Program-made: the position numbers and the translations under genes
Notes under the pieces: model-generated
Databases searched by the model: none
What the model saw: only the letters and a program-made list of their open reading frames with translations
What the model was told of the DNA's origin: nothing
NCBI RefSeq assembly: GCF_014268655.2
Contig: NZ_JABWQX020000006.1
Span: 1 to 64,000, forward strand
DNA: 64,000 nucleotides
Direction of reading: 5' to 3'
Source: Pseudomonas marvdashtae
GTDB taxonomy: Bacteria > Pseudomonadota > Gammaproteobacteria > Pseudomonadales > Pseudomonadaceae
In this document: positions 1 to 64,000 of the stretch, one piece after another
Position numbering within the stretch: position 1 is the stretch's first letter
Layout of the letters: each line of letters begins with the position of its first letter

Positions 1-1
1 C

Positions 2-121
2 TCACGCCGCTGCGTCGCCCTGGCGATCAGCCGCATGGCCGATGGAGTTCAGCTGCTGGTTGAGCGAGCGTTGGATCATTTGGAAACAAAGGGGATGGCG
101 ACACCTTCGGCCAAGGGATAG
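2..121 (+). CDS. C-terminal fragment of an unidentified protein (cut by window edge)
   Basis: An open frame enters from the left edge and stops with TAG at 119-121, giving 39 residues that end in ...LETKGMATPSAKG. Codon use in the first 30 codons is GC-rich and Pseudomonas-like, and the segment RMADGVQLLVERALDHLE looks like an amphipathic helix. That would suit the last helix of a small regulator or similar protein, but no family can be named from so little. The Pseudomonas repeat-rich spacer begins right after it, which fits a true gene end. Confidence 0.45.
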   Translation, partial: SRRCVALAISRMADGVQLLVERALDHLETKGMATPSAKG

Positions 122-264
122 GACGGGCATCGAGGCAAGCTGAAAGAACCCTTCGGGAGCAGACTCGCGGTCACAATTGGAGCGGAGTACGACAAGAAAC
201 CAGGTCGGCTTTAAGGCCGCCTCGCTTTTGCTTTTGATCTGCGGGCCCCGTTAACCACGCTGGC

Positions 265-470
265 CGAACGCAGGTATTGCGCAGTGGGCATCCCGGCATG
301 GATGCCGGGATAGCCGCGCTGGGTCATGGATGACCCTTCGCGGCGGCCCACGGAGCAATGCCTGCGTTCGGGCACGCCGAGCCTAGGCGAGGTGCCGAGT
401 GGTGGGGCAAGACCTTTTGGTTACTTTTGGGGCGTCTGCCAAAAGTGACACGCCGTAAGGGCGTAACCGC
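265..470. repeat. Dispersed Pseudomonas palindromic element with nested hairpins
   Basis: Arms 265-289 and 346-370 are inverted copies of each other with about four mismatches. They enclose two perfect hairpins: ATCCCGGCAT (290-299) with ATGCCGGGAT (302-311), and GGGTCA (321-326) with TGACCC (331-336). A further hairpin at 420-449 pairs GTTACTTTTGG with CCAAAAGTGAC, followed by a short stem around 451-465 (ACGCC/GGGCGT). This composite resembles intergenic repeats seen many times in fluorescent pseudomonads. It fills most of the 385-base spacer 122-506; no gene is seen there. It may also end the leftward tag operon transcript. Confidence 0.7.
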
Positions 471-506
471 CAGCCGCCATCACCGCAGCAATGGATATGC
501 ACTCAA

Positions 507-1445
507 TCAAACATTCGGGCAAGGCACCGGTGCCCAATCACCCAGGTCCGGGCTCTTGCACATGCTGTTCACCTGAGTGGTGCCGGCATTGGCGATCTGC
601 TTGCTTTGATCCTGCTTAGCCTTGGCGTCCTGCAAGGTCTTCTCAGTAGCGACCGCTTCTTTCGGAACGGTTGGCAAATCCTTCTTCTTCGCCGGCTGTA
701 CGATCTTCTTTTTCTTGTTGGTGGTCTGAGCCACAACCTGGGTAGTGTCAGCCGTCGCCACGGTCACCACGTCAGTACGCTGCACACCCACTTGCTGCAG
801 ATCTTTCTCATAAGCCTGGGTGTAGTTGTTCAGGTCTTCGGACGCCTTGCCGTTCACCGCGACGATCAGGTCATTCGACTCTTTCAGGCCAGCAACGATT
901 TCTGCCAGGCGCTTGCGGCCCTCAATGTCATTGACGGTCTTGGCCTTGCGGTCGGCAACCAATTTGCTGAACGCGTTCTGGTAGCACTGCTGCGAGGTCC
1001 TGGCGTAGGCGGTGCTGCGGTCAATGTCCGAAGCGCTTTTGCTGACGTCGGCAGCGTAAGAGGCGATGCGCATGTTGTCATCGGCGATCTGCTTCTGGCG
1101 TTCGGTGTAGTAACCGGCTGCACCGCCGGCCAGTGCGCCGCCAGCAGCACCGATGGCGGCGTTGCGACCACGGTCTTCCTTGTCAGCGGTCAGGGCGCCC
1201 AACAGTGCACCGCCAACAGCGCCAACGGCTGCGCCGGTGACGACCGACTTAGTCATGCTGCCTTCGGTTGCACGCAAGTGCTGCACCGGCTCGTAGCAGT
1301 TCGGGTAGTACTCGACCTTGGTGCTCGAGGCGACCTTGGAAGTCGGCGACGTGGCGCAACCGGTCAGTACAGTGCTGAAGCCGACAGCGACCATCAGCAA
1401 GTGACGCTTGGAAACCGAAGCAAAAGGTTTACGGGAGAAAAGCAT
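507..1445 (-). CDS. tagQ: TagQ, T6SS-associated outer-membrane lipoprotein
   Basis: A 312-residue lipoprotein and the last gene of the leftward T6SS arm. A signal peptide (residues 1-29) ends in a lipobox LTGC, so Cys30 should be lipidated. A Gly/Ala-rich stretch at about 68-111 (GAAVGAVGGALLG and a second copy) looks like a glycine-zipper segment. The C-terminal third is Lys-rich. In P. aeruginosa TagQ anchors TagR at the outer membrane, upstream of the TagS/TagT-PpkA signal that activates H1-T6SS. Position directly downstream of tagR supports the name. ATG at 1445 has a weak GAGAA element. The 85-base gap to tagR is the widest in this tag-pathway block. Confidence 0.85.
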   Translation of the reverse strand: MLFSRKPFASVSKRHLLMVAVGFSTVLTGCATSPTSKVASSTKVEYYPNCYEPVQHLRATEGSMTKSVVTGAAVGAVGGALLGALTADKEDRGRNAAIGAAGGALAGGAAGYYTERQKQIADDNMRIASYAADVSKSASDIDRSTAYARTSQQCYQNAFSKLVADRKAKTVNDIEGRKRLAEIVAGLKESNDLIVAVNGKASEDLNNYTQAYEKDLQQVGVQRTDVVTVATADTTQVVAQTTNKKKKIVQPAKKKDLPTVPKEAVATEKTLQDAKAKQDQSKQIANAGTTQVNSMCKSPDLGDWAPVPCPNV

Positions 1446-1530
1446 AGTTGTGTTCTCGTTTAAGTTTTGACCAGCTCAGCACAGCCCCATCGCCGCCTGA
1501 GTCCCTTCCAAGCTCGCTGACAACGAACAC

Positions 1531-3258
1531 TCAAGACCGCTGAGCGCTCGATGCGAGCAATTCCTTCAATATCGCCGCCGGGTCGGCTCGTTTTTGCTGA
1601 CGATAATCCCCGACATGACGAACGAATAACGTTGCACGCGCCACCAGGCTCTTGCCCAGTACCGGTTTGCGCTCCAATTCTTCCTTGATGCGCTGGAACT
1701 GCGCCTGGATCACGGCATCGGTGTAGCGCGTGCCGGTTGCCAGGTTGTCGATGTAGATCGCCACCGCGCCATCCAGCGCACTGCGGCCGTTGTCGATGGC
1801 CGTGGCGAACAGTTGGGCGCTGGCCTCATCCTTGGCGTCCAAGGCGATCTGCCGACTGTTCTGCAAATTGGTCAGGCGAATGTTGTAGTTGTTGATCGTC
1901 TCGGCCACCAGGGCCGAAGACTGGATCAGGTTGCCCGCCGCTTCCTCGCGCTGCTGGGCGATAAGCGAGACGTTGCGCTTGAGTTCTTCGTTGACCAGCC
2001 CGAGTTCGGCTTGCAAGCGCGGATCGGCGCTGGCGGCAATGATGCTGTCCAGGCGCTTGGTCGGGTCGTCGGCGTCGTCGATGGCGTCGGTCAGTGAGGC
2101 GAGCCGCCCTTCTTTCTGCCATTGGGCAAACAGTTCCTTGTAGCGCGAGCGCGGTGCGGACAAGGCACCGACGGCCACGCGGAACCCGGTGGTTTCGTTG
2201 CTTTGCTCGGTGCCATCGGCGGCGAACAACGGGTACTCGCGGCGCATGCCGGTGAATAGCGTGCCCTCGCCTTCCAGGTAATTGCCGCCCTTGACCACGA
2301 AGCCGCCATAGGCGCCCTGGCGGCGACCGGCGTGCACCAATTGAAAGGATTCCTGGACCATCTCGGCTGCGTTACCCACCACGTCGAACAAACCAATCGG
2401 GTTCGACAATTTGGTGCCGATGGGCATCAGCCGCGCTGCCTGGCCGGTGCCGCCGGCGACTTGGTTGAACACCGCCCAATCGGCCAGCGGTCCGTCGCTT
2501 TCACTGCCTTCCAGGCGCCGGGGGAACAGGCGTCCTTCCAGGTCCTGGCGGCTGACGGCGTGGCCGCCACGGGCGGCGAACTCCCATTCCACTTCGGTAG
2601 GCAGGCGCACGAAGCCCAACCCGCCGTCTTCCGCGGAGCTGCCGCGCCCGCTCACTGGCAGCAAGTCCTTGTGGTATTTCATCAGCCAGGCGCTGTACAC
2701 CGCCGAGAAACGCTCGGCCTCGAACTTCGACAGTTTCACCTTGGGCAACCGCCCGGCCATGCCTTGGGGCAGCTCGGCCAGCAGCGCCTCGCAGGCCGGC
2801 GCGGGCTCACCGCTGGCCAGCGATTGCGCCTGGGCCATGACCTGGGCGTACTGGCGGGCGGTGACTTCGTATTTGCCGATGAAGTACAGCATCGGCTTGA
2901 GCGGCGTCTTGGCGTCGGTCTTGGGCATCAACGGCGTGATGGTCTTGTTCCAATCCTTAGGCAAGTCCTTGAGGGTGAACTGGCCGTTGATGAAATCGCG
3001 CCGGTAGCCGGAAATGAACGACTGCTGATAACCCGCCTCGCCTTCGCTGAACGGGTAGCCGAGGCTGATCTCGCGGTCGTCCAGGGTGCCCTGGGCGAGG
3101 ATGTAGACGTAGCGGAACACCATCTGCCCTTCGCACGGCAGCGGCAGGCTGACGTCGTCGGGCAATGGCTTGGGGTTGTCCAGCTTGTCCGTGGCCTCAT
3201 CAGCCCATGTCAGGCTGGCCAGGCTCAGCGCCACGGCGGCGCCCAATAACTTATACAT
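1531..3258 (-). CDS. tagR: TagR, periplasmic formylglycine-generating-enzyme-like T6SS regulator
   Basis: 575 residues from the ATG at 3258, which has AAGGAA nine bases upstream and begins a clear signal peptide (MYKLLGAAVALSLASLTWA). The frame stays open upstream to 3405, but that part is read inside tagS and is not a signal sequence. The middle of the protein carries an FGE/SUMF1-like fold (VKGGNYLEGEG... and ETTGFRVAVG), and the C-terminal third is predicted helical. In P. aeruginosa TagR acts in the periplasm upstream of PpkA and is needed for H1-T6SS response to attack. It overlaps the end of tagS by 8 bases. Confidence 0.85.
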   Translation of the reverse strand: MYKLLGAAVALSLASLTWADEATDKLDNPKPLPDDVSLPLPCEGQMVFRYVYILAQGTLDDREISLGYPFSEGEAGYQQSFISGYRRDFINGQFTLKDLPKDWNKTITPLMPKTDAKTPLKPMLYFIGKYEVTARQYAQVMAQAQSLASGEPAPACEALLAELPQGMAGRLPKVKLSKFEAERFSAVYSAWLMKYHKDLLPVSGRGSSAEDGGLGFVRLPTEVEWEFAARGGHAVSRQDLEGRLFPRRLEGSESDGPLADWAVFNQVAGGTGQAARLMPIGTKLSNPIGLFDVVGNAAEMVQESFQLVHAGRRQGAYGGFVVKGGNYLEGEGTLFTGMRREYPLFAADGTEQSNETTGFRVAVGALSAPRSRYKELFAQWQKEGRLASLTDAIDDADDPTKRLDSIIAASADPRLQAELGLVNEELKRNVSLIAQQREEAAGNLIQSSALVAETINNYNIRLTNLQNSRQIALDAKDEASAQLFATAIDNGRSALDGAVAIYIDNLATGTRYTDAVIQAQFQRIKEELERKPVLGKSLVARATLFVRHVGDYRQQKRADPAAILKELLASSAQRS

Positions 3259-4447
3259 CGCGAATTCCTTCAGACGCCTGGATGCGCGCCACCCGCCAGC
3301 CACCGCAAGCCGCCGCGACGGCGCTGATGCCGAGCACGGCCACCAGGGCCAAGGTGTAGTGACGCACCAGCAGATGGCTGGCGTATTCGCCGGGCATCTG
3401 CGCAAATAAATGATTCAGGCCCGACTGCGCCAGGCCATACAGGCCGGCACTCAGCAGGGCGGCAAACGTGGCGCTGTAGAGCGCCTGCAACACCACGAAC
3501 AACAACAGCGCCGCCGTGGACACACCCAACAGGCGCAACACCGACAACTCCCGGCGCTTGCGTTCGACTGCTGCCAGGGCACCGGCAAAAATCGCCGCGA
3601 ACGCGCCGGCCAAGGCCAACCCGGCGATGATCCAAAATACGATCGACAGATTGCGGCTCAACGATTGCACTTGTGCGATGGTCTGGGCCTGGGTCGATAC
3701 CAGCAGGTTCTGCCCAACAAAATACTGGCGCAGCGGCTCGACATCGCCAAGGCTGCGGGCATACAAGCGAAACGCCGGATAGACCCGCTGCCCGGCCTCG
3801 CCCACCCCGTCGCCCGGCCAGCCGAACGCGGGCACGGCGCGACCGTCGCGGTAATCCTCGGCAGCCTCCAGCAATGCCAGCGGGGCAAACAGGCCGTCCC
3901 GGGCGAAGGCTTCCAGTGGCAGCACATGCAGCACTTGCACGCGGGTACGCTGCGCCTCGCTGCGGCCGGCCACTTGCCGACCGAAGCTGGCCTGCAACCA
4001 ATCGCCGGCCTTGGCCCCGAGTTTTTCCGCGGTGGTCTGGCTGAGCACCACTTGTTCCAAGCCTTGAGGCACCGGCCGTTGATCGAACAGAGGATCGCCC
4101 GCCGCCGTTGGAATCATCTCGACCGTGACGGCCGTCGCCTCGGTGGACAAATCTGCCGTGGCCGCGATCTGCCGGGTGCGCGGCAAGGCGAAGGCGACGT
4201 CGCTGCGCTGCCCCAACTGCTCGACGAGTCCGGCGCTGAAACGACCGCCGCCCAACGGGATGATTTCCCGGGTGGCCGGATCGTTCTGCAAGCGTTCGGT
4301 CAAGCTACTGACCAGGCCGAACTTGAGGCCGAACAACACCAGCAACGGCGCCACCACGGCCACCAACGCCAGCACCGAACAGGCCGACAGCCAGGCGTCG
4401 TTGCGATAGTCCTGCCAGGCCAGGGAAGCCACCAGCGCGCCGCGCAT
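3251..4447 (-). CDS. tagS: TagS, FtsX-like permease of the T6SS TagTS ABC complex
   Basis: 398 residues. It has one N-terminal membrane segment (LSACSVLALVAVVAPLLVLFG), a large periplasmic domain, then three C-terminal segments (IVFWIIAGLALAGAFAAIFAG, TAALLLFVVLQALYSATFAALL, YTLALVAVLGISAVAAACGG). This is the MacB/FtsX four-helix layout. With TagT it forms an ABC complex that passes a periplasmic signal to PpkA in the P. aeruginosa threonine-phosphorylation pathway. The ATG at 4447 is chosen because it overlaps the tagT stop as TGATG; an in-frame extension to 4501 lies inside tagT. Confidence 0.88.
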   Translation of the reverse strand: MRGALVASLAWQDYRNDAWLSACSVLALVAVVAPLLVLFGLKFGLVSSLTERLQNDPATREIIPLGGGRFSAGLVEQLGQRSDVAFALPRTRQIAATADLSTEATAVTVEMIPTAAGDPLFDQRPVPQGLEQVVLSQTTAEKLGAKAGDWLQASFGRQVAGRSEAQRTRVQVLHVLPLEAFARDGLFAPLALLEAAEDYRDGRAVPAFGWPGDGVGEAGQRVYPAFRLYARSLGDVEPLRQYFVGQNLLVSTQAQTIAQVQSLSRNLSIVFWIIAGLALAGAFAAIFAGALAAVERKRRELSVLRLLGVSTAALLLFVVLQALYSATFAALLSAGLYGLAQSGLNHLFAQMPGEYASHLLVRHYTLALVAVLGISAVAAACGGWRVARIQASEGIRDV

Positions 4448-5166
4448 CAGCAAGCCTCCCCGAGTGTGGCGGTGACGCCGCCGTCCGTGTCGCGACGGCA
4501 ACTGATACGCCGCACCTGCAAACCGCTGGCGCGGGCCAGCGCCTCGTCGTGAGTGGCGACCACGCAGGCCACGCCGTGTTCGCGGGCCTGGCTCACCAGC
4601 AGTTGCATGACACGCTCGGCATTCAGCGGATCCAGCGCGGCGGTCGGCTCATCCGCCAGCAGCAGGCGCGGCCCGTGGGCCAAGGCACGGGCGCAGCTGA
4701 CCCGCTGGCGCTGGCCGACGGAAAGGTCCGCCGGTTTCTTGTCCAGTTGATCGGCAATGTCCAATTGTCCGGCCAGGCGCTTCACGCTGCCGTCATCCTT
4801 CAAACCCAGCAGTTTGCGCGACAACTCGATGTTCCCGCGTACGTCCAGGAAGCCCAACAGGCCACCGGCCTGCAGAACATAACCCAGGTGACGACTGCGC
4901 AGCTCGGCCAAGGTGTCCTGTTGCGACGCACGCCACAATCTGGCGATGTCCAGCGGCGCGCTGGCGGGGGTGAAGTCGAACTGAGCGGCCTGATCCGGCG
5001 CCAGCACCAATGCCAGTAAATCGAGCAACGTGCTCTTGCCGCACCCGCTAGGGCCGACCACCGCCAGATGTTCACCGCCGCGCAATTGCAGCCGTGGAAT
5101 CACCAGGCTGTAGCGCTGGCTGCCGGCGCCCCGGCTTTTGTGCACTGCGCTAAGGTTCAGCATCAC
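4447..5166 (-). CDS. tagT: TagT, ATP-binding protein of the T6SS TagTS ABC complex
   Basis: 239-residue ABC ATPase. Walker A is GPSGCGKST (38-46), the signature is LSVGQRQRV, and Walker B is LLLADEPTAAL. Length and motifs fit LolD/MacB-type ATPases that pair with FtsX-like permeases, here TagS encoded immediately downstream. Its start overlaps the ppkA stop by 4 bases and its stop overlaps the tagS start, so all three are translationally coupled. In P. aeruginosa TagT ATPase activity is needed for PpkA-dependent activation of H1-T6SS. Confidence 0.9.
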   Translation of the reverse strand: MMLNLSAVHKSRGAGSQRYSLVIPRLQLRGGEHLAVVGPSGCGKSTLLDLLALVLAPDQAAQFDFTPASAPLDIARLWRASQQDTLAELRSRHLGYVLQAGGLLGFLDVRGNIELSRKLLGLKDDGSVKRLAGQLDIADQLDKKPADLSVGQRQRVSCARALAHGPRLLLADEPTAALDPLNAERVMQLLVSQAREHGVACVVATHDEALARASGLQVRRISCRRDTDGGVTATLGEAC

Positions 5167-8100
5167 GGCAGCGTCGACAACGGAACGCGGTACAAGGCAT
5201 CGCCCGGCTCGGCATCGCCGAAGCGCACCCAGTTGGCGAGGTCATTGTGGAAGGTTTCGTAGAGGCGGATTTTCGATTCCAGCTCGTCGATAAAGTCTTC
5301 CTGCTCGGCCACGCTCAAGGACAGCCACAGGTCCTGGGTCATGCTCAGCGATTTGCTGCGGTACGGCAGCCCCTCCAGGTACTCGCCGAGAACTCCCCCG
5401 TTGGCGAGGTTGCCGCCCTTGCGCAAGGCTGATGGGTCGCGGCTCATATAGGCGCTGGCGCTGGCGATTTCCTGGAAGAAATCCTTGGGCGAACTCTGGG
5501 TCTTGCGGGCCGCATCGACGATCAGCTTCAGCGACTGCTGCAGGTCGTTGAGTTGCAGCTTGGTGAGCATCACGCAGACCTGGAACGCCGGCAGCGCCGG
5601 GTTGGTCAGGTCGCGGTCGGCGGTCCAGGCTCTGACCAGCTGCGGCGCCTGGCTGGCGGATTTGCGCCCGAGAAAATCCATGTGCATCGCGTAGCCGACC
5701 GCTGCCGATTTGTCGGCCAGGCTTGGCGCGGCGCTGAGTAACGGTACGCTCTGCGGCTTGTTGCTGCGCACTTGATGGACGAGGTCGGCGAACACCGAGC
5801 CGATCTCGTCGACGCGTTCGCCGAACTTGCGCACATCGGCGCCCGGCACCGGAATGTACAGGTCACCGATTTGCGGGTTGGCGTCGGCGGTCAGTGTGCG
5901 ATACTGGACCTGCGCGCCGGCATGGGTTTTCTTGCCGGCGTCGCTGAGCAGGTGCAGGGCGTAGATCTTGATCTGCTTGCCCAACGCCGCCTGGCGCACT
6001 TCGGCTTCGTTCATTTGCGTGGCGGCAAACGGGTCGTTCTTGCGCAGCGCACCGGCGTCGGTGACCAGCAGGATCAAACGCCCGCCGTAACCGGACCAGT
6101 CCATGCCCTCCACCGCTTCCATGACGCCGGCAAACGCGTCTTCGTTGAACGAATGACTCGACACGGTGGAGGCCTTGACCTGCCGCGCCATTTCCAGGAA
6201 GCGTTGTGGGTCGCGACCCTGTTCCAGGGTGATCAAGGTTTTGGCGGTGTACTCCAGGCCCGGGGTTTTCTTGGTACTGCTGCGAAAACCGACCATGGCG
6301 AAGCTGACGCTGTCCAACTCGCCACGTTCGCCGATGCGGGTTTGCAGTTGATGCACCACGTCGCGGACCTGATCGATGTAGGGCTGCATCGACACGGTGG
6401 TGTCCACCACCAACACCACGGCGGTGCGGAACGCATCGGCATTGGCGGCGGTGATCGGCGTGTTGGTCGCGTTTTTCTGCGCGCTTCCGGGGTCGATGGA
6501 GGCCACGTTCAGCAACTGCACCGGCTGGCCGTTATCGTCGAAGCTTTCGCGGGAATCGAAGATCGGCAACAGGTAGAACTGATTCTGCGGCACGGCGCTG
6601 GCGGCCGGCTCCAGGGCCAGCACTTGCTGATTGTCCTGAGGATTGTGCTGGGCTTTGAGCAGCGCATTCTTGGCGGCTGACGGGTTCGCCAGCAGCTTCT
6701 CCACTTCGCCGGGCTGGCGCAGGAACATCACCGGCGCACGGCCGGAGCGCTCGGTGAACTTGAGCACCAGGCTCTGCTTCCAATCGCTGACCTGGGCGGC
6801 GGGCAACCAGCCGTCGCTGCGCCCGTCGGTGGCCGCGCCGACCCGCACCCACGCGCCGCCGTCGACGTCCTTGCGCTGGTAGACGTACAGCACCGAAAAC
6901 GCCGGCAATGCCTTGCCCGGCGCGGCGCCCGGTTCGGCGGCCAGCTTGGCCCCCGGTTTGCTGAGCACGCGCTGGAACAGGGTTTTCTTGCCGGCCATCA
7001 ACAGCGGGCGCTGGCCACCGTCGGCCTCGGGCGCCACGGGCGGCGTCACCGGTGGCGCCACGGGAGGTTTGGCCGGCGGCGCTTCAGGTGTTTTTTCGGC
7101 TGTCTTGTAGACGGGAGGCGTTGAAACCACGGGCGGCTTCGTCGCTTTTGCGTCATCACCCGACAACCACCAATAACCCGCGCCACCCAACGCCAGGGCT
7201 ACCGCCACCGCAACGGCAGCGAGGGCGAACACCGGGCCTTTGCGTTGCTCCGAGACCGTGGAGTGCGGCGTCGGTTTGATCGGCGGCGGGACAGGCTTGG
7301 GGTGTAGCTGTGATTGCGGTTGCGCCGGGCCGCTGGGAATGTCGATGGACATCGGCGTCAGGCCCGCCAAGTCGTCCACGGCAGGCGGCGTGGCCGGCAG
7401 TTCAAACGACAACGGCCGGATCAGCGTCGCTTGCGCCGATGCCTCAGGCAGGTTATCCAACGCCCGCAACAACGCCGTCGCATCCGGGAAGCGCTCCGCC
7501 GGGTCCTTCGCCAGCAACTTGCGCAATACGTCCTGATAACGACCGTGGTGCACCGGCAATTCCGGCAGCGGTTCGGTCAGGTGGGCCAGGGCCGTGGAGA
7601 GTGCGTCGTTGCCGGTGTACGGCAGCTTGCCGACGAGGATTTCGTAGAGCACCACGCCCAGGGCATACAGGTCGGCGCGGCCGTCAATGTCCTGGCCACG
7701 GGCCTGTTCCGGGCTCATGTAGCTGGGCGTGCCGACGGCAAAGCCGGCCTGGGTGAACTGGGTGCGGTCGTCCAGGGACTTGGCGATGCCGAAGTCCGAG
7801 AGCACCGCCGTACCGTCGGCGCGAAAGAGGATGTTGGCCGGTTTGACGTCCCGGTGCACCAGCCCCAAACCGTGGGCATAACCCAGGGCCGAGGCGATCT
7901 GGCGGATGTAGGTCAGGCCCTGCTCCGGCGTCAGGCCCGCGGCGATGCGTTCCTTGAGCGTGCCGTTGGGCAGGTATTCCATCGCCATGTAGTACAGCTC
8001 ACCGACATTGCCGATGTCATGGATGGTGACGGTGTGCGGGTGCGACAAGCGCGCCAGGGTCTTGCCCTCGCGCAAAAAACGCTCGCAGAAGGTCGGGTCG

Positions 8101-8246
8101 GCGGCCAGGGCAGCGGCCATGACTTTCAACGCCACCTTGCGCTCCAGCGAACGCTGGGTCGCCAGGTACACGCTGGCCATCGCGCCTTCGCCGATCGGCC
8201 CTTCAATGTCGTAGCCGGGGATGACAATGTTCAGGGGCAAGCTCAT
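5163..8246 (-). CDS. ppkA: PpkA, T6SS transmembrane serine/threonine kinase
   Basis: 1027 residues from the ATG at 8246, whose overlap with the pppA stop is ATGA; the longer frame to 8633 lies inside pppA. The Hanks kinase domain is intact: glycine loop GEGAMASV (19-26), Lys41, HRD at 131-133, DFG at 151-153, APE-like SPE near 178. A Pro-rich linker leads to one membrane segment (about 338-361), then an SH3-like region (about 445-490). A periplasmic von Willebrand A domain starts near 608 with a DTTVS MIDAS-type motif. In P. aeruginosa PpkA phosphorylates Fha1 and starts H1-T6SS assembly; PppA reverses this. Confidence 0.95.
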   Translation of the reverse strand: MSLPLNIVIPGYDIEGPIGEGAMASVYLATQRSLERKVALKVMAAALAADPTFCERFLREGKTLARLSHPHTVTIHDIGNVGELYYMAMEYLPNGTLKERIAAGLTPEQGLTYIRQIASALGYAHGLGLVHRDVKPANILFRADGTAVLSDFGIAKSLDDRTQFTQAGFAVGTPSYMSPEQARGQDIDGRADLYALGVVLYEILVGKLPYTGNDALSTALAHLTEPLPELPVHHGRYQDVLRKLLAKDPAERFPDATALLRALDNLPEASAQATLIRPLSFELPATPPAVDDLAGLTPMSIDIPSGPAQPQSQLHPKPVPPPIKPTPHSTVSEQRKGPVFALAAVAVAVALALGGAGYWWLSGDDAKATKPPVVSTPPVYKTAEKTPEAPPAKPPVAPPVTPPVAPEADGGQRPLLMAGKKTLFQRVLSKPGAKLAAEPGAAPGKALPAFSVLYVYQRKDVDGGAWVRVGAATDGRSDGWLPAAQVSDWKQSLVLKFTERSGRAPVMFLRQPGEVEKLLANPSAAKNALLKAQHNPQDNQQVLALEPAASAVPQNQFYLLPIFDSRESFDDNGQPVQLLNVASIDPGSAQKNATNTPITAANADAFRTAVVLVVDTTVSMQPYIDQVRDVVHQLQTRIGERGELDSVSFAMVGFRSSTKKTPGLEYTAKTLITLEQGRDPQRFLEMARQVKASTVSSHSFNEDAFAGVMEAVEGMDWSGYGGRLILLVTDAGALRKNDPFAATQMNEAEVRQAALGKQIKIYALHLLSDAGKKTHAGAQVQYRTLTADANPQIGDLYIPVPGADVRKFGERVDEIGSVFADLVHQVRSNKPQSVPLLSAAPSLADKSAAVGYAMHMDFLGRKSASQAPQLVRAWTADRDLTNPALPAFQVCVMLTKLQLNDLQQSLKLIVDAARKTQSSPKDFFQEIASASAYMSRDPSALRKGGNLANGGVLGEYLEGLPYRSKSLSMTQDLWLSLSVAEQEDFIDELESKIRLYETFHNDLANWVRFGDAEPGDALYRVPLSTLP

Positions 8247-8974
8247 GACGGCACCTTCACAACGACCACGGTGATGTTGTCCGGCGCACCGCGCATCAAG
8301 CCCAGGGACACCAGGCTGCTGGCAATTTCGCCGGGCTCGTCGTGGCTCAGCACTTCGCGGATTTCTTCGTCTTCGACGGTCTTGGTCAAGCCGTCGCTGC
8401 ACAACAGGTAGCTGTCGCCAGGCACCAGCAGCAACTCGGTCATCGCCAGGTTCAGTTGCCCCTCGACGCCAATGGCGCGGGTGACGATGTTGGCCCGTGG
8501 ATGCACCCGCGCCTCGGCTTCGCTGAGCAGGCCGCTGTCCTGCAAATCCTGGACGTAGCTGTGGTCCCGGGAAATGCCGTCGAGCACGCCGTCGCGCAGG
8601 CGATACAAGCGGCTGTCCCCGGCCCACAGGCACATGCCGCGCAAGTCACGGGTGGCCAGCACCACCACGGTGCTGCCCATCATGGTCACGCCACGGTTGG
8701 CGGTTTCTTCACGCACGGCGGCGTTGACCCGCAGCAGGTCGCTTTGCAGCGCCGCGACGTATTCGTCCAAAGAACGACCCACGGCAATGCCGCGCAGGCT
8801 GTCGACGATCAGGCTGCTGACGTAGTCGCCCGCCGCGTGCCCACCCATGCCGTCGGCGACCACCCACAGACCGTTTTCGGGCAGGTCCAGGCAGGCGTCT
8901 TCGTTGACCTGGCGGACCATGCCGACATGGCTCTTGCTTGCAGACTTGAAGGCTTTTCCAGCACTTGGACGCAT
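8243..8974 (-). CDS. pppA: PppA, PP2C-family phosphatase of the T6SS
   Basis: 243-residue metal-dependent phosphatase. Signature motifs are present: NEDACL near 24, VVADGMGGHAAG near 38-49, LWAGDSRLYRL, LLCSDGLT and a late DNITVVVV. In P. aeruginosa it removes the PpkA phosphate from Fha1 and permits repositioning of the apparatus. The ATG at 8974 directly follows the tagF stop and has AGAAGG 9-14 bases upstream. The ATGA overlap with ppkA keeps kinase and phosphatase translationally coupled. Confidence 0.95.
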   Translation of the reverse strand: MRPSAGKAFKSASKSHVGMVRQVNEDACLDLPENGLWVVADGMGGHAAGDYVSSLIVDSLRGIAVGRSLDEYVAALQSDLLRVNAAVREETANRGVTMMGSTVVVLATRDLRGMCLWAGDSRLYRLRDGVLDGISRDHSYVQDLQDSGLLSEAEARVHPRANIVTRAIGVEGQLNLAMTELLLVPGDSYLLCSDGLTKTVEDEEIREVLSHDEPGEIASSLVSLGLMRGAPDNITVVVVKVPS

Positions 8975-9628
8975 CTACACAACACCTTCTTGGCCGAGCA
9001 AAAATTGCGCAAAATCGGCGGCGGCCGGCAATCCCTGGCAACGCATCAAACCGGGCGCGATGCGCTCCGAACCCTGGCCCCACCACAGGCTGACGCCTTC
9101 ACAGGCCGACTCGGCCAGGGCGCTCATCCGTCGTTGCGAGTCAGTGGCATCGAAACGATGCAGGCTGGCGAAGCGGCTGCTCGGCGTGCGTGGCAGGCAT
9201 ATCGGGCTGCCGAGGGTTTCCAGCTGTTCGTTGAACGCCTCGAAACTGGCCTCCACGCTCAACGTGCTCAGCAGCAAATTCTCGACCCGCTCGAACCAAT
9301 CGTCCGCACCACCGACCACCGAGGCCGGGTCCGCCTCCGGGTCGAGCAACACCGCGACGGACAGCGGAAAATAGCGCCCGACCCGGTCGATGCTCGGCAT
9401 CACCACACCCACGGCGGCGTCCGGTCCGCACACGCCGGGCGCGACCATGAAGCGCCACAGCGGACTGACCAGGTAGGCATCCAGCCAGCGCTCGCCGAGG
9501 CTGGTCTGGCTGGCGAGCAAACCCGCCGCCAGCCACGAATCCCACGGGGCGATAAAACTCTGCGGCAAGCCACGGCTGACGAAATCCCCGCGGCTGGCCA
9601 ACTTTCCATAGAAACCCGGTGTACTCAT
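8975..9628 (-). CDS. tagF: TagF, post-translational T6SS repressor
   Basis: 217 residues opening with the TagF signature GFYGKLASRGDFVSRGLP and continuing with WDSWLAAGL and WRFMVAPG. It is a stand-alone TagF domain; in some species TagF is fused to PppA. In P. aeruginosa TagF1 blocks H1-T6SS independently of phosphorylation, probably through Fha1. It overlaps the tssM stop by 4 bases and abuts pppA, so all three are co-translated. Confidence 0.9.
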   Translation of the reverse strand: MSTPGFYGKLASRGDFVSRGLPQSFIAPWDSWLAAGLLASQTSLGERWLDAYLVSPLWRFMVAPGVCGPDAAVGVVMPSIDRVGRYFPLSVAVLLDPEADPASVVGGADDWFERVENLLLSTLSVEASFEAFNEQLETLGSPICLPRTPSSRFASLHRFDATDSQRRMSALAESACEGVSLWWGQGSERIAPGLMRCQGLPAAADFAQFLLGQEGVV

Positions 9629-12600
9629 AGACGCTCCGGCAGGCTGAAGCCACTGAGCACCCGGCTCTTGAACGGGTTGAAGGCGCTGTTGGCCCGCAGC
9701 TCATAAGAAGCACTGGCGCCATCGACCCGCAGCCGCAGGTTGAAGCGGTCCGGAGAATTGCCGGCAGTCAGGTCCGATTGCTCCAGCAGGCGGAACCAGG
9801 CCCATGGCCCGTCCAGGGTGATACCGGAACGACCGCTGGACGACGGCGGCATGATCGAGATCCGCACCACGCCGATGCTGCCGGGGTTCGGCCACTGCAT
9901 GGCGGTCGGCCGGCTCGGGCCGTGGTCATAGCTCAACTGCTGGCCGTCGAGGTCGAGCAGGAACTGGGTGATGGTCGAGTCCATCGCCACCGGCTTGAGT
10001 TCGAAACGCACCATCGGCTGGGTGCCACCGGAACGGAAGAACGCATCGCGAATGGTCGCCGCGCGCTGGAACGTTTGCAGCACGCCTGGAGAAATACCGA
10101 GCTTCTGCGCCGCGCCCGGCTGCCAGCGCCAGGTCTGGGTCGAGGTGTCGACGTAGGGTTGCAGGTATTTGCGGAAGTAGTTGTCCATCACCCCGCCAAC
10201 GCCGAAGAACTGGCCGAAGTCATCCAGCGTCGCGTCCCGCGCGCTGCCTGGCGACATCGGATAGCGTCCGGCCAGGGACTGGCGATAGATGTTCACCACT
10301 TCGCTGGTCCACGCCGCATTCAGTTGATTGCGCACCCCACCCATCATGGTGTTGGTGGTGGAGTTGACCACCGACTTGACCAACCCTTGCACCAGCGGCG
10401 GCTGGCGTTCGGCGTTGAGGCTGACGCGGGTAGCGGCGGCCGATGCCTGGTTCTTGGCTTCACCGAGCAAGGCGTCGCCGCTGGCGCCGACCATGGCACT
10501 GACCTGCACGTACAGGGCGTTCATGTCCGCCAGCAAGCCGTCGATGGCCGCCGGTTCGCCTTCGCTTTTGCTGACGATGCTGTTGAGCTCGGCAAAATGC
10601 GCGGTGATCGGGTCATCGCTGGTCGTCGGCGCGTTTGGCGTGGCCTGCTCCTGGCCGAGCAAGCTGCCCAGGCGTTCCTTGAGCTTGTCCACACCGTCGC
10701 CCGCCGGCACGCCTTGGGCGGCCAGCAAGCGTTCGTCCTGTTGCAGATCGGTTTCCTTCGCCACCGCCACCAACAGTTTTTTCAACGGCGAGGTCGGGCC
10801 GGAAAGCACCCGCAGCACATCGGCGGCCTGGGCCACGCTGGTGATCGGCACGAAGTCGATGTCGGCCAGCAAGGCGTCCCATTGGCGCTGGTAGTCCTGG
10901 AAATACAGGCGACGCACGTCGGCGGCCAGGCTGGCGACGTTTTGTTGATCAGCCTCTTCATGACCCAACACCCATTGCTCTTCGGCGAGGGTGCCGGTCT
11001 GGCTCAGGCTGCTGAGCAAGAAGCCCTGGCGGTAGCCCTTGACGGTGAAGAACCCGCTCAACGGCTCGCCCAATGGCTTGCCGCTCTTGCGGCTGAACAC
11101 CAGCGCGGCGTCACGCCCGGCGGCTTCGTTGATGCGGAAGTCCGGGATGCCCTCGGGCAGTTTCTGGCGCTTGATCCGGTCATAGACCCGCTGGGCCACC
11201 GGCAATTGCTGCAACTGGCGGCGCAGGTCTTCGACCAGACGCGGGTCGAGGCGCGCGAGGGGCGGACGCCGCTCGAACAGCGCCTGCAAATGTGCGGCCA
11301 GGGCCTGGCGCTGCTCGGCCGGCAAGTCCCGCGGCAGGCTGCGGTCCCAATCCAGGGCGATCCAGGCCTTGATGAAGTCGGCGTCGTAATGCTCGGTGTC
11401 GGCGAGCATCAGGTAGGCCTTCAAGCCTTCGTAGAGGAAATCCGAATTGCCGCCGCTGTGCAGTTGCTCTTCGATGCGTGTCAGCAGGCGTGGCGCGAAC
11501 ACCGCAATCAACAGCTTGCGATAGACGCTGCCGGACTCGGCTTCGAGCATGTCGCCCTGATACAAACCCAGGCCTTCGGCCCAGTCCGGAGCGTCGTCGG
11601 CCAGGTGCTTCACGGCGTTGAGCAGCGGCAATACTGCAAGCACATCGCGCTGTGCCGGGCTGAGGTTCTGCACGGTCTGGCCCAGTGGCGCGACCTTTTG
11701 GTCGACCTGGGCAATGTAGGCCTGATTGGCGCGATAGCTGACCCACCACAAGGTGCTGACCACCAGCACCAGCACGACGGTGGAGGCCAGCACACCGCGG
11801 GCGATCCATTTGCGCCGACGCTCGACTTTCGGGTCGACGCCTACCAACCCGCGCTCGGCGAAGGCCACGGCGGTGAAGAGCTTCTCGATGAAATAACTGC
11901 GACCGGTGCCGGTCTGGCGCGCCAGGTGCTGGCGGTCCAGGTTCATGCTCTGGGCCATGGAGCCGATCAGGCGATCGATCGGGCTGCCCTCCTGGGTACC
12001 GCTGGTGAAATACACACCGCGCAGCAACACGCGCTCTTCAAAGGCGTTGGGCTTGAATACGCCGTCGAGGAAGCTTTGCAGGCAATCCTTCAGCGCGCCG
12101 AACTGCTGCGGGAAACCGTAAATCAAGTCGCGCCGCGCCGGGTCGCGCTCTTGTTGCAGGCGTTCGACCAAGCGGTCGTTGAGGCGCTGCTCCAGCAGGG
12201 TGAACTCACTTTGCAGATGTGCCAGTGGGCTGTCGTTGCTCTTGCCGTCATCCAGGGCGAAGGTCATGCCCCAGACCTGGGCGCGCTCTTCCTTGCTCAG
12301 GTTGTCGAAGTACTCCATGAAGCCGGGCACCAGGTCGAGCTTGGTGAGCATCAGGTACACCGGGAAACGCACGCCCAATTGGCTGTACAACTCCTGGATA
12401 CGCAAGCGGATCGCCGCAGCGTGGGCGGCGCGCTCGGCGTCGCTGCCGAGCAACAGGTCCGACAGGCTGATGGCGATGAACGCGCCATCGATCGGGCGCC
12501 GCGCCCGCTGCTTTTTCAGCAAGCCGAGAAAGCCCAGCCACGCGGCTTTATCGACCGTCGCGTCGCTGTCCTGGGTGGTGTAGCGGCCGGCGGTGTCGAG

Positions 12601-13125
12601 CAAAACCGCCTGGTCGGTGAACCACCAATCGCAATTGCGCGTGCCGCCCACGCCACGCACCGAACCGGCACCCAGTTGCGCGGCCAGCGGGAAATGCAGC
12701 CCGGAATTGACCAGCGCGGTGGTCTTGCCCGAACCCGGCGGACCGATGATCACGTACCACGGCAACTCATAAAGGTTGCGACGCTCGTCGCCGCCCAGCT
12801 TGGCTTTCTTGAGCAAGGCCAAGGCTTCGTCCATGCGCTGGCGCAGGGTTTCGAGTTCTTCGGCGGTGGCGACGCTGGTCGGGTCCGGAGGGGTTTGCTC
12901 GGCCAGGCTGCGCATGACTTCGGCGGCCTGCCGACGGGCCTGGATGATGCGGAACACGCGGTAGGCAATCCATACCGCGAACACCAGGATGATCAGCGCC
13001 CAGCGGCGGCCTTCGGGAACCAGCCAATCGAGCAGCGGGCCGACGAACCAGATGATCAGGCTCAGGGCGATCAGGCCCAGCAGCGGAATGACCCAGCGGA
13101 TCATAAAATTGAAAAACGCCTTCAC
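9625..13125 (-). CDS. tssM: TssM (IcmF), T6SS inner-membrane complex protein
   Basis: 1166 residues. Two N-terminal membrane segments (about 9-30 and 42-60) and a third near 440-462 flank a cytoplasmic NTPase-like domain with Walker A GPPGSGKTT (128-136). The rest is the large periplasmic IcmF/TssM C-terminal region that meets TssJ. TssM, TssL and TssJ make the trans-envelope complex. The start is GTG at 13125, overlapping the tssL stop as GTGA; an internal ATG at residue 8 would lose part of the first helix and is less likely. Confidence 0.95.
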   Translation of the reverse strand: MKAFFNFMIRWVIPLLGLIALSLIIWFVGPLLDWLVPEGRRWALIILVFAVWIAYRVFRIIQARRQAAEVMRSLAEQTPPDPTSVATAEELETLRQRMDEALALLKKAKLGGDERRNLYELPWYVIIGPPGSGKTTALVNSGLHFPLAAQLGAGSVRGVGGTRNCDWWFTDQAVLLDTAGRYTTQDSDATVDKAAWLGFLGLLKKQRARRPIDGAFIAISLSDLLLGSDAERAAHAAAIRLRIQELYSQLGVRFPVYLMLTKLDLVPGFMEYFDNLSKEERAQVWGMTFALDDGKSNDSPLAHLQSEFTLLEQRLNDRLVERLQQERDPARRDLIYGFPQQFGALKDCLQSFLDGVFKPNAFEERVLLRGVYFTSGTQEGSPIDRLIGSMAQSMNLDRQHLARQTGTGRSYFIEKLFTAVAFAERGLVGVDPKVERRRKWIARGVLASTVVLVLVVSTLWWVSYRANQAYIAQVDQKVAPLGQTVQNLSPAQRDVLAVLPLLNAVKHLADDAPDWAEGLGLYQGDMLEAESGSVYRKLLIAVFAPRLLTRIEEQLHSGGNSDFLYEGLKAYLMLADTEHYDADFIKAWIALDWDRSLPRDLPAEQRQALAAHLQALFERRPPLARLDPRLVEDLRRQLQQLPVAQRVYDRIKRQKLPEGIPDFRINEAAGRDAALVFSRKSGKPLGEPLSGFFTVKGYRQGFLLSSLSQTGTLAEEQWVLGHEEADQQNVASLAADVRRLYFQDYQRQWDALLADIDFVPITSVAQAADVLRVLSGPTSPLKKLLVAVAKETDLQQDERLLAAQGVPAGDGVDKLKERLGSLLGQEQATPNAPTTSDDPITAHFAELNSIVSKSEGEPAAIDGLLADMNALYVQVSAMVGASGDALLGEAKNQASAAATRVSLNAERQPPLVQGLVKSVVNSTTNTMMGGVRNQLNAAWTSEVVNIYRQSLAGRYPMSPGSARDATLDDFGQFFGVGGVMDNYFRKYLQPYVDTSTQTWRWQPGAAQKLGISPGVLQTFQRAATIRDAFFRSGGTQPMVRFELKPVAMDSTITQFLLDLDGQQLSYDHGPSRPTAMQWPNPGSIGVVRISIMPPSSSGRSGITLDGPWAWFRLLEQSDLTAGNSPDRFNLRLRVDGASASYELRANSAFNPFKSRVLSGFSLPERL

Positions 13126-14432
13126 TCGACCCCCTCCGCCAATACTGTGATTTCAACCCGACGATTACGCGCACGCCCTTCGGTCGTGGCATTGGAAGCC
13201 AACGGCTCGGTGTCGCTGCGACCCTCGGCGCTGAAGCGCTCGGGTTGGCCGGTCTTGGCCGAAAGAATGTCCAGCACCGACCTGGCCCGCGCTTCGGACA
13301 ACGCCCAGTTGGATGGGAACCGGAGCGTGGCGATCGGACGATTGTCGCTGTGGCCGGTGACCAGGACCTGGCCCTTGACCTTGCGCACCGCGTCGGCGAT
13401 TCGCAGCATCAACGGCTGGAAATCATCCTTGATGCTGGCGCTGCCCGAGGCGAACAGTTCATCGCCACGGATCGTCACCACGGAACGGTCCACTGCGTCT
13501 TCCACGGCAATCCGCCCTGCCCTGATTTCATCGGCGAGGAAACCGGCCAGGCGTGGACGCTCGATCACCTTCGGCTGCACCACCGGACGGTCGATGGTCT
13601 GCACCGGGATCTCGCCCAGGAAATGAATGTTCTTGAACACCGGTTCGGCGTCGGAGGCCAGTTTCATGCGCAGGCCGAACAGCAGCGCCAGCAGCAGGGC
13701 CACGCCGATGGCCACGGCAATCCACGGCGGCATGAACTGCGCCAGGCGATCACGAGCCACGGCGACGCCACGCCAATGCGGCGACAGCTCGCGCTCGTGG
13801 TCGCCACGCGCGCTGCGAATGACGCCAGCGGTGCGCTCACGCAATGCTTCGAGTTGGCTGCGGCCGTCGTTCATCACCCGATAACGGCCTTCGAATCCGA
13901 GGCACATGCACAGGTACAGAAGCTCCAGCAGGTACAAGCGCTCGCGAGGGCTTTGCAGGCAATGCTCCAGCAGCTGGAAGACTTTTTCGCCGCCCCAGGC
14001 TTCGTTGTGCACGGTGATCAACAAGCTCTGCTTGCCCCAGTCGCTGGCACCGCCCCACGGCGTGCTCAGCACGGCTTCGTCCAGCGCGGTGCACAAGGCG
14101 TAGCGGGCCAGCAACACCTCGTTGCGCACCACGCCGGCGGCCTCGGCGCGCTCTTCGAACTGGCGAAGGTAGGCGAGCAGCTGCGCACGCAAACTGGCCG
14201 GCGCCGGGTGGGCGATGGTGCTGCGCAGGCGCGTCAACAGCGCCAGCAGCGGGCCGGCGGCGCTTTCCAGCGGATTGAGGCCCTGGGCCTTGCCGGTCAG
14301 GACGGGCGCGGCCGGCATCGACAGCGGCGCCGGCGAGGGTGCCGGTTGCCCCCGTCCCGGGTCCGGGCGGAAAGGGTCCGCGCCACGGCCACCGGGTGTC
14401 GGCATGAACTGGGTACGATCGTCGTTGCTCAT
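13122..14432 (-). CDS. tssL: TssL (DotU) with C-terminal OmpA-like peptidoglycan-binding domain
   Basis: 436 residues. A Pro-rich N-terminal tail (1-40) precedes the cytoplasmic DotU domain (about 45-225), one membrane segment (WIAVAIGVALLLALLFGL, about 236-253), and a periplasmic OmpA/MotB-like domain (about 300-436) with GHSDNRP and LSEARARSVLDIL. This is the evolved TssL form that binds cell wall itself, as in H1-type systems. GAGGA lies upstream of the ATG at 14432; six bases separate it from tssK. Confidence 0.95.
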   Translation of the reverse strand: MSNDDRTQFMPTPGGRGADPFRPDPGRGQPAPSPAPLSMPAAPVLTGKAQGLNPLESAAGPLLALLTRLRSTIAHPAPASLRAQLLAYLRQFEERAEAAGVVRNEVLLARYALCTALDEAVLSTPWGGASDWGKQSLLITVHNEAWGGEKVFQLLEHCLQSPRERLYLLELLYLCMCLGFEGRYRVMNDGRSQLEALRERTAGVIRSARGDHERELSPHWRGVAVARDRLAQFMPPWIAVAIGVALLLALLFGLRMKLASDAEPVFKNIHFLGEIPVQTIDRPVVQPKVIERPRLAGFLADEIRAGRIAVEDAVDRSVVTIRGDELFASGSASIKDDFQPLMLRIADAVRKVKGQVLVTGHSDNRPIATLRFPSNWALSEARARSVLDILSAKTGQPERFSAEGRSDTEPLASNATTEGRARNRRVEITVLAEGVE

Positions 14433-14438
14433 CGCGGT

Positions 14439-15773
14439 TTATCCTCGGATCGCCCAGAAAGCCAGGTTCAGCCCCGGGAACTGGCCGGCGATGTGGAACG
14501 CGAAGCCGCCGGAGTTGCTCAATTGCTGCCAGTGATCGCTGCCCCGGTCGAGTTCGTAGTAGGTGGAACCGGCGTGGTACGGCAACTGCCGTGGCGCTAC
14601 CGGCAACGGCAGCAGGCCGATGCCCGGCAGTTGCAGGTTGACCAGGTCGCGGATGTGTTCCACCGAACCCACCTTGCTCTGCTGGCCGAAGCGGCCGCGC
14701 AGGGTTTCGGCCGGCACGTCGGCGCGCACCACCAGGATGAAGCTGGCGCTGTCGAGCAAGGTCTTGTCGGCCAGCATCGCCACGTGGATGCCGTAGGCTT
14801 TCTCGACAATCGGGATCGGCGTGGCCCTGCTGTCGATCAGCATCGACAGGGCCTCGCGCAGGGCCTGCATCACCGGCGCGTAGCTCAGCGCCAGGTCGTC
14901 GTGTTGGTATTGCGGGTATTGCTGCGGTCGTCGCCCGGACGCGGTAAAGGTCGAGAACTCCCCGGCCAGGCTCACCAGTTCACTGTAGAAACGCTCAGGG
15001 TGCAGCGGCGTCACTTGGCTGAGGTGTTGAATCAACGGCTGGGCACGGTTGACCAGCTGCAACAGCATGAAATCGGCGATCTCCGAGGCACCGCCGGCGC
15101 CGGAAGCCACCACGCGCCCGGCCAGGGCTTCACCGCGCTGATGCAGCAGGCCCAGCAGTTCACTGCGAAACGCCGTCAGCGGCTTGGAGGCCGCCACATC
15201 GAGCAGCGGTGGGATGTAAGTGTCATCGAGCACCAAGGCGCGATCGGCGCGTTTTTCCTTGATGCGCACCACGCCAATCGCGGCGTAATCGCCGAGGCCA
15301 TCCTGGGCCGTCAACAAGCGCAGCGCCCGTGAACCCACGGCCACCGGCGCACGGTTTTCGAACGGTGCGTTGTCGTCGCGCACTTCGCAGACCTGGCTCA
15401 CGTAGCGCGCGGCACCGAGGGTTTCACCTTCATCGACGGTGTCGCGGGCACCGGCACGCTTGAGCGGCAGGGCCAGGTACACCACGCCGTCGCGCAGGCT
15501 GTCGTCGACATTCAGCGGCGTCGGCGCGAGGTCATCCTGGGGAATGTTGAACGGGGTGCCATCCGGTAACAGGCCGCGTGCCGAAATGATCGCCAGCTTG
15601 CCCTGGGCCAACAGGCCCTGGTCGATCAGCAATTCGGAAAAACCCCAGGCGCCGGCCGACAATGGACGGCTGCGAGCGTCGATAAGGTTTTCCAGGTAAC
15701 GGTCATGCTGCTGGAAGTGCTGCGTTCCAATGAACATGCCTTCCGACCAGACCACGCGATTGTTCCAGGACAT
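14439..15773 (-). CDS. tssK: TssK, T6SS baseplate protein
   Basis: 444 residues, the usual TssK length, starting with the family signature WNNRVVWSEGMFIGTQHFQQHDRY. TssK trimers link the TssFGE wedge to the TssL/TssM membrane complex. No membrane segments are seen, as expected for a cytoplasmic protein. It lies between tssJ (15-base gap) and tssL (6-base gap) in the leftward arm. GGAG sits just upstream of the ATG at 15773. Confidence 0.95.
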   Translation of the reverse strand: MSWNNRVVWSEGMFIGTQHFQQHDRYLENLIDARSRPLSAGAWGFSELLIDQGLLAQGKLAIISARGLLPDGTPFNIPQDDLAPTPLNVDDSLRDGVVYLALPLKRAGARDTVDEGETLGAARYVSQVCEVRDDNAPFENRAPVAVGSRALRLLTAQDGLGDYAAIGVVRIKEKRADRALVLDDTYIPPLLDVAASKPLTAFRSELLGLLHQRGEALAGRVVASGAGGASEIADFMLLQLVNRAQPLIQHLSQVTPLHPERFYSELVSLAGEFSTFTASGRRPQQYPQYQHDDLALSYAPVMQALREALSMLIDSRATPIPIVEKAYGIHVAMLADKTLLDSASFILVVRADVPAETLRGRFGQQSKVGSVEHIRDLVNLQLPGIGLLPLPVAPRQLPYHAGSTYYELDRGSDHWQQLSNSGGFAFHIAGQFPGLNLAFWAIRG

Positions 15774-15788
15774 GGGGGCTCCGATTGC

Positions 15789-16295
15789 TTATTGGGCAGG
15801 GCTGGATGGGGGGACGACAACGGCGCTGCGTACGGCGCGCACGTCGAGGCTGATCTGGTATTCGGTGTATTGGCGCGCCGGGACATTCATCACCGTGCGC
15901 CACAGCGACTGGTCCAGCTCGCGATAGCCCACCAGTATTCCAATGTGACGGGTGGCCGGGTCGAGGTCGCGTTGCAGGCTCAACTGTTGGTTGGGCTGGA
16001 TCAGTACTTCGTCCTGGTCGATCAGGTCGGTGCCCAGCGTTGCCTGGGCCCGTTCGGCCAAGGCGAAATAATCGGCACGGCCGAAGGTCGCGGCATTCTT
16101 GAGCTCGAAGATACGCACCCGGACCGGTGCCGGCTGGCCAGTGGCGCCGGGGTTGAGGCCGGAGATGGCGTGAAAGTGCAGCTCGACCGCCGCGGTATCG
16201 GCCTGGGCCTCTTCGGGCTCGGGTGCGGCCGCATCCTTGGCGCACGCCGTCAGCAGCAGCGCTGTGGCGACGACGAGTAAAAACCTGGGAATCAT
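15789..16295 (-). CDS. tssJ: TssJ, T6SS outer-membrane lipoprotein
   Basis: 168 residues with a lipoprotein signal peptide (MIPRFLLVVATALLLTACAKD; lipobox LTAC, Cys18 lipidated). The mature part carries the beta-sandwich signature of SciN/TssJ, with PAPVRVRIFELKNAATFGRADYFAL and IGILVGYRELDQSLWR. It caps the TssJLM complex at the outer membrane. It lies between fha and tssK in the same orientation. Confidence 0.93.
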   Translation of the reverse strand: MIPRFLLVVATALLLTACAKDAAAPEPEEAQADTAAVELHFHAISGLNPGATGQPAPVRVRIFELKNAATFGRADYFALAERAQATLGTDLIDQDEVLIQPNQQLSLQRDLDPATRHIGILVGYRELDQSLWRTVMNVPARQYTEYQISLDVRAVRSAVVVPPSSPAQ

Positions 16296-16364
16296 CCTGC
16301 GTCCTCAATGACGTTTGAGCTATCCGTTGTGTGCGTTATGAAAAGTTTCTTGGCCCGGCGACGC

Positions 16365-17771
16365 TCAAGGGCGTCGCTGTCGTGTGCTGTGTTCTTCGTA
16401 GGCACGGCTGAATTCACGACCGAACAGGTCCTGGAAATCTTCCTGGGCCTCGCGGGAGATGTTGCTGTAGAGCTCAGTGAATTGCTGCCAGTACTGGGCC
16501 TGTCGCGAACCGCTGAAAATACCCGACAGTCCGCCGGGCTTGCCCATGCGCGCCTCCAACTGCGCCGGCTCAAAACGCGCCAGCAGGTGTTTGATCGCCG
16601 CTTCCACGCCGGCCATCACCGCCAGTTGATGGGCACGCAGATCATCGAAACTGTCGCGTACCGCCACGTCCGGGGCCATGAACGCCTGGTTGCCGTGGCG
16701 CAACAGCAACAGCAGCGCCTCGTCGACATTGGGAGCGAACTTCAACGGGTTGTTTTCCACCGGCTGGATCATCGTCTGCTGGATGCGGAACTCGCCTTTG
16801 AGGCTGCTACGGGCGCGCAGTACATCGATCAGTCCCTCGACCATCAGCCGATAGCTACGTCCGATGCTTTCCATCTGCGCTTCGGCCTGGGCCTTGTCCA
16901 ATCGCAACTGATCCAGTCCGGCGCCGCGCAGGAAGGCTTGCAGCAAGTCCGGCTGGGGAGCATCAATGGGAGTAATCGGCGCTTCGCGCACAGGCGCAGG
17001 CTCGACTGGCGAGCTGGCTTCAGCCAGTGGAGCTGGCGGCACGGCAACGGGCTCAACCACCGGCTGCGGCGCGACGGCGATGGGCGCCACCGGCATCGGT
17101 GCGGGCTTGTCGCTGAACAGGTCCCAGTCATCCGGGATCACTGGAGCAGACGTCATTGCCACGGGCTCAACCACTGGCGGCGGGCTTGGGCGGGGAACTG
17201 GTGTAGGCGGACGAAAATCATGCTGCTCGGCCGGCACATGGTCAGGCTGAGGGGCTGGGGGGACGCTGGTCGGGGCAAGGAAGTCGAACAAATCAGGCAG
17301 CGTGTCCATGGCCGACACGCCTTGGAATTGCGCGGGCACGGACACGGGCATCGGCGACGGCGAGTTCACTGGAGCACTCTGGCGTCCCATCAAGGCTTCG
17401 AAACTGCTGGGCGCTTCGGCAAACGGATTGCTGTCGGTCACCGGCAGGTTGAAGTCCACCCGCGCCTGAATCTCATAGTCGCCAATGCGGATTATTTCGC
17501 CATCCTGCAGCGGCTCGCTGTTTCCTTTGCGCAGGCGAATACCGGCCTTGACCAATTCCACACCGTTAGTACTGTTATCGGTCAGGTAATAACGTCCGTC
17601 CTTGTATTGGATAACGCAATGTTTACCCGAGACCAAACGCTCCGGATCCGGCAATACCCAGTCATTATCGGAACTACGGCCAATTGCCATCATTCCCTGG
17701 TCCAGCGTCTTTTCAGAACACTGGCCGGGGGTAATCTTGTGATAACTAGTGATAGTCAAACACAGCGGCAT
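16365..17771 (-). CDS. fha: Fha (TagH), FHA-domain scaffold of the T6SS
   Basis: 468 residues from the ATG at 17771, which has a strong AAGGAGG eight bases upstream; an in-frame extension to 17909 lacks one. An N-terminal FHA domain (about 20-100) shows IGRSSDNDWVLPDPE, SGKHC and TDNSTNG. A long Pro/Ala-rich linker follows (about 135-300), then the T6SS FHA C-terminal domain (about 300-455). In P. aeruginosa phosphorylated Fha1 is the target of PpkA/PppA and nucleates assembly. First gene of the leftward arm. The GGA inside the Shine-Dalgarno would suit RsmA control, known for H1-T6SS, but this is inferred. Confidence 0.92.
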   Translation of the reverse strand: MPLCLTITSYHKITPGQCSEKTLDQGMMAIGRSSDNDWVLPDPERLVSGKHCVIQYKDGRYYLTDNSTNGVELVKAGIRLRKGNSEPLQDGEIIRIGDYEIQARVDFNLPVTDSNPFAEAPSSFEALMGRQSAPVNSPSPMPVSVPAQFQGVSAMDTLPDLFDFLAPTSVPPAPQPDHVPAEQHDFRPPTPVPRPSPPPVVEPVAMTSAPVIPDDWDLFSDKPAPMPVAPIAVAPQPVVEPVAVPPAPLAEASSPVEPAPVREAPITPIDAPQPDLLQAFLRGAGLDQLRLDKAQAEAQMESIGRSYRLMVEGLIDVLRARSSLKGEFRIQQTMIQPVENNPLKFAPNVDEALLLLLRHGNQAFMAPDVAVRDSFDDLRAHQLAVMAGVEAAIKHLLARFEPAQLEARMGKPGGLSGIFSGSRQAQYWQQFTELYSNISREAQEDFQDLFGREFSRAYEEHSTRQRRP

Positions 17772-18173
17772 TTCGCCTCCTTGCTGAATACTTCTTGTCG
17801 GCGGCGATACATCGGGCCTAAGCCACGAACGCGCCAACAAACCTTGCCAACCACCGCGAAACGGCTTTTTGCCAGCATGATTGCTGATCTTAACCGGCTT
17901 GCGTGACAAAAAACCTGCATCAGTACCTACTCAGACCTGCGAGTCGCGCGGGTTGTTAAGCACCTCACAACTGTCACATCGGCGAAATAGCTTACCTTGA
18001 CAACGGATAAGTGCTACACCAAAAATGCACAACTTCTTGAATATACATGATGGCACTATAAGATCATTGCGCATTTATAGCGCCATTACCGTCAAGGAAC
18101 ATGTGAAGTTTCATCCGAAACTTTCGTGTGCACTGCCCGACTTCTTCAGCGGGTGATAGGGAGATCGATCCAA
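17772..18173. promoter_or_regulatory. Divergent control region between the two T6SS arms
   Basis: 402 bases without a supported gene between fha (leftward) and tssA (rightward). Composition is clearly more AT-rich than the flanking genes, as expected for back-to-back promoters. A sigma70-like pair for the right arm is listed separately. No convincing sigma54 site was found: TGGCAC at 18051 and TTGC at 18067 are too far apart. In P. aeruginosa this intergenic region and its leaders carry Rsm-dependent control. Confidence 0.7.
18037..18064 (+). promoter_or_regulatory. Candidate sigma70-like promoter for tssA arm
   Basis: TTGAAT (18037-18042) and TAAGAT (18059-18064) are 16 bases apart, in the most AT-rich part of the divergent region and about 110 bases before the tssA start. 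Four of six bases match the consensus in each box. The identification rests only on sequence. Confidence 0.35.
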
Positions 18174-19199
18174 GTGGATGTGCCTTTGTTGCTCGCCGCC
18201 GTTTCCGCGAATTCGCCTTGCGGTGAAGACTTGGAATATGACGCGGATTTCTTGCGCCTGGAACGCGATTCCCGAGGCCAGCCCGAGCGCAGCATGGGCG
18301 ACTCGATCCTGCCGGCCGAACCCCCTGAATGGCGCAGCATCCAGCAGCAAAGCCTGGACCTGCTGCAACGCAGCAAAGACCTGCGCATCACCCATTTCCT
18401 GTTGCAAAGCTCCCTGGCCCTGGAAGGCATTCCCGGCCTTGCCCGCGTATTGACGTTGATCAGCGAATTGCTCAAGCAATACTGGGCCGACCTGCATCCA
18501 CGCCTGGATGCTGATGACGACAACGATCCTACCGTGCGCATCAATGCCCTCGCCGGCCTGACGTCGGACGTCACCATTCGCCTGCTGCGCGAAAGCATCC
18601 TGGCCCGCTCCCGGACCTTTGGTGCCGTCAGCCTGCGCGCCGCCGCCAACGCCAGCGGCCTGCAAAGTTTTGCCGATGAAAGCCTTGGTGCCGAGCAGCT
18701 CGCCGGCGCCCTGCTCGACAGCGATCCCGAGCAGTTGGAAGTCATCCGCGCCGCCCTGCTGGAAGCCCGCAGCGCCGCCGAAGCCATTGAACAGCAGGTC
18801 AGCGACCAGGTCGGTTCCGCCCAAGGCGTGGACCTCGGCCCGTTGAAACAGCCGCTGAAAATGGCCTTGCAGATTCTCGGTCAGTTCGCCCCGCAGAGCG
18901 GCGACGGCGCTTTGGCTGATCCTGTCGAACCAGACAGCGCCGCGCCGGTTGAATACGCCAGCGCCCCCAGCGCGCCGCGCAGTACCGTCCCGGGAGAAAT
19001 CAACAACCGCGACGACGTCTTGCGCAGCCTGGATCGGATCCTCGCGTACTACACCCGTCATGAGCCCTCCAGCCCGCTGCCGGTGCTGTTGAATCGGGCC
19101 AAGAATCTGGTGCACGCCGACTTCGCGGCCATCGTGCGCAACCTGATTCCCGACGGCATGAGTCAATTTGAAAACCTGCGCGGCCCAGATAGCGAATAA
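18174..19199 (+). CDS. tssA: TssA, T6SS cap/baseplate assembly protein
   Basis: 341 residues from the proposed GTG at 18174 (VDVPLLLAAVS...), which has AGGGAG ten bases upstream and fits the usual N terminus of H1-type TssA. An in-frame ATG at 18126 would add 16 residues without family resemblance. The ImpA-type N-terminal domain is obvious (NSPCGEDLEYD, GDSILPAEPPEWRSI). The C-terminal segment (NNRDDVLRSLDRILAYYTRHEPSSPLPVLLNRAKNLV, split here only by wording) is the short TssA1-type tail. Role: primes baseplate and tube-sheath polymerisation. First gene of the rightward arm. Confidence 0.92.
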   Translation: MDVPLLLAAVSANSPCGEDLEYDADFLRLERDSRGQPERSMGDSILPAEPPEWRSIQQQSLDLLQRSKDLRITHFLLQSSLALEGIPGLARVLTLISELLKQYWADLHPRLDADDDNDPTVRINALAGLTSDVTIRLLRESILARSRTFGAVSLRAAANASGLQSFADESLGAEQLAGALLDSDPEQLEVIRAALLEARSAAEAIEQQVSDQVGSAQGVDLGPLKQPLKMALQILGQFAPQSGDGALADPVEPDSAAPVEYASAPSAPRSTVPGEINNRDDVLRSLDRILAYYTRHEPSSPLPVLLNRAKNLVHADFAAIVRNLIPDGMSQFENLRGPDSE

Positions 19200-19279
19200 A
19201 AGCCAGCGGATCACGCAGTCACGTCATAGGTACCCCCGATGACGCCAACACCGTCGCTCAAGCGACCAGGAGCAGCAAC

Positions 19280-19795
19280 GTGGCGAAGCAAAGTTCTCAG
19301 AAATTCATCGCGCGCAACCGCGCGCCTCGAGTGCAGATCGAGTACGACGTCGAGCTCTACGGCGCCGAGAAGAAGGTCCAGTTGCCCTTCGTCATGGGGG
19401 TGATGGCCGACCTCGCCGGCAAGCCTGCCGAGCCTCTGGCACCCGTGGCCGACCGCAAGTTCCTCGAGATCGACGTCGACAATTTCGACTCGCGCCTCAA
19501 GGCCATGCAACCTCGCGTGGCGTTCCACGTGCCGAACGAACTGACTGGCGAAGGCAACCTGAGCCTGGACCTGACCTTCGAAAGCATGGACGACTTCAGC
19601 CCTGCGGCCGTGGCTCGCAAGATCGATTCGCTGAACAAGCTGCTCGAAGCGCGCACCCAACTGGCCAACCTGCTGACCTACATGGACGGCAAGACCGGTG
19701 CCGAGGAAATCATCATGAAGGCGATCAAGGACCCAGCGCTGTTGCAAGCCCTGGCGAGCGCGCCGAAGCCCGCCGACGCTGAGCCCAAGGCTTAA
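19280..19795 (+). CDS. tssB: TssB, small T6SS sheath protein
   Basis: 171 residues. The family signature is present: NRAPRVQIEYDVE, LPFVMGVMADLAG, and RKFLEIDVDNFDSRL. TssB forms the contractile sheath with TssC, encoded 12 bases downstream. The start is GTG at 19280 with AGGAG at 19268-19272. In systems with TagJ the protein contacts TssB; no tagJ is seen in this cluster. Confidence 0.96.
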   Translation: MAKQSSQKFIARNRAPRVQIEYDVELYGAEKKVQLPFVMGVMADLAGKPAEPLAPVADRKFLEIDVDNFDSRLKAMQPRVAFHVPNELTGEGNLSLDLTFESMDDFSPAAVARKIDSLNKLLEARTQLANLLTYMDGKTGAEEIIMKAIKDPALLQALASAPKPADAEPKA

Positions 19796-19807
19796 GGACT
19801 AACGATC

Positions 19808-21304
19808 ATGAACGATTTGGTACGCGACAATCAGCCCCAGAACCTGGGCGCCACCGAAGAAACCAGCGAGTTCGCCTCGCTGTTGATGCAAGAATTCAAA
19901 CCCAAGACCGAGCGCGCCCGCGAAGCGGTCGAGACCGCCGTGCGGACCTTGGCCGAACAGGCTCTGGCGCAGACCGACCTGGTGTCCAACGACGCCATCA
20001 AGTCGATCGAGTCGATCATCGCCGCCATCGACGCCAAGCTCACCGCCCAGGTCAACCAAGTCATCCACCACCCCGACTTCCAGCAACTGGAAAGCGCCTG
20101 GCGTGGCCTGCACTACCTGGTCAACAACACCGAGACCGATGAGCAGCTCAAGATTCGCGTGCTCAACGTCTCCAAGACCGACCTGCACAAGACCCTGAAG
20201 AAATTCAAGGGCACCGCGTGGGACCAGAGCCCGATCTTCAAGAAGATGTACGAAGAAGAATACGGCCAGTTCGGCGGCGAGCCTTACGGCTGCCTGGTCG
20301 GCGACTACTACTTCGACCAGTCCCCGCCGGACGTGGAACTGCTGGGCGAGCTGTCGAAAGTCTGCGCCGCCATGCACGCACCATTCATTGCCGCCGCCTC
20401 GCCGACCGTGATGGGCATGGGCTCGTGGCAGGAACTGTCGAACCCGCGCGACCTGACCAAGATCTTCACCACCCCGGAATACGCCGGCTGGCGTTCGCTG
20501 CGCGAATCGGAAGACTCGCGCTACATCGGCCTGACCATGCCACGTTTCCTGGCACGCCTGCCGTACGGCGCCAAGACCGACCCGGTGGAAGCCTTCGCTT
20601 TCGAAGAAAGCACCGACGGTGCCGACAGCTCCAAATACACCTGGGCCAACGCTGCCTACGCGATGGCAGTGAACATCAACCGTTCGTTCAAACACTTCGG
20701 CTGGTGCTCGCGCATCCGTGGCGTGGAGTCGGGCGGTGAAGTAGAGAACCTGCCGGCCCACACCTTCCCGACCGATGACGGCGGCGTGGACATGAAGTGC
20801 CCGACCGAGATCGCCATTTCGGACCGCCGTGAAGCGGAACTGGCGAAGAACGGTTTCATGCCGCTGCTGCACAAGAAAAACACCGACTTCGCCGCGTTCA
20901 TCGGCGCCCAGTCGTTGCAAAAGCCAGCCGAATACGACGACCCGGACGCCACCGCCAACGCCAACCTGGCCGCGCGCCTGCCGTACCTGTTCGCCACCTG
21001 CCGCTTCGCCCATTACCTGAAGTGCATCGTGCGCGACAAGATCGGTTCCTTCAAAGAGAAGGACGAGATGCAGCGCTGGTTGCAGGACTGGATCCTCAAC
21101 TACGTCGACGGCGACCCGGCGCACTCCACCGAGACCACCAAGGCCCAGCATCCATTGGCTGCCGCTGAAGTGATCGTCGAAGAAGTCGAAGGCAACCCGG
21201 GGTACTACAACTCCAAGTTCTACCTGCGCCCGCACTACCAGCTCGAAGGGCTGACCGTGTCGCTGCGCCTGGTATCGAAACTGCCGTCGGCCAAGGGCGC
21301 ATAA
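19808..21304 (+). CDS. tssC: TssC, large T6SS sheath protein
   Basis: 498 residues, full length for the family, with the conserved stretches WRGLHYLVNNTETD, GEPYGCLVGDYYFDQ and CRFAHYLKCIVRDKIGSF. It assembles with TssB into the extended sheath that contracts to fire the Hcp tube, and its N-terminal helix is the usual ClpV contact. AAGGAC lies before the ATG at 19808. A palindromic repeat separates it from hcp. Confidence 0.97.
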   Translation: MNDLVRDNQPQNLGATEETSEFASLLMQEFKPKTERAREAVETAVRTLAEQALAQTDLVSNDAIKSIESIIAAIDAKLTAQVNQVIHHPDFQQLESAWRGLHYLVNNTETDEQLKIRVLNVSKTDLHKTLKKFKGTAWDQSPIFKKMYEEEYGQFGGEPYGCLVGDYYFDQSPPDVELLGELSKVCAAMHAPFIAAASPTVMGMGSWQELSNPRDLTKIFTTPEYAGWRSLRESEDSRYIGLTMPRFLARLPYGAKTDPVEAFAFEESTDGADSSKYTWANAAYAMAVNINRSFKHFGWCSRIRGVESGGEVENLPAHTFPTDDGGVDMKCPTEIAISDRREAELAKNGFMPLLHKKNTDFAAFIGAQSLQKPAEYDDPDATANANLAARLPYLFATCRFAHYLKCIVRDKIGSFKEKDEMQRWLQDWILNYVDGDPAHSTETTKAQHPLAAAEVIVEEVEGNPGYYNSKFYLRPHYQLEGLTVSLRLVSKLPSAKGA

Positions 21305-21320
21305 CACCGACCTTGACTCG

Positions 21321-21422
21321 CTCGTTCCCACGCTCTGCGTGGGAATACCGCCCGGGACGCTCCGCGTCCCAGCGACGCAGACCGTCACAAGATGCGTTAC
21401 CACGCAGAGCGTAGGAACGATC
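21321..21422. repeat. Pseudomonas GATCGTTCCCACGC-type palindromic repeat between tssC and hcp
   Basis: The unit opens with tCGTTCCCACGCTCTGCGTGGGAA and closes with an inverted counterpart CCACGCAGAGCGtaGGAACGATC. Inner palindromes are GGGACGCTCCGCGTCCC and a GACGCAGACCGTC stem. Related units occur at 58210-58323 and 58573-58604 in this window. It lies in the transcript between the sheath genes and the tube gene, 38 bases before the hcp start. Confidence 0.85.
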
Positions 21423-21459
21423 ACCAAATCAAGTGGCCAGTGCCACACAGGGAGAAAAC

Positions 21460-21948
21460 ATGGCTGTTGATATTTTCATCAAGATCGGCGACATCAAGGG
21501 CGAGTCCATGGACAAGGCCCACAAGGACGAGATCGACGTCCTGAACTGGAGCTGGGGCATGTCCCAGACCGGCAACATGCATGTTGGCAGTGGCGGTGGT
21601 GCGGGCAAGGTGAGCATCCAGGACCTGTCGCTGACCAAGTACGTCGACAAGGCATCGCCGAACCTGATGATGCACTGCGCCAGCGGCAAGCACGTCGATA
21701 AGGTCAAGCTGACCGTGCGCAAGGCCGGTGGCGAAAGCCAGGTCGAGTACATGATCATCAACCTGGAAGAAGTGCTGATCACGTCCCTGAGCACTGGCGG
21801 TTCGGGCGGCGATGATCGCCTGACCGAAAACGTCACCCTGAACTTCGCCAAGGTGATGGTGGACTACCAGCCGCAGAAAGCCGACGGCACCAAGGAAGGC
21901 GGGCCGGTCAAGTTCGGCTGGAACATCCGTCAGAACGTCAAGGTGTAA
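21460..21948 (+). CDS. hcp: Hcp, T6SS tube protein
   Basis: 162 residues from the ATG at 21460 with AGGGAGA upstream (21449-21455); an upstream in-frame start at 21433 is not needed. It matches H1-type Hcp1: MAVDIFIKIGDIKGESMDK, DVLNWSWGMSQTGNMH, and the C-terminal WNIRQNVKV. Hexamers stack to form the inner tube and chaperone small effectors such as amidases. A strong hairpin follows the gene and a repeat precedes it, so its mRNA level may be set apart from its neighbours. Confidence 0.97.
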   Translation: MAVDIFIKIGDIKGESMDKAHKDEIDVLNWSWGMSQTGNMHVGSGGGAGKVSIQDLSLTKYVDKASPNLMMHCASGKHVDKVKLTVRKAGGESQVEYMIINLEEVLITSLSTGGSGGDDRLTENVTLNFAKVMVDYQPQKADGTKEGGPVKFGWNIRQNVKV

Positions 21949-21954
21949 TCGAAC

Positions 21955-21983
21955 ACGCCCCCGGCGCCACGCGCCGGGGGTGT
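21955..21983 (+). terminator. Strong GC hairpin after hcp, probable (partial) terminator
   Basis: CCCCCGGCGC (21958-21967) and GCGCCGGGGG (21971-21980) pair perfectly around a CAC loop, with ACG/TGT extending the stem and a short TTT after it. tssE-clpV lie downstream on the same strand, so it is more likely an attenuator or mRNA stabiliser than a full stop, unless a promoter lies near 21990-22030. Confidence 0.7.
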
Positions 21984-22029
21984 TTGGTGCTTGCTCGCAA
22001 CCAATCCTTTCCCCTCCGGTGTCTGAGTC

Positions 22030-22485
22030 ATGGCCAAGCCTGCGTTTATCAATTTGTGGAAAGCCTATTCCGATTTGCTGGTCACCCATCCCGACGCGAA
22101 ACCTTGCGACGGCCCTTGGGCGAACCAATGCGCGATTCGCATGAGCATCACGCTTAATACCGAACTGACCATCAAGGTCAACAAATCCACCTACACCGAA
22201 CCCAAATGTGCCCATGGGCATGCTCGTGGGGCCGAGTCATTGGCAAATTGGCTGTGGAAACATCATCTGGGCCGCCCGTTGATCCTTGGCGGAACGGCCG
22301 CGGACCGGCGCAAGCTGCAAGACAAGACCGGCCTGATTTTCTTCAAGGATTGTTTCCAGCAAGTGGGAGAAGCCTCGGAAGGTCGCACCGGCGATCATAT
22401 CGACCTCTGGAACCGTGGCCTGACCCTAGGCTATGACGATCCGGCCTATCGATCCCGAGCGATCTGGTTCTGGGAGCTCGTATGA
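22030..22485 (+). CDS. tae4: Tae4-like T6SS peptidoglycan amidase effector
   Basis: 151 residues, no signal peptide, as expected for an Hcp/VgrG-delivered effector. The Tae4 signatures are visible: NQCAIRMS with the probable catalytic Cys34, TGLIFFKD near 100-107, and GDHIDLWN with the probable catalytic His123 and Asp125. Tae4 enzymes are NlpC/P60-type DL-endopeptidases that cut gamma-D-glutamyl-meso-diaminopimelate bonds in target-cell periplasm. It sits inside the structural operon between hcp and tssE, and its stop overlaps the next gene start by 4 bases (ATGA), the usual layout for effector and immunity. Family call is from motifs only. Confidence 0.85.
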   Translation: MAKPAFINLWKAYSDLLVTHPDAKPCDGPWANQCAIRMSITLNTELTIKVNKSTYTEPKCAHGHARGAESLANWLWKHHLGRPLILGGTAADRRKLQDKTGLIFFKDCFQQVGEASEGRTGDHIDLWNRGLTLGYDDPAYRSRAIWFWELV

Positions 22486-22931
22486 TCAAGGCCCATTGCG
22501 CGATATGGGTCGGCTGCCTGTTGACCAGCCTGACCGCCTGTGCCCAGCAGCAATCGCCATCGGCAATCTCCTCCGTCCCGGTGGAGCATGTCGTCTCGAT
22601 GGGCGGGCAAACGCTGACATTGGAGAACGACCAGGCGCGCTGCGCGCTGCGCAAACCCGACCAGACCCTGATGCCACTCGACTTGGCCTGGCCCTGCCAG
22701 TTCAGGGTCGATCGACAAGGCAAACCCCACGTCGAGACCTTCGGTGAGGTGCCTATTGTCATCGTTGTCCATGTATCTGCTGGCCCCCATAACAATCAGG
22801 AGTGTCGATCCGAGTATCGCGCCATACGCCAGATCAATGGACAACTCGAACCCTCGATAATCGCTCGTACCGCCAGCTGCATGACTGGCACAGGTGACCA
22901 GAAAAATTACACGGGCCTTTTCACTTGGTAA
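22482..22931 (+). CDS. Probable periplasmic lipoprotein immunity protein for the Tae4-like effector
   Basis: 149 residues with a signal sequence ending LTSLTACAQ; the LTAC lipobox would place lipidated Cys20 at the membrane facing the periplasm, where a peptidoglycan amidase acts. Four further Cys (C55, C67 region, C104, C124 region) could form disulfides. It does not obviously resemble the known Tai4 proteins, so immunity is inferred from position, overlap and export signal. It overlaps tssE by 7 bases. Confidence 0.6.
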
Positions 22932-23437
22932 CCGAAATCGCCACCCGCGATCGCCTGCAACCGTCCCTGCTGGACCGGCTGACCGACGACGATCCGAGCA
23001 ACCCCAAGGAAAGCGCCGACAAGCGCGTGCTCTCCCTGACCCAGCTGAAAGCCTCGGTGCTGCGGGATCTGGCGTGGCTGCTCAACACCACGTCATTGCT
23101 CGACGCCGATGCCACGCTGCACACCCCGGCGGGCACCTCGGTGGTGAATTTCGGGCTGCCGGCACTGGCGGGCAACAGTGCTTCGAACATCGATGTTCCC
23201 GCGCTGGAAAGCCTGATCCACCAAGCCATCGCCACGTTCGAGCCGCGCATCCTGCGCCACACCCTGCGCGTGCGGGCCCGGGCGACCGCCGAGATGAACC
23301 ATAACGCCTTGAGTTTCGAGATCGAAGGCGACCTCTGGGCCCAGCCGGTGCCGCTGCGCCTGATGCTGCAAACCGACCTGGACCTGGAAACCGGTCACGT
23401 GCGCGTGGTCAACGCCGACCAGCGGAGACGGCCATGA
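22925..23437 (+). CDS. tssE: TssE, gp25-like T6SS baseplate protein
   Basis: 170 residues of the gp25/TssE family ([39 protein letters not shown]). The only start that matches the family N terminus is TTG at 22925 (TTGGTAACC), overlapping the stop of the preceding gene; no good Shine-Dalgarno is seen. Translation is probably coupled to the upstream immunity gene. TssE joins TssF, TssG and TssK in the baseplate wedge; tssF follows with a 4-base overlap. Confidence 0.92.
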
Positions 23438-25293
23438 ACCCGCGCCTGCTCGAGCTGTACAACCAGGAACTGCACCACGTGCGCGAAAGCGCGGCGGAGT
23501 TCGCCAAGGAATACCCGAAGATCGCCAGTCGGCTGACCCTGGCCGGCATGGACTGCGCCGACCCCTACGTCGAGCGTCTGCTGGAAGGCTTTGCCTATTT
23601 GACGGCGCGGGTGCAGCTCAAGCTCGACGCCGAATACCCGACCTTCACCCACAATTTGTTGGAAATCGCCTACCCGCACTACCTTGCGCCGACGCCGTCG
23701 ATGACCGTGGTGCAGATGCAGGCCGACCCGGACGAAGGCTCGCTGAGCAGTGGATTCCCGCTGCCTCGCGACACCATCCTGCGCGCCGCCCTGGGTCGTG
23801 AATCACAGACCTGCTGCGAGTACCGCACCGCTCACGCGGTGACGTTGTGGCCGTTGCAGGTCAGCCAGGCCGAGTATTTCGGCAACCCGTCCGCCGTGCT
23901 CGGGCGCCTGGCCGCCAGCGAACCGAAAGCCAAGGCCGGCCTGCGCCTGACCCTGCGCACTGGCGCCGAGCTGCCGTTCAACAGCCTGGCCCTGGACAAC
24001 CTGCCGCTGTACTTGAGCGGCGCTGACGAACAACCGTTCCGCCTTTACGAACAACTGTTGAGTAACGCCTGCGCGGTGTTCGCTCGCCAGCCGGGCGGCG
24101 ATTGGGTCGAACGGCTGCCGCAGGATGCGTTGCGCTCCCAGGGCTTCGATGACGCCGAGGCCGCGCTGCCAGTGGTGCCGCGGGCGTTCCAGGGCTATCG
24201 CTTGCTACAGGAATATTTCGCCCTGCCGCACCGCTTCCTGTTTGTCGATTTCACCCAGCTCGGCCGTGCGGTCAAGCGCTGCGATGGCCAGGAGCTGGAA
24301 TTGATCGTGCTGTTCGACCGCCACGATCCGAGCCTGGAAGGCAGCGTCGGCGCCTCGCAATTCCTGCCGTTCTGCACGCCGGCGATCAATCTGTTTCCCA
24401 AGCGCCTGGACCGCATTCATTTGTCGGACCGAGTCAACGAACACCACGTGATCGCCGACCGCACCCGGCCGATGGATTTCGAGGTGCATTCGCTTACCGG
24501 CCTGACCGGTCATGGCACCGGGCCAGAGCAGCCGTTCCTGCCGTTCTATGCGGTGCGCGATCCGTCCCGCTATGGCCGCGACCAGGCTTACTACACCGTA
24601 AGGCGCGAACCGCGCGTGCTGTCCAGCGATCAGCGGCGCAATGGTCCGCGCTCGACTTACGTCGGCAGCGAGACCTTCGTCAGCCTGGTGGACAGTCAGC
24701 AGGCGCCCTATCGCAACGACTTGCGCCAACTGGGCGTCACCGCTTTGTGCACCAACCGCGACCTGCCGCTGTTCATGAGCGTGGGCAACGGCAAGACCGA
24801 CTTCACCCTCGCCGACAGCGCGCCGGTCGGCGCCGTGCGCTGTGTGGCAGGTCCCAGTCGTCCACGGGCCAGCCATGCCCATGACGCCAAGGCCTGGCGG
24901 TTGATCAGCCAGTTGTCGCTGAACTACTTGTCGCTGAGCGAGCAAGGCCAAGGCGCCGCCGCCCTGCGCGAACTGCTGCGCCTGTACGGCGACAGCAATG
25001 ACGCGGCGCTGCAATTGCAGATCGAAGGCCTGCGCGAAGTCAGCAGCAAGGCCTGCACCCGGCGCTTGCCGATGCCTGGGCCGATCGTGTTCGGTCGTGG
25101 CTTGGAGATCACTCTGGAATTCGATGAAAACGCGTTTCGCGGCACCGGGGTGTTCCTGCTCGGCGCAGTGTTCGAGCGCTTCCTGGCACGCTACGTGTCG
25201 ATCAACAGTTTTACCGAGACGGTGATCCGTACCACCGAACGCGGCGAGATCATGCGATGGAAAGCCAAGCCCGGACGTCGTCCGACCCTGTGA
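23434..25293 (+). CDS. tssF: TssF, T6SS baseplate protein
   Basis: 619 residues with the VasA/ImpG signature from the start ([33 protein letters not shown]). The C terminus has the typical [15 protein letters not shown]...[18 protein letters not shown] region. Two TssF and one TssG build each baseplate wedge. GGAGA precedes the ATG. It overlaps tssG by 37 bases. Confidence 0.95.
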
Positions 25294-26309
25294 ATACCCT
25301 GGAGGCGATGCACCAGGAACCCTGGGAATACGATTTCTTCCAGGCGTTGCGGCGCATCGAGTGCGAATCCCCCGAGCTGCCGCGCCTGGGCCATTCCCTG
25401 CGCCTGGCCGATGACCCGTTGCGTCTCGGACAACAGGCCGAATGCACCTTCGCCCCGGCGACTTTGGCCTCGGTACAACCGGGCGCCGACGGCACGCCGG
25501 CGCGCCTGGAGCAATTCTTCTTCGGCCTCGGCGGCCCCAACGGCCCGATGCCGCTGCACATCACTGAATACGTGCGCGAACGCCAGCGCAACAATGGCGA
25601 CAGCACCAGCAAACGCTTCCTCGATGTGTTCCACCATCGCCTGCTCAGCCTGTTCTACCGGGCCTGGGCCGAAGCACGGCCAACCGTCAGCCATGATCGT
25701 CCGGACGACGATTATTGGTCGGCGCGCCTGGCGGCACTCAGCGGCCGGGGCATGCCGAGCCTGCTCGATCAGGGGCTGATCCCCGACACGGCGAAGCTGC
25801 ATTACAGCGGCCACCTCTCGGCGCAAACGCGCTACCCGGACGGCTTGAAGGCGATTCTCGGTGAGTACTTCGGCTTGCCGGTGGAGATCGAAGAATACGT
25901 CGGCCAATGGCTGGAACTGCCGGAGCGCAGCCGCGTCGGTGTCAGCGCTCATCAACTGGGCATGGATTTCTGCCTGGGTCGTTTCGTCTGGGATCGCCAG
26001 CACAAATTCCGCATCCGCCTGGGCCCGCTCAAGCTCGTCGACTACATGGGCATGCTCCCTGGCAGCCAACCGTTCAACGAACTGGTGGCCTGGGTCGCCG
26101 AATACCTGGGCCATGAACTGGACTGGGATTTGAACCTGGTCCTGGAGCAGCCTGAAGTCCCGGCGCTACAACTCAATGGGCGTTTCCGCCTGGGTTTCAA
26201 CACCTGGCTGGGACGCCCCGAAACAGATGCCAACGATCTAATACTGGCCCGGCACTACGCCGATCAGGCCAACACCTCACAGACCTCAAGGAGCCATGAG
26301 CATGGGTGA
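25257..26309 (+). CDS. tssG: TssG, T6SS baseplate protein
   Basis: 350 residues of the VasB/ImpH family. Marks are EPWEYDFFQALRRIE near the N terminus, FFFGLGGPNGPMPLHITEY, RFLDVFHHRLLSLFYRAW and LGRFVWDRQHKFRI. The ATG at 25257 is used, though the ribosome site is weak; coupling to tssF, which it overlaps by 37 bases, is likely. It completes the TssFG wedge. Confidence 0.94.
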   Translation: MESQARTSSDPVNTLEAMHQEPWEYDFFQALRRIECESPELPRLGHSLRLADDPLRLGQQAECTFAPATLASVQPGADGTPARLEQFFFGLGGPNGPMPLHITEYVRERQRNNGDSTSKRFLDVFHHRLLSLFYRAWAEARPTVSHDRPDDDYWSARLAALSGRGMPSLLDQGLIPDTAKLHYSGHLSAQTRYPDGLKAILGEYFGLPVEIEEYVGQWLELPERSRVGVSAHQLGMDFCLGRFVWDRQHKFRIRLGPLKLVDYMGMLPGSQPFNELVAWVAEYLGHELDWDLNLVLEQPEVPALQLNGRFRLGFNTWLGRPETDANDLILARHYADQANTSQTSRSHEHG

Positions 26310-28992
26310 AATCAGTCGCGCCGCGTTGTTCGGCAAACTCAACAGCGTGGCCTACAAAGCCATCGAAGCCGCCACCGTGTTCTGCAAGCTGCGCGGTAAC
26401 CCCTATGTGGAACTGGCCCACTGGTTTCATCAGTTGCTGCAACTGCAGGATTCGGACCTGCACCGCATCATCCGCCAGTTCAACATCGAGCCGGCGCGCC
26501 TGGCCCGTGACCTGACCGAAGCACTGGACCGTCTGCCACGGGGTTCGACGTCGATCACCGACCTGTCCTCCCATGTGGAAGAAGCGGTGGAACGCGGCTG
26601 GGTCTACGGCAGCCTGATGTTCGGCGAGAGCCAGGTGCGCACCGGTTACCTGGTGCTGGGCATCCTCAAGACCCCAAGCCTGCGCCACGCGCTGCTGGGC
26701 CTGTCGTCGGAGTTCGACAAGGTCAAGGTCGAAGCCCTGAGCGAGCGCTTTGACGAATACGTCGGCGACTCGCCGGAAAACGCCCTGACCGCCAGCGACG
26801 GCTTCAATGCCGGCGCCGTGCCGGGCGAAGCCAGCGGCGCCATGGCCCCAGCCGCCATGGGCAAGCAGGAAGCCCTCAAGCGCTTTACCGTCGACCTCAC
26901 CGAGCAGGCCCGCAGCGGCAAGCTCGACCCCATCGTCGGCCGTGACGAAGAGATCCGCCAACTGGTGGACATCCTCATGCGCCGCCGGCAGAACAACCCG
27001 ATCCTCACCGGCGAAGCCGGCGTGGGCAAGACCGCCGTGGTCGAAGGCTTTGCCCTGCGCATCGTCGCCGGCGACGTGCCGCCGGCCCTCAAGGACGTGG
27101 AACTGCGCAGCCTCGACGTGGGCCTGTTGCAGGCCGGCGCGAGCATGAAAGGTGAATTCGAACAGCGCCTGCGCCAGGTCATCGAAGACGTCCAGGCCTC
27201 GCCCAAGCCGATCATTCTGTTCATCGACGAAGCCCACACCCTGGTGGGTGCCGGTGGCGCCGCCGGCACGGGTGATGCGGCCAACCTGCTCAAGCCGGCC
27301 CTGGCCCGCGGCACCTTGCGCACCGTGGCCGCCACGACCTGGGCCGAGTACAAGAAGCACATCGAAAAAGACCCGGCCCTGACCCGTCGCTTCCAAGTGG
27401 TGCAAGTGGCTGAGCCTTCGGAAGACAAGGCGCTGCTGATGATGCGCGGCGTGGCCTCTACCATGGAAAAACACCACCAGGTGCAGATCCTCGACGAAGC
27501 CCTGGAAGCCTCGGTCAAGCTGTCCCACCGCTACATTCCCGCGCGCCAGCTGCCGGACAAATCCGTAAGCCTGCTGGACACCGCCTGCGCCCGCGTCGCC
27601 ATCAGCCTGCACGCCGTGCCGGCCGAAGTGGACGACAGCCGTCGGCGCATCGAGGCGCTGGAAACCGAGCTGCAGATCATCGCCCGTGAACACGCGATTG
27701 GCATTGCCATCGGCACCCGCCAAACCCAGAGCGAAAGCCTGCTGGCCGCTGAGCGTGAGCGCTTGGCCGAGCTGGAAAGCCGTTGGGCCGAAGAGAAAAC
27801 CCTGGTGGACGAACTGCTCGCCACCCGCGCCACCCTGCGCGAGCGCGTCGGCGTGGTGGACAGCGAGGACAACAGCGAAGCTTGCGACAACGAAAGTCAC
27901 CAACTGCGCGAGAAACTGGTGGACCTGCAACAGCGCCTGACCGCCCTGCAAGGCGAAACCCCGTTGATCCTGCCGACCGTGGATTACCAGGCCGTGGCCT
28001 CGGTGGTCGCCGACTGGACCGGTATCCCGGTGGGCCGCATGGCCCGCAACGAACTGGAAACCGTGCTCAACCTCGACCAGCACCTGAAAAAACGCATCAT
28101 CGGCCAGGATCACGCCTTGCAGATGATCGCCAAACGCATCCAGACCTCCCGCGCCGGCCTCGACAACCCGAGCAAGCCGATTGGCGTGTTCATGCTCGCC
28201 GGCACCTCCGGCGTGGGCAAGACCGAAACCGCCCTGGCCCTGGCCGAAGCCATGTACGGCGGCGAACAGAACGTCATCACCATCAACATGAGCGAGTTCC
28301 AGGAAGCCCACACCGTATCCACCCTCAAGGGCGCGCCACCGGGTTACATCGGCTACGGCGAAGGCGGCGTGCTGACCGAAGCCGTGCGGCGCAAACCGTA
28401 CAGCGTGGTGCTGCTGGACGAGGTGGAAAAAGCTCACCCGGACGTCCACGAGATTTTCTTCCAAGTGTTCGACAAAGGCGTGATGGAGGACGGCGAAGGC
28501 CGGGTGATCGACTTCAAGAACACCTTGATCCTGCTGACCACCAACGCCGGCACCGAGTTGATTGCCCAGGTCTGCAAGGACCCGCGGAACGTGCCCGAGC
28601 CGGAAGAAATCGCCAAGGCCCTGCGCCAGCCGCTGCTGGAGATTTTCCCGCCGGCATTGCTCGGACGCCTGGTGACGATTCCGTACTACCCGCTCAGCGA
28701 CGAGATGCTCAAGGCGATCACCCGCCTGCAACTCAACCGCATCAAGAAGCGTGTGGAGAGCACTCACAAAGTGGCCTTCGACTACGACGACGCGGTAATC
28801 GACCTGATCGTCTCGCGCTGCACCGAAACCGAAAGCGGCGGGCGCATGATCGACACCATCCTGACCAACAGCCTGTTGCCGGACATGAGCCGCGAGTTCC
28901 TGACCCGCATGCTTGAAGGGAAAGCCTTGGCCGGCGTACGTATCAGCGCTCGGGACAATGAATTGCAATACGATTTCAGCGACGCGGCCTGA
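26302..28992 (+). CDS. clpV: ClpV, AAA+ sheath-recycling ATPase
   Basis: 896 residues from the second of two ATGs (26296, 26302). The second is preferred because AAGGAG at 26288-26293 is eight bases away, and MGEISRAALFGKLN matches the family. Two AAA+ modules are intact: Walker A GEAGVGKT near 237 with Walker B ILFIDEAH, and GTSGVGKT near 634 with Walker B VVLLDEVEKAH. The N domain (about 1-150) reads the sheath and a ClpB-type coiled middle domain is present. It disassembles contracted TssBC. Confidence 0.96.
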   Translation: MGEISRAALFGKLNSVAYKAIEAATVFCKLRGNPYVELAHWFHQLLQLQDSDLHRIIRQFNIEPARLARDLTEALDRLPRGSTSITDLSSHVEEAVERGWVYGSLMFGESQVRTGYLVLGILKTPSLRHALLGLSSEFDKVKVEALSERFDEYVGDSPENALTASDGFNAGAVPGEASGAMAPAAMGKQEALKRFTVDLTEQARSGKLDPIVGRDEEIRQLVDILMRRRQNNPILTGEAGVGKTAVVEGFALRIVAGDVPPALKDVELRSLDVGLLQAGASMKGEFEQRLRQVIEDVQASPKPIILFIDEAHTLVGAGGAAGTGDAANLLKPALARGTLRTVAATTWAEYKKHIEKDPALTRRFQVVQVAEPSEDKALLMMRGVASTMEKHHQVQILDEALEASVKLSHRYIPARQLPDKSVSLLDTACARVAISLHAVPAEVDDSRRRIEALETELQIIAREHAIGIAIGTRQTQSESLLAAERERLAELESRWAEEKTLVDELLATRATLRERVGVVDSEDNSEACDNESHQLREKLVDLQQRLTALQGETPLILPTVDYQAVASVVADWTGIPVGRMARNELETVLNLDQHLKKRIIGQDHALQMIAKRIQTSRAGLDNPSKPIGVFMLAGTSGVGKTETALALAEAMYGGEQNVITINMSEFQEAHTVSTLKGAPPGYIGYGEGGVLTEAVRRKPYSVVLLDEVEKAHPDVHEIFFQVFDKGVMEDGEGRVIDFKNTLILLTTNAGTELIAQVCKDPRNVPEPEEIAKALRQPLLEIFPPALLGRLVTIPYYPLSDEMLKAITRLQLNRIKKRVESTHKVAFDYDDAVIDLIVSRCTETESGGRMIDTILTNSLLPDMSREFLTRMLEGKALAGVRISARDNELQYDFSDAA

Positions 28993-29010
28993 CCTGCAGG
29001 AACGCGATAA

Positions 29011-29040
29011 CCATGTGGGCGCGCGCTTGCGCCCACATGG
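29011..29040 (+). other. Perfect hairpin between clpV and vgrG
   Basis: CCATGTGGGCGC (29011-29022) pairs with GCGCCCACATGG (29029-29040) around a 6-base loop. No T run follows on either strand, so it is not a classic terminator. It may limit read-through into the vgrG-eagR-rhs cargo module or protect the upstream mRNA 3' end. Confidence 0.6.
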
Positions 29041-29082
29041 AACTCGGCGCCGTCAGCTAATACAACTTGCACGGGACACTCG

Positions 29083-31020
29083 ATGTTATTCAACCAAGCC
29101 TCACGCCTGGCAAAAATCACCAGCCCCCTGGGACCCGAGGTGCTGTTGCTCAAGGACATGGGTGGCGGCGAAGAGCTGGGGCGGCTGTTCAACTATGAGT
29201 TGCAGCTGCACTCGCTGGACAACGCCATCGATCTCAACCAGGTGCTCGGCAAGCCCATGTGCGTGAGCGTTCAACTGGACGGCGGTGGTGAGCGGCATTT
29301 CCACGGCATCGTTGCGCGCTTCAGCCAAAACATCGACCAAGGCCAGTTCGCCAGCTACCAGGCCACGCTGCGACCATGGCTGTGGCTGCTGACGCGCACC
29401 TCCGACTGCCGGATTTTCCAGAACCTGACCATCCCGCAGATCATCAAGCAGGTGTTCCGCGACCTCGGTTTCTCGGACTTTGAAGACGCCCTCAGCCGCC
29501 CGTATCGCGAGTGGGAATACTGCGTCCAGTACCGCGAGACCAGCTTCGATTTCGTCAGTCGCCTGATGGAACAGGAAGGCATCTACTACTTCTTCCGCCA
29601 CGAGCAGGGTCGCCATGTGCTGGTGCTGGCCGACGCCTATGGCGCGCACACCACCGTGCCCGGCTACGGTTCGGTGCCTTATTATCCGAAGAACGAGCAG
29701 CAGCGCGAACGCGATCATATTCACGACTGGCACCTGGCCCAGGAAGTCCAGCCCGGCTCGCTGGAGCTTAACGACTACGACTTCCAGCGCCCCAGCGCCC
29801 GCATCGATGTGCGCTCGGCCATGCCGCGCCCGCATGCCGCCGGTGACTATCCGCTGTATGACTACCCCGGCACCTACGTGCAAAGCGAAGATGGCGAACA
29901 TTATGCGCGCACCCGCATCGAAGCCTTGCAGACCCTGCATGAGCAGGTCGAGCTGGCGGGCAACGCCCGCGGCCTGGGTTCGGGGCACCTGTTCAGCCTC
30001 ACCGGCTTCACTCGCCAGGACCAGAATCGCGAATACCTGATCGTCGGCGCGCGTTACTACGTCTCCCAGGAGAGCGGTGAATCCGGTGTCGGCGCGCCTT
30101 CGGCGCAATTCGAAAGCAGCCTGACCTGCATCGACGCCCAGCAAAGCTTTCGCCCGATGGCGATTACCCACCGCCCCATCGTCAAGGGACCGCAAACCGC
30201 CTTGGTGGTCGGCCCCAAGGGCGAGGAAATCTGGACCGATCAGTTCGGCAGGGTGAAGGTGCATTTCTATTGGGACCGTCACGACCAGTCCAACGAAAAC
30301 AGCTCCTGCTGGATCCGCGTGTCGCAATCCTGGGCGGGTAAAAACTGGGGTTCGATGCAGATTCCGCGCATCGGCCAGGAAGTCATCGTCAGCTTCCTCG
30401 AAGGCGACCCGGACCGGCCGATCATCACCGGCCGCGTCTACAACGCCGAGCAGACCGTGCCCTACGACCTGCCGGAAAACGCCACCCAGAGCGGTATGAA
30501 AAGTCGTTCCAGCAAGGGCGGTACGCCGGCGAACTTCAACGAAATCCGCATGGAAGACAAAAAAGGCGCAGAGCAGTTGTACATCCATGCCGAGCGCAAC
30601 CAGGACATCGTGGTCGAGGTGGATGAAAGCCATTCGGTGGGCCACGACCGCAACAAAAGCATCGGCCACAACGAGACGGTGACCATCGGCAACAACCGGC
30701 TGCGTATCGTCAAGCAGGAGGACATCCTGTCCGTGGGCCAGCGCAAGACCGACAGCATCAGCCAGAGCTACGTCATCGAAGTGGGCGAGAACCTGCGCCT
30801 GGTCTGCGGAGAAAGCATCTTGGAGCTCAACGCCAGCGGCCAGATCAACCTGACCGGCGTGCAAATCAGCTTCTATGCCAGCGGCGATGCCGAGTTCAAC
30901 ACCGGCGGCGTGCTGCACCTGAACAACGGCGGCGGTCCCGGCGCCACCCCGGACGGCCAGGGCGTCAAGGCAAGCATCGACGCCAACGTCGCCGCCGCGT
31001 TCCCGCCGCCCAAGGGCTAA
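29083..31020 (+). CDS. vgrG: VgrG spike protein
   Basis: 645 residues, a standard VgrG without an enzymatic C-terminal extension. It starts with the gp27-like part (FNYELQLHS, LGKPMCVSVQL, HFHGIVARFSQ, YRETSFDFVSRLMEQEGIYYFFRH). It continues with the gp5 OB fold (TDQFGRVKVHFYWDRHDQ, SWAGKNWG, RIGQEVIVSFLEGDPDRP) and ends in the repeat-rich beta-helix spike. The protein tips the Hcp tube and carries the PAAR-Rhs cargo encoded two genes downstream. The eagR and rhs genes follow at gaps of 18 and 9 bases. Confidence 0.95.
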   Translation: MLFNQASRLAKITSPLGPEVLLLKDMGGGEELGRLFNYELQLHSLDNAIDLNQVLGKPMCVSVQLDGGGERHFHGIVARFSQNIDQGQFASYQATLRPWLWLLTRTSDCRIFQNLTIPQIIKQVFRDLGFSDFEDALSRPYREWEYCVQYRETSFDFVSRLMEQEGIYYFFRHEQGRHVLVLADAYGAHTTVPGYGSVPYYPKNEQQRERDHIHDWHLAQEVQPGSLELNDYDFQRPSARIDVRSAMPRPHAAGDYPLYDYPGTYVQSEDGEHYARTRIEALQTLHEQVELAGNARGLGSGHLFSLTGFTRQDQNREYLIVGARYYVSQESGESGVGAPSAQFESSLTCIDAQQSFRPMAITHRPIVKGPQTALVVGPKGEEIWTDQFGRVKVHFYWDRHDQSNENSSCWIRVSQSWAGKNWGSMQIPRIGQEVIVSFLEGDPDRPIITGRVYNAEQTVPYDLPENATQSGMKSRSSKGGTPANFNEIRMEDKKGAEQLYIHAERNQDIVVEVDESHSVGHDRNKSIGHNETVTIGNNRLRIVKQEDILSVGQRKTDSISQSYVIEVGENLRLVCGESILELNASGQINLTGVQISFYASGDAEFNTGGVLHLNNGGGPGATPDGQGVKASIDANVAAAFPPPKG

Positions 31021-31038
31021 CCACGAGATATATGCCCC

Positions 31039-31476
31039 ATGACTTACCGTCTCAACGAATTCCAGCTCCAGCTACCGCCCAGCGAACTGCTGGACGCCTC
31101 GATCAACATCCTCAAGTTCCCCGAATTGGGTACGTCCTTGATCGTCAGCCGCAGCCTGTTGGCCGAGGGTGAAACCTTGCAAAGCAACCTGGATGACCAG
31201 CTCAAGCGCCTGGAAAAACAAGTCCAGGACCTGCGCTGCCAACCAGGCGCCACGTTGCGTGTGGGGGCCAATCAGGAAGTCGAAGCCATCGAACTGCGCA
31301 GCCAGTTCAACAAGGGCAACGAAAAGGTCTTCCAGTTTCAATTGGCGCTGGTACTGCCAGGTACTCGCAAGATGCTTGCCTTGAGTTACGTGAAGGCCGA
31401 GAAGCTGGGGGATGCTGAGGCGGCACATTGGGCGACGATCAAGGGTTCGCTGATTTTCGACGCTCCGGCCGGATGA
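31039..31476 (+). CDS. eagR: EagR-type T6SS chaperone (DcrB/DUF1795 domain)
   Basis: 145 residues forming a single DcrB-like domain (YRLNEFQLQLP, DASINILKFPE, SLIVSRSLLAEGETLQ, QFQLALVLPG). EagR proteins bind and shield the N-terminal hydrophobic segments of PAAR-Rhs effectors and help load them on VgrG. Its place between vgrG and an rhs gene with such segments is the canonical order. The ribosome site is weak. Confidence 0.88.
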   Translation: MTYRLNEFQLQLPPSELLDASINILKFPELGTSLIVSRSLLAEGETLQSNLDDQLKRLEKQVQDLRCQPGATLRVGANQEVEAIELRSQFNKGNEKVFQFQLALVLPGTRKMLALSYVKAEKLGDAEAAHWATIKGSLIFDAPAG

Positions 31477-31485
31477 GCAACGTGC

Positions 31486-34400
31486 ATGTCTGACGCACTC
31501 TGGGCCGCCCGACTGGGCGATGCGTTGAACCACACCTCGATGATGGCCGACATCCTCGGCGGCGTGCTGGAAGTGGCGGCGAACATTGCAATCACGGCCG
31601 TGGCGACGGCTGCCGTAGTGGCGGCCACGGGTATTACCGTGGTCACCGGCGGGCTGGGTTGCTTCGTCCTCGGCTTGGTGGTGGGCACGATTGTCGGCCT
31701 GGCCATGAGCAAGACCGGGGCCGACAAGGGCCTGAGTAATATATGCGAGGGCATCGGCAACGCCCTCTTTCCGCCCACGGTGCAGGCCAACATTCTTACC
31801 GGCTCCACCGACACCCTCACCAACAACATCCCCGCCGCTCGCGCCGCCGGAGCGATTGAGTCCCACGTTGCCCCCGCCGGTACGGAGCTGGAGGCCCCCG
31901 AGCCTGAAGAAGAACCCAGCTACCTGGACATGGCCGGGAATTTTTTCTCGCAGATGTGGCGCCCCACCGTTGCCTCGCCCGCCCCTGGCGCCGTGCCCAA
32001 GCCGGAAGACTTGGTCATCTGCATGAAGCACCCGCCGATGCCACCGCAGTTCATGGCCGAAGGCTCGGACAAAGTCACCATCAACAGCCAGCCCGCCGTG
32101 CGCAGCGGTGACCGCAGCACCTGCGATGCGACGGTGGTGTCGTCCGGGCTGATTTCCCCTGACGTGACCATTGGCGGTGGTTCGGTGGTGGTGCGCGAGA
32201 TTCGCAGCGGCAAGACGCCGGGCGTCGGCCTGGCGGTCACCGCGCTGCTGATGCTCAAGGGCGGCAAAGGCAAGTTCTTCAGCAAGCTGCCGTGCATGTT
32301 GGTGGGCGGCGCGGTGTCCATGGCCGCCAGCAGCGCGGCGAACGCGGCCGCCAATGCGGCCATGGGTTCGTCGAACCCGGTGCACGCCGCCACCGGCGCC
32401 AAAGTGCTGGGCGGTGACGAGGAGCTGGATTTCGTCTTGCCCGGCATCCTGCCCATCGATTGGCAGCGCGTGTACAACAGCCGCGACGAACGCCGCGACA
32501 GTTTGTTCGGCGCCGGCTGGAGCGTCGCCTACGAAGTCCAAGTGGAAATCCTGCCCCACCCCGAGGGCGGCGAAACCCTGATCTATACCGACGAACAGGG
32601 CAGGCCCATCGACATGGGCTCCATCCCCTTGGGCGGCGCGGTGTTTAGCGCCGGCGAAGGCCTGGCCGTGCGCCGTCATGTGAACGGGCAACTGTTGATC
32701 GAGAGCGAAGACGGCCTTTACCGTTTGTTCGAACCTTCGCCAGCCAACCCATCACATTTGCGGCTGAGCCAACTGGGCGACCGCAACGACAACCGCATCC
32801 ACCTCGACTACGACGACGCCGGACGCCTGGTGCGACTGCGCGACACCTTCGACCTGGTGCAGGTCGAGCTGATCCGCGAAGGCGAACGCGTCGCCCACAT
32901 CGAGCGCCTCTACCCCGACCAATCCCGCGAAGTGCTGGTCAGCTACGCCTACGACGCGGCGAACACCCTCGCCGAAGTGAGCGACGCCACCGGCCAGGTG
33001 CAACGGCGCTTCAGCTACGACGCCGGGCAACGAATGGTCGAGCACCAGTTGCCCACCGGCCTGCATTGCTTTTACGAATGGGCCTTGATCGACGACCAGG
33101 AATGGCGCGTGGTCCGGCACTGGACCGACGAAGGCGACGCCTACCAGTTCGACTATGACCTCAAGGCTGGCATCACCCGCATCAGCGACAGCCTGCAACG
33201 GGTCAGCATTCGGTACTGGAACAGCCAGCACCAGATCACCCAGTACAGCGACAACCTCGGCCAGACCTGGTTGTTCGAATGGAACGATGAGCGCCAGTTG
33301 CTCAGCGCCACCGATCCACAGGGCGGCCAGTATCAATTCAGCTACGACGACGCCGGCAACCTGATCAGCGAAACCGACCCGTTGGGCCGCAGCGAATCCA
33401 CCCTCTGGCTCGAACACTGGGCCCTGCCGCTGGTGGACACCGACGCCGCCGGCCAAAGCTGGAAGTACCGCTACGATCAACGCGGCAACTGCACGGCGCA
33501 AACCAACCCGCTGGGCCACATCACCCGCTACCGCTACGACGCCCACGGCCAGGTCGTGGAAATCATCGACGCCACCGGCAAAAGCAAGAAGCTACGCTGG
33601 AACCCGTTCGGCCAATTGGTGGAACACGTGGACTGCTCGGGTTATCCGACGCGTTTCAGTTATGACCAGCGGGGTTATTTACAGGTCATTACCGATCCGC
33701 TTGGCGAACGGATAACCTTCACCTACGACACCATGGGCAGAATCCTCAGCCGCCAGTTGCCCGATGGTCGTATCGAGCATTTTCAGCGCAATCTCTGCGG
33801 GCAACTGACGGCGCATACCAATCCGTCTGGCCATACCACCCATTATCAGTACAGCCCTCGCGGCCGAATTCACCAGCGAACGGATGCCCACGGTCGCAAC
33901 GTGCAGTTCAGCTATGACCACTACGCACGACTGCAATCGCTGACCAACGAGAACGGCGAGCGTTATCGGTTTGCCTGGGATGCTAATGATCGTCTGGTCG
34001 AGCAGACGGATCTTGATGGGAGCGCCCATCGTTATGACTACGATGTACTCAACAGCATTACCCGCGTCACCTCGCTGCCTGCGCAATATGGTGACGGGCT
34101 CGGTGTCGTCCCGCAAACACCGCAAGCACCCATTATTCATTGTCTGGAGCGTGACGCCGTGGGGCGTCTGGTTGCCAAGATTACAGATGATGGCCGCACC
34201 GAATACACCTACGATCCGCTGGACCGACTCATCGCAATTACGTTCAGGGATACCCAGGGCCACGAACAGAAGCTGGCTTACCTCTATGACGCCGTGGGCC
34301 AGCCACTCGAAGAGCAAAGCTCAGCCGGCAGCTTGAAACATCGCTACGACGAACTCGGCAATCTCATCCAGACCCAACTGGCTGATGGCCGCTGGATCAA

Positions 34401-35964
34401 CCGCCTGTATTACGGCAGCGGCCACCTGCACCAGATCAACCTCGACGGCCAGGTCGTCTGCGACTTCGAGCGTGATCGGTTGCATCGTGAGGTCCTTCGC
34501 ACCCAGGGTCAGATCAATACCAGGACTGAATATGATCGTGGAGGGCGCTTGCGTTCACGCGTTCGACGTTCAAACAGCCAGCCACGGTCATTGCCTGGAA
34601 CGGGGCAAACACATTTCGAATTCGACCCTGGCGACAACCTGATAAGCCGCCTCGAACAAAAAAAAGGTGCTACGTCTCGACAACTGTTTCACTACGACGC
34701 CACCGATCGAATCATTGCCAGCCAAAACATCGCTCAAGGGCAGCATGAAGCTTTTGCCTATGATGCGGCAGCCAACCTGTTGGACGGCCCGCAACCCAGT
34801 GCCGGCCTGGTCGTGCATAACAAATTATTGACCTACCGAGACAAACGTTATCGGTATGACGGCTTCGGTCGACTGATCGAAAAACGCAGTGCTAGCCGAG
34901 GGGTTCAACGATTCAAGTACGACGCTGAAAGCAGAGTGATCGAAGTACGAAACCAGCATGCCGCCCGCGAAACCATCGTCACGATGAGCTATGACCCGTT
35001 AGGTCGTCGCATTGAAAAAACCGAGCGAGACAGCCATGGCTATCCATTAGGCACCACTCGCTTTGTCTGGGACGGTTTGCAACTGGTCCAGGAACACCGC
35101 AATAGCCAGACCAGCCTGTACCTCTACGAAGATGAAAGCTATGAGCCGCTGGCACGCGTAGATGGCATTGGGGCCCTGCAAAAGGTCAGGTACTACCACA
35201 ACGACCCCAACGGGTTGCCGCAAGAATTGACCGAACAGGACGGGCGCCGCGTCTGGCAGGCCAGCTATTACGTTTGGGGTAATACCGCCGAAGAAATTCG
35301 CGAGCCTTACTACATCGAAGAACAGAACCTGAGGTTCCTGGGACAATACCTGGACCGGGAAACCGGGTTGCACTACAACACGTTCAGATTTTACGACCCT
35401 GACATCGGTCGGTTTATTACGCCGGACCCCATAGGACTCGCTGGGGGCCTGAATCTCTATCAGTATGGCCCTAACCCAATGGGCTGGAGTGACGCATGGG
35501 GGCTGGCGGGCAGTCCGACCACAGCGACCCACATCACCTACTTGGGCGTCGATAAGGCGACAGGAAAACCCTACGTAGGCTATGCCAGCATGCAAGGCAA
35601 GCAGGTAGGTTCAGACGTGCTGAACTATCGCTATGGATCAAACTTTGACCGCTTTGGTGGCCAGGCACCTCAAGTCCTGCATACCGCCTACGGACAGGAC
35701 GGCAAGGACACTACCCGAGGACTCGAGCAACGCGTTTATGAAGGCTTGGGTGGAAAAGACGGCACCGCCAACGCGCAGAACCCAGTCGGCAAAGGCAATG
35801 CCCGAAGGGACAAATACCTGGCGGCGGCGGATAAACATCTGTCCAAGACACCGGCAGGCAAGGCGCTGGATAAACGTATCAAAGCGGCAAATAAAGCCAT
35901 AGCCAAAGCCGCCGCCAAAGGGGCCAGCAAAGGTCGAGGAGCACGGGCAGGCCGGTGCTCGTGA
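31486..35964 (+). CDS. PAAR-Rhs polymorphic toxin with GIY-YIG-like nuclease tip
   Basis: 1492 residues. Hydrophobic segments at about 28-75 and 246-292 flank a PAAR-like region (about 113-240). The Rhs/YD repeat cage covers about 305-1310, and the conserved end DPIGLAGGLNLYQYGPNP with NPMGWSDAWGL marks the autocleavage region near 1315-1342. The unique tip (about 1346-1492) has ITY at 1350-1352 and YVG at 1363-1365, ten residues apart. Arg1382/Arg1389, Glu1414 in RGLEQ and Asn1432 in NAQNP complete a GIY-YIG/URI nuclease pattern. A Lys/Ala-rich tail (about 1455-1485) could bind nucleic acid. Base composition becomes AT-richer in parts after about 33.7 kb, a sign of tip exchange. Nuclease activity is inferred. 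Confidence 0.9.
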   Translation: MSDALWAARLGDALNHTSMMADILGGVLEVAANIAITAVATAAVVAATGITVVTGGLGCFVLGLVVGTIVGLAMSKTGADKGLSNICEGIGNALFPPTVQANILTGSTDTLTNNIPAARAAGAIESHVAPAGTELEAPEPEEEPSYLDMAGNFFSQMWRPTVASPAPGAVPKPEDLVICMKHPPMPPQFMAEGSDKVTINSQPAVRSGDRSTCDATVVSSGLISPDVTIGGGSVVVREIRSGKTPGVGLAVTALLMLKGGKGKFFSKLPCMLVGGAVSMAASSAANAAANAAMGSSNPVHAATGAKVLGGDEELDFVLPGILPIDWQRVYNSRDERRDSLFGAGWSVAYEVQVEILPHPEGGETLIYTDEQGRPIDMGSIPLGGAVFSAGEGLAVRRHVNGQLLIESEDGLYRLFEPSPANPSHLRLSQLGDRNDNRIHLDYDDAGRLVRLRDTFDLVQVELIREGERVAHIERLYPDQSREVLVSYAYDAANTLAEVSDATGQVQRRFSYDAGQRMVEHQLPTGLHCFYEWALIDDQEWRVVRHWTDEGDAYQFDYDLKAGITRISDSLQRVSIRYWNSQHQITQYSDNLGQTWLFEWNDERQLLSATDPQGGQYQFSYDDAGNLISETDPLGRSESTLWLEHWALPLVDTDAAGQSWKYRYDQRGNCTAQTNPLGHITRYRYDAHGQVVEIIDATGKSKKLRWNPFGQLVEHVDCSGYPTRFSYDQRGYLQVITDPLGERITFTYDTMGRILSRQLPDGRIEHFQRNLCGQLTAHTNPSGHTTHYQYSPRGRIHQRTDAHGRNVQFSYDHYARLQSLTNENGERYRFAWDANDRLVEQTDLDGSAHRYDYDVLNSITRVTSLPAQYGDGLGVVPQTPQAPIIHCLERDAVGRLVAKITDDGRTEYTYDPLDRLIAITFRDTQGHEQKLAYLYDAVGQPLEEQSSAGSLKHRYDELGNLIQTQLADGRWINRLYYGSGHLHQINLDGQVVCDFERDRLHREVLRTQGQINTRTEYDRGGRLRSRVRRSNSQPRSLPGTGQTHFEFDPGDNLISRLEQKKGATSRQLFHYDATDRIIASQNIAQGQHEAFAYDAAANLLDGPQPSAGLVVHNKLLTYRDKRYRYDGFGRLIEKRSASRGVQRFKYDAESRVIEVRNQHAARETIVTMSYDPLGRRIEKTERDSHGYPLGTTRFVWDGLQLVQEHRNSQTSLYLYEDESYEPLARVDGIGALQKVRYYHNDPNGLPQELTEQDGRRVWQASYYVWGNTAEEIREPYYIEEQNLRFLGQYLDRETGLHYNTFRFYDPDIGRFITPDPIGLAGGLNLYQYGPNPMGWSDAWGLAGSPTTATHITYLGVDKATGKPYVGYASMQGKQVGSDVLNYRYGSNFDRFGGQAPQVLHTAYGQDGKDTTRGLEQRVYEGLGGKDGTANAQNPVGKGNARRDKYLAAADKHLSKTPAGKALDKRIKAANKAIAKAAAKGASKGRGARAGRCS

Positions 35965-35997
35965 GCATCATCAATATATTCGGAATGGAGTGAACCC

Positions 35998-36585
35998 ATG
36001 GCCAAGCGCATCACCTTGAAGGAAGGCGATCTAGTCAGCCTCAAACTGCGAGACGATTTATACACCTTGGGTCAAATGACCAAGCATTCAGTCATGCGTT
36101 TTTACGACGTGAAAAGCGAGGATGGCACCTGGCCCGACCTCGTACTGGATAACAGCATGATTTTATTCAGCGGCTTCGTAGGGAAAGTGATTACCCAACG
36201 GCTGGCGGTGGAAAAACTAACCTGCACAACCTCCTTGATCCTGTCAGACCATGAACGTTATTGGCTCAGGCCACACGTCAACTTCGAAGGTGGTTTCCCG
36301 TTTCGGGGCGCCGACCTGATCGATATCGGCACAGATTGCGCTGCCGATTACAGCTTGGTGCCCGCACTGAAAGAAGATCTGACGCTTTCGAAAAACCGCG
36401 ACGTCATTGAGAAATACGAGCTCACCAATATGTGGGGGGATGAAGACTTGAGCGACAGGTTGTGCCGCTATTTCGATACTGGCGTTAACCGCGACGATCT
36501 GAAGTTCGAAGTCTTCCCAGGGCTTTGGACGGACCGTGAGAGCCTAAGGCCGTTAACCCGCCGCTTACCTGTGCCGCTTCGATAG
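35998..36585 (+). CDS. Probable immunity protein for the Rhs toxin (Imm26-like)
   Basis: 195 residues, no signal peptide, so cytoplasmic, where a delivered nuclease would act. The N terminus (ITLKEGDLVSLKLRDDLYTLGQM) resembles the opening of Imm26-type immunity proteins, which accompany many nuclease polymorphic toxins. It begins 33 bases after the rhs stop with GGAATGGAG upstream of its ATG. The gene is visibly less GC-rich than the T6SS core, as usual for toxin-immunity cassettes. Family assignment is by eye. Confidence 0.65.
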   Translation: MAKRITLKEGDLVSLKLRDDLYTLGQMTKHSVMRFYDVKSEDGTWPDLVLDNSMILFSGFVGKVITQRLAVEKLTCTTSLILSDHERYWLRPHVNFEGGFPFRGADLIDIGTDCAADYSLVPALKEDLTLSKNRDVIEKYELTNMWGDEDLSDRLCRYFDTGVNRDDLKFEVFPGLWTDRESLRPLTRRLPVPLR

Positions 36586-36622
36586 ACCGGCGGCGTGAGC
36601 GGGCTTTAAGGCATTCAAGACC

Positions 36623-37288
36623 ATGATCTTAAAAGAAATCTACCTGTACCCCGACTTGGGCGAATTCAGCGACGAAATTATTCATCCGTTTCGCGACCAA
36701 AGCCGCTCGATCTGCAATTTTCTTGAGCGCCACCTGAGTGCAGAAAAATTCGAAACGCCGAACTTCAAGAAAATCTGCTTTGTCGGCACGCGCCAAGCCG
36801 TCGACGAGCCCTATGTAAACTCCAGCGGCGCGCTCATCGTCAATGTCAGCCTGGATACCGAACAGTATAAAAAATGCACATCGGTCAACGAGCTCAATGA
36901 GCTCTTTATACAACTGTTGCTGGAAGGCCTGGAAAAATGCCGCCCACACATTGCCTTGCCCCTTGATTTGCTGAAAAACGCAATGGATGAGTTCCGCCGC
37001 AACCACTATAAAAACGAGTGGACTTTCAAGCAGAAAAAAATAAAAGGGTCTGACTATGTCTGCGCCCTGGAGTGCCAGTTAACCATCGACTGCTTCCTCA
37101 TGAACCTTAAGGTCTTGAGGAAAGACACAGCAGTACTCGATAAAGAAATTCTGCGAACCGCACCCGACGAAATAGCGTTCGGTCCGTACCTCAAAGACCT
37201 CAAGGAAGAAGGCGGCAGAATCAAGGTCATCGACAAATCGGGCGTGGCCTTCTACACCACCACGGTTTCTAGCTTGGACAAGCTTTGA
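36623..37288 (+). CDS. Uncharacterised protein, possible second immunity or cassette gene
   Basis: 221 residues, not recognised. No signal peptide or membrane segment is seen. It is rich in Lys, Glu and Leu, with predicted helices (NELNELFIQLLLEGLEKC, LPLDLLKNAMDEF). It follows the Imm26-like gene by 37 bases, in the same orientation and with similar lower GC, and ends where a REP-bearing spacer starts. That makes it part of the Rhs cassette. It could be a second immunity gene, or an immunity gene left behind by an earlier toxin tip. Confidence 0.65.
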   Translation: MILKEIYLYPDLGEFSDEIIHPFRDQSRSICNFLERHLSAEKFETPNFKKICFVGTRQAVDEPYVNSSGALIVNVSLDTEQYKKCTSVNELNELFIQLLLEGLEKCRPHIALPLDLLKNAMDEFRRNHYKNEWTFKQKKIKGSDYVCALECQLTIDCFLMNLKVLRKDTAVLDKEILRTAPDEIAFGPYLKDLKEEGGRIKVIDKSGVAFYTTTVSSLDKL

Positions 37289-37355
37289 CAGCTGTCCAAA
37301 GGGCGAAATGCCGATCGAGCCAACACCACAGGGCCTGATCCGAAACACAGATCTC

Positions 37356-37397
37356 GTGGCGAGGGAGCTTGCTCCCGCTGGGTGGCGAAGCCGCCCC
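37356..37397. repeat. Single REP-like palindrome
   Basis: GTGGCGAGGGAGCTTGCTCC begins the unit, which continues through CGCTGGG and GGCGAAGCCGCC stems. It is the same family as the paired units at 58045-58164 and 58410-58529. The rest of the spacer, 37398-37600, shows no gene or clear signal. Confidence 0.8.
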
Positions 37398-37604
37398 AAA
37401 AAGGCCGGCGCATTCCTACAGAAAAACCGCTGCGCCATTGAGCGAGAGCACGCTTCCTCGCCCCAAATCCTAGGCATTACGAAGGCTTGTTTATTCTCCC
37501 TCCGCAACGCCTCCACCAAGCTACGCATCCTTGCGCCATTGCCTACAACTACGCCAGAATCCGCTGGCTTGTGCGCCTTGCCCCCGGGGCCTATCGTCTT
37601 CCTG

Positions 37605-37827
37605 CCACTGCCCACCAGTGGTCGGGTTTAGTAGCCCGAGGTTTTCCGCAAGATGCACGAGCTATCCACTCAGGCAGGTGTTCCAATTCCTGTCCTTGAT
37701 GGTGGCTGTGCGCAGGGCGCTTCGGCGCGCCGGCAATGCTGGAATCCCCGGTCTACTAACCTGCGTACAGCCGCCACCCTTCTTTTAGTAGGGAAAGGGT
37801 CGCGGCCCAACTCAAGGATTCCAGCTT
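37605..37827 (+). promoter_or_regulatory. Structured 5' leader with alternative pairings in front of the DUF6124-like gene
   Basis: Two hairpins open it: CCACTG/CAGTGG (37605-37621) and TCGGG/CCCGA (37622-37639) with loop TTTAGTAG. A long imperfect stem pairs 37701-37716 with 37760-37778 and encloses a GCGC-TTCG-GCGC tetraloop hairpin (37717-37728). CTACTAA (37753-37759) can pair with TTAGTAG at 37628-37634 or at 37785-37791, but not both. GCTGGAATCC (37738-37747) is a perfect complement of GGATTCCAGC (37816-37825), which overlaps the AAGGA Shine-Dalgarno (37814-37818) of the next gene. This is what a translation-controlling leader would look like; no known riboswitch class is recognised. Confidence 0.65.
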
Positions 37828-38184
37828 ATGTTCAAAATAACTCCAAACCCTCCGGAAACGGACAACTCCGCGCAAACCAAATCCAAAGCCAAAAAGCACG
37901 ACGAAACCACCAAACGCGTCTTGGATCACTACCTGCTACCCAAACCGGAAAAGTCCGAAGATGCATCCAAACCGGACCCGCTCTTCACCGTGTCAAAAAA
38001 AGCCGACAACGAATGCCTGCTCGCCAACCTCAGCGAAAACCTGGCATCCGCCGACGCGATGATCAGCAACCTGGCCTTCGACCTGGAAGGCCCCCGCCGC
38101 CACATTGCCCTCGGCATTCAGCAACTGATCGAACTGAGTTCAATGCTGGCCAGCCGTGTGCTGGATAACGTCGACCCACGCTAA
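37828..38184 (+). CDS. Small DUF6124-like Pseudomonas protein
   Basis: 118 residues. MFKITPNPPETD at the start and the C-terminal SENLASADAMISNLAFDLEGPRRHIALGIQQLIELS block match a small protein family abundant in fluorescent pseudomonads, of unknown function. The N-terminal half is Lys/Pro-rich and probably disordered; the C-terminal half should form a helical pair. No export signal. AAGGA lies nine bases before the ATG and can be masked by the leader described separately. It converges on the HAD phosphatase gene, 11 bases away. Confidence 0.8.
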   Translation: MFKITPNPPETDNSAQTKSKAKKHDETTKRVLDHYLLPKPEKSEDASKPDPLFTVSKKADNECLLANLSENLASADAMISNLAFDLEGPRRHIALGIQQLIELSSMLASRVLDNVDPR

Positions 38185-38195
38185 TCGCCACACCG

Positions 38196-38846
38196 TCACC
38201 CCCGCAAAAACGCCCGGTGCAACTCATCCAGCGTCTGGAAATGATGCACCGGGTTTTCAGCGCTCAGCTCTTCGAAACTGCCAAACCCATACCCCACCGC
38301 CGCCGCGTCCAGGCCGTTGCTGCGGGCGCCGATCAGGTCGTGTTTGCGGTCGCCGATCATCAGGGTGTTGCTCGGGTCGAGGTTTTCTTCGGCCATCAGG
38401 TGAGCGATAAGCTCGACTTTATTGGTTCGGGTGCCGTCCAGTTCGCTGCCGTAGATCACCTTGAAGTGTCGGGCGAAGTCGAAATGGCGGGCGATTTCCC
38501 GGGCGAAGACCCAGGGTTTGGAGGTGGCGATGTACAGCTGCCGACCCTGGCCGCCGAGGGTTTCCAGCAGGGGCAGCACTCCATCGAAGACGCGGTTCTC
38601 GTAAAGGCCGGTGACCTTGAAGCGTTCACGATAGAAGTTCACCGCTTCCCAGGCCTTCGCTTCGTCGAAGTCATAAAACTGCATGAACGCCTGCAACAGC
38701 GGCGGACCGATGAAGTGTTCGAGGCGGGTCAGGTCGGGCTCATCGATGCCCAGTTTGCTCAAGGCGAACTGGATCGAACGAGTGATGCCTTCCCGTGGGT
38801 CGGTGAGGGTGCCGTCGAGGTCGAACAGTACGGTTTGGTAGTGCAT
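38196..38846 (-). CDS. HAD-family phosphatase (phosphoglycolate phosphatase-like)
   Basis: 216 residues with all HAD motifs: LFDLDGTLTDP (motif I, nucleophile Asp), YIATSKP (motif II), conserved Lys, and MIGDRKHDLIGA (motif III/IV). An alpha-helical cap follows motif I, as in Gph/PgmB-like enzymes (C1 cap). Substrate cannot be told; 5'-nucleotidase or phosphoglycolate phosphatase are plausible. It lies 28 bases downstream of the gamma carbonic anhydrase gene on the same strand. Confidence 0.88.
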   Translation of the reverse strand: MHYQTVLFDLDGTLTDPREGITRSIQFALSKLGIDEPDLTRLEHFIGPPLLQAFMQFYDFDEAKAWEAVNFYRERFKVTGLYENRVFDGVLPLLETLGGQGRQLYIATSKPWVFAREIARHFDFARHFKVIYGSELDGTRTNKVELIAHLMAEENLDPSNTLMIGDRKHDLIGARSNGLDAAAVGYGFGSFEELSAENPVHHFQTLDELHRAFLRG

Positions 38847-38874
38847 GAAAAATCCTGGGCAATGGCGGGACGGT

Positions 38875-39420
38875 TCAGGGCTGGTCGTAGCCTTCGGCCA
38901 GATGCAGATCCTTGAGTTTTACGTAGTTCGCCGCGCTGTAGGTGAAAAAGGCCCGCTCCTTATCGGTCAGCGGCCGGACCTGCTTCACCGGGCTGCCGAC
39001 ATAAAGGAAGCCGCTTTCCAGGCGTTTGCCCGGCGGCACGAGGCTGCCGGCGCCAATGATCACGTCATCCTCGACCACGGCGCCGTCCATGACGATGCTG
39101 CCCATGCCGATGAGGATCCGGCTGCCGACGGAGCAGCCATGGAGCATGACCTTGTGGGCGATGGTCACGTCGTCGCCAATCAGCAACGGGAATCCATCGG
39201 GGTTGAACGGACCGGCGTGGGTGATGTGCAGCACGCAGCCGTCCTGGACACTGGTGCGGGCGCCGATGCGGATGCGGTGCATGTCGCCGCGAATGACCGT
39301 CAGCGGCCAGACGGAGCTGTCTTCGCCGATTTCGACGTCGCCGATCACCACCGCGGTGCTGTCGACAAAAGCCCCACGGGCAAGCCGCGGGCTGTGGTTC
39401 TGGTACGTGCGAAGGGTCAC
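38875..39420 (-). CDS. Gamma carbonic anhydrase family protein (hexapeptide-repeat)
   Basis: 181 residues with left-handed beta-helix repeats (VVIGDVEIGEDSSVW, RIGARTSVQDGCVLH, LIGDDVTIAHKVMLHGC, LIGMGSIV). The zinc-binding His set is present (HITH region, TIAHKVMLHGC), as in the PaaY/YrdA/CaiE family. Reversible CO2 hydration or acyl-CoA related activity is typical, but not all members are active. The start is GTG at 39420. It is divergent from prlC with about 100 bases between, and probably shares a transcript with the HAD gene. Confidence 0.9.
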   Translation of the reverse strand: MTLRTYQNHSPRLARGAFVDSTAVVIGDVEIGEDSSVWPLTVIRGDMHRIRIGARTSVQDGCVLHITHAGPFNPDGFPLLIGDDVTIAHKVMLHGCSVGSRILIGMGSIVMDGAVVEDDVIIGAGSLVPPGKRLESGFLYVGSPVKQVRPLTDKERAFFTYSAANYVKLKDLHLAEGYDQP

Positions 39421-39519
39421 GATAGGCTCTCTCTTATCCGGTGATAGGCGCTGCTAGCTGCGGTGAACGTCGATTGTAATTAAGATGGGCGCATGTTTCT
39501 TCCAGCCAAGGTGTCAACC

Positions 39520-41571
39520 GTGAGCGTGAACAACCCTCTTTTGCAGCCCTACGACCTGCCACCATTCTCGGCGATCCGTGCCGAACACGTGCAACCGGCC
39601 ATCGAGCAGATTCTGGCTGACAACCGTGCCGCCATCGCCGAAATCCTCAAGACCCAAGTCCAGCAGCCTACCTGGGCCAGCCTGGTATTGGCGATGGACG
39701 AGCTCAATGATCGCCTGGGCGCTGCCTGGAGCCCGGTCAGTCACCTGAACGCCGTGCGCAACAGCCCGGAATTGCGTGAAGCCTACGAGGCTTGCCTGCC
39801 GGCGCTAAGTGCCTACTCCACCGAGCTGGGCCAGAACCGCGAGCTGTTCCAGGCGTTCGAAGCCCTGGCGAACAGCCCCGAGGCGGCCGGTTTTGATGTG
39901 GCGCAGAAAACCATCCTGGAACACTCCCTGCGCGACTTCCGCCTGTCGGGTATCGACCTGCCGCCCGAGCAGCAGAAGCGCTACGCCGAAGTGCAGAGCA
40001 AACTGTCCGAGCTGGGCAGCCGCTTCTCCAACCAACTGCTGGACGCGACCCAGGCTTGGACCAAGCACGTCACAGACGAAGCCGCCCTCGCCGGCCTGAC
40101 CGACTCGGCCAAGGCGCAAATGGCCGCCGCGGCCCAGGCCAAAGGGCTGGACGGCTGGCTGATCAACTTGGAATTCCCCAGCTATTACGCGGTGATGACC
40201 TACGCCGAAGACCGCGCCCTGCGCGAAGAAGTCTATGCGGCCTACTGCACCCGTGCCTCAGACCAAGGCCCGAATGCTGGCCAGAACGACAACGGCCCGG
40301 TGATGGAGCAGATCCTCGACCTGCGCCAGGAACTGGCCAAGCTGCTGGGTTTTGCCAACTTCGCAGAACTGAGCCTGGCAACCAAAATGGCCGAATCCAG
40401 CGATCAGGTGCTCAGCTTCCTGCGCGACCTGGCCAAGCGCAGCAAGCCGTTCGCCGCCCTGGACCTGGAACAGCTCAAAGCCTATGCCGCCGAGCAGGGC
40501 TGCCCCGACCTGCAAAGCTGGGACAGCGGTTTCTACGGTGAAAAACTCCGCCAGCAGCGTTACAGCGTGGCCCAGGAAGCCCTGCGCGCCTACTTCCCGA
40601 TCGACAAGGTGTTGAGCGGCCTGTTCGCCATCGTCCAGCGCCTCTATGGCATCGAGATCGCCGAGTTGAAAGGCTTCGACAGCTGGCACCCGGACGTGCG
40701 CCTGTTTGAAATCAAGGAGAACGGCCAGCACGTTGGTCGCTTCTTCTTCGACCTCTACGCCCGCGCCAACAAGCGTGGCGGTGCCTGGATGGACGGTGCC
40801 CGCGACCGTCGTCGTACCTTCGAGGGCGTCCTGCAAAGCCCCGTTGCCAACCTGGTGTGCAACTTCACCCCGGCTGACAGCGGCAAGCCGGCGCTGTTGA
40901 CCCATGACGAAGTCACCACCCTGTTCCACGAGTTCGGCCATGGCCTGCACCATCTGCTGACCCGCGTCGAACATGCCGGCGTGTCCGGCATCAACGGCGT
41001 CGCCTGGGACGCCGTCGAGCTGCCAAGTCAGTTCATGGAAAACTGGTGCTGGGAGCCCGAAGGCCTGGCGCTGATTTCCGGCCATTATGAAACCGGCGAA
41101 CCGCTGCCCCAGGACCTGCTGGAGAAAATGCTCGCGGCGAAAAACTTCCAATCGGGCCTGATGATGGTCCGCCAGTTGGAGTTCTCGTTGTTCGACTTCG
41201 AGCTGCATGCCACCCACGGCGACGGCCGCAGCGTGCTGCAAGTGCTCGAAGGCGTGCGCGACGAGGTGTCGGTGATGCGCCCACCGGCCTACAACCGCTT
41301 TCCGAACAGCTTTGCGCATATCTTCGCCGGCGGCTACGCGGCGGGTTACTACAGCTACAAGTGGGCAGAAGTGCTGTCGGCCGATGCCTTCTCCAAATTC
41401 GAGGAAGACGGCGTGCTCAACGCCGACACCGGTCGCGCCTTCCGCGAGGCAATCCTGGCCCGTGGCGGCTCCCAGGAGCCGATGGTGCTGTTCGTCGACT
41501 TCCGTGGCCGTGAGCCGTCGATTGACGCACTCTTGCGCCATAGCGGCCTGAGCGAGGACGCGGCAGCATGA
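39520..41571 (+). CDS. prlC: Oligopeptidase A (M3 family)
   Basis: 683 residues from the GTG at 39520 (MSVNNPLLQPYDLPPFSAI...), chosen because AAGGTG lies six bases before it and the N terminus matches the family; an ATG at 39493 would add nine residues. Zinc motif HEFGH is at 470-474, with the third ligand Glu in DAVELPSQ some 25 residues later. The enzyme is cytosolic and degrades signal peptides and other short peptides. The stop overlaps the yheV start (ATGA). Confidence 0.95.
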   Translation: MSVNNPLLQPYDLPPFSAIRAEHVQPAIEQILADNRAAIAEILKTQVQQPTWASLVLAMDELNDRLGAAWSPVSHLNAVRNSPELREAYEACLPALSAYSTELGQNRELFQAFEALANSPEAAGFDVAQKTILEHSLRDFRLSGIDLPPEQQKRYAEVQSKLSELGSRFSNQLLDATQAWTKHVTDEAALAGLTDSAKAQMAAAAQAKGLDGWLINLEFPSYYAVMTYAEDRALREEVYAAYCTRASDQGPNAGQNDNGPVMEQILDLRQELAKLLGFANFAELSLATKMAESSDQVLSFLRDLAKRSKPFAALDLEQLKAYAAEQGCPDLQSWDSGFYGEKLRQQRYSVAQEALRAYFPIDKVLSGLFAIVQRLYGIEIAELKGFDSWHPDVRLFEIKENGQHVGRFFFDLYARANKRGGAWMDGARDRRRTFEGVLQSPVANLVCNFTPADSGKPALLTHDEVTTLFHEFGHGLHHLLTRVEHAGVSGINGVAWDAVELPSQFMENWCWEPEGLALISGHYETGEPLPQDLLEKMLAAKNFQSGLMMVRQLEFSLFDFELHATHGDGRSVLQVLEGVRDEVSVMRPPAYNRFPNSFAHIFAGGYAAGYYSYKWAEVLSADAFSKFEEDGVLNADTGRAFREAILARGGSQEPMVLFVDFRGREPSIDALLRHSGLSEDAAA

Positions 41572-41846
41572 GCGAGGGGCCTGTGATTACCAAACGACGC
41601 TTTATCGCCGGGGCGGTCTGCCCGGCATGCAGCGAGCCGGACAAGCTGATGATGTGGAACGAAGATGGCGTGCCGCACCGTGAATGTGTCGCCTGCGGTT
41701 ATTCCGACACACTCAACGAGCAAGGCCTGTCGGTGCCCAAGGAATTGGGCACCCGGGTCAACACCTCGGCGCTGAAGACACCTGACGTGAAGGTCCAGGC
41801 GGTACAGTTTTTCCCAAACCCCAAGTTGAAGAAAAAAACCGACTGA
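41568..41846 (+). CDS. yheV: YheV-family zinc-ribbon protein
   Basis: 92 residues with two Cys pairs, CPAC near 18-21 and CVAC near 40-43, forming a zinc ribbon. The rest (ITKRRFIAGAVCPAC, RECVACGYSDTLNEQ) is the YheV pattern. YheV genes usually sit right after prlC, and here the two overlap by 4 bases. Function is unknown. A strong hairpin follows the gene. Confidence 0.92.
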   Translation: MSEGPVITKRRFIAGAVCPACSEPDKLMMWNEDGVPHRECVACGYSDTLNEQGLSVPKELGTRVNTSALKTPDVKVQAVQFFPNPKLKKKTD

Positions 41847-41861
41847 AATCTTCGGCATCAC

Positions 41862-41885
41862 CTTCCGGGCCGCCTGGCCCGGAAG
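41862..41885 (+). terminator. Hairpin after prlC-yheV
   Basis: CTTCCGGGCC (41862-41871) and GGCCCGGAAG (41876-41885) pair perfectly around GCCT. No T run follows, so efficiency as an intrinsic terminator is uncertain, but it sits at the end of the prlC-yheV unit. Confidence 0.55.
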
Positions 41886-41962
41886 CGATACTTATATACC
41901 GCCGCATCAACCCCCTTCCTCTTCAGACTGGTCCGACACGTTCAGACTGACAGGAAGTCTCC

Positions 41963-43978
41963 ATGCACCCCACCGAAAACCCGCTGTTACAGCGCCATGA
42001 CCTGCCGCCTTTTTCTAAGATTCAAGCCGAACACTTTTCCCCGGCCCTCGATCAGATAATCACCGAGAGCCGCGCCAAAGTCGCCGAGATCATCAAGACC
42101 CAAGCACCCTTCCCCACGTGGGACGATTTGGTGCTGGCCATGGATGAAATTCATGCGCGACTCAAGGGATTTGGTTATGTGCTGGAGCGCTTGGCTACCA
42201 CCAGGACCGAAGAAGCCTGGGAACAGGTTTCGCTCGACTGCACCCCACGCTTGCAGCAGTTCAAGCGGTCGTTGAGGCAGAACGCCGAGCTGTTTCAGCT
42301 CTATCAACGCTTGGCGGACAGCGAGATCGCCAAGCATTTCTCCTCGGTGAGAACGAGAACCCTGGAAAAGATCCTCAGGCAGTTTCGCCGCGACGGACTG
42401 GGGTCCGATTCGCAGCCGGCCCTGAAGGACTTGCAACTGCGCATCCAAGGCGCCCGTAGCCTGTTCCTGGAACATTTGCATGAGGCCAACAAAGCCTGGA
42501 ACCGAACATTCGATGATCAAGCCCGATTGAGTGGCCTGCCGCTTTCCTTCAGGCAGCGAATGGCCGAGCAGGCTCGTGAACAGGGGCGCACGGGATGGTT
42601 GCTGACCCTCAATGAGGAATCGTTTCGCATCGTCATGCGTTACGCGGACGATGCCGTGCTGCGCAAGCAGGTATATGTCGCCTACAGCACGCGCGCGTCC
42701 GATCAAGGGCCACATGCCGGCGTGTACGACAACGGCGATGTGCTGTGGCAGTTGCTCAGGGATCGTCATGAGTTGGCCACCCTGCTGGGCTATTCGAATT
42801 ACGCTCAGTTGGCGCTAGAACCGGAACAGGCTCGGTCGCCGGAAGAGGTCCAAGCATTCCTGCAAGGCATGCTGCAACAGCAGGAAAGCGTGTTTATCGA
42901 AGACGCCGCGCAGTTGCAGGCATTTGCTGAAACCCAAGGTTTCAGCGGGCTGCAGCCCTGGAATTATCGATATCTGGCGCAAAAACTCCGCCATCGAATG
43001 ACGGGCGTCTCGGAACAGACCGTCAGCGCCTGGTTTGAGTTGGAGTCGACATTTTCACAGCTATTGCTGATGGCAAAGGACCTGTTCGGCGTGGACATCA
43101 TCGAACGTCGGGACGTGGCTACTTGGCATCCGCAGGTGCGCCTTCTTGAGGTTCGCGAACGGGGCGAGATCCTCGGCTACCTATATTTCGATCCGTTCGA
43201 GGACGCCAACCAGGATAGCTTCCCCAACACCAGCACCCTGCGAAACCGCCGCATCACCGCCGAGGGACGGCCCCGCTATCCGATTGCCACGCTGCACGGC
43301 TGGTTGCCGCGTGTTCCTGGTGACAGCCCCGTGCTGCTGGACCATCGTCAACTGCGAGTGCTTTTTCACGAACTGGGCCATTGCTTGCACCATGTGTTGA
43401 GCCTGGTCGAGTACCGTGCGGTGTCGGGCATTTCCGAACTGTCCCGGGATGCCGCCGAATTTGCTGGCGTATTGTTCGAACAATGGTGTTTCTCCAAGGA
43501 ATGCCTGGTTCGGTTGTCCAGGCATTACCAAACTGGCGCGCCCCTGCCAGAGACGATCGCCGATCAGTTGCTGGCATATCTCGGCATGCAGACCAGTTGG
43601 GACACGGCTGCGTTCTTGCGCGATGCCTTATTCGACATGGAGCTGCACCGCAGCCATGGCGACGGGCGAACGGCCCAGCAGGTATTTGATCAAGTCAACG
43701 CGCAAGTCGGGCATCTACCGGTGTTTGCAAACGAACGCTGGCCCAACGGCCTGGATTACATCGTCACGGGGTATGCGGCCGGCATCTATGCCTATGCCTG
43801 GTCGAAACGGCTGGCCGACATTGTGTTCAAGCGATTCAAACGCAACGGGCTATACGATAGGCAGACGGCCAAAGCCTTGCGCGAGGCGATCTTCGAACGG
43901 GGCGATTCACGGCCGCTGTCCGAGTCCATCGCCGCGTTCCTGCAAGCGACCGATCATCGTGCCGGCGCGGGCTCCTGA
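41963..43978 (+). CDS. Second M3-family oligopeptidase, divergent prlC paralogue
   Basis: 671 residues, aligned with the neighbouring PrlC along its length (NPLLQRHDLPPFSKIQAEHFSPALDQI against NPLLQPYDLPPFSAIRAEHVQPAIEQI). The zinc motif HELGH is at 469-473, and a Glu in DAAEFAG keeps the third ligand position. Many other positions differ, and codon use is less GC-rich than in prlC. It is therefore an old duplicate or a transferred copy with probably retained peptidase activity but shifted specificity. Own ribosome site (CAGGAAG). It converges on, and overlaps by 25 bases, the phosphatase gene. Confidence 0.9.
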   Translation: MHPTENPLLQRHDLPPFSKIQAEHFSPALDQIITESRAKVAEIIKTQAPFPTWDDLVLAMDEIHARLKGFGYVLERLATTRTEEAWEQVSLDCTPRLQQFKRSLRQNAELFQLYQRLADSEIAKHFSSVRTRTLEKILRQFRRDGLGSDSQPALKDLQLRIQGARSLFLEHLHEANKAWNRTFDDQARLSGLPLSFRQRMAEQAREQGRTGWLLTLNEESFRIVMRYADDAVLRKQVYVAYSTRASDQGPHAGVYDNGDVLWQLLRDRHELATLLGYSNYAQLALEPEQARSPEEVQAFLQGMLQQQESVFIEDAAQLQAFAETQGFSGLQPWNYRYLAQKLRHRMTGVSEQTVSAWFELESTFSQLLLMAKDLFGVDIIERRDVATWHPQVRLLEVRERGEILGYLYFDPFEDANQDSFPNTSTLRNRRITAEGRPRYPIATLHGWLPRVPGDSPVLLDHRQLRVLFHELGHCLHHVLSLVEYRAVSGISELSRDAAEFAGVLFEQWCFSKECLVRLSRHYQTGAPLPETIADQLLAYLGMQTSWDTAAFLRDALFDMELHRSHGDGRTAQQVFDQVNAQVGHLPVFANERWPNGLDYIVTGYAAGIYAYAWSKRLADIVFKRFKRNGLYDRQTAKALREAIFERGDSRPLSESIAAFLQATDHRAGAGS

Positions 43979-44628
43979 GGGTCGAGGTGGTGTGCGGTGG
44001 TCGTTGAGTTCACCCAGCTTTTCAACGAGCAGAGCGCGAAGACGCTGGTGCTGCAATCGCCGTTCTTCAAGGCGAGACGAAGCTTATCCACATCAGCCTG
44101 CATCACATACCGAACGCCATCCTTGAAGTGGTGGCTGTCGCCGAATCCGCCTTCGGTCATTTCGTCCAGGGCGTCTTCCTTGCTCCAGCCCTGGACGACC
44201 ACCCTGTACATGGCGGCCACCAACCCGGTGCGGTCCGAGCCGTGCTTGCAATGCATCAGCACCGGGCCGTTGGCCTCGGCGGCCTGGACGGCGCGCAAGG
44301 CGTTGAGGATGTCGCTGTCGTCGACGTGATTGGTGCGATAAGGCAACTGCACTTGCCGGATGCCAGAGGTCGACAACCAGTTGGCATCCGAGTCGGGCAG
44401 GAATGTAATGACGGTGCCGATGTTGAATTTGGCCAGCAAGGGCAATGCAGCGCCGTCCGGCAAGGCGCTGCGATAAAGCGTGGGCGACATCTGGAACAGG
44501 TGGTAGCGCTCGGCCACTGGCTGGGCCCATTCATCGGGCCTCTGCGCACCATCGGCGGCTTGCGCCCCGGAGTCGGCCACCGCGAGCAAGGCCAGGCAGA
44601 GCATCAACACGGAGAAGCGCTTGGACAT
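43954..44628 (-). CDS. Secreted dual-specificity protein phosphatase (TpbA-like)
   Basis: 224 residues from the ATG at 44628, which opens a signal peptide (MSKRFSVLMLCLALLAVADSGAQA); a TTG at 44643 is possible but adds no signal. The active-site loop HCKHGSDRTG (CX5R) and an upstream Asp-containing general-acid region (NHVDDSD) define a DSP/tyrosine phosphatase. TpbA of P. aeruginosa is a periplasmic phosphatase that lowers c-di-GMP by acting on TpbB; the same role here is plausible. The C-terminal 20 or so residues overlap the convergent peptidase gene and may be a recent extension. Confidence 0.85.
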   Translation of the reverse strand: MSKRFSVLMLCLALLAVADSGAQAADGAQRPDEWAQPVAERYHLFQMSPTLYRSALPDGAALPLLAKFNIGTVITFLPDSDANWLSTSGIRQVQLPYRTNHVDDSDILNALRAVQAAEANGPVLMHCKHGSDRTGLVAAMYRVVVQGWSKEDALDEMTEGGFGDSHHFKDGVRYVMQADVDKLRLALKNGDCSTSVFALCSLKSWVNSTTTAHHLDPQEPAPAR

Positions 44629-44775
44629 GACGTTAACCAGCAATTTGGAAAGGCTGCAGTCTCGGCTCGCTCCGGTTAAAGACCTGTGAGAAAGATGTCA
44701 ACGCGCTGTGAATCAGCCAGGGGCCGAGGGCGCGGCCTGCCGAATGGCACTGGCCTAAACCGGATTCTCGCAATA

Positions 44776-44791
44776 CTGTATGCACATACAG
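44776..44791 (+). promoter_or_regulatory. LexA-binding (SOS) box
   Basis: CTGTATGCACATACAG is a perfect palindrome with CTGT-N8-ACAG ends, matching the gammaproteobacterial LexA consensus CTGTATATATATACAG at 13 of 16 positions. It lies 17-32 bases before the radical SAM start codon, where it would overlap the promoter. The P. aeruginosa orthologue PA0069 is a recognised LexA-regulon member. Confidence 0.88.
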
Positions 44792-44807
44792 TTTTCGGAG
44801 TATCCCC

Positions 44808-45866
44808 ATGTCCGTCTCCCTACCGCCCCGCGGTCGCGGCACCGCCACCAACCCGCATAACCGCTTCGCCCCGAGTCGTTCGGTGGTTGAGGATGACGGT
44901 TGGTACCAGGAAGTCCCGCCCACCCAAGGCACCGAGGTGCGCATCGAAACGGCGAAGACCATCATCACCCGCAATACCTCGCCGGACATTTCGTTCGACC
45001 GCTCGATCAATCCTTACCGTGGCTGCGAACATGGCTGTATTTATTGCTACGCGCGGCCCAGCCATGCCTATTGGGACATGTCGCCCGGACTCGATTTCGA
45101 AACGAAGCTGATCGCCAAGACCAACGCCGCCGATGTGCTGGAAGAACAATTATCCAAGCGCGGCTATCAATGCGCACCGATCGCCCTGGGCTCCAACACC
45201 GACCCCTACCAGCCGATCGAGCGCGAGCAACGGATTACCCGCCGGATCCTTGAGGTGCTGCTGCGCTATCGGCATCCAGTGACCATCGTCACTAAAGGTT
45301 CGCTGGTCCTGCGGGACTTGGACCTACTGACCGAGCTGGCGCAACAGCGCCTGGTCAAGGTGATGATCAGCCTCACCACCCTGGACGATGAACTCAAACG
45401 TATCCTCGAACCGCGCGCGGCAGCACCCAAGGCGCGCTTGCGGGCGATCAAAGTGATGCGCGAAGCGGGCATTGCGGTCGGCGTGCTGTGCGCGCCGATC
45501 ATCCCGATGATCAATGACAGCGAAATCGAAAGCCTGCTGACCGAAGCCCGGGCCGCCGGCGCGCAGACCGCCTCCTACGTCATGTTGCGCCTGCCGCTGG
45601 AAGTGGCGCCGCTGTTTGAAGAGTGGCTGCAGGCGCACTATCCGCAACGCGCCGCTCACGTGCTCAGCCTCGTGCGCCAGAGCCGCGGCGGTGAGCTGTA
45701 CGACAGCCGGTTTGGTGCGCGAATGCGCGGCGAGGGACCTTTTGCCGACCTGTTGGCCCAGCGCTTCAGCAAAATGCTGAAGCGTTTGAGCTTTGATCGA
45801 CGCGATAGCTACAATCTTGACTGCGATGCGTTCTGTCCGCCGGGCCGACAGATGTCATTGATTTAA
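44808..45866 (+). CDS. PA0069-family radical SAM protein
   Basis: 352 residues with the SAM-cluster motif C73-X3-C77-X2-C80 in RGCEHGCIYCYARPSHAY, the SplB-like layout. The GSNTDPYQPIER and TKGSLVLRDLDLL segments are typical of this family, which is related to spore photoproduct lyase-like enzymes. The reaction is unknown. GGAG precedes the ATG. The LexA box just upstream points to induction by DNA damage, which fits a repair or nucleic-acid-modifying role, but that is inference. Confidence 0.9.
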   Translation: MSVSLPPRGRGTATNPHNRFAPSRSVVEDDGWYQEVPPTQGTEVRIETAKTIITRNTSPDISFDRSINPYRGCEHGCIYCYARPSHAYWDMSPGLDFETKLIAKTNAADVLEEQLSKRGYQCAPIALGSNTDPYQPIEREQRITRRILEVLLRYRHPVTIVTKGSLVLRDLDLLTELAQQRLVKVMISLTTLDDELKRILEPRAAAPKARLRAIKVMREAGIAVGVLCAPIIPMINDSEIESLLTEARAAGAQTASYVMLRLPLEVAPLFEEWLQAHYPQRAAHVLSLVRQSRGGELYDSRFGARMRGEGPFADLLAQRFSKMLKRLSFDRRDSYNLDCDAFCPPGRQMSLI

Positions 45867-46078
45867 CTGCAATTGGCGTTAAATTGAATCTTTGGCCATG
45901 GCTGGACAAACGCGCCGGAACGGCCTGTTTATGCCTTGTAAGACACGGTTTAGAGCCTTCGATTCAGTTTGAGTTAAGTTTCGGCGGCTACCTTGTTCAG
46001 CGAGTGACTGACGGGTCGGGCATCTCGACCTGGATGTTTTTTAACCAGCCACTGGCGTAACCGTCAAGAGGATGAATT

Positions 46079-46810
46079 ATGAGTGACAAGGATAAACAGC
46101 CGTTGGCTGCGTCGGCTTCAGCCCAACCCGAGGCGGAAACCGCCGATGCAGCGCTGCAGCATATAGTTGACGGCTTTTTGCATTTCCATCACGAGATCTT
46201 TCCCCAGCAGGAAGAACTCTTCAAGAAACTCGCCACCGCCCAGACACCACGGGCGATGTTCATCACGTGCGCCGATTCGCGCATCGTGCCCGAGCTGATT
46301 ACCCATAGCTCCCCCGGCGACCTGTTCGTGACCCGTAACGTCGGCAACGTCGTTCCACCTTATGGGCAAATGAACGGCGGCGTTTCCACCGCCATCGAAT
46401 ACGCCGTGCTGGCCCTCGGTGTGCAACACATCATCGTCTGCGGCCATTCCGATTGCGGCGCCATGCGCGCGGTGCTCAACCCCGACACCCTGGAAAAAAT
46501 GCCCACGGTAAAAGCCTGGCTGCGCCACGCCGAAGTGGCCAAGACCATGGTTCACGACAACTGCCCGTGCGGTGATGAGAAGCAGACCATGCCCATCCTC
46601 ACCGAAGAGAACGTGATCGCGCAGTTGCAGCATTTGCGAACGCACCCCTCGGTGGCTTCTCGCATGGCCAGCGGCCAGTTGTTCATCCATGGCTGGGTGT
46701 ACAACATCGAGACCAGCGAGATCAAAGCCTTCGACGCGGATCGCGGCTGTTTCCTGCCGCTCGATGGCAGCCACCCGATACCGGTGGCGACGCCCAAAGC
46801 GCGCTTCTAA
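46079..46810 (+). CDS. Beta-class carbonic anhydrase
   Basis: 243 residues. Zinc ligands and the active-site pair are in place: Cys64, Asp66 and Arg68 in ITCADSR, His123 and Cys126 in CGHSDCGAMR. No signal peptide, so cytosolic CO2/bicarbonate interconversion. It is followed by a SulP-family transporter gene 91 bases on; such pairs often link bicarbonate transport and hydration. AGAGGA precedes the ATG. The 212-base spacer upstream holds no recognised gene. Confidence 0.95.
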   Translation: MSDKDKQPLAASASAQPEAETADAALQHIVDGFLHFHHEIFPQQEELFKKLATAQTPRAMFITCADSRIVPELITHSSPGDLFVTRNVGNVVPPYGQMNGGVSTAIEYAVLALGVQHIIVCGHSDCGAMRAVLNPDTLEKMPTVKAWLRHAEVAKTMVHDNCPCGDEKQTMPILTEENVIAQLQHLRTHPSVASRMASGQLFIHGWVYNIETSEIKAFDADRGCFLPLDGSHPIPVATPKARF

Positions 46811-46901
46811 GCGCTCCTAAAAATCCTTGCATGGTTCGAGCCTTCCCGCTTTTTCGCGGGCGGGCCTCGCCATGCCTGAAGAAATCTTCGGGAGAGTCGC
46901 C

Positions 46902-48431
46902 ATGCGTGCTGCTCAATTAAAAGCTGTTCTGCCACGGGAGCTCTTGGCTTCCGTGGTTGTGTTTCTGGTGGCGCTGCCCTTGTGCATGGGCATCGCTATC
47001 GCGTCCGGGCTGCCGCCCGCCAAAGGTCTGATCACCGGCATCATCGGTGGACTGGTGGTCGGTTTCCTGGCCGGGTCGAAGCTGCAAGTCAGCGGTCCAG
47101 CCGCCGGCCTGGCGGTGTTGGTCTTCGAGCTGGTGCGCCAGCATGGCGTGGCAATGCTCGGGCCGATCCTGCTGCTGGCCGGTCTTCTGCAGCTATTGGC
47201 CGGACGCTTTCGCCTCGGTTGCTGGTTCCGGGTCACCGCGCCTGCGGTGGTGTACGGCATGCTGGCCGGTATCGGCGTGCTGATCATTTTGTCCCAGGTC
47301 CATGTGATGCTCGACGCAGCGCCCAAGCCCTCGGGACTGGATAACCTGGCGGCGTTCCCCGCGGCAGTGGCCCAGGCTTTGCCGTCGTTCGGCTGGCAGG
47401 CGGGTCTGCTCGGTCTTTCGACAATTGCCGTGATGTGGCTGTGGGAAAAATTTCGTCCGCACAGTTTGCGCTTCGTTCCCGGCGCCCTGCTCGGCGTCGG
47501 CCTGGCAACGGTTGCGAGCCTGTTGCTGGCGTTGCAGGTCAAGCGCGTGGAAGTCCCAGAAAATATGGCCGAAGCCATCGACTGGCTGCGCCCGGCCGAT
47601 CTGCTGAACCTGGCCGACCCGTCGGTACTGATCGCGGCGTTCGCCGTCGCTTTCATCGCCAGCGCCGAAACCTTGCTCTCGGCCGCCGCCGTGGACCGAA
47701 TGCACAGCGGCGAGCGCGCCGATTTCGACCGCGAACTGTCCGCCCAAGGTATCGGCAACATGCTCTGTGGCTTGCTCGGCGCCCTGCCGATGACGGGTGT
47801 GATTGTGCGCAGTTCCGCCAACGTGCAGGCCGGCGCAACCACGCGGATGTCGACGATCTTCCACGGCCTGTGGCTGCTGCTCTTCGTGCTCCTGTTGTCC
47901 AGCGTGCTGCAAAGCATTCCGGTGGCGAGCCTGGCGGGCGTGTTGGTGTACACCGGTTTCAAACTGGTGGACCTCAAGGCGTTTCGCAGTCTGGGCCGTT
48001 ATGGGCGAATGCCGATGTTTACCTACGCCGCGACGGCGCTGGCAATCATCTTCACCGACCTGCTGACCGGCGTGCTGATCGGTTTCGGCCTGACCTTGGC
48101 GAAACTGGCGTGGAAAGCCTCGCGCCTGAAGATCAGCCTGATCGATCTGCCCCAGGACGGTGAGATGGAATTGCGCCTGGTGGGCGCGGCAACCTTCCTG
48201 AAGGTACCCGCGCTGACCCAAGTGCTGAATGCCGTACCGGAAGGCGCGACCGTGCATGTGCCGCTCAACAACCTGAGCTACATCGACCACTCGTGCCTGG
48301 AATTGCTGGAGGAATGGGGCCGGGCGAATGCCAGCAAGGGTTCGAAGCTGTTGATTGAATCGCGCGGACTCAAGCGCCGGCTGGAAGGACGATTGCGTAC
48401 AACCGTTGGGGTGGGCGCAACGGCTTCCTGA
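46902..48431 (+). CDS. SulP-family anion transporter with STAS domain
   Basis: 509 residues from the ATG at 46902, preceded by GGGAGAG; in-frame ATGs at 46827 and 46872 would add 10-25 polar residues. About ten to twelve membrane segments are visible, starting LLASVVVFLVALPLCMGIAIASGLPPAKGLITGIIGG, the SulP signature region (quoted here in part). A C-terminal STAS-like domain (about 430-509; VHVPLNNLSYIDHSCLELL) follows. SulP proteins move sulfate or bicarbonate; the adjacent carbonic anhydrase favours bicarbonate. Confidence 0.92.
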   Translation: MRAAQLKAVLPRELLASVVVFLVALPLCMGIAIASGLPPAKGLITGIIGGLVVGFLAGSKLQVSGPAAGLAVLVFELVRQHGVAMLGPILLLAGLLQLLAGRFRLGCWFRVTAPAVVYGMLAGIGVLIILSQVHVMLDAAPKPSGLDNLAAFPAAVAQALPSFGWQAGLLGLSTIAVMWLWEKFRPHSLRFVPGALLGVGLATVASLLLALQVKRVEVPENMAEAIDWLRPADLLNLADPSVLIAAFAVAFIASAETLLSAAAVDRMHSGERADFDRELSAQGIGNMLCGLLGALPMTGVIVRSSANVQAGATTRMSTIFHGLWLLLFVLLLSSVLQSIPVASLAGVLVYTGFKLVDLKAFRSLGRYGRMPMFTYAATALAIIFTDLLTGVLIGFGLTLAKLAWKASRLKISLIDLPQDGEMELRLVGAATFLKVPALTQVLNAVPEGATVHVPLNNLSYIDHSCLELLEEWGRANASKGSKLLIESRGLKRRLEGRLRTTVGVGATAS

Positions 48432-48442
48432 CATCTCCATCA

Positions 48443-48480
48443 AGAACCCTGGAAGCGAGCTGGCTCGCTTCCAGGGTTCT
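48443..48480. terminator. Bidirectional hairpin between convergent genes
   Basis: Eighteen-base perfect arms, 48443-48460 and 48463-48480, beginning AGAACCCTGGAAGC, separated only by TG. It lies between the sulP stop and the stop of the leftward gene at 48496, the usual place for a shared terminator. A proper T run is lacking on both sides. Confidence 0.65.
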
Positions 48481-48495
48481 CGCTGTCGCTACGGA

Positions 48496-49146
48496 TCAAG
48501 CCGCCGGCTGATCCAACTCCAGACCCACGCCCAAGCGGCGTGACATGCACGGCCAGCGCTTCCAGGCCGCGCCGGTTTCCGGGCTGCTGAGTTTCTCGCG
48601 GTAGGTTTCTACCGACTCCAATGCAAACGTCTCGTCGTTGAGCATCTCATCGAACGTGTGATGCACCACCTCATCGAGTTGGTTGGCAAATGCCTCACCA
48701 ATCAACTGGTGCGCAATCAGATTGGCCACCGTCATGTCCAAGGGAATCAGCGGCTGGCCGAAATGCTTGATGTACAGGTCGTTGACCTCTTCGACAAACC
48801 GGTGCGCCAGGTAAGCTTCGTCCAACAGGCTGTCGAGCCCGACATGCCCGGCCATGATTGTCGGCGGCTGGAGGAAGTACTGTTCGGCAATTTTCAGTAC
48901 GGGTTTGATTTGCGACTCGATACCTGCCTCCTTGGCGACGTCATTGGCGGCGTCCAGCAGGTCGGGCACTTCTTCGATGTAGGCAGCGACAAACCGCGCC
49001 AAGACGTCATTGGCGTCGGCGTCCGGCAATTGGATGGCACGGTGCAGGCTCGGCAGCTGGGCCGTCAGTTGGCGGCTCAACAGGCCGGTCTCGGCCTCGT
49101 GTTGTTGGGCTTTTTGGATCTGCTCGCGCAATGCGGCGGTGTTCAT
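48496..49146 (-). CDS. Conserved hypothetical protein (PA0104-like)
   Basis: 216 residues from the ATG at 49146 with GGAG seven bases upstream; a longer frame to 49203 lacks a ribosome site. No signal peptide or membrane segment; mostly helical by eye (NTAALREQIQKAQQHEAETG, DVLARFVAAYIEEVPDLLDAA). The family is not otherwise recognised. The same gene position, between a SulP transporter and coxB, is found in P. aeruginosa. Confidence 0.75.
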   Translation of the reverse strand: MNTAALREQIQKAQQHEAETGLLSRQLTAQLPSLHRAIQLPDADANDVLARFVAAYIEEVPDLLDAANDVAKEAGIESQIKPVLKIAEQYFLQPPTIMAGHVGLDSLLDEAYLAHRFVEEVNDLYIKHFGQPLIPLDMTVANLIAHQLIGEAFANQLDEVVHHTFDEMLNDETFALESVETYREKLSSPETGAAWKRWPCMSRRLGVGLELDQPAA

Positions 49147-49350
49147 GACAACTCCAGGAAACAACGGCAATGAAATAGGAATGACATAACTTAGCTGGCG
49201 CAAATCGACTCCTAAGACCTATTTTTCATAACTGCCCCTTCCTTGATGCGTCGCTGTTATATCGGTTTGCCATCACTCAGGTTCGCATCCTTCTCCATTC
49301 GTGGGCTCTAGCGCAAGCCCCGGCTGTTTCAAACGATTTACGCCATCGCG

Positions 49351-49378
49351 TTGCGAGGTTGCAGGTGCTGTCTATACT
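49351..49378 (+). promoter_or_regulatory. RpoS-like promoter for the cox operon
   Basis: CTATACT (49372-49378) is the extended RpoS-type -10 box, and TTGCGA (49351-49356) stands 16 bases before its TATACT part. The start of coxB is about 140 bases downstream. The aa3 oxidase of P. aeruginosa is known to depend on RpoS under starvation, which fits. The remainder of the 374-base spacer 49147-49520 holds no gene. Confidence 0.55.
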
Positions 49379-49520
49379 CGGGTTGGAATGGAGTTAGCTG
49401 ATGACACCCGATTGCAAGTGCAGCAAGGCGCGGCGAGTCAAGTAAGCAGTCTGCAATAGCCGATCCCTTGCCGCAGGCGTTAAGCCTACGGGATAACAAG
49501 AACGATAAGGGGAACCCGCA

Positions 49521-50648
49521 ATGACGCGACATCCACACGTATGGATGGGCCTCCTGTTGTGGTCGATTTTCAGTCAGGCACAAGCGGCCTGGACTGTGAA
49601 TATGGCGCCTGGAGCGACACAGATCAGCAACGCAGTATTCGACCTGCACATGACCATCTTCTGGATTTGTGTGGTCATCGGGGTCATCGTCTTCGGCGCC
49701 ATGTTCTGGTCGATGATGATGCACCGCCGCTCAACCGGCCAGAATGCCGCGCACTTCCACGAAAACACCCGCGTCGAAATCCTCTGGACCATCGTGCCCC
49801 TGCTGATCCTGGTGGCCATGGCGGTTCCGGCGACCGCCACCCTGATCAAGATGTACGACTCCAGCGAGTCGGAAATCGATATCCAGGTCACTGGCTATCA
49901 ATGGAAGTGGCATTACAAATACCTGGGCCAGGACGTCGAGTTCTTCAGCAACCTGGCGACCCCCGCCGAACAAATCCATAACCAGAGCGCCAAGGGCGAG
50001 CATTACCTGCTGGAAGTCGACAAGCCGCTGGTGCTGCCGGTCGATGCCAAGGTGCGCTTTCTGGTGACCTCCGCCGACGTGATCCACTCCTGGTGGGTGC
50101 CGGCCTTCGCGGTCAAGCGCGACGCCATTCCCGGGTTCGTCAACGAAGCCTGGACCCGTGTCGACAAGCCCGGCCTGTATCGCGGCCAATGCGCCGAACT
50201 GTGCGGCAAGGACCACGGGTTCATGCCGATCGTGGTGGAGGTCAAGAGCAAGCCCGACTACGAGAAATGGCTGGGCGAACGCAAGGCCGAAGCCGCGCAG
50301 CTCAAGGAGCTGACCAGCAAGGAATGGACGCGCGAAGAACTCGTCGAGCGTGGCGACAAGGTCTATCACACCACCTGCGTGGCCTGTCACCAGGCCGAAG
50401 GCCAGGGCCTGCCGCCGATGTTCCCAGCGCTCAAGGGCTCGAAAATCGCCACAGGGCCGATCAAGGATCACCTGGACATCGTCTTCCACGGCAAGCCCGG
50501 CACCTCCATGGCGGCGTTCGGCAAGCAGTTGTCGGAAGTCGATATTGCCGCCGTCGTGACCTATGAACGCAACGCCTGGGGCAACAACAAGGGCGACATG
50601 GTGACGCCTAAAGAAGTGCTGGAACTCAAACAGGCGGACAGCCAATGA
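49521..50648 (+). CDS. coxB: Cytochrome c oxidase subunit II (CuA and cytochrome c domain)
   Basis: 375 residues. Signal peptide (1-22), two membrane segments (about 40-62 and 86-108), then a cupredoxin domain with the full CuA set: His189, Cys224, Glu226, Cys228, His232, Met235. A C-terminal c-type haem domain carries CVACH (Cys286, Cys289, His290), making it the caa3-like form typical of Pseudomonas aa3 oxidase. It passes electrons from cytochrome c to subunit I. AAGGGGA lies before the ATG. First gene of the oxidase operon. Confidence 0.97.
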   Translation: MTRHPHVWMGLLLWSIFSQAQAAWTVNMAPGATQISNAVFDLHMTIFWICVVIGVIVFGAMFWSMMMHRRSTGQNAAHFHENTRVEILWTIVPLLILVAMAVPATATLIKMYDSSESEIDIQVTGYQWKWHYKYLGQDVEFFSNLATPAEQIHNQSAKGEHYLLEVDKPLVLPVDAKVRFLVTSADVIHSWWVPAFAVKRDAIPGFVNEAWTRVDKPGLYRGQCAELCGKDHGFMPIVVEVKSKPDYEKWLGERKAEAAQLKELTSKEWTREELVERGDKVYHTTCVACHQAEGQGLPPMFPALKGSKIATGPIKDHLDIVFHGKPGTSMAAFGKQLSEVDIAAVVTYERNAWGNNKGDMVTPKEVLELKQADSQ

Positions 50649-50730
50649 GCCGGCCTGACGTTTGTTCCCGTAACCGGTCGGGGCTCATCGTCCCGCACCG
50701 TCCAGCCCACTCGTTCGAAGGAGACAGGAC

Positions 50731-52323
50731 ATGAGTGCTGTGATCGATGACCACGGTCATGCCGGTGCCGACCACGCCCACGGCCCCGCCAAGGGCCTGA
50801 TGCGCTGGGTACTGACCACCAACCACAAGGATATCGGCACGCTGTACCTGTGGTTCGCGTTCTCGATGTTCCTGTTGGGCGGCTCGTTCGCCATGGTGAT
50901 CCGCGCCGAGCTGTTCCAGCCTGGCCTGCAGATCGTCCAGCCGGAGTTCTTCAACCAGATGACCACCATGCACGGCTTGGTGATGGTCTTCGGCGCGGTC
51001 ATGCCGGCGTTCGTTGGTCTGGCCAACTGGATGATCCCGCTGATGATCGGCGCGCCGGACATGGCCCTGCCGCGCATGAACAACTTCAGTTTCTGGTTGC
51101 TGCCGGCGGCGTTCCTGATGCTGGTGTCGACGTTGTTCACCCCCGGCGGCGGGCCTAACTTCGGCTGGACCTTCTATGCCCCGCTGTCCACCACCTACGC
51201 GCCGGAAAGCGTGACGTTCTTCATCTTTGCCATCCACCTGATGGGCATCAGCTCGATCATGGGCGCGATCAACGTGGTCGCCACCATTCTCAACCTGCGT
51301 GCCCCAGGCATGACCTTGATGAAGATGCCACTGTTCGTCTGGACCTGGCTGATCACCGCATTCCTGCTGATCGCGGTAATGCCAGTGCTGGCCGGTTGCG
51401 TGACGATGATGCTGATGGACATCCACTTCGGCACCAGTTTCTTCAGTGCCGCCGGTGGTGGTGACCCGGTCTTGTTCCAGCACGTGTTCTGGTTCTTCGG
51501 CCACCCCGAGGTGTACATCATGATCCTGCCGGCTTTCGGTGCCGTCAGCTCGATCATCCCGGCCTTTTCCCGCAAGCCGCTGTTCGGCTACACCTCGATG
51601 GTCTACGCGACGGCCGCGATTGCGTTCCTGTCGTTTATCGTCTGGGCGCACCACATGTTCGTGGTCGGCATCCCCCTGGTGGGCGAGCTGTTCTTCATGT
51701 ACGCCACCCTGCTGATCGCCGTGCCTACCGGGGTGAAGGTGTTCAACTGGGCGAGCACCATGTGGCAAGGCTCGCTGACGTTCGAGACGCCGATGCTGTT
51801 TGCCGTGGCGTTTGTGATCCTGTTTTCCATCGGCGGGTTCTCCGGGCTGATGCTGGCCATCGCCCCGGCGGACTTCCAGTACCAGGACACCTACTTCGTG
51901 GTTGCGCACTTCCACTACGTGCTGGTGCCTGGCGCGATCTTCGGGATCTTCGCCTCGGCCTACTACTGGCTGCCGAAATGGACCGGCCACATGTACGACG
52001 AAACCCTCGGCAAGCTGCATTTCTGGCTGTCGTTCGTCGGCATGAACCTGGCGTTCTTCCCGATGCACTTCGTCGGCCTGGCGGGCATGCCCCGGCGGAT
52101 CCCCGACTACAACCTGCAGTTCGCCGACTTCAACATGGTCTCGTCCATCGGCGCGTTCATGTTCGGCACCACGCAGATCTTCTTCCTGTTCATCGTGATC
52201 AAGACCATCCGTGGCGGCGAGCCGGCACCGGCCAAGCCGTGGGATGGCGCCGAAGGGTTGGAGTGGAGCGTGCCGTCGCCGGCGCCGTATCACACCTTCA
52301 CCACGCCGCCGGAAGTGAAATGA
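50731..52323 (+). CDS. coxA: Cytochrome c oxidase subunit I
   Basis: 530 residues with twelve membrane segments. Haem and CuB ligands are seen in the conserved blocks: TTMHGLVMVFG (low-spin haem His), HVFWFFGHPEVYIMILP (CuB His and crosslinked Tyr), WAHHMFVVG (CuB His pair) and HFHYVLVPGAIFG (haem ligands). This is the oxygen-reducing, proton-pumping core of the aa3 oxidase. AAGGAGAC lies before the ATG, 82 bases after coxB. Confidence 0.97.
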   Translation: MSAVIDDHGHAGADHAHGPAKGLMRWVLTTNHKDIGTLYLWFAFSMFLLGGSFAMVIRAELFQPGLQIVQPEFFNQMTTMHGLVMVFGAVMPAFVGLANWMIPLMIGAPDMALPRMNNFSFWLLPAAFLMLVSTLFTPGGGPNFGWTFYAPLSTTYAPESVTFFIFAIHLMGISSIMGAINVVATILNLRAPGMTLMKMPLFVWTWLITAFLLIAVMPVLAGCVTMMLMDIHFGTSFFSAAGGGDPVLFQHVFWFFGHPEVYIMILPAFGAVSSIIPAFSRKPLFGYTSMVYATAAIAFLSFIVWAHHMFVVGIPLVGELFFMYATLLIAVPTGVKVFNWASTMWQGSLTFETPMLFAVAFVILFSIGGFSGLMLAIAPADFQYQDTYFVVAHFHYVLVPGAIFGIFASAYYWLPKWTGHMYDETLGKLHFWLSFVGMNLAFFPMHFVGLAGMPRRIPDYNLQFADFNMVSSIGAFMFGTTQIFFLFIVIKTIRGGEPAPAKPWDGAEGLEWSVPSPAPYHTFTTPPEVK

Positions 52324-52370
52324 ACACCGCTACCCTAGGGTTTTCGATGAGGGCCGGACGCCATGGCTGA
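52320..52370 (+). CDS. Possible 16-residue leader peptide bridging coxA and ctaG
   Basis: ATG at 52320 overlaps the coxA stop (ATGA), and the frame MNTATLGFSMRAGRHG ends with TGA at 52368-52370, eight bases into ctaG. GGAAGTG lies upstream. It could simply couple ctaG translation to coxA. Other proteobacteria have a small oxidase assembly gene at this site, but this peptide has no membrane segment and may be only a remnant or chance frame. Confidence 0.3.
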   Translation: MNTATLGFSMRAGRHG

Positions 52371-52914
52371 TTCGATTTCACTGAAAAAACTGGTCACCCG
52401 CCTGCTGCTGGTGGTGGTGGCCATGTTCATCTTCGGGTTTGCCCTGGTGCCGATCTACGACGTGATGTGCAAGGCGTTCGGCATCAACGGCAAGACCGGC
52501 GGGCAGTACGAGGGCGAGCAGACCGTCGACGAATCGCGGCAGGTGCGGGTGCAGTTCCTGTCGACCAATTCCGTGGACATGGTCTGGGACTTCTACCCCA
52601 AGGGCGATCAATTGGTGGTCCAGCCGGGGGCGGTCAACGAGATGGTGTTCGTCGCCCACAACCCCACCAACCGGCCAATGAGTGCCCAGGCGGTACCGAG
52701 CATCGCACCGAGCAACGCCGCGGCGTATTTCCACAAGACCGAATGTTTTTGTTTTACCCAGCAAGTGCTGCAACCCGGCGAACGCATCGAAATGCCCATG
52801 CGCTTCATCGTCGACCGGGACATGCCCAAGGAAGTGAAGCACCTGACGCTGTCCTACACGCTGTTCGACATCACTGCCCGTCATCCACCGGTGGCCGTAA
52901 ACACTGAGCGATAG
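52363..52914 (+). CDS. ctaG: CtaG/Cox11, copper chaperone for CuB
   Basis: 183 residues: one N-terminal membrane segment (about 13-33, VTRLLLVVVAMFIFGFALVP) and a periplasmic immunoglobulin-like domain. The copper motif CFCF is at 128-131 (TECFCFTQQ). A third conserved Cys lies near residue 36 (YDVMCKAFG). It delivers copper to the CuB site of subunit I. Sits between coxA and coxC as in other Pseudomonas. Confidence 0.95.
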   Translation: MADSISLKKLVTRLLLVVVAMFIFGFALVPIYDVMCKAFGINGKTGGQYEGEQTVDESRQVRVQFLSTNSVDMVWDFYPKGDQLVVQPGAVNEMVFVAHNPTNRPMSAQAVPSIAPSNAAAYFHKTECFCFTQQVLQPGERIEMPMRFIVDRDMPKEVKHLTLSYTLFDITARHPPVAVNTER

Positions 52915-52938
52915 CGTGCCCGATAAGGAGAACAATAA

Positions 52939-53826
52939 ATGGCAACTCACGAACACTATTACGTTCCGGCCCAGAGCAAATGGCCGATCATCGCCACGGT
53001 CGGGATGTTCGTCACGGTGTATGGCCTGGCAACCTGGTTCAACGACCTGAAAGCCGACCGCCCGGACTCCAACGGCCCGCTGATCTTTTTCGTCGGCGGC
53101 CTGCTGGTGGCCTACATGCTGTTTGGCTGGTTCGGCGCGGTCATCAAGGAAAGCCGCGCCGGGTTGTACAGCGCACAGCTCGATCGCTCGTTCCGCTGGG
53201 GCATGAGCTGGTTCATCTTTTCCGAAGTGATGTTCTTCATCGCCTTCTTCGGTGCGCTGTTCTATGTGCGCACGATCTCGGCGCCGGGATTGGCCGGAGA
53301 AGGCAGCAAGGGCTTGTCGGAGATGCTCTGGCCGAACTTCGAGTACGTCTGGCCGCTGCTGAACAACCCCGATCCGAAACTCTTCCCACCGCCCAAGGAC
53401 GTGATCAGTCCCTGGGGCCTGCCGCTGCTCAACACTATCCTGCTGGTCACCTCCAGCGTCACCGTGACCATCGCCCACCATGCCCTGAAAAAAGGTCATC
53501 GCGGTGCGCTGAAAATCTGGCTGGCGATCACCGTGCTGCTGGGTTGCGCCTTCCTGGGCTTCCAGGCCGAGGAATACATCCACGCCTATAAAGAGCTGGG
53601 CCTGACCTTGGGCTCGGGGATCTACGGCGCGACGTTCTTCATGCTCACCGGGTTCCACGGCGCCCACGTCACCATCGGCACGATCATTTTGTTCGTGATG
53701 CTGATGCGCGTCATGCGCGGGCATTTCGACAACGAGCATCAGTTCGGCTTCGAGGCCGCGAGCTGGTACTGGCACTTCGTCGATGTGGTGTGGATCGGCT
53801 TGTTCTTCTTCGTCTACATACTTTGA
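52939..53826 (+). CDS. coxC: Cytochrome c oxidase subunit III
   Basis: 295 residues with seven membrane segments and the family blocks SFRWGMSWFIFSEVMFFIAFFGALF (quoted in part), LLNTILLVTSSVTVTIAHH, GFQAEEYIHAY, and FFMLTGFHGAHVTIG. It stabilises the oxidase core and supports proton uptake. AAGGAGAAC lies before the ATG, 24 bases after ctaG. Confidence 0.96.
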   Translation: MATHEHYYVPAQSKWPIIATVGMFVTVYGLATWFNDLKADRPDSNGPLIFFVGGLLVAYMLFGWFGAVIKESRAGLYSAQLDRSFRWGMSWFIFSEVMFFIAFFGALFYVRTISAPGLAGEGSKGLSEMLWPNFEYVWPLLNNPDPKLFPPPKDVISPWGLPLLNTILLVTSSVTVTIAHHALKKGHRGALKIWLAITVLLGCAFLGFQAEEYIHAYKELGLTLGSGIYGATFFMLTGFHGAHVTIGTIILFVMLMRVMRGHFDNEHQFGFEAASWYWHFVDVVWIGLFFFVYIL

Positions 53827-53850
53827 AGCAACCGTTATCAGGGCGGCTCT

Positions 53851-54054
53851 TTACCAAGGAGCATGCGACACCAGTTGGCCGCTGAAAAAGCCCCAGGCAA
53901 TCAAGCCGACGGTGACGACGGCCAAGCTGACTCGAATCGCCAGGGCGATGACCAGGCGATTGGAATTGCTTTCGTCCTTGACCAGAAAAAACAGGCCGCT
54001 GAACAGGCTGGCAACCGTGGCGATCAGCATCAGGGCGATGGCTGCTTTGAGCAT
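53851..54054 (-). CDS. Twin transmembrane protein (DUF2909 family)
   Basis: 67 residues from the ATG at 54054, with GGAG eight bases upstream; a GTG at 54063 would add three residues. Two membrane segments (LKAAIALMLIATVASLFSGLFFLV and VIALAIRVSLAVVTVGLIAWGFF, each given in part) joined by a short polar loop (KDESNSNR). It is the small DUF2909-type protein seen at this place in Pseudomonas oxidase loci. It lies against the direction of the operon, so the oxidase transcript would be antisense to it. Confidence 0.85.
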   Translation of the reverse strand: MLKAAIALMLIATVASLFSGLFFLVKDESNSNRLVIALAIRVSLAVVTVGLIAWGFFSGQLVSHAPW

Positions 54055-54124
54055 TAGGGACACTCCGGGGGGACGCGATGCACGTGAGTATAGCTATCTC
54101 GTTCAACAGCTTTTGGACGGCGCC

Positions 54125-54862
54125 ATGAAAGGCTTCCGGCCGGGCATCGTGCCGTCATTGGTGGTCGCCGTGCTGGTGCCGGTGATGGTGTGCCTGGGGT
54201 TCTGGCAATTGAGCCGGGGCGAACAGAAGCGCGTGCTCATGGACACCTACGCCGAGCGTCGCGTGGCGGCGCCGATGGACAGTGCCGAACTGCAACGCAC
54301 GGCGGACCCGGCCTTTCGCCCCGTCAGCCTGCACGGCCAGTTCGACGCCGAGCACAGCCTGCTGCTGGATAACCGCCAGCACGACGGCAAGGTCGGGGTC
54401 GAGTTGCTGCAACCGTTCCTCGACCATGCCACCGGACTGTGGCTGCTGGTCAATCGTGGCTGGCTGCCGTGGCCTGATCGCCGCACCCCGCCGGTCTTCA
54501 GCACCCCCGGACAAACGGTCGACTTGCAGGCGTGGGTCTATGTCGCGCCTGGCGCCACGTTCCAATTGCATGCCGACCCGGCCAGCGCACCGTGGCCGCG
54601 ACTGGTCACCACCGTCGAGCCGGACAAGCTCTGGGCCGAACTGGGCCGCGGCGGTTTCGCCTATGAGTTACGCCAACAAAGCGGCCCCGGCGCCTACCGG
54701 ACCGATTGGCCGGTCGTGGCCATGGGGCCGGAAAAACACCTCGGTTATGCCGTGCAGTGGTTTGCCATGGCGGCGGCACTGTTCGGTCTTTTCCTTTATC
54801 TCGGATGGCACAACGCAGGGAGACACCATGGGCACCACCATGAATCCAACCAACATGTCTGA
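54125..54862 (+). CDS. SURF1-family oxidase assembly protein
   Basis: 245 residues from the ATG at 54125; longer upstream frames run into the antisense DUF2909 gene. Two terminal membrane segments (IVPSLVVAVLVPVMVCLGFW at the start, YAVQWFAMAAALFGLFLYL at the end) flank a periplasmic domain with LLDNRQHDGKVG and LVNRGWLPWPDRR, the SURF1 signatures. It helps insert haem a into subunit I. Its end overlaps the next gene by 35 bases. Confidence 0.92.
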   Translation: MKGFRPGIVPSLVVAVLVPVMVCLGFWQLSRGEQKRVLMDTYAERRVAAPMDSAELQRTADPAFRPVSLHGQFDAEHSLLLDNRQHDGKVGVELLQPFLDHATGLWLLVNRGWLPWPDRRTPPVFSTPGQTVDLQAWVYVAPGATFQLHADPASAPWPRLVTTVEPDKLWAELGRGGFAYELRQQSGPGAYRTDWPVVAMGPEKHLGYAVQWFAMAAALFGLFLYLGWHNAGRHHGHHHESNQHV

Positions 54863-55421
54863 GGCACCCACGGCGCGCAGCCGGCGCAAGGGGCGCGTGC
54901 AATTGCTGTTGATTGTGCTGGGCGTGATCGGCCCGATGATCCTGGCCACCGGCATGTACAAATTCCAGTTCTGGGTGCCCGACAGCCGCAGCTACCACGG
55001 CGAGCTGATTGGCAATGGCCAGACCCGCGCGGAGATTGGCGTACAGGCCGACGAGCAACGCTGGCAGATCCTCGTCACGGCGCCGCAGGAATGTTCGGTG
55101 GATTGCCGGCAATTGGTCTATCTGGCCCGGCAGGTACAGATCGGCCTGGGCCGCGAGGCCGGACGCGCCAGCCATGCGCTGGCGATTGCGCAACCGCTGG
55201 ACGCCGAATACGACGCCCAACTGCTGCGCGAATATCCGCAATTGCAGCGCTACCCGCTGGACCTGCCGGCGTATCAGAAAGGCGCCCAGGGCTCCGGCGG
55301 CGCGCAACTGTGGATCATCGACCCCCACAGCAACCTGGTGCTGCGCTACGACGCCCGGGTCAAGGGCAAGGACCTGCTCAACGATCTGAGGCACCTGCTG
55401 AAATTGTCCAACATCGGATAA
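54828..55421 (+). CDS. Membrane-anchored hypothetical protein of the oxidase locus (PA0111-like)
   Basis: 197 residues from the ATG at 54828 with GGGAG six bases upstream, overlapping the SURF1 end. An alternative start at ATG 54840 is possible. One membrane segment (LLLIVLGVIGPMILATGMY) is followed by a periplasmic part with CSVDC and WIIDPHSNLVLRYD, a layout that recalls SCO/thioredoxin-fold proteins. A role in oxidase maturation is inferred from that and from position between SURF1 and ctaA. Confidence 0.8.
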   Translation: MGTTMNPTNMSEAPTARSRRKGRVQLLLIVLGVIGPMILATGMYKFQFWVPDSRSYHGELIGNGQTRAEIGVQADEQRWQILVTAPQECSVDCRQLVYLARQVQIGLGREAGRASHALAIAQPLDAEYDAQLLREYPQLQRYPLDLPAYQKGAQGSGGAQLWIIDPHSNLVLRYDARVKGKDLLNDLRHLLKLSNIG

Positions 55422-55431
55422 GGGCATCGAC

Positions 55432-56511
55432 ATGGCCAAGCCAGGATTTCGCCTCGCGCTGTTTGCCACGCTGCTGGCATTGATTGTCGTACTGTTGGGC
55501 GCCTACACCCGCCTGACTCACGCCGGCCTCGGTTGCCCCGATTGGCCCGGTTGCTACGGTTTCATCAGCGTGCCAAAGGGCGAAGCCCAACTGGCCCATG
55601 CCGAACTGCATTTTCCCGATGCTCCGGTGGAAGCCCATAAAGGCTGGAACGAGATGGTCCATCGCTATTTCGCTGGAGCCTTGGGGCTGATGATTACCGC
55701 ACTGGCCGCCCGGGCCTGGATGAACCGTCGCCGGCCCGGCCAGCCTTTGAAATTGCCGCTGTTCCTGCTGGCGGTGGTATTCGCCCAAGCGGCGTTCGGC
55801 ATGTGGACCGTGACGCTCAAGCTTTGGCCGCAAGTGGTCACTGGGCATTTGCTGGGCGGATTCGCGACCTTGAGCCTGCTGTTCCTGTTGACGCTGAGAT
55901 TGTCTGGCGTATTACCCGCGCTGACCGTGCCCAAGCGCTTGCAACATTGGGCCACCGCCGGACTGCTGTTGGTGATTGGCCAGATTGCCCTGGGCGGCTG
56001 GGTCAGTTCCAATTACGCCGCCGTGGCGTGCATCGACTTTCCGACCTGCCACGGCCAATGGATGCCGCCCGCCGATTTCGCCAATGGCTTTCACCTGACC
56101 CAGCACATCGGCCCGAATTACCTGGGCGGGCAACTGGACAGCGACGCCCGCACCGCCATCCACGTGACTCATCGCATCGGCGCAGTGCTGGTGACGCTCG
56201 TGCTGCTGGGACTGGCCTGGCAACTGAAAACGGTGGGCATGACCCGGCTGGCGGGGCTGGTGCTCACCGCGCTCGCCGCGCAAATCACCTTGGGTATCAG
56301 CAACGTCGTGTTTCACTTGCCGCTGCCGGTGGCCGTGGCCCACAACGCCGGGGGCGCAGCGCTGTTGCTGACCTTGGTGCTGGTCAACTATCACGCCCGG
56401 ACCAGCCTGGTCCGGGTCAAGCATCAGGTCCCGCTGCGCTGGCGCTTCAACCCGCACAAACACAGCGTCGGGCCCATCACGATTAAAGGAGCGATGCCAT
56501 GGCAACCTTGA
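55432..56511 (+). CDS. ctaA: Haem A synthase (COX15/CtaA)
   Basis: 359 residues with eight membrane segments in two related halves. Conserved haem-ligand histidines occur in [44 protein letters not shown] and [12 protein letters not shown] (the loop Cys pair is in the first and in CIDFPTCHG). It oxidises haem O to haem A. It overlaps ctaB by 13 bases and so is coupled to the enzyme that supplies its substrate. Confidence 0.95.
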
Positions 56512-57398
56512 CCGGCGAACGCCACAGCCAGGCGATCTGGCGCGATTACCTGGAGCTGACCAAGCCGAAAGTGGTGGTGCTGATGCTGATCACCTCGCTG
56601 GTCGGTATGTTCCTCGCCACCCGTGCCGGCGTGCCGTGGACGGTGCTGGTGTTCGGCAACCTGGGGATTGCGCTGTGCGCCGGTGGCGCGGCGGCGGTCA
56701 ATCATGTGGTGGACCGTCGCATCGACGCAGTGATGGCCCGCACCCACAAGCGGCCACTGGCCGAGGGCCGGGTCTCACCGGCCGCCGCACTGACCTTCGC
56801 CCTGGCCCTGGCGGTGGCCGGCCAGGCGATGCTGCTGGCATTCACCAACCCGCTGACGGCCTGGCTGACCCTCGCCTCGTTGCTAGGGTATGCGGTGGTC
56901 TATACCGGTTTCCTGAAACGGGCGACGCCACAGAACATCGTCATCGGCGGCCTCGCTGGCGCCGCGCCGCCACTGCTGGGCTGGGTCGCGGCCACCGGTC
57001 ATGTCAGCGCCGAACCGCTGCTGCTGGTGCTGATCATCTTCGCCTGGACCCCGCCGCATTTCTGGGCGCTGGCGATTCATCGCAAAGAGGAATACGCCAA
57101 GGCAGATATCCCGATGCTGCCGGTGACCCACGGCGAGCACTACACCAAGATCCACATCCTGCTGTACACCCTGGTGCTGCTGGCGGTGAGCCTGATGCCA
57201 TTCGTGATCCAGATGAGCGGGATGCTCTACCTGATTTGTGCCTTGGTGCTGGGTGCCAGGTTCCTGCAATGGGCCGTGGTGCTGTACCGTGGCAGTCGGC
57301 CGCACGCGGCGATCAACACGTTCAAGTACTCTATCTGGTACTTGTTCCTGCTGTTCATCGCCCTGCTTGTTGATCACTACCTACTGTTGAGCCTATGA
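56499..57398 (+). CDS. ctaB: Protohaem IX farnesyltransferase (haem O synthase)
   Basis: 299 residues, a UbiA-family prenyltransferase with about nine membrane segments. The Mg-diphosphate motifs are present: [20 protein letters not shown] and the second loop motif [16 protein letters not shown]. It adds a farnesyl tail to haem B. AAAGGAGC lies before the ATG. Overlaps: 13 bases with ctaA, 4 bases with the SCO gene. Confidence 0.95.
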
Positions 57399-58030
57399 CT
57401 CGAACCCAGAAAACCGTCTTCATCCTTGCGGCCGTGATCGCAGTGATCCTCGGCCTGACCATCAATAAAGTGCTTTCCAGCAAAGGCCAAGGCGACCCGA
57501 CCGCGCTGATCGACGCCGGCATCATCCTGTTGCCGCAAAGCCGCAACCTGCCGGACGTGAAAATGACCGACCAGGACGGCCAGCCGGTGGCGATGGATGG
57601 CTTGAAAGACAAATGGAGCCTGCTGTTCTTCGGCTACACTTTCTGCCCCGACATCTGCCCGACCACCCTCGCCCAACTGCGCCAGATCAAGAGCGAACTG
57701 CCGCCAGAGGCTGTGGATAAGTTGCAGATCGTGCTGGTGAGCGTCGACCCGAACCGCGACACCCCCAAGCAGCTCAAACAGTACCTGGGCTACTTCGACC
57801 CGCAATTCAAAGGCCTGACCGCCGCCTCCGTCGAAGACCTGCAGAAACTGGCGAATGCGGTGAGCATCCCGTTCATTCCGGCGGACACCAGCAAGCCCAA
57901 CTACACGGTTGATCACAGCGGCAACCTCGCCGTGATTGGCCCGGACGGCACCCAGCGTGGGTTTATTCGCGCGCCGTTGAATAATCAGAAGTTGGTGGCG
58001 CAGTTGCCGGAGATGCTGAAACACAAATAA
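57395..58030 (+). CDS. SCO1/SenC-family copper chaperone
   Basis: 211 residues with an N-terminal membrane anchor ([16 protein letters not shown]) and a thioredoxin fold. Copper ligands are Cys84 and Cys88 in FCPDICPT, plus His174 in VDHSGN. SCO proteins load CuA on subunit II. ATGA overlap with ctaB; last gene of the oxidase operon, followed by a cluster of palindromic repeats. Confidence 0.95.
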
Positions 58031-58044
58031 ACGATGCAAGACCC

Positions 58045-58164
58045 GTGGCGAGGGAGCTTGCTCCCGCTCGGCTGCGCAGCAGTCGCAAAACCGGACCATG
58101 CGGTTTGCCTGAAGAAATGCAGGGGCCTGCTGCGCAGGCCAGCGGGAGCAAGCTCCCTCGCCAC
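58045..58164. repeat. REPIN (paired REP) unit 1
   Basis: The left arm opens GTGGCGAGGGAGCTTGCTCC and the right arm is its inverted copy ending GAGCTCCCTCGCCAC-like at 58142-58164, making a 120-base element able to fold end to end. The same 120 bases plus about 30 more recur 365 bases downstream. Confidence 0.9.
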
Positions 58165-58209
58165 AAAAGCTGCTCTGCGCCAGGTCGCTCTACAGACCCT
58201 GACCCTGCC

Positions 58210-58323
58210 GATCGTTCCCACGCTCCTGCGTGGGAATGGCGCCGGGGACGCTCCGCGTTCCGCTTCTGGAAGGTGACGCAGAGCGTCACGGGATGCATTC
58301 CCACGCAGAGCGCGGGAACGATC
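58210..58323. repeat. GATCGTTCCCACGC-type palindromic repeat, long form
   Basis: It starts GATCGTTCCCACGCTCCTGC and ends with an inverted GCAGAGCGCGGGAACGATC. Inner stems are GACGCTCCGCGTTCC and GTGACGCAGAGCGTCAC. It sits between the two REPIN units and is related to the copy in the T6SS operon at 21321-21422. Confidence 0.88.
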
Positions 58324-58409
58324 AAAGGCCAAGTCGCACACATCCAGCCTGGGTATTCAGATACTGCATTCCCCTGTGGAAATACAGTATCCGCAACACC
58401 CCGATCCCC

Positions 58410-58529
58410 GTGGCGAGGGAGCTTGCTCCCGCTCGGCTGCGCAGCAGTCGCAAACCCGGACCATGCGGTTTGCCTGAAGAAATGCAGGAGCCTGCTGCGC
58501 AGGCCAGCGGGAGCAAGCTCCCTCGCCAC
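58410..58529. repeat. REPIN (paired REP) unit 2
   Basis: Nearly identical to 58045-58164, with a few base differences, and similarity continues to about 58560. Spacing between the units is exactly 365 bases. The block suggests local duplication of a REPIN together with flanking DNA. Confidence 0.9.
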
Positions 58530-58572
58530 AAAAGCTGCCCTGCGCCAGGTCGCTCTACAGGCCTCTGTTATC

Positions 58573-58604
58573 GATCGTTCCCACGCTCCTGCGTGGGAAC
58601 GATC
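58573..58604. repeat. GATCGTTCCCACGC-type palindrome, minimal form
   Basis: Perfect 14-base arms, GATCGTTCCCACGC and GCGTGGGAACGATC, around TCCT. It is the short core of the longer unit at 58210-58323. Together, 58031-58736 (706 bases) holds only repeats and no supported gene. Confidence 0.88.
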
Positions 58605-58736
58605 GACATCCGAAGAACGTTACCGGTAGTGTCGTCGCTTCCTTTTACCATTTGTCGCAACTGTCATTTCTTACAGTAGCGAGGAAGTTTCGATGAGCAT
58701 TGAATGGTCTTCCGAACAAGTAAAAGGAATTATCTA

Positions 58737-58952
58737 ATGGCTCATCCATATCGGATCAAACTACCCGAACACAAACTTTCCAAGGGAGTCTCCGTCAAGG
58801 AGATAGTCCTGGACGACTCCATAAATCGAGGCGACCTGCTCAGATTCGAAGTCTTTCCCGATTTCACGTACATCGTCACCCAGAAGACCTATGAGGTAAA
58901 ACTGGACGATACTTATCGAACAGAGATTGAAACTGATCTCTACAAGCCCTGA
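58737..58952 (+). CDS. Small uncharacterised protein
   Basis: 71 residues from the ATG at 58737 with AAGGAA nine bases upstream. It is charged and mostly beta by eye, with no signal peptide. Base composition is clearly lower in GC than the neighbours. Residues INRGDLLRFEVFPDF resemble VNRDDLKFEVFPGLW in the Imm26-like protein at 35998-36585, which hints at a link to immunity-type proteins, perhaps a remnant; the match is short. A bidirectional terminator follows. Confidence 0.6.
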   Translation: MAHPYRIKLPEHKLSKGVSVKEIVLDDSINRGDLLRFEVFPDFTYIVTQKTYEVKLDDTYRTEIETDLYKP

Positions 58953-58962
58953 AAAGCTGGAA

Positions 58963-59005
58963 CAAGGGGAGAGATTTATTTCCAGCAAATAATCTGTCCC
59001 CTTTT
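58963..59005. terminator. Bidirectional terminator
   Basis: AAGGGGA at 58964-58970 with AGATTTATT pairs with AAATAATCT and TCCCCTTTT (to 59005), with one mismatch and one bulge. A T run follows on the plus strand and a run of A precedes on the other side. It separates the small plus-strand gene from the convergent receptor gene. Confidence 0.7.
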
Positions 59006-59019
59006 CACAAAATAAATAC

Positions 59020-61212
59020 TCAGAAATCAACAGTCCCCGAAAATTTCACCAAGCGCGGATCACCCTGCGAAAGGTAACCGCCGTTTGCCGAAGCCCAGTA
59101 GTTCTTATCGGTAATGTTTTCCACATTGACGCGCAACGTCAGATCTTTCTCCACGAATTTCATTTTGTAGCGTGCGCCAGCGTCGAAACGGTTCCAGGTC
59201 GGTAAGCTCAGGTTGTTGGCCTGATCCGCGTACTGCCCGCCAGTGCGCAACATCCTTGCGCTGAGAGCGGCCCCTTCGATACCCGGTACATCCCAATCCG
59301 CGCTGGCATTGAGCTGGAACGTTGGTACGCCAATGGCGTGATTGCCGTCGTTGAGGCCGCCAGCAGTATTTTTGAGTTCAGACGTCATGCGGGTGCCGCC
59401 GGCCATCAAGCGGAGGCCTTCGATTGGCTCGCCGAAAACGCTGAGTTCCAGCCCCTTGTTGACCTGCTCACCATCACGCACATAGAGGTTCTGCGCGTTG
59501 TCGACGTAACCATCGGCAGGTTTCTCGATGCGGAAAACACCCAAGTTGGCACCGAAGGTTTGCATGTCCAGCTTGATGCCCGCTTCCAACTGTTTTGTGC
59601 GGCCAGGGGGAAAGGCTTCGCCCAGGTTCGTGATGCCGCTACCGGACGCTACCGGTCCATTTGCAAGGCCCTCGATCCGGTTGGCGTAGAGCGATACGCT
59701 CTCCACAGGCTTGTAGACGATGCCGTAGACGGGCGTGGTGATGGCTTTATCGTTGATAGTGCTACGGCTGCCATCGTTTGCTGGATTGGGTACACCGTTT
59801 GAAGTGGTGCCATCGTACTTGTAGTTTTCGACACGCAACTGCTGACGACGGACACCATAAGTGACCAGCAACTTGTCATCGAACAAGCCCAACGTGTCGG
59901 AGATCGCCAGGCTACGGTTGCGGATTTTGCCGGTCACCCCGGGATCACCCATTTCACCGCCAGTACGGGACACCGCAGTCGGCTTAGGCAGCGCCGGGGT
60001 GTTGTAGATATTGCTGTTCCCAGTGACGGAACGATAGAAGGTGTAGGCGTTTTCCTGCTGGGTCCAGATCGTTGATCCGCCGATCGCAACCTGGTGGGAA
60101 ACAGGTCCCGTGTTGAAGCGCCCGTTCAACCCGCCACTGAACGATGTGTTGTCTTCATTGTGAGGAATTTCCGAGCCACCGATCGTCGCGGCACCGTTAT
60201 TGCCGACCAGTGTCGGTGTGGCATACACCCCGGTTTCTCGGGTGTGCTTCACACCGCCCGCCAGGTAGGCGGTCCAGTTTTCGTTCAGATCCCAATCGCC
60301 ACGAACCATGCCGAATGTGTCTTCGGTTTCGGAGTACGTCCAGTCCTGGCCAAAATTGTGGCTCGCGTGCGGAGCCGTGGGAATTCGGGTGGCGCTGCCG
60401 ATATTCACCGAATTACGCAGTCCATTGACGCGTTGTTTCTGATACCCGAAATCGGTGGAGACGCGGAAGTCATCACCTCGATAGTCCAAGCCGGCCACGA
60501 ACAACTTGGTGCGCTGGTCCTGGTTGTCGATCGCTGTTTCACCTTCCCGCTGGCTCAGATTCAACCGGGCGCCAAAGCGGTTATCCTCGCCGAATCGCTG
60601 TCCGATATCCAAATGCTCGCCAATGCGGCCATCGGTGCTGATGTCCTGGGTATAGCGACGAGTCGGAACATCGTCCGCGCGTTTGGGCTGCAAGTTGACG
60701 CCGCCCCCAAGCCCCGAGCCCGTCGGACTGACACCGTTGATAAACGCGTTGGGGCCTTTGAACACCTCGACACGCTCGATCGCATCCGTCGACAGAATTT
60801 GTCGCGGTAAAACGCCATACAGCCCGTTATAGGAAATGTCGTCGCTGTTAAGCGGCAAGCCTCGAATCACGAACACTTGGGATTGGTTACCAAACCCATA
60901 GGATTGACGCACCGACGGATCGTTGAGCAGCACATCTCCCACGTCTTCCGCTTGCTGATCTTCAATCAGTTGCGAGGTGTAACTGGTCATCACGAACGGC
61001 ACATCCATGTTGTCCTGATTACCCAGCACCCCCATCTGGCCTCCCCTCGCCACCTGACCACCCGCATAGGGCGTTGGTAGCGTGTTGGAATTGGGTTTGG
61101 TCGCATTGGCAGTGACGTCGGTCACTCCCAATTCAATAGGCTCTGCCGCCTGGGCAAGAAAACTGACCGAGCAGCAGGCAGCAAGCAATGTAAGACGAGA
61201 GGGGAATAACAT
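59020..61212 (-). CDS. TonB-dependent siderophore receptor
   Basis: 730 residues from the ATG at 61212, which opens a signal peptide (MLFPSRLTLLAACCSVSFLAQA). A TTG at 61245 would add eleven residues. A plug domain follows (about 45-190; QVFVIRGLPLNSDDISYNGLYG, ERVEVFKGPNAFINGVSPTGSGLGG quoted in part), then a 22-strand barrel ending in the typical aromatic F (FSGTVDF). There is no N-terminal signalling (STN) domain, so it should import without sigma/anti-sigma control. It looks closest to hydroxamate or ferrichrome-type receptors, but the ligand cannot be set. A Fur-box match lies about 40 bases upstream. Confidence 0.92.
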   Translation of the reverse strand: MLFPSRLTLLAACCSVSFLAQAAEPIELGVTDVTANATKPNSNTLPTPYAGGQVARGGQMGVLGNQDNMDVPFVMTSYTSQLIEDQQAEDVGDVLLNDPSVRQSYGFGNQSQVFVIRGLPLNSDDISYNGLYGVLPRQILSTDAIERVEVFKGPNAFINGVSPTGSGLGGGVNLQPKRADDVPTRRYTQDISTDGRIGEHLDIGQRFGEDNRFGARLNLSQREGETAIDNQDQRTKLFVAGLDYRGDDFRVSTDFGYQKQRVNGLRNSVNIGSATRIPTAPHASHNFGQDWTYSETEDTFGMVRGDWDLNENWTAYLAGGVKHTRETGVYATPTLVGNNGAATIGGSEIPHNEDNTSFSGGLNGRFNTGPVSHQVAIGGSTIWTQQENAYTFYRSVTGNSNIYNTPALPKPTAVSRTGGEMGDPGVTGKIRNRSLAISDTLGLFDDKLLVTYGVRRQQLRVENYKYDGTTSNGVPNPANDGSRSTINDKAITTPVYGIVYKPVESVSLYANRIEGLANGPVASGSGITNLGEAFPPGRTKQLEAGIKLDMQTFGANLGVFRIEKPADGYVDNAQNLYVRDGEQVNKGLELSVFGEPIEGLRLMAGGTRMTSELKNTAGGLNDGNHAIGVPTFQLNASADWDVPGIEGAALSARMLRTGGQYADQANNLSLPTWNRFDAGARYKMKFVEKDLTLRVNVENITDKNYWASANGGYLSQGDPRLVKFSGTVDF

Positions 61213-61249
61213 GGAGTGAGTACCTGCGGGGAAACGGGGAGTCAATGCA

Positions 61250-61268
61250 GGTAATGCTAATGATTCGC
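61250..61268 (-). promoter_or_regulatory. Fur box upstream of the siderophore receptor
   Basis: GGTAATGCTAATGATTCGC matches the 19-base Fur consensus GATAATGATAATCATTATC at 14 positions. It is placed 38 bases before the receptor start codon, where it would block the promoter when iron is plentiful. Confidence 0.7.
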
Positions 61269-61344
61269 AGATGGATTATCTATAACCAATGAGCGCGTTG
61301 CCATATAGATTTGGAAAGCGGTCCAGTCAGCCCAGACAGTCCCC

Positions 61345-61413
61345 GTGGCGAGGGAGCTTGCTCCCGCTCGGCTGCGCAGCAGTCGCAAAACCGGGCGATG
61401 CGGTTTGCCTGGA
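61345..61413. repeat. Truncated REPIN copy
   Basis: The left arm and middle of the unit at 58045 recur here (from GTGGCGAGGGAGCTTGCTCC through CGGTTTGCCTG), but the inverted right arm is missing. It lies between the receptor promoter and the terminator of the next leftward gene. Confidence 0.85.
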
Positions 61414-61427
61414 GATTTCCCCAACGA

Positions 61428-61457
61428 AAAAAACCCGACGTCTTGCGCCGGGTTTTT
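61428..61457 (-). terminator. Intrinsic terminator of the alpha/beta hydrolase gene
   Basis: AAAACCCG (61428-61436 region) pairs with CGGGTTTT (61449-61457 region) around a CG/CG-extended loop. On the minus strand the hairpin is followed by a long T run (complement of the A run at 61427-61433). It stands 30 bases after the stop at 61487. Confidence 0.8.
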
Positions 61458-61486
61458 GGTTCTTCTCGAAGGCCCGCTTTAAGTAA

Positions 61487-62293
61487 TCACCCCTTGGAAC
61501 TGGCCTGAGCCGCTTCAATGATCAGCTCTGCAACTTTCTCCGGATTGGACGTCATCACTACATGGGAGGCGCCCTGGACGGTGACGGTCTTTTTCGAGCC
61601 CGCGCGTTCGGCCATGAACTTCAAGGCGGCCTCAGGGATGTTCTTGTCCGCCGAGCCGTAGATGAACCAGGACGGCAGTTTTTTCCAGGCCGGGTCGCCA
61701 GACGCCTCCTTCAATGCCGCCTCGCTGATGGGGCGTTGTGTAGCAGCCATCAGGGCGGAGTCCGCCGCTGGGACGTCGGCGGCAAATTGTTGGCCGAACT
61801 TGTCCTGCTGGATGTAGAGATCTTTATTGCCGTCGTCCAACTGCACCGGAGCGGCCAAGGTCGGGCCGAGGGTGCCGCCAGGGTAGCGACCGGACAGTTC
61901 GATGGCGGTTTCACCTTTGTCCGGCGCGAAGGCTGCGACGTAGACCAGTCCCTTGACCTTGGGGTTGTTGTGCACAGCGTTAGTGATCACGGCTCCGCCA
62001 TAGGAGTGACCCACCAGGATCACCGGGCCGGCGGTGTGCTCGACGATGTCGGCGACATAATCGGCGTCCTGCTTCACGCCGCGCAGCGGGTTGGCCGCGG
62101 CAACGACCGGATACCCCTGATTCAACAACTGAGCGGCAACGCCATTCCAACTGGACGATTCGGCGAATGCGCCATGCACCAGCACGATGGTGGGCTTGGT
62201 GGCGTCAGGTTGCGCGGCGGTTGCGTTTTGAACTGATGTCAGCGCCAGCGCAGCGGTGATGGTGACGGCCAACAGCGATTTGATATTGAGCAT
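61487..62293 (-). CDS. Secreted alpha/beta hydrolase
   Basis: 268 residues from the third in-frame ATG (62293), chosen because AGGAA lies six bases before it and a clean signal peptide follows (MLNIKSLLAVTITAALALTSVQNATA). The fold signatures are IVLVHGAFAESSSW (oxyanion region), the nucleophile elbow GHSYGG and a final HVVMTSNP with the catalytic His. It is the EstC/pyrethroid-hydrolase-like family of small esterases. Substrate unknown. It sits 49 bases downstream of a second alpha/beta hydrolase gene, probably in one transcript. Confidence 0.88.
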   Translation of the reverse strand: MLNIKSLLAVTITAALALTSVQNATAAQPDATKPTIVLVHGAFAESSSWNGVAAQLLNQGYPVVAAANPLRGVKQDADYVADIVEHTAGPVILVGHSYGGAVITNAVHNNPKVKGLVYVAAFAPDKGETAIELSGRYPGGTLGPTLAAPVQLDDGNKDLYIQQDKFGQQFAADVPAADSALMAATQRPISEAALKEASGDPAWKKLPSWFIYGSADKNIPEAALKFMAERAGSKKTVTVQGASHVVMTSNPEKVAELIIEAAQASSKG

Positions 62294-62342
62294 GATCATT
62301 CCTATTTTCATTGATTGGAGGGGTGACGCTGCAGCGATGGGT

Positions 62343-63233
62343 TCACTTGGCCAGGAAATCCAACAGATCCTGATTGAGGCGGTCCTTGTGAGTGTCGGTC
62401 AGGCCGTGCGGCGCACCCGGATAGACGATCAACTCGGCGTTCTGCACCAGCTCGGCGGCGGCATGGGCGGAGGCGTCGATCGGGACGATCTGGTCGTCGT
62501 CGCCATGCACGATCAGTGTCGGCACATCGAACTTGGCCAAGTCGGCACGGAAGTCCGTTGCCGAGAACGCCGCGATGCTGTCATAGGTGTTTTTGTGGCC
62601 CGCTTGCATGCCCTGCACCCAGAACGAATCGATCAGCCCCTGGGAGACGTTCGCCCCGGCGCGGTTGAAGCCAAAGAACGGGCCGGACGCGATGTCGCGA
62701 TACAACTGCGAGCGGTTGTCCAGGGAGGCCTTGCGCAGGCCGTCGAACACTTCGATCGGCAGGCCGCCTGGGTAGTCTTCAGTCTTGAGCATCATTGGCG
62801 GAACGGCGCTGATCAGTGCGGCCTTCTTCACCCGATCGGTCCCGTGGCGGCCGATGTAGCGGGTGATTTCGCCACCGCCAGTCGAGAAACCCACCAGGGT
62901 GACGTCGTTAAGATCCAGGGCGTTGATCACCGCGGCCAGGTCATCGGCGTAGTGATCCATGTCGTTACCTTCCCACGGCTGGCTGGAACGACCATGGCCG
63001 CGGCGGTCGTGGGCGATCACCCGATAGCCTTGGTCCGCCAGGAACAGCATCTGCGATTCCCAGCTATCGGAATTCAGCGGCCAGCCATGGCTGAAGGTGA
63101 CAACTGGCCCATCTTTGGGACCCCAGTCCTTGTAATAGAGCTGTACGCCGTCCTGGGTGGTGATATAGCTGCCGGCCTGGGCTTGGGTTTGGGCTTGGTT
63201 GCCTGCTTGAGCGAGGGAGGACTGGGTATTCAT
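62343..63233 (-). CDS. Alpha/beta hydrolase of the non-haem chloroperoxidase type
   Basis: 296 residues. After a Gln/Ala-rich N-terminal tail (1-20), which is unusual for the family, the core shows [25 protein letters not shown], the nucleophile elbow [15 protein letters not shown] with the acid, and PGAPHGL with the catalytic His. This set marks cofactor-free perhydrolase/chloroperoxidase and arylesterase enzymes. AAGGAGA lies before the ATG. No strong export signal is seen. Confidence 0.9.
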
Positions 63234-63410
63234 GGCAAGATCTCCTTAGGTCAGGGCTCGCCATTCGGGGGATCCGATGGCGAGTTGATGGGGAGCATTC
63301 TTGCAGCGGCATGTATACCGAAAATGTTCGACACCCGGCCGTTATGCGTTCTTTTGAGTCTGTAGATGCGCTGGATACAGTGGCTTACAAATGCATTCGA
63401 ATGAGTCCTA

Positions 63411-63436
63411 AAAAAGGCTGCACCTGACGTGCAGCC
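63411..63436 (-). terminator. Intrinsic terminator of the histidine kinase gene
   Basis: GGCTGCAC (63416-63423) pairs with GTGCAGCC (63429-63436). On the minus strand it is followed by TTTTTT (complement of 63410-63415). It stands just after the kinase stop at 63445. The spacer 63234-63410 shows nothing else firm. Confidence 0.82.
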
Positions 63437-63444
63437 AGCGTGGC

Positions 63445-64000
63445 CTACCGATCGACGCCGAAGTCGAGGGTCACGCAAAGACCGCCGCCGTCGCGGTTGC
63501 GCAGGCTCAGTGAACCACCAATCGCGACGGTCAACTGCTGGGCGATGGCCAGGCCCAGGCCGGTGCCGCCAGAGCTGCGGTTGCGTGAGCTTTCCACCCG
63601 ATAGAACGGCTTGACCACCTCGGCGAGGATTTCCTCAGGAATGCCCGGGCCTCGATCAAGCACGCTGATCGAAACGCCAGTGTTCGCATCGCCGCTGATT
63701 TCCACCTCGGCGGTGCCGGCGTACTTCAGCGCGTTATCCACCAGATTCACCAGAACACGCCGCAGCGCATGGGGCCTTGTCTCGATGATCGCGCCGTTCT
63801 GGCCGCGCAGGCTGACCTCCCGACCGGTGTCCTGGTAGTCGCACACCAGGCTTTCAAGAAACGAATCCAGACTGATGCGGCAACTGGTCTCCGTCGCACC
63901 ATGGACGCTGCGCGCATAAGCGACGCCCTCACGCACCAAGTGCTCGATCTCGTTCAGGTCGTTGCCCAGTTTGTCTTTCTCGACCGAGTCGTCCATGAAC
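63445..64000 (-). CDS. Sensor histidine kinase, C-terminal part (cut by window edge)
   Basis: About 184 residues of the C-terminal half; the gene continues beyond the right edge, so the visible ATG at 63996 is not the start. The HATPase_c boxes are complete: N box LVNLVDNALKYAG, G1 box VLDRGPGIPEE, F box VVKPFYRVE and G2 box GGTGLGLAIAQQL. Upstream residues (LNEIEHLVREGVAYAR) belong to the dimerisation helix after the phosphorylated His. A response regulator gene probably lies outside the window. The signal sensed cannot be told. Confidence 0.93.
   Translation of the reverse strand, partial: FMDDSVEKDKLGNDLNEIEHLVREGVAYARSVHGATETSCRISLDSFLESLVCDYQDTGREVSLRGQNGAIIETRPHALRRVLVNLVDNALKYAGTAEVEISGDANTGVSISVLDRGPGIPEEILAEVVKPFYRVESSRNRSSGGTGLGLAIAQQLTVAIGGSLSLRNRDGGGLCVTLDFGVDR

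Follow-up and report, generated by a model that had tools for sequence, protein, structure and literature searches.

A C4 antisense RNA with its a1/b1 target precedes a DUF6124 gene in Pseudomonas marvdashtae, one of 31 C4 copies with distinct loops in the genome

C4 is a classic phage immunity RNA that has been studied in the single-copy operons of phages P1 and P7, originally, it is said, by Citron and Schuster in 1990 and by Hartmann in 1995. In the phage P1 record (AF234172) the RNA lies at 48337–48422, and the annotated order is two c4 promoters, a1, b1, C4, a2 directly after it, b2, icd and ant1. The a′ site of phage P1 (CTGTCAA) precedes the 3′ arm of the long stem as a single strand, b′ is in the loop of helix P3, and b2 (48452–48459) is found just before icd (48470). 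According to the available text of the sources, C4 is known experimentally from phages P1 and P7 (PMC5320573, PMC12197685); in phage P1 it is needed to block ant expression (PMC8198154, PMC12197685), is processed (PMC5320573) and is listed as trans-acting (PMC12197685). The c4 and c4-a1b1 motifs were predicted in 2010 by comparative genomics in proteobacteria and phages (PMC2864571, available portion), and the accessible part of PMC5320573 describes 21 C4-like sequences, the Group 1 sRNAs of Acinetobacter baumannii AB5075, for which the reads suggest processing by RNase P. Repeats of about the size of the leader considered here, R200 (320 bp) and R26 (352 bp), appear for P. fluorescens in the available part of PMC2718517.

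The window analyzed here is a stretch of 64,000 nucleotides from P. marvdashtae, and all features of the locus are on its + strand. The initial annotation had placed at 37605–37827 a leader RNA with two mutually exclusive pairing switches and had recognized no known class. The latter statement has to be withdrawn, because Rfam assigns two families to the locus, both over the gathering score (E-values 2.9e-11 and 2.8e-9): the C4 antisense RNA (RF01695) at 37695–37781, matched over its full length with 68.7 bits (gathering 45), and its a1/b1 target, c4-a1b1 (RF03163), at 37591–37642 with 48.8 bits (gathering 46.7). Judged by its sequence, the leader is thus a member of the C4 family. A hairpin at 37605–37621 and the a1 hairpin at 37622–37639 lie inside the c4-a1b1 match; a1 itself is the TTAGTAG at 37628–37634. 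The identical a2 (37785–37791) stands directly 3′ of C4, and both are complementary to a′, the CTACTAA at 37753–37759. The second contact joins b′ (GCTGGAATCC, 37738–37747) to its 10-base complement b2 (GGATTCCAGC, 37816–37825), which overlaps the AAGGA ribosome site (37814–37818) before the ATG at 37828. The predicted target is the gene starting there (37828–38184), which encodes a 118-aa DUF6124 protein (PF19619, E 2.5e-28). A possible, uncertain b1 at 37636–37650 matches b′ imperfectly, and its duplex with b′ is weaker than that of b2 (−15.6 vs −20.3 kcal/mol). Each of CTACTAA, GCTGGAATCC and GGATTCCAGC is unique on the + strand of the window, and TTAGTAG has no occurrence there beyond the two in the leader. 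All motifs of the proposed switches were where they had been placed, and the contacts are real; they are the a′/a1/a2 and b′/b2 contacts annotated in phage P1, after whose record the letters a and b are used. Far from this leader, at 252–384 (+), the window also contains a TwoAYGGAY RNA (RF01731; 51.7 bits, gathering 43).

The predicted fold of the 87-nt C4 core (−48.8 kcal/mol, z −4.87) was matched in stability by none of 200 shuffled sequences. It has the three-helix layout of C4: a 17-bp long stem, P1, at 37700–37716/37760–37776 (the initial annotation had the stem right but its span as 37701–37716/37760–37778), a P2 hairpin at 37717–37728 with the UUCG tetraloop already noted, and a third hairpin, P3, at 37729–37752, with b′ in its loop. 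The CTACTAA of a′ makes up exactly the seven unpaired bases between P3 and the 3′ arm of the long stem. The 236-nt leader was likewise more stable than its shuffles (−97.6 kcal/mol, z −4.20; 0/200 equally stable), and its minimum-energy structure contained the helix masking the Shine–Dalgarno sequence and both of the 5′ hairpins expected from the initial annotation. The long stem was absent from it, so by energy alone the stem and the masking helix are alternatives. Conservation of the core was evident among the 31 C4 copies of the genome, in which 16 of the 22 predicted pairs, mainly in helices P1 and P2, showed compensatory changes, and the GG at the base of the long stem was kept in all 31. 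The pairings are conserved and covary in paralogues and relatives, the opposite of what the initial annotation had named as grounds for refuting it.

A box of 29 bp (37546–37574), common to 21 other C4 units of the genome, lies upstream of the leader; it ends with the −35-like TTGTGC (37569–37574), and 17 nt further the −10-like TATCGT (37592–37597) follows. When up to three mismatches were allowed (two at most were seen), the box had 23 matches in the genome, 22 of them preceding a C4 and one beyond the C5 unit, and the reversed box used as a control had none. The pattern TTGTGC-N16-18-TAnnnT was found 5′ of 23 of the 31 C4s of this genome, and a near form of it upstream of all 75 parsed units from named Pseudomonas species; a scan with a generic sigma-70 consensus found no promoter. 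The initial annotation had considered transcription from downstream of 37790 as contrary to its reading; a conserved promoter-like stretch was identified instead 5′ of the whole leader, and a start near 37603–37606 is expected from its position. Given these common promoter elements, transcription is probably similar across most units, with silencing acting on each one separately.

Our reading, to which we give a probability of about 0.9, is that the leader represents a C4 operon of the type known from phage P1, silencing DUF6124, and that the 31 RNAs of the genome each mostly silence their own gene. One promoter upstream of 37605 would produce a transcript with a1, C4, a2/b2 and the DUF6124 gene. 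C4, acting either after release from the transcript, as in phage P1, or still within it, would pair a′ with a2 and the P3 loop b′ with b2, cover the ribosome site and keep DUF6124 translation low; with its own b′ loop, each C4 would mostly silence its own gene. Antisense repression of translation is the most likely mechanism, and C4 processing, repression and action in trans are proposed here by analogy with phage P1.

In the P. marvdashtae genome (5.9 Mb, 18 contigs), 31 C4s scored over the cut-off, and DUF6124 was matched 34 times. By position, 26 of the C4s precede a DUF6124 match; four stand before another ORF or none that could be parsed, and the last lies where its contig ends. Such a C4 is missing from eight of the DUF6124 matches, one of which is likewise at a contig edge. 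In a survey of 119 genomes of the genus, counting P. marvdashtae, C4 over the cut-off was present in 109 and absent from 10, and DUF6124 over the cut-off was present in 94; 33 C4 candidates were scored per genome, so copy numbers in this survey are lower bounds. Two congeners scored more fully had 38 (G009) and 47 (G062) C4s. Across the class, with 18 candidates scored per genome, C4 was found in 12 of 229 genomes, the other 11 besides P. marvdashtae having 1 to 4 copies, and in 14 control genomes none was found. One contig of G009 (L241 1365–1735, contig C21) carries three C4s in a row, a small array with a common TTGACCAAC before the 3′ arm and different loops; against 30 G009 leaders the best match of these C4 repeats was 7 nt, nothing out of the ordinary.

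The distance from C4 to its gene was nearly constant in named Pseudomonas species (P. brassicacearum, P. corrugata, P. mediterranea, P. kilonensis and others): among the best 80 of 375 loci by similarity to the window protein, C4 ended 43–51 nt before the DUF6124 start in 78. A structured leader able to control access to the ribosome site, as had been proposed from the window, thus lies 5′ of DUF6124 genes in many pseudomonads. The two exceptions were L165, cut by a contig edge, and L142, in which C4 lies about 1.4 kb from the gene. In the latter (24–1501, P. mediterranea) an a2/b2-like stretch is left at the DUF6124 gene despite the distant C4. DUF6124 genes in L026, L027, L041 and L043 have no C4 nearby (L026 gave a weak 19.8-bit match with a custom model), and at some of these loci a hairpin on the 5′ side and repeats resembling b1/b2 persist, as a deletion of the RNA would leave them.

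Matching of each RNA to its own gene was analyzed separately for the two contacts. The 31 units of P. marvdashtae use ten different a′ 7-mers, and two random units have the same one in 10% of pairs. An exact own a1 was present in all 31 units and an exact own a2 in 28. Both were exact in 75/75 parsed named units (3/78 lost in parsing by the a′ pattern) and in 73 of 74 viral units (1/75 not parsed); a1 and a2 were exact in 25/25 and 23/25 units of G062, and in 21/26 and 19/26 units of G009. For these two genomes, parsing lost 5/30 and 4/30 units, and 17/47 and 8/38 C4s, respectively, were outside the pairing sets.

The b′ loop, the hypervariable address of the RNA, was distinct in 31/31 copies here, in 26/26 parsed copies of G009 and in 25/25 of G062. 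In the run analysis of b′ and b2 (identical loops merged, 106 to 61), the mean Watson–Crick run for the 31 units was 7.35 with the own b2 vs 4.19 with those of the other units. Runs of at least 7 were found in 21/31 own vs 13/930 cross combinations in P. marvdashtae, 17/26 vs 16/650 in G009, 18/25 vs 13/600 in G062, and, after merging 74 viral loops to 25 distinct ones, 18/25 vs 28/600 in the viral units. By run length, the own b2 was the best target in 25/31 units here, 15/26 in G009 and 19/25 in G062; a ranking by duplex energy put it first in only 19 of the 31. Cross runs reached 8–9 in P. marvdashtae and 11 in G009, and 10 of the 31 own runs were below 7, those of C1:3037804 and C1:2049452 being 4. 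The addresses are not fully private and pairing specificity is not absolute. For b1, the loops of all 31 units matched their own upstream regions better than those of the others (mean run 6.06 vs 4.74; 0/10000 permutations), and the energy test agreed (1/10000); the window unit taken alone ranked 16th of 31, not above chance.

The question of whether the C4 leaves its transcript brings in the other reading of the same contacts, a leader switch acting only in cis, in which a′/a2 and b′/b2 pair within one mRNA and gate translation. It agrees with the b′–b2 helix held in cis by the minimum-energy fold of the full leader and with targets within about 50 nt of C4 in adjacent units. It also fits the lack of trans targets among six DUF6124 leaders without C4, for which the 31 C4 loops gave best runs of 6–9 against a null of 5–9 (C1:4356815, with its start codon not located, and C6:2-79, at a contig edge, were left out). 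Such a switch would, however, leave paralogues no reason to differ in their loops, and they do differ. An example is the tandem pair C1:1161594 and C1:1163165: both code for the same protein of 121 aa (ORF nucleotide identity 0.986), their promoter, a1, a′ and a2 are near-identical and their C4 scaffold is largely the same, but the b1 region, b′ and b2 differ together. In pairs matched for ORF identity, a small sample of non-independent pairs from which 14/157 units without an ORF of 70 aa were dropped, the same loop was found within genomes in 0/5 pairs vs 23/41 between genomes at identity of at least 0.93 (p 0.049), in 0/23 vs 46/182 at 0.85 or more (Fisher p 0.003) and in 0/23 vs 12/204 at 0.80 to 0.85. 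The one pair within a genome with an identical loop (L138/L149) was below 0.80 identity or not comparable. Trans-acting free C4, with selection against crosstalk, would be expected to leave paralogues with different loops. The processing of C4 in phage P1 (PMC5320573) and its listing as trans-acting (PMC12197685), as given in the available text of these papers, also speak against a switch confined to cis, which we regard as unlikely, at roughly one chance in five.

Two further comparisons of loops were made. In a label-shuffle test, identical loops made up 1/1226 pairs within and 143/11020 between genomes (shuffle mean 15.45 in the species-group set), and this test was not counted as evidence, since a genome has each orthologue only once in any case. 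Among syntenic units, 11 of 26 pairs with both flanks alike had identical loops, too few for use and with tandem pairs mixed in.

It is very improbable that the C4 is prophage debris, a fossil without function. Individual units do look decayed: in C2:110370 the stretch separating C4 from a partial DUF6124 match is unlike that of the remaining units, and C3:5037 appears frameshifted. The window site also lacks C4 in relatives, none scoring over gathering in 20 stretches surrounding gph, which follows the window unit, and a custom C4 model (E up to 1) giving only one chance-level 13.5-bit match in 23 such stretches. Against this stand the perfect a1/a′/a2 and 10-nt b′/b2 pairing and the intact 118-aa frame at this locus, the compensatory changes described above, the conserved promoter box and spacing, and the window b′ loop itself, unchanged in eight named units, including L114 of P. 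brassicacearum with a 93%-identical homologue. The downstream flank of the window unit is present in L183 (P. frederiksbergensis) and its upstream flank in L120 (P. kilonensis).

Of the options offered by the initial annotation (riboswitch, thermosensor or leader controlled by an sRNA) the last fits, and a ligand riboswitch or RNA thermosensor controlling DUF6124, although compatible with the masking of the Shine–Dalgarno sequence and the stable multi-stem leader, was set aside as hardly credible because of the Rfam result, which gave a characterized antisense RNA family and no riboswitch family (only C4 and c4-a1b1 were over gathering), and of the hypervariable loop, since the part that pairs with the ribosome site is the least conserved, with 31 distinct versions in 31 copies, and forms a strong b′–b2 duplex.

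The genes found behind C4 in other genomes were not confined to DUF6124. With matches at E up to 0.01, the 42 ORFs parsed downstream of 46 C4s from other Pseudomonas and from gammaproteobacteria outside the genus (4/46 loci without a parsed ORF were left out) included 9 Bro-N, 5 DUF6124, 4 DUF3077, 2 CsrA, 1 Rha and 1 SymE. The target thus varies, given that 9 of the 42 match Bro-N, and C4 looks like a portable silencer of small regulatory proteins. For CsrA, which may connect C4 with an RNA-binding regulator, the best E-value was 0.00026, and L197 and L209 are the likely loci. C4s before Rha-, Bro-N- and SymE-looking genes were seen in L198, L203, L206, L207 and L062, the assignment of any single locus being a reading.

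DUF6124 and DUF3077 are related by profile alignment (probability 98.8, E 1e-16), including the N-terminal MxKxxPxPP; a third protein family behind C4 (A7) had no profile similarity to either. In the AlphaFold2 model of DUF6124 (mean pLDDT 77.3, pTM 0.50) the proline-rich N-terminus has low confidence, and the rest is made up of a single helix and a helical hairpin modelled with confidence; no relative was found in the PDB by sequence (best E 0.81). The MxKxxPxPP start (TPNPP or VPDPP), common to the two families and located before the low-confidence stretch, is perhaps a binding motif. A DUF3077 gene was hit in furfural-evolved P. putida, according to the available part of PMC9630843. The literature search, with subscription papers mostly outside its scope, returned no paper mentioning DUF6124 and only one in which DUF3077 occurs together with Pseudomonas.

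The C4–DUF6124 unit also occurs in predicted proviruses. IMG/VR contained 127 loci with DUF6124 relatives, and in 75 of the 80 examined a C4 lay 30–80 nt upstream; a fraction of the contigs could represent tailocins or flanking host DNA. In the viral contig L272 the unit is between a tail-fiber assembly gene and a tail sheath gene, and in L316 it is near tail genes, towards the contig end. DUF6124 had no match in the plasmid collection and was found in one record of the phage collection, at the record edge. In P. marvdashtae, genes near the units include Rhs/PAAR genes (the window, L023, L047), an Xre/RES pair (L034), MutS with an S24-type repressor (L044) and RF3 (L025). Just 5′ of the C4 unit of the window (31486–37288, +) a PAAR/RHS gene (1492 aa) is followed by two ORFs of 195 and 221 aa without a Pfam match.

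A more speculative proposal, in our estimate improbable, is that C4–DUF6124/DUF3077 units are address-coded cassettes shared with phages, of which a genome would retain almost each address a single time; a resident C4 would silence newcomers with the same address, and new addresses would be expressed on arrival. If so, the expression of a unit with a new address on entry would amount to zygotic induction, as in the heteroimmunity of P1 and P7; the loops would be a barcode of self and non-self, and the proteins effectors freed where the matching C4 is missing. In more immediate terms, three Pseudomonas genomes with 31, 38 and 47 copies of one scaffold and mostly distinct matched loops form a natural antisense–target library, in which one could test directly how specific the RNAs are, where crosstalk ends and how addresses turn over. 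The DUF6124/DUF3077 gene family now has a predicted regulator and a connection with prophages, and the existing Rfam models would let annotators mark C4–DUF6124 loci.

The C4 family itself was known already; its genus-wide amplification, with loops that are mostly private and matched to the genes next to them, was not found described, and a search for C4 in Pseudomonas as a multiplied set, judged mostly by titles and the beginnings of abstracts, found no description. The two motifs of the 2010 prediction are the same as those found here, and the available portion of PMC2864571 does not mention DUF6124, copy number or paralogue-specific loops. The sar RNA of phage P22 resembles C4 in being a small RNA of a phage and in acting on an antirepressor, whose translation it blocks by base-pairing to the mRNA, but it is another RNA, for which the available text of PMC12197685 describes neither the C4 fold nor paired a and b sites. 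The Group 1 sRNAs of A. baumannii are likewise multi-copy and chromosomal with one variable specificity loop; in the accessible part of PMC5320573 that loop is called a′, whereas by the phage P1 record b′ varies here, and no adjacent matched targets are named, whereas most C4s of P. marvdashtae have their own b2 on the next gene. The counterpart in phage P1 is the c4-icd-ant operon: it matches RF01695 and RF03163 as the window does, with near-equal C4 scores (68.8 vs 68.7 bits), has the same order of promoter, a1, C4, a2, b2 and next gene, and has its a′, 7 nt of unpaired sequence, placed just ahead of the long-stem 3′ arm and its b′ in the loop of P3. They differ in the target, which is outside the definition of the RNA family and is the icd-ant antirepressor operon in phage P1 and DUF6124 in the window, and in setting, since phage P1 has one copy, whereas the window C4 is chromosomal and one of 31 in its genome, with a shared 29-bp upstream box.
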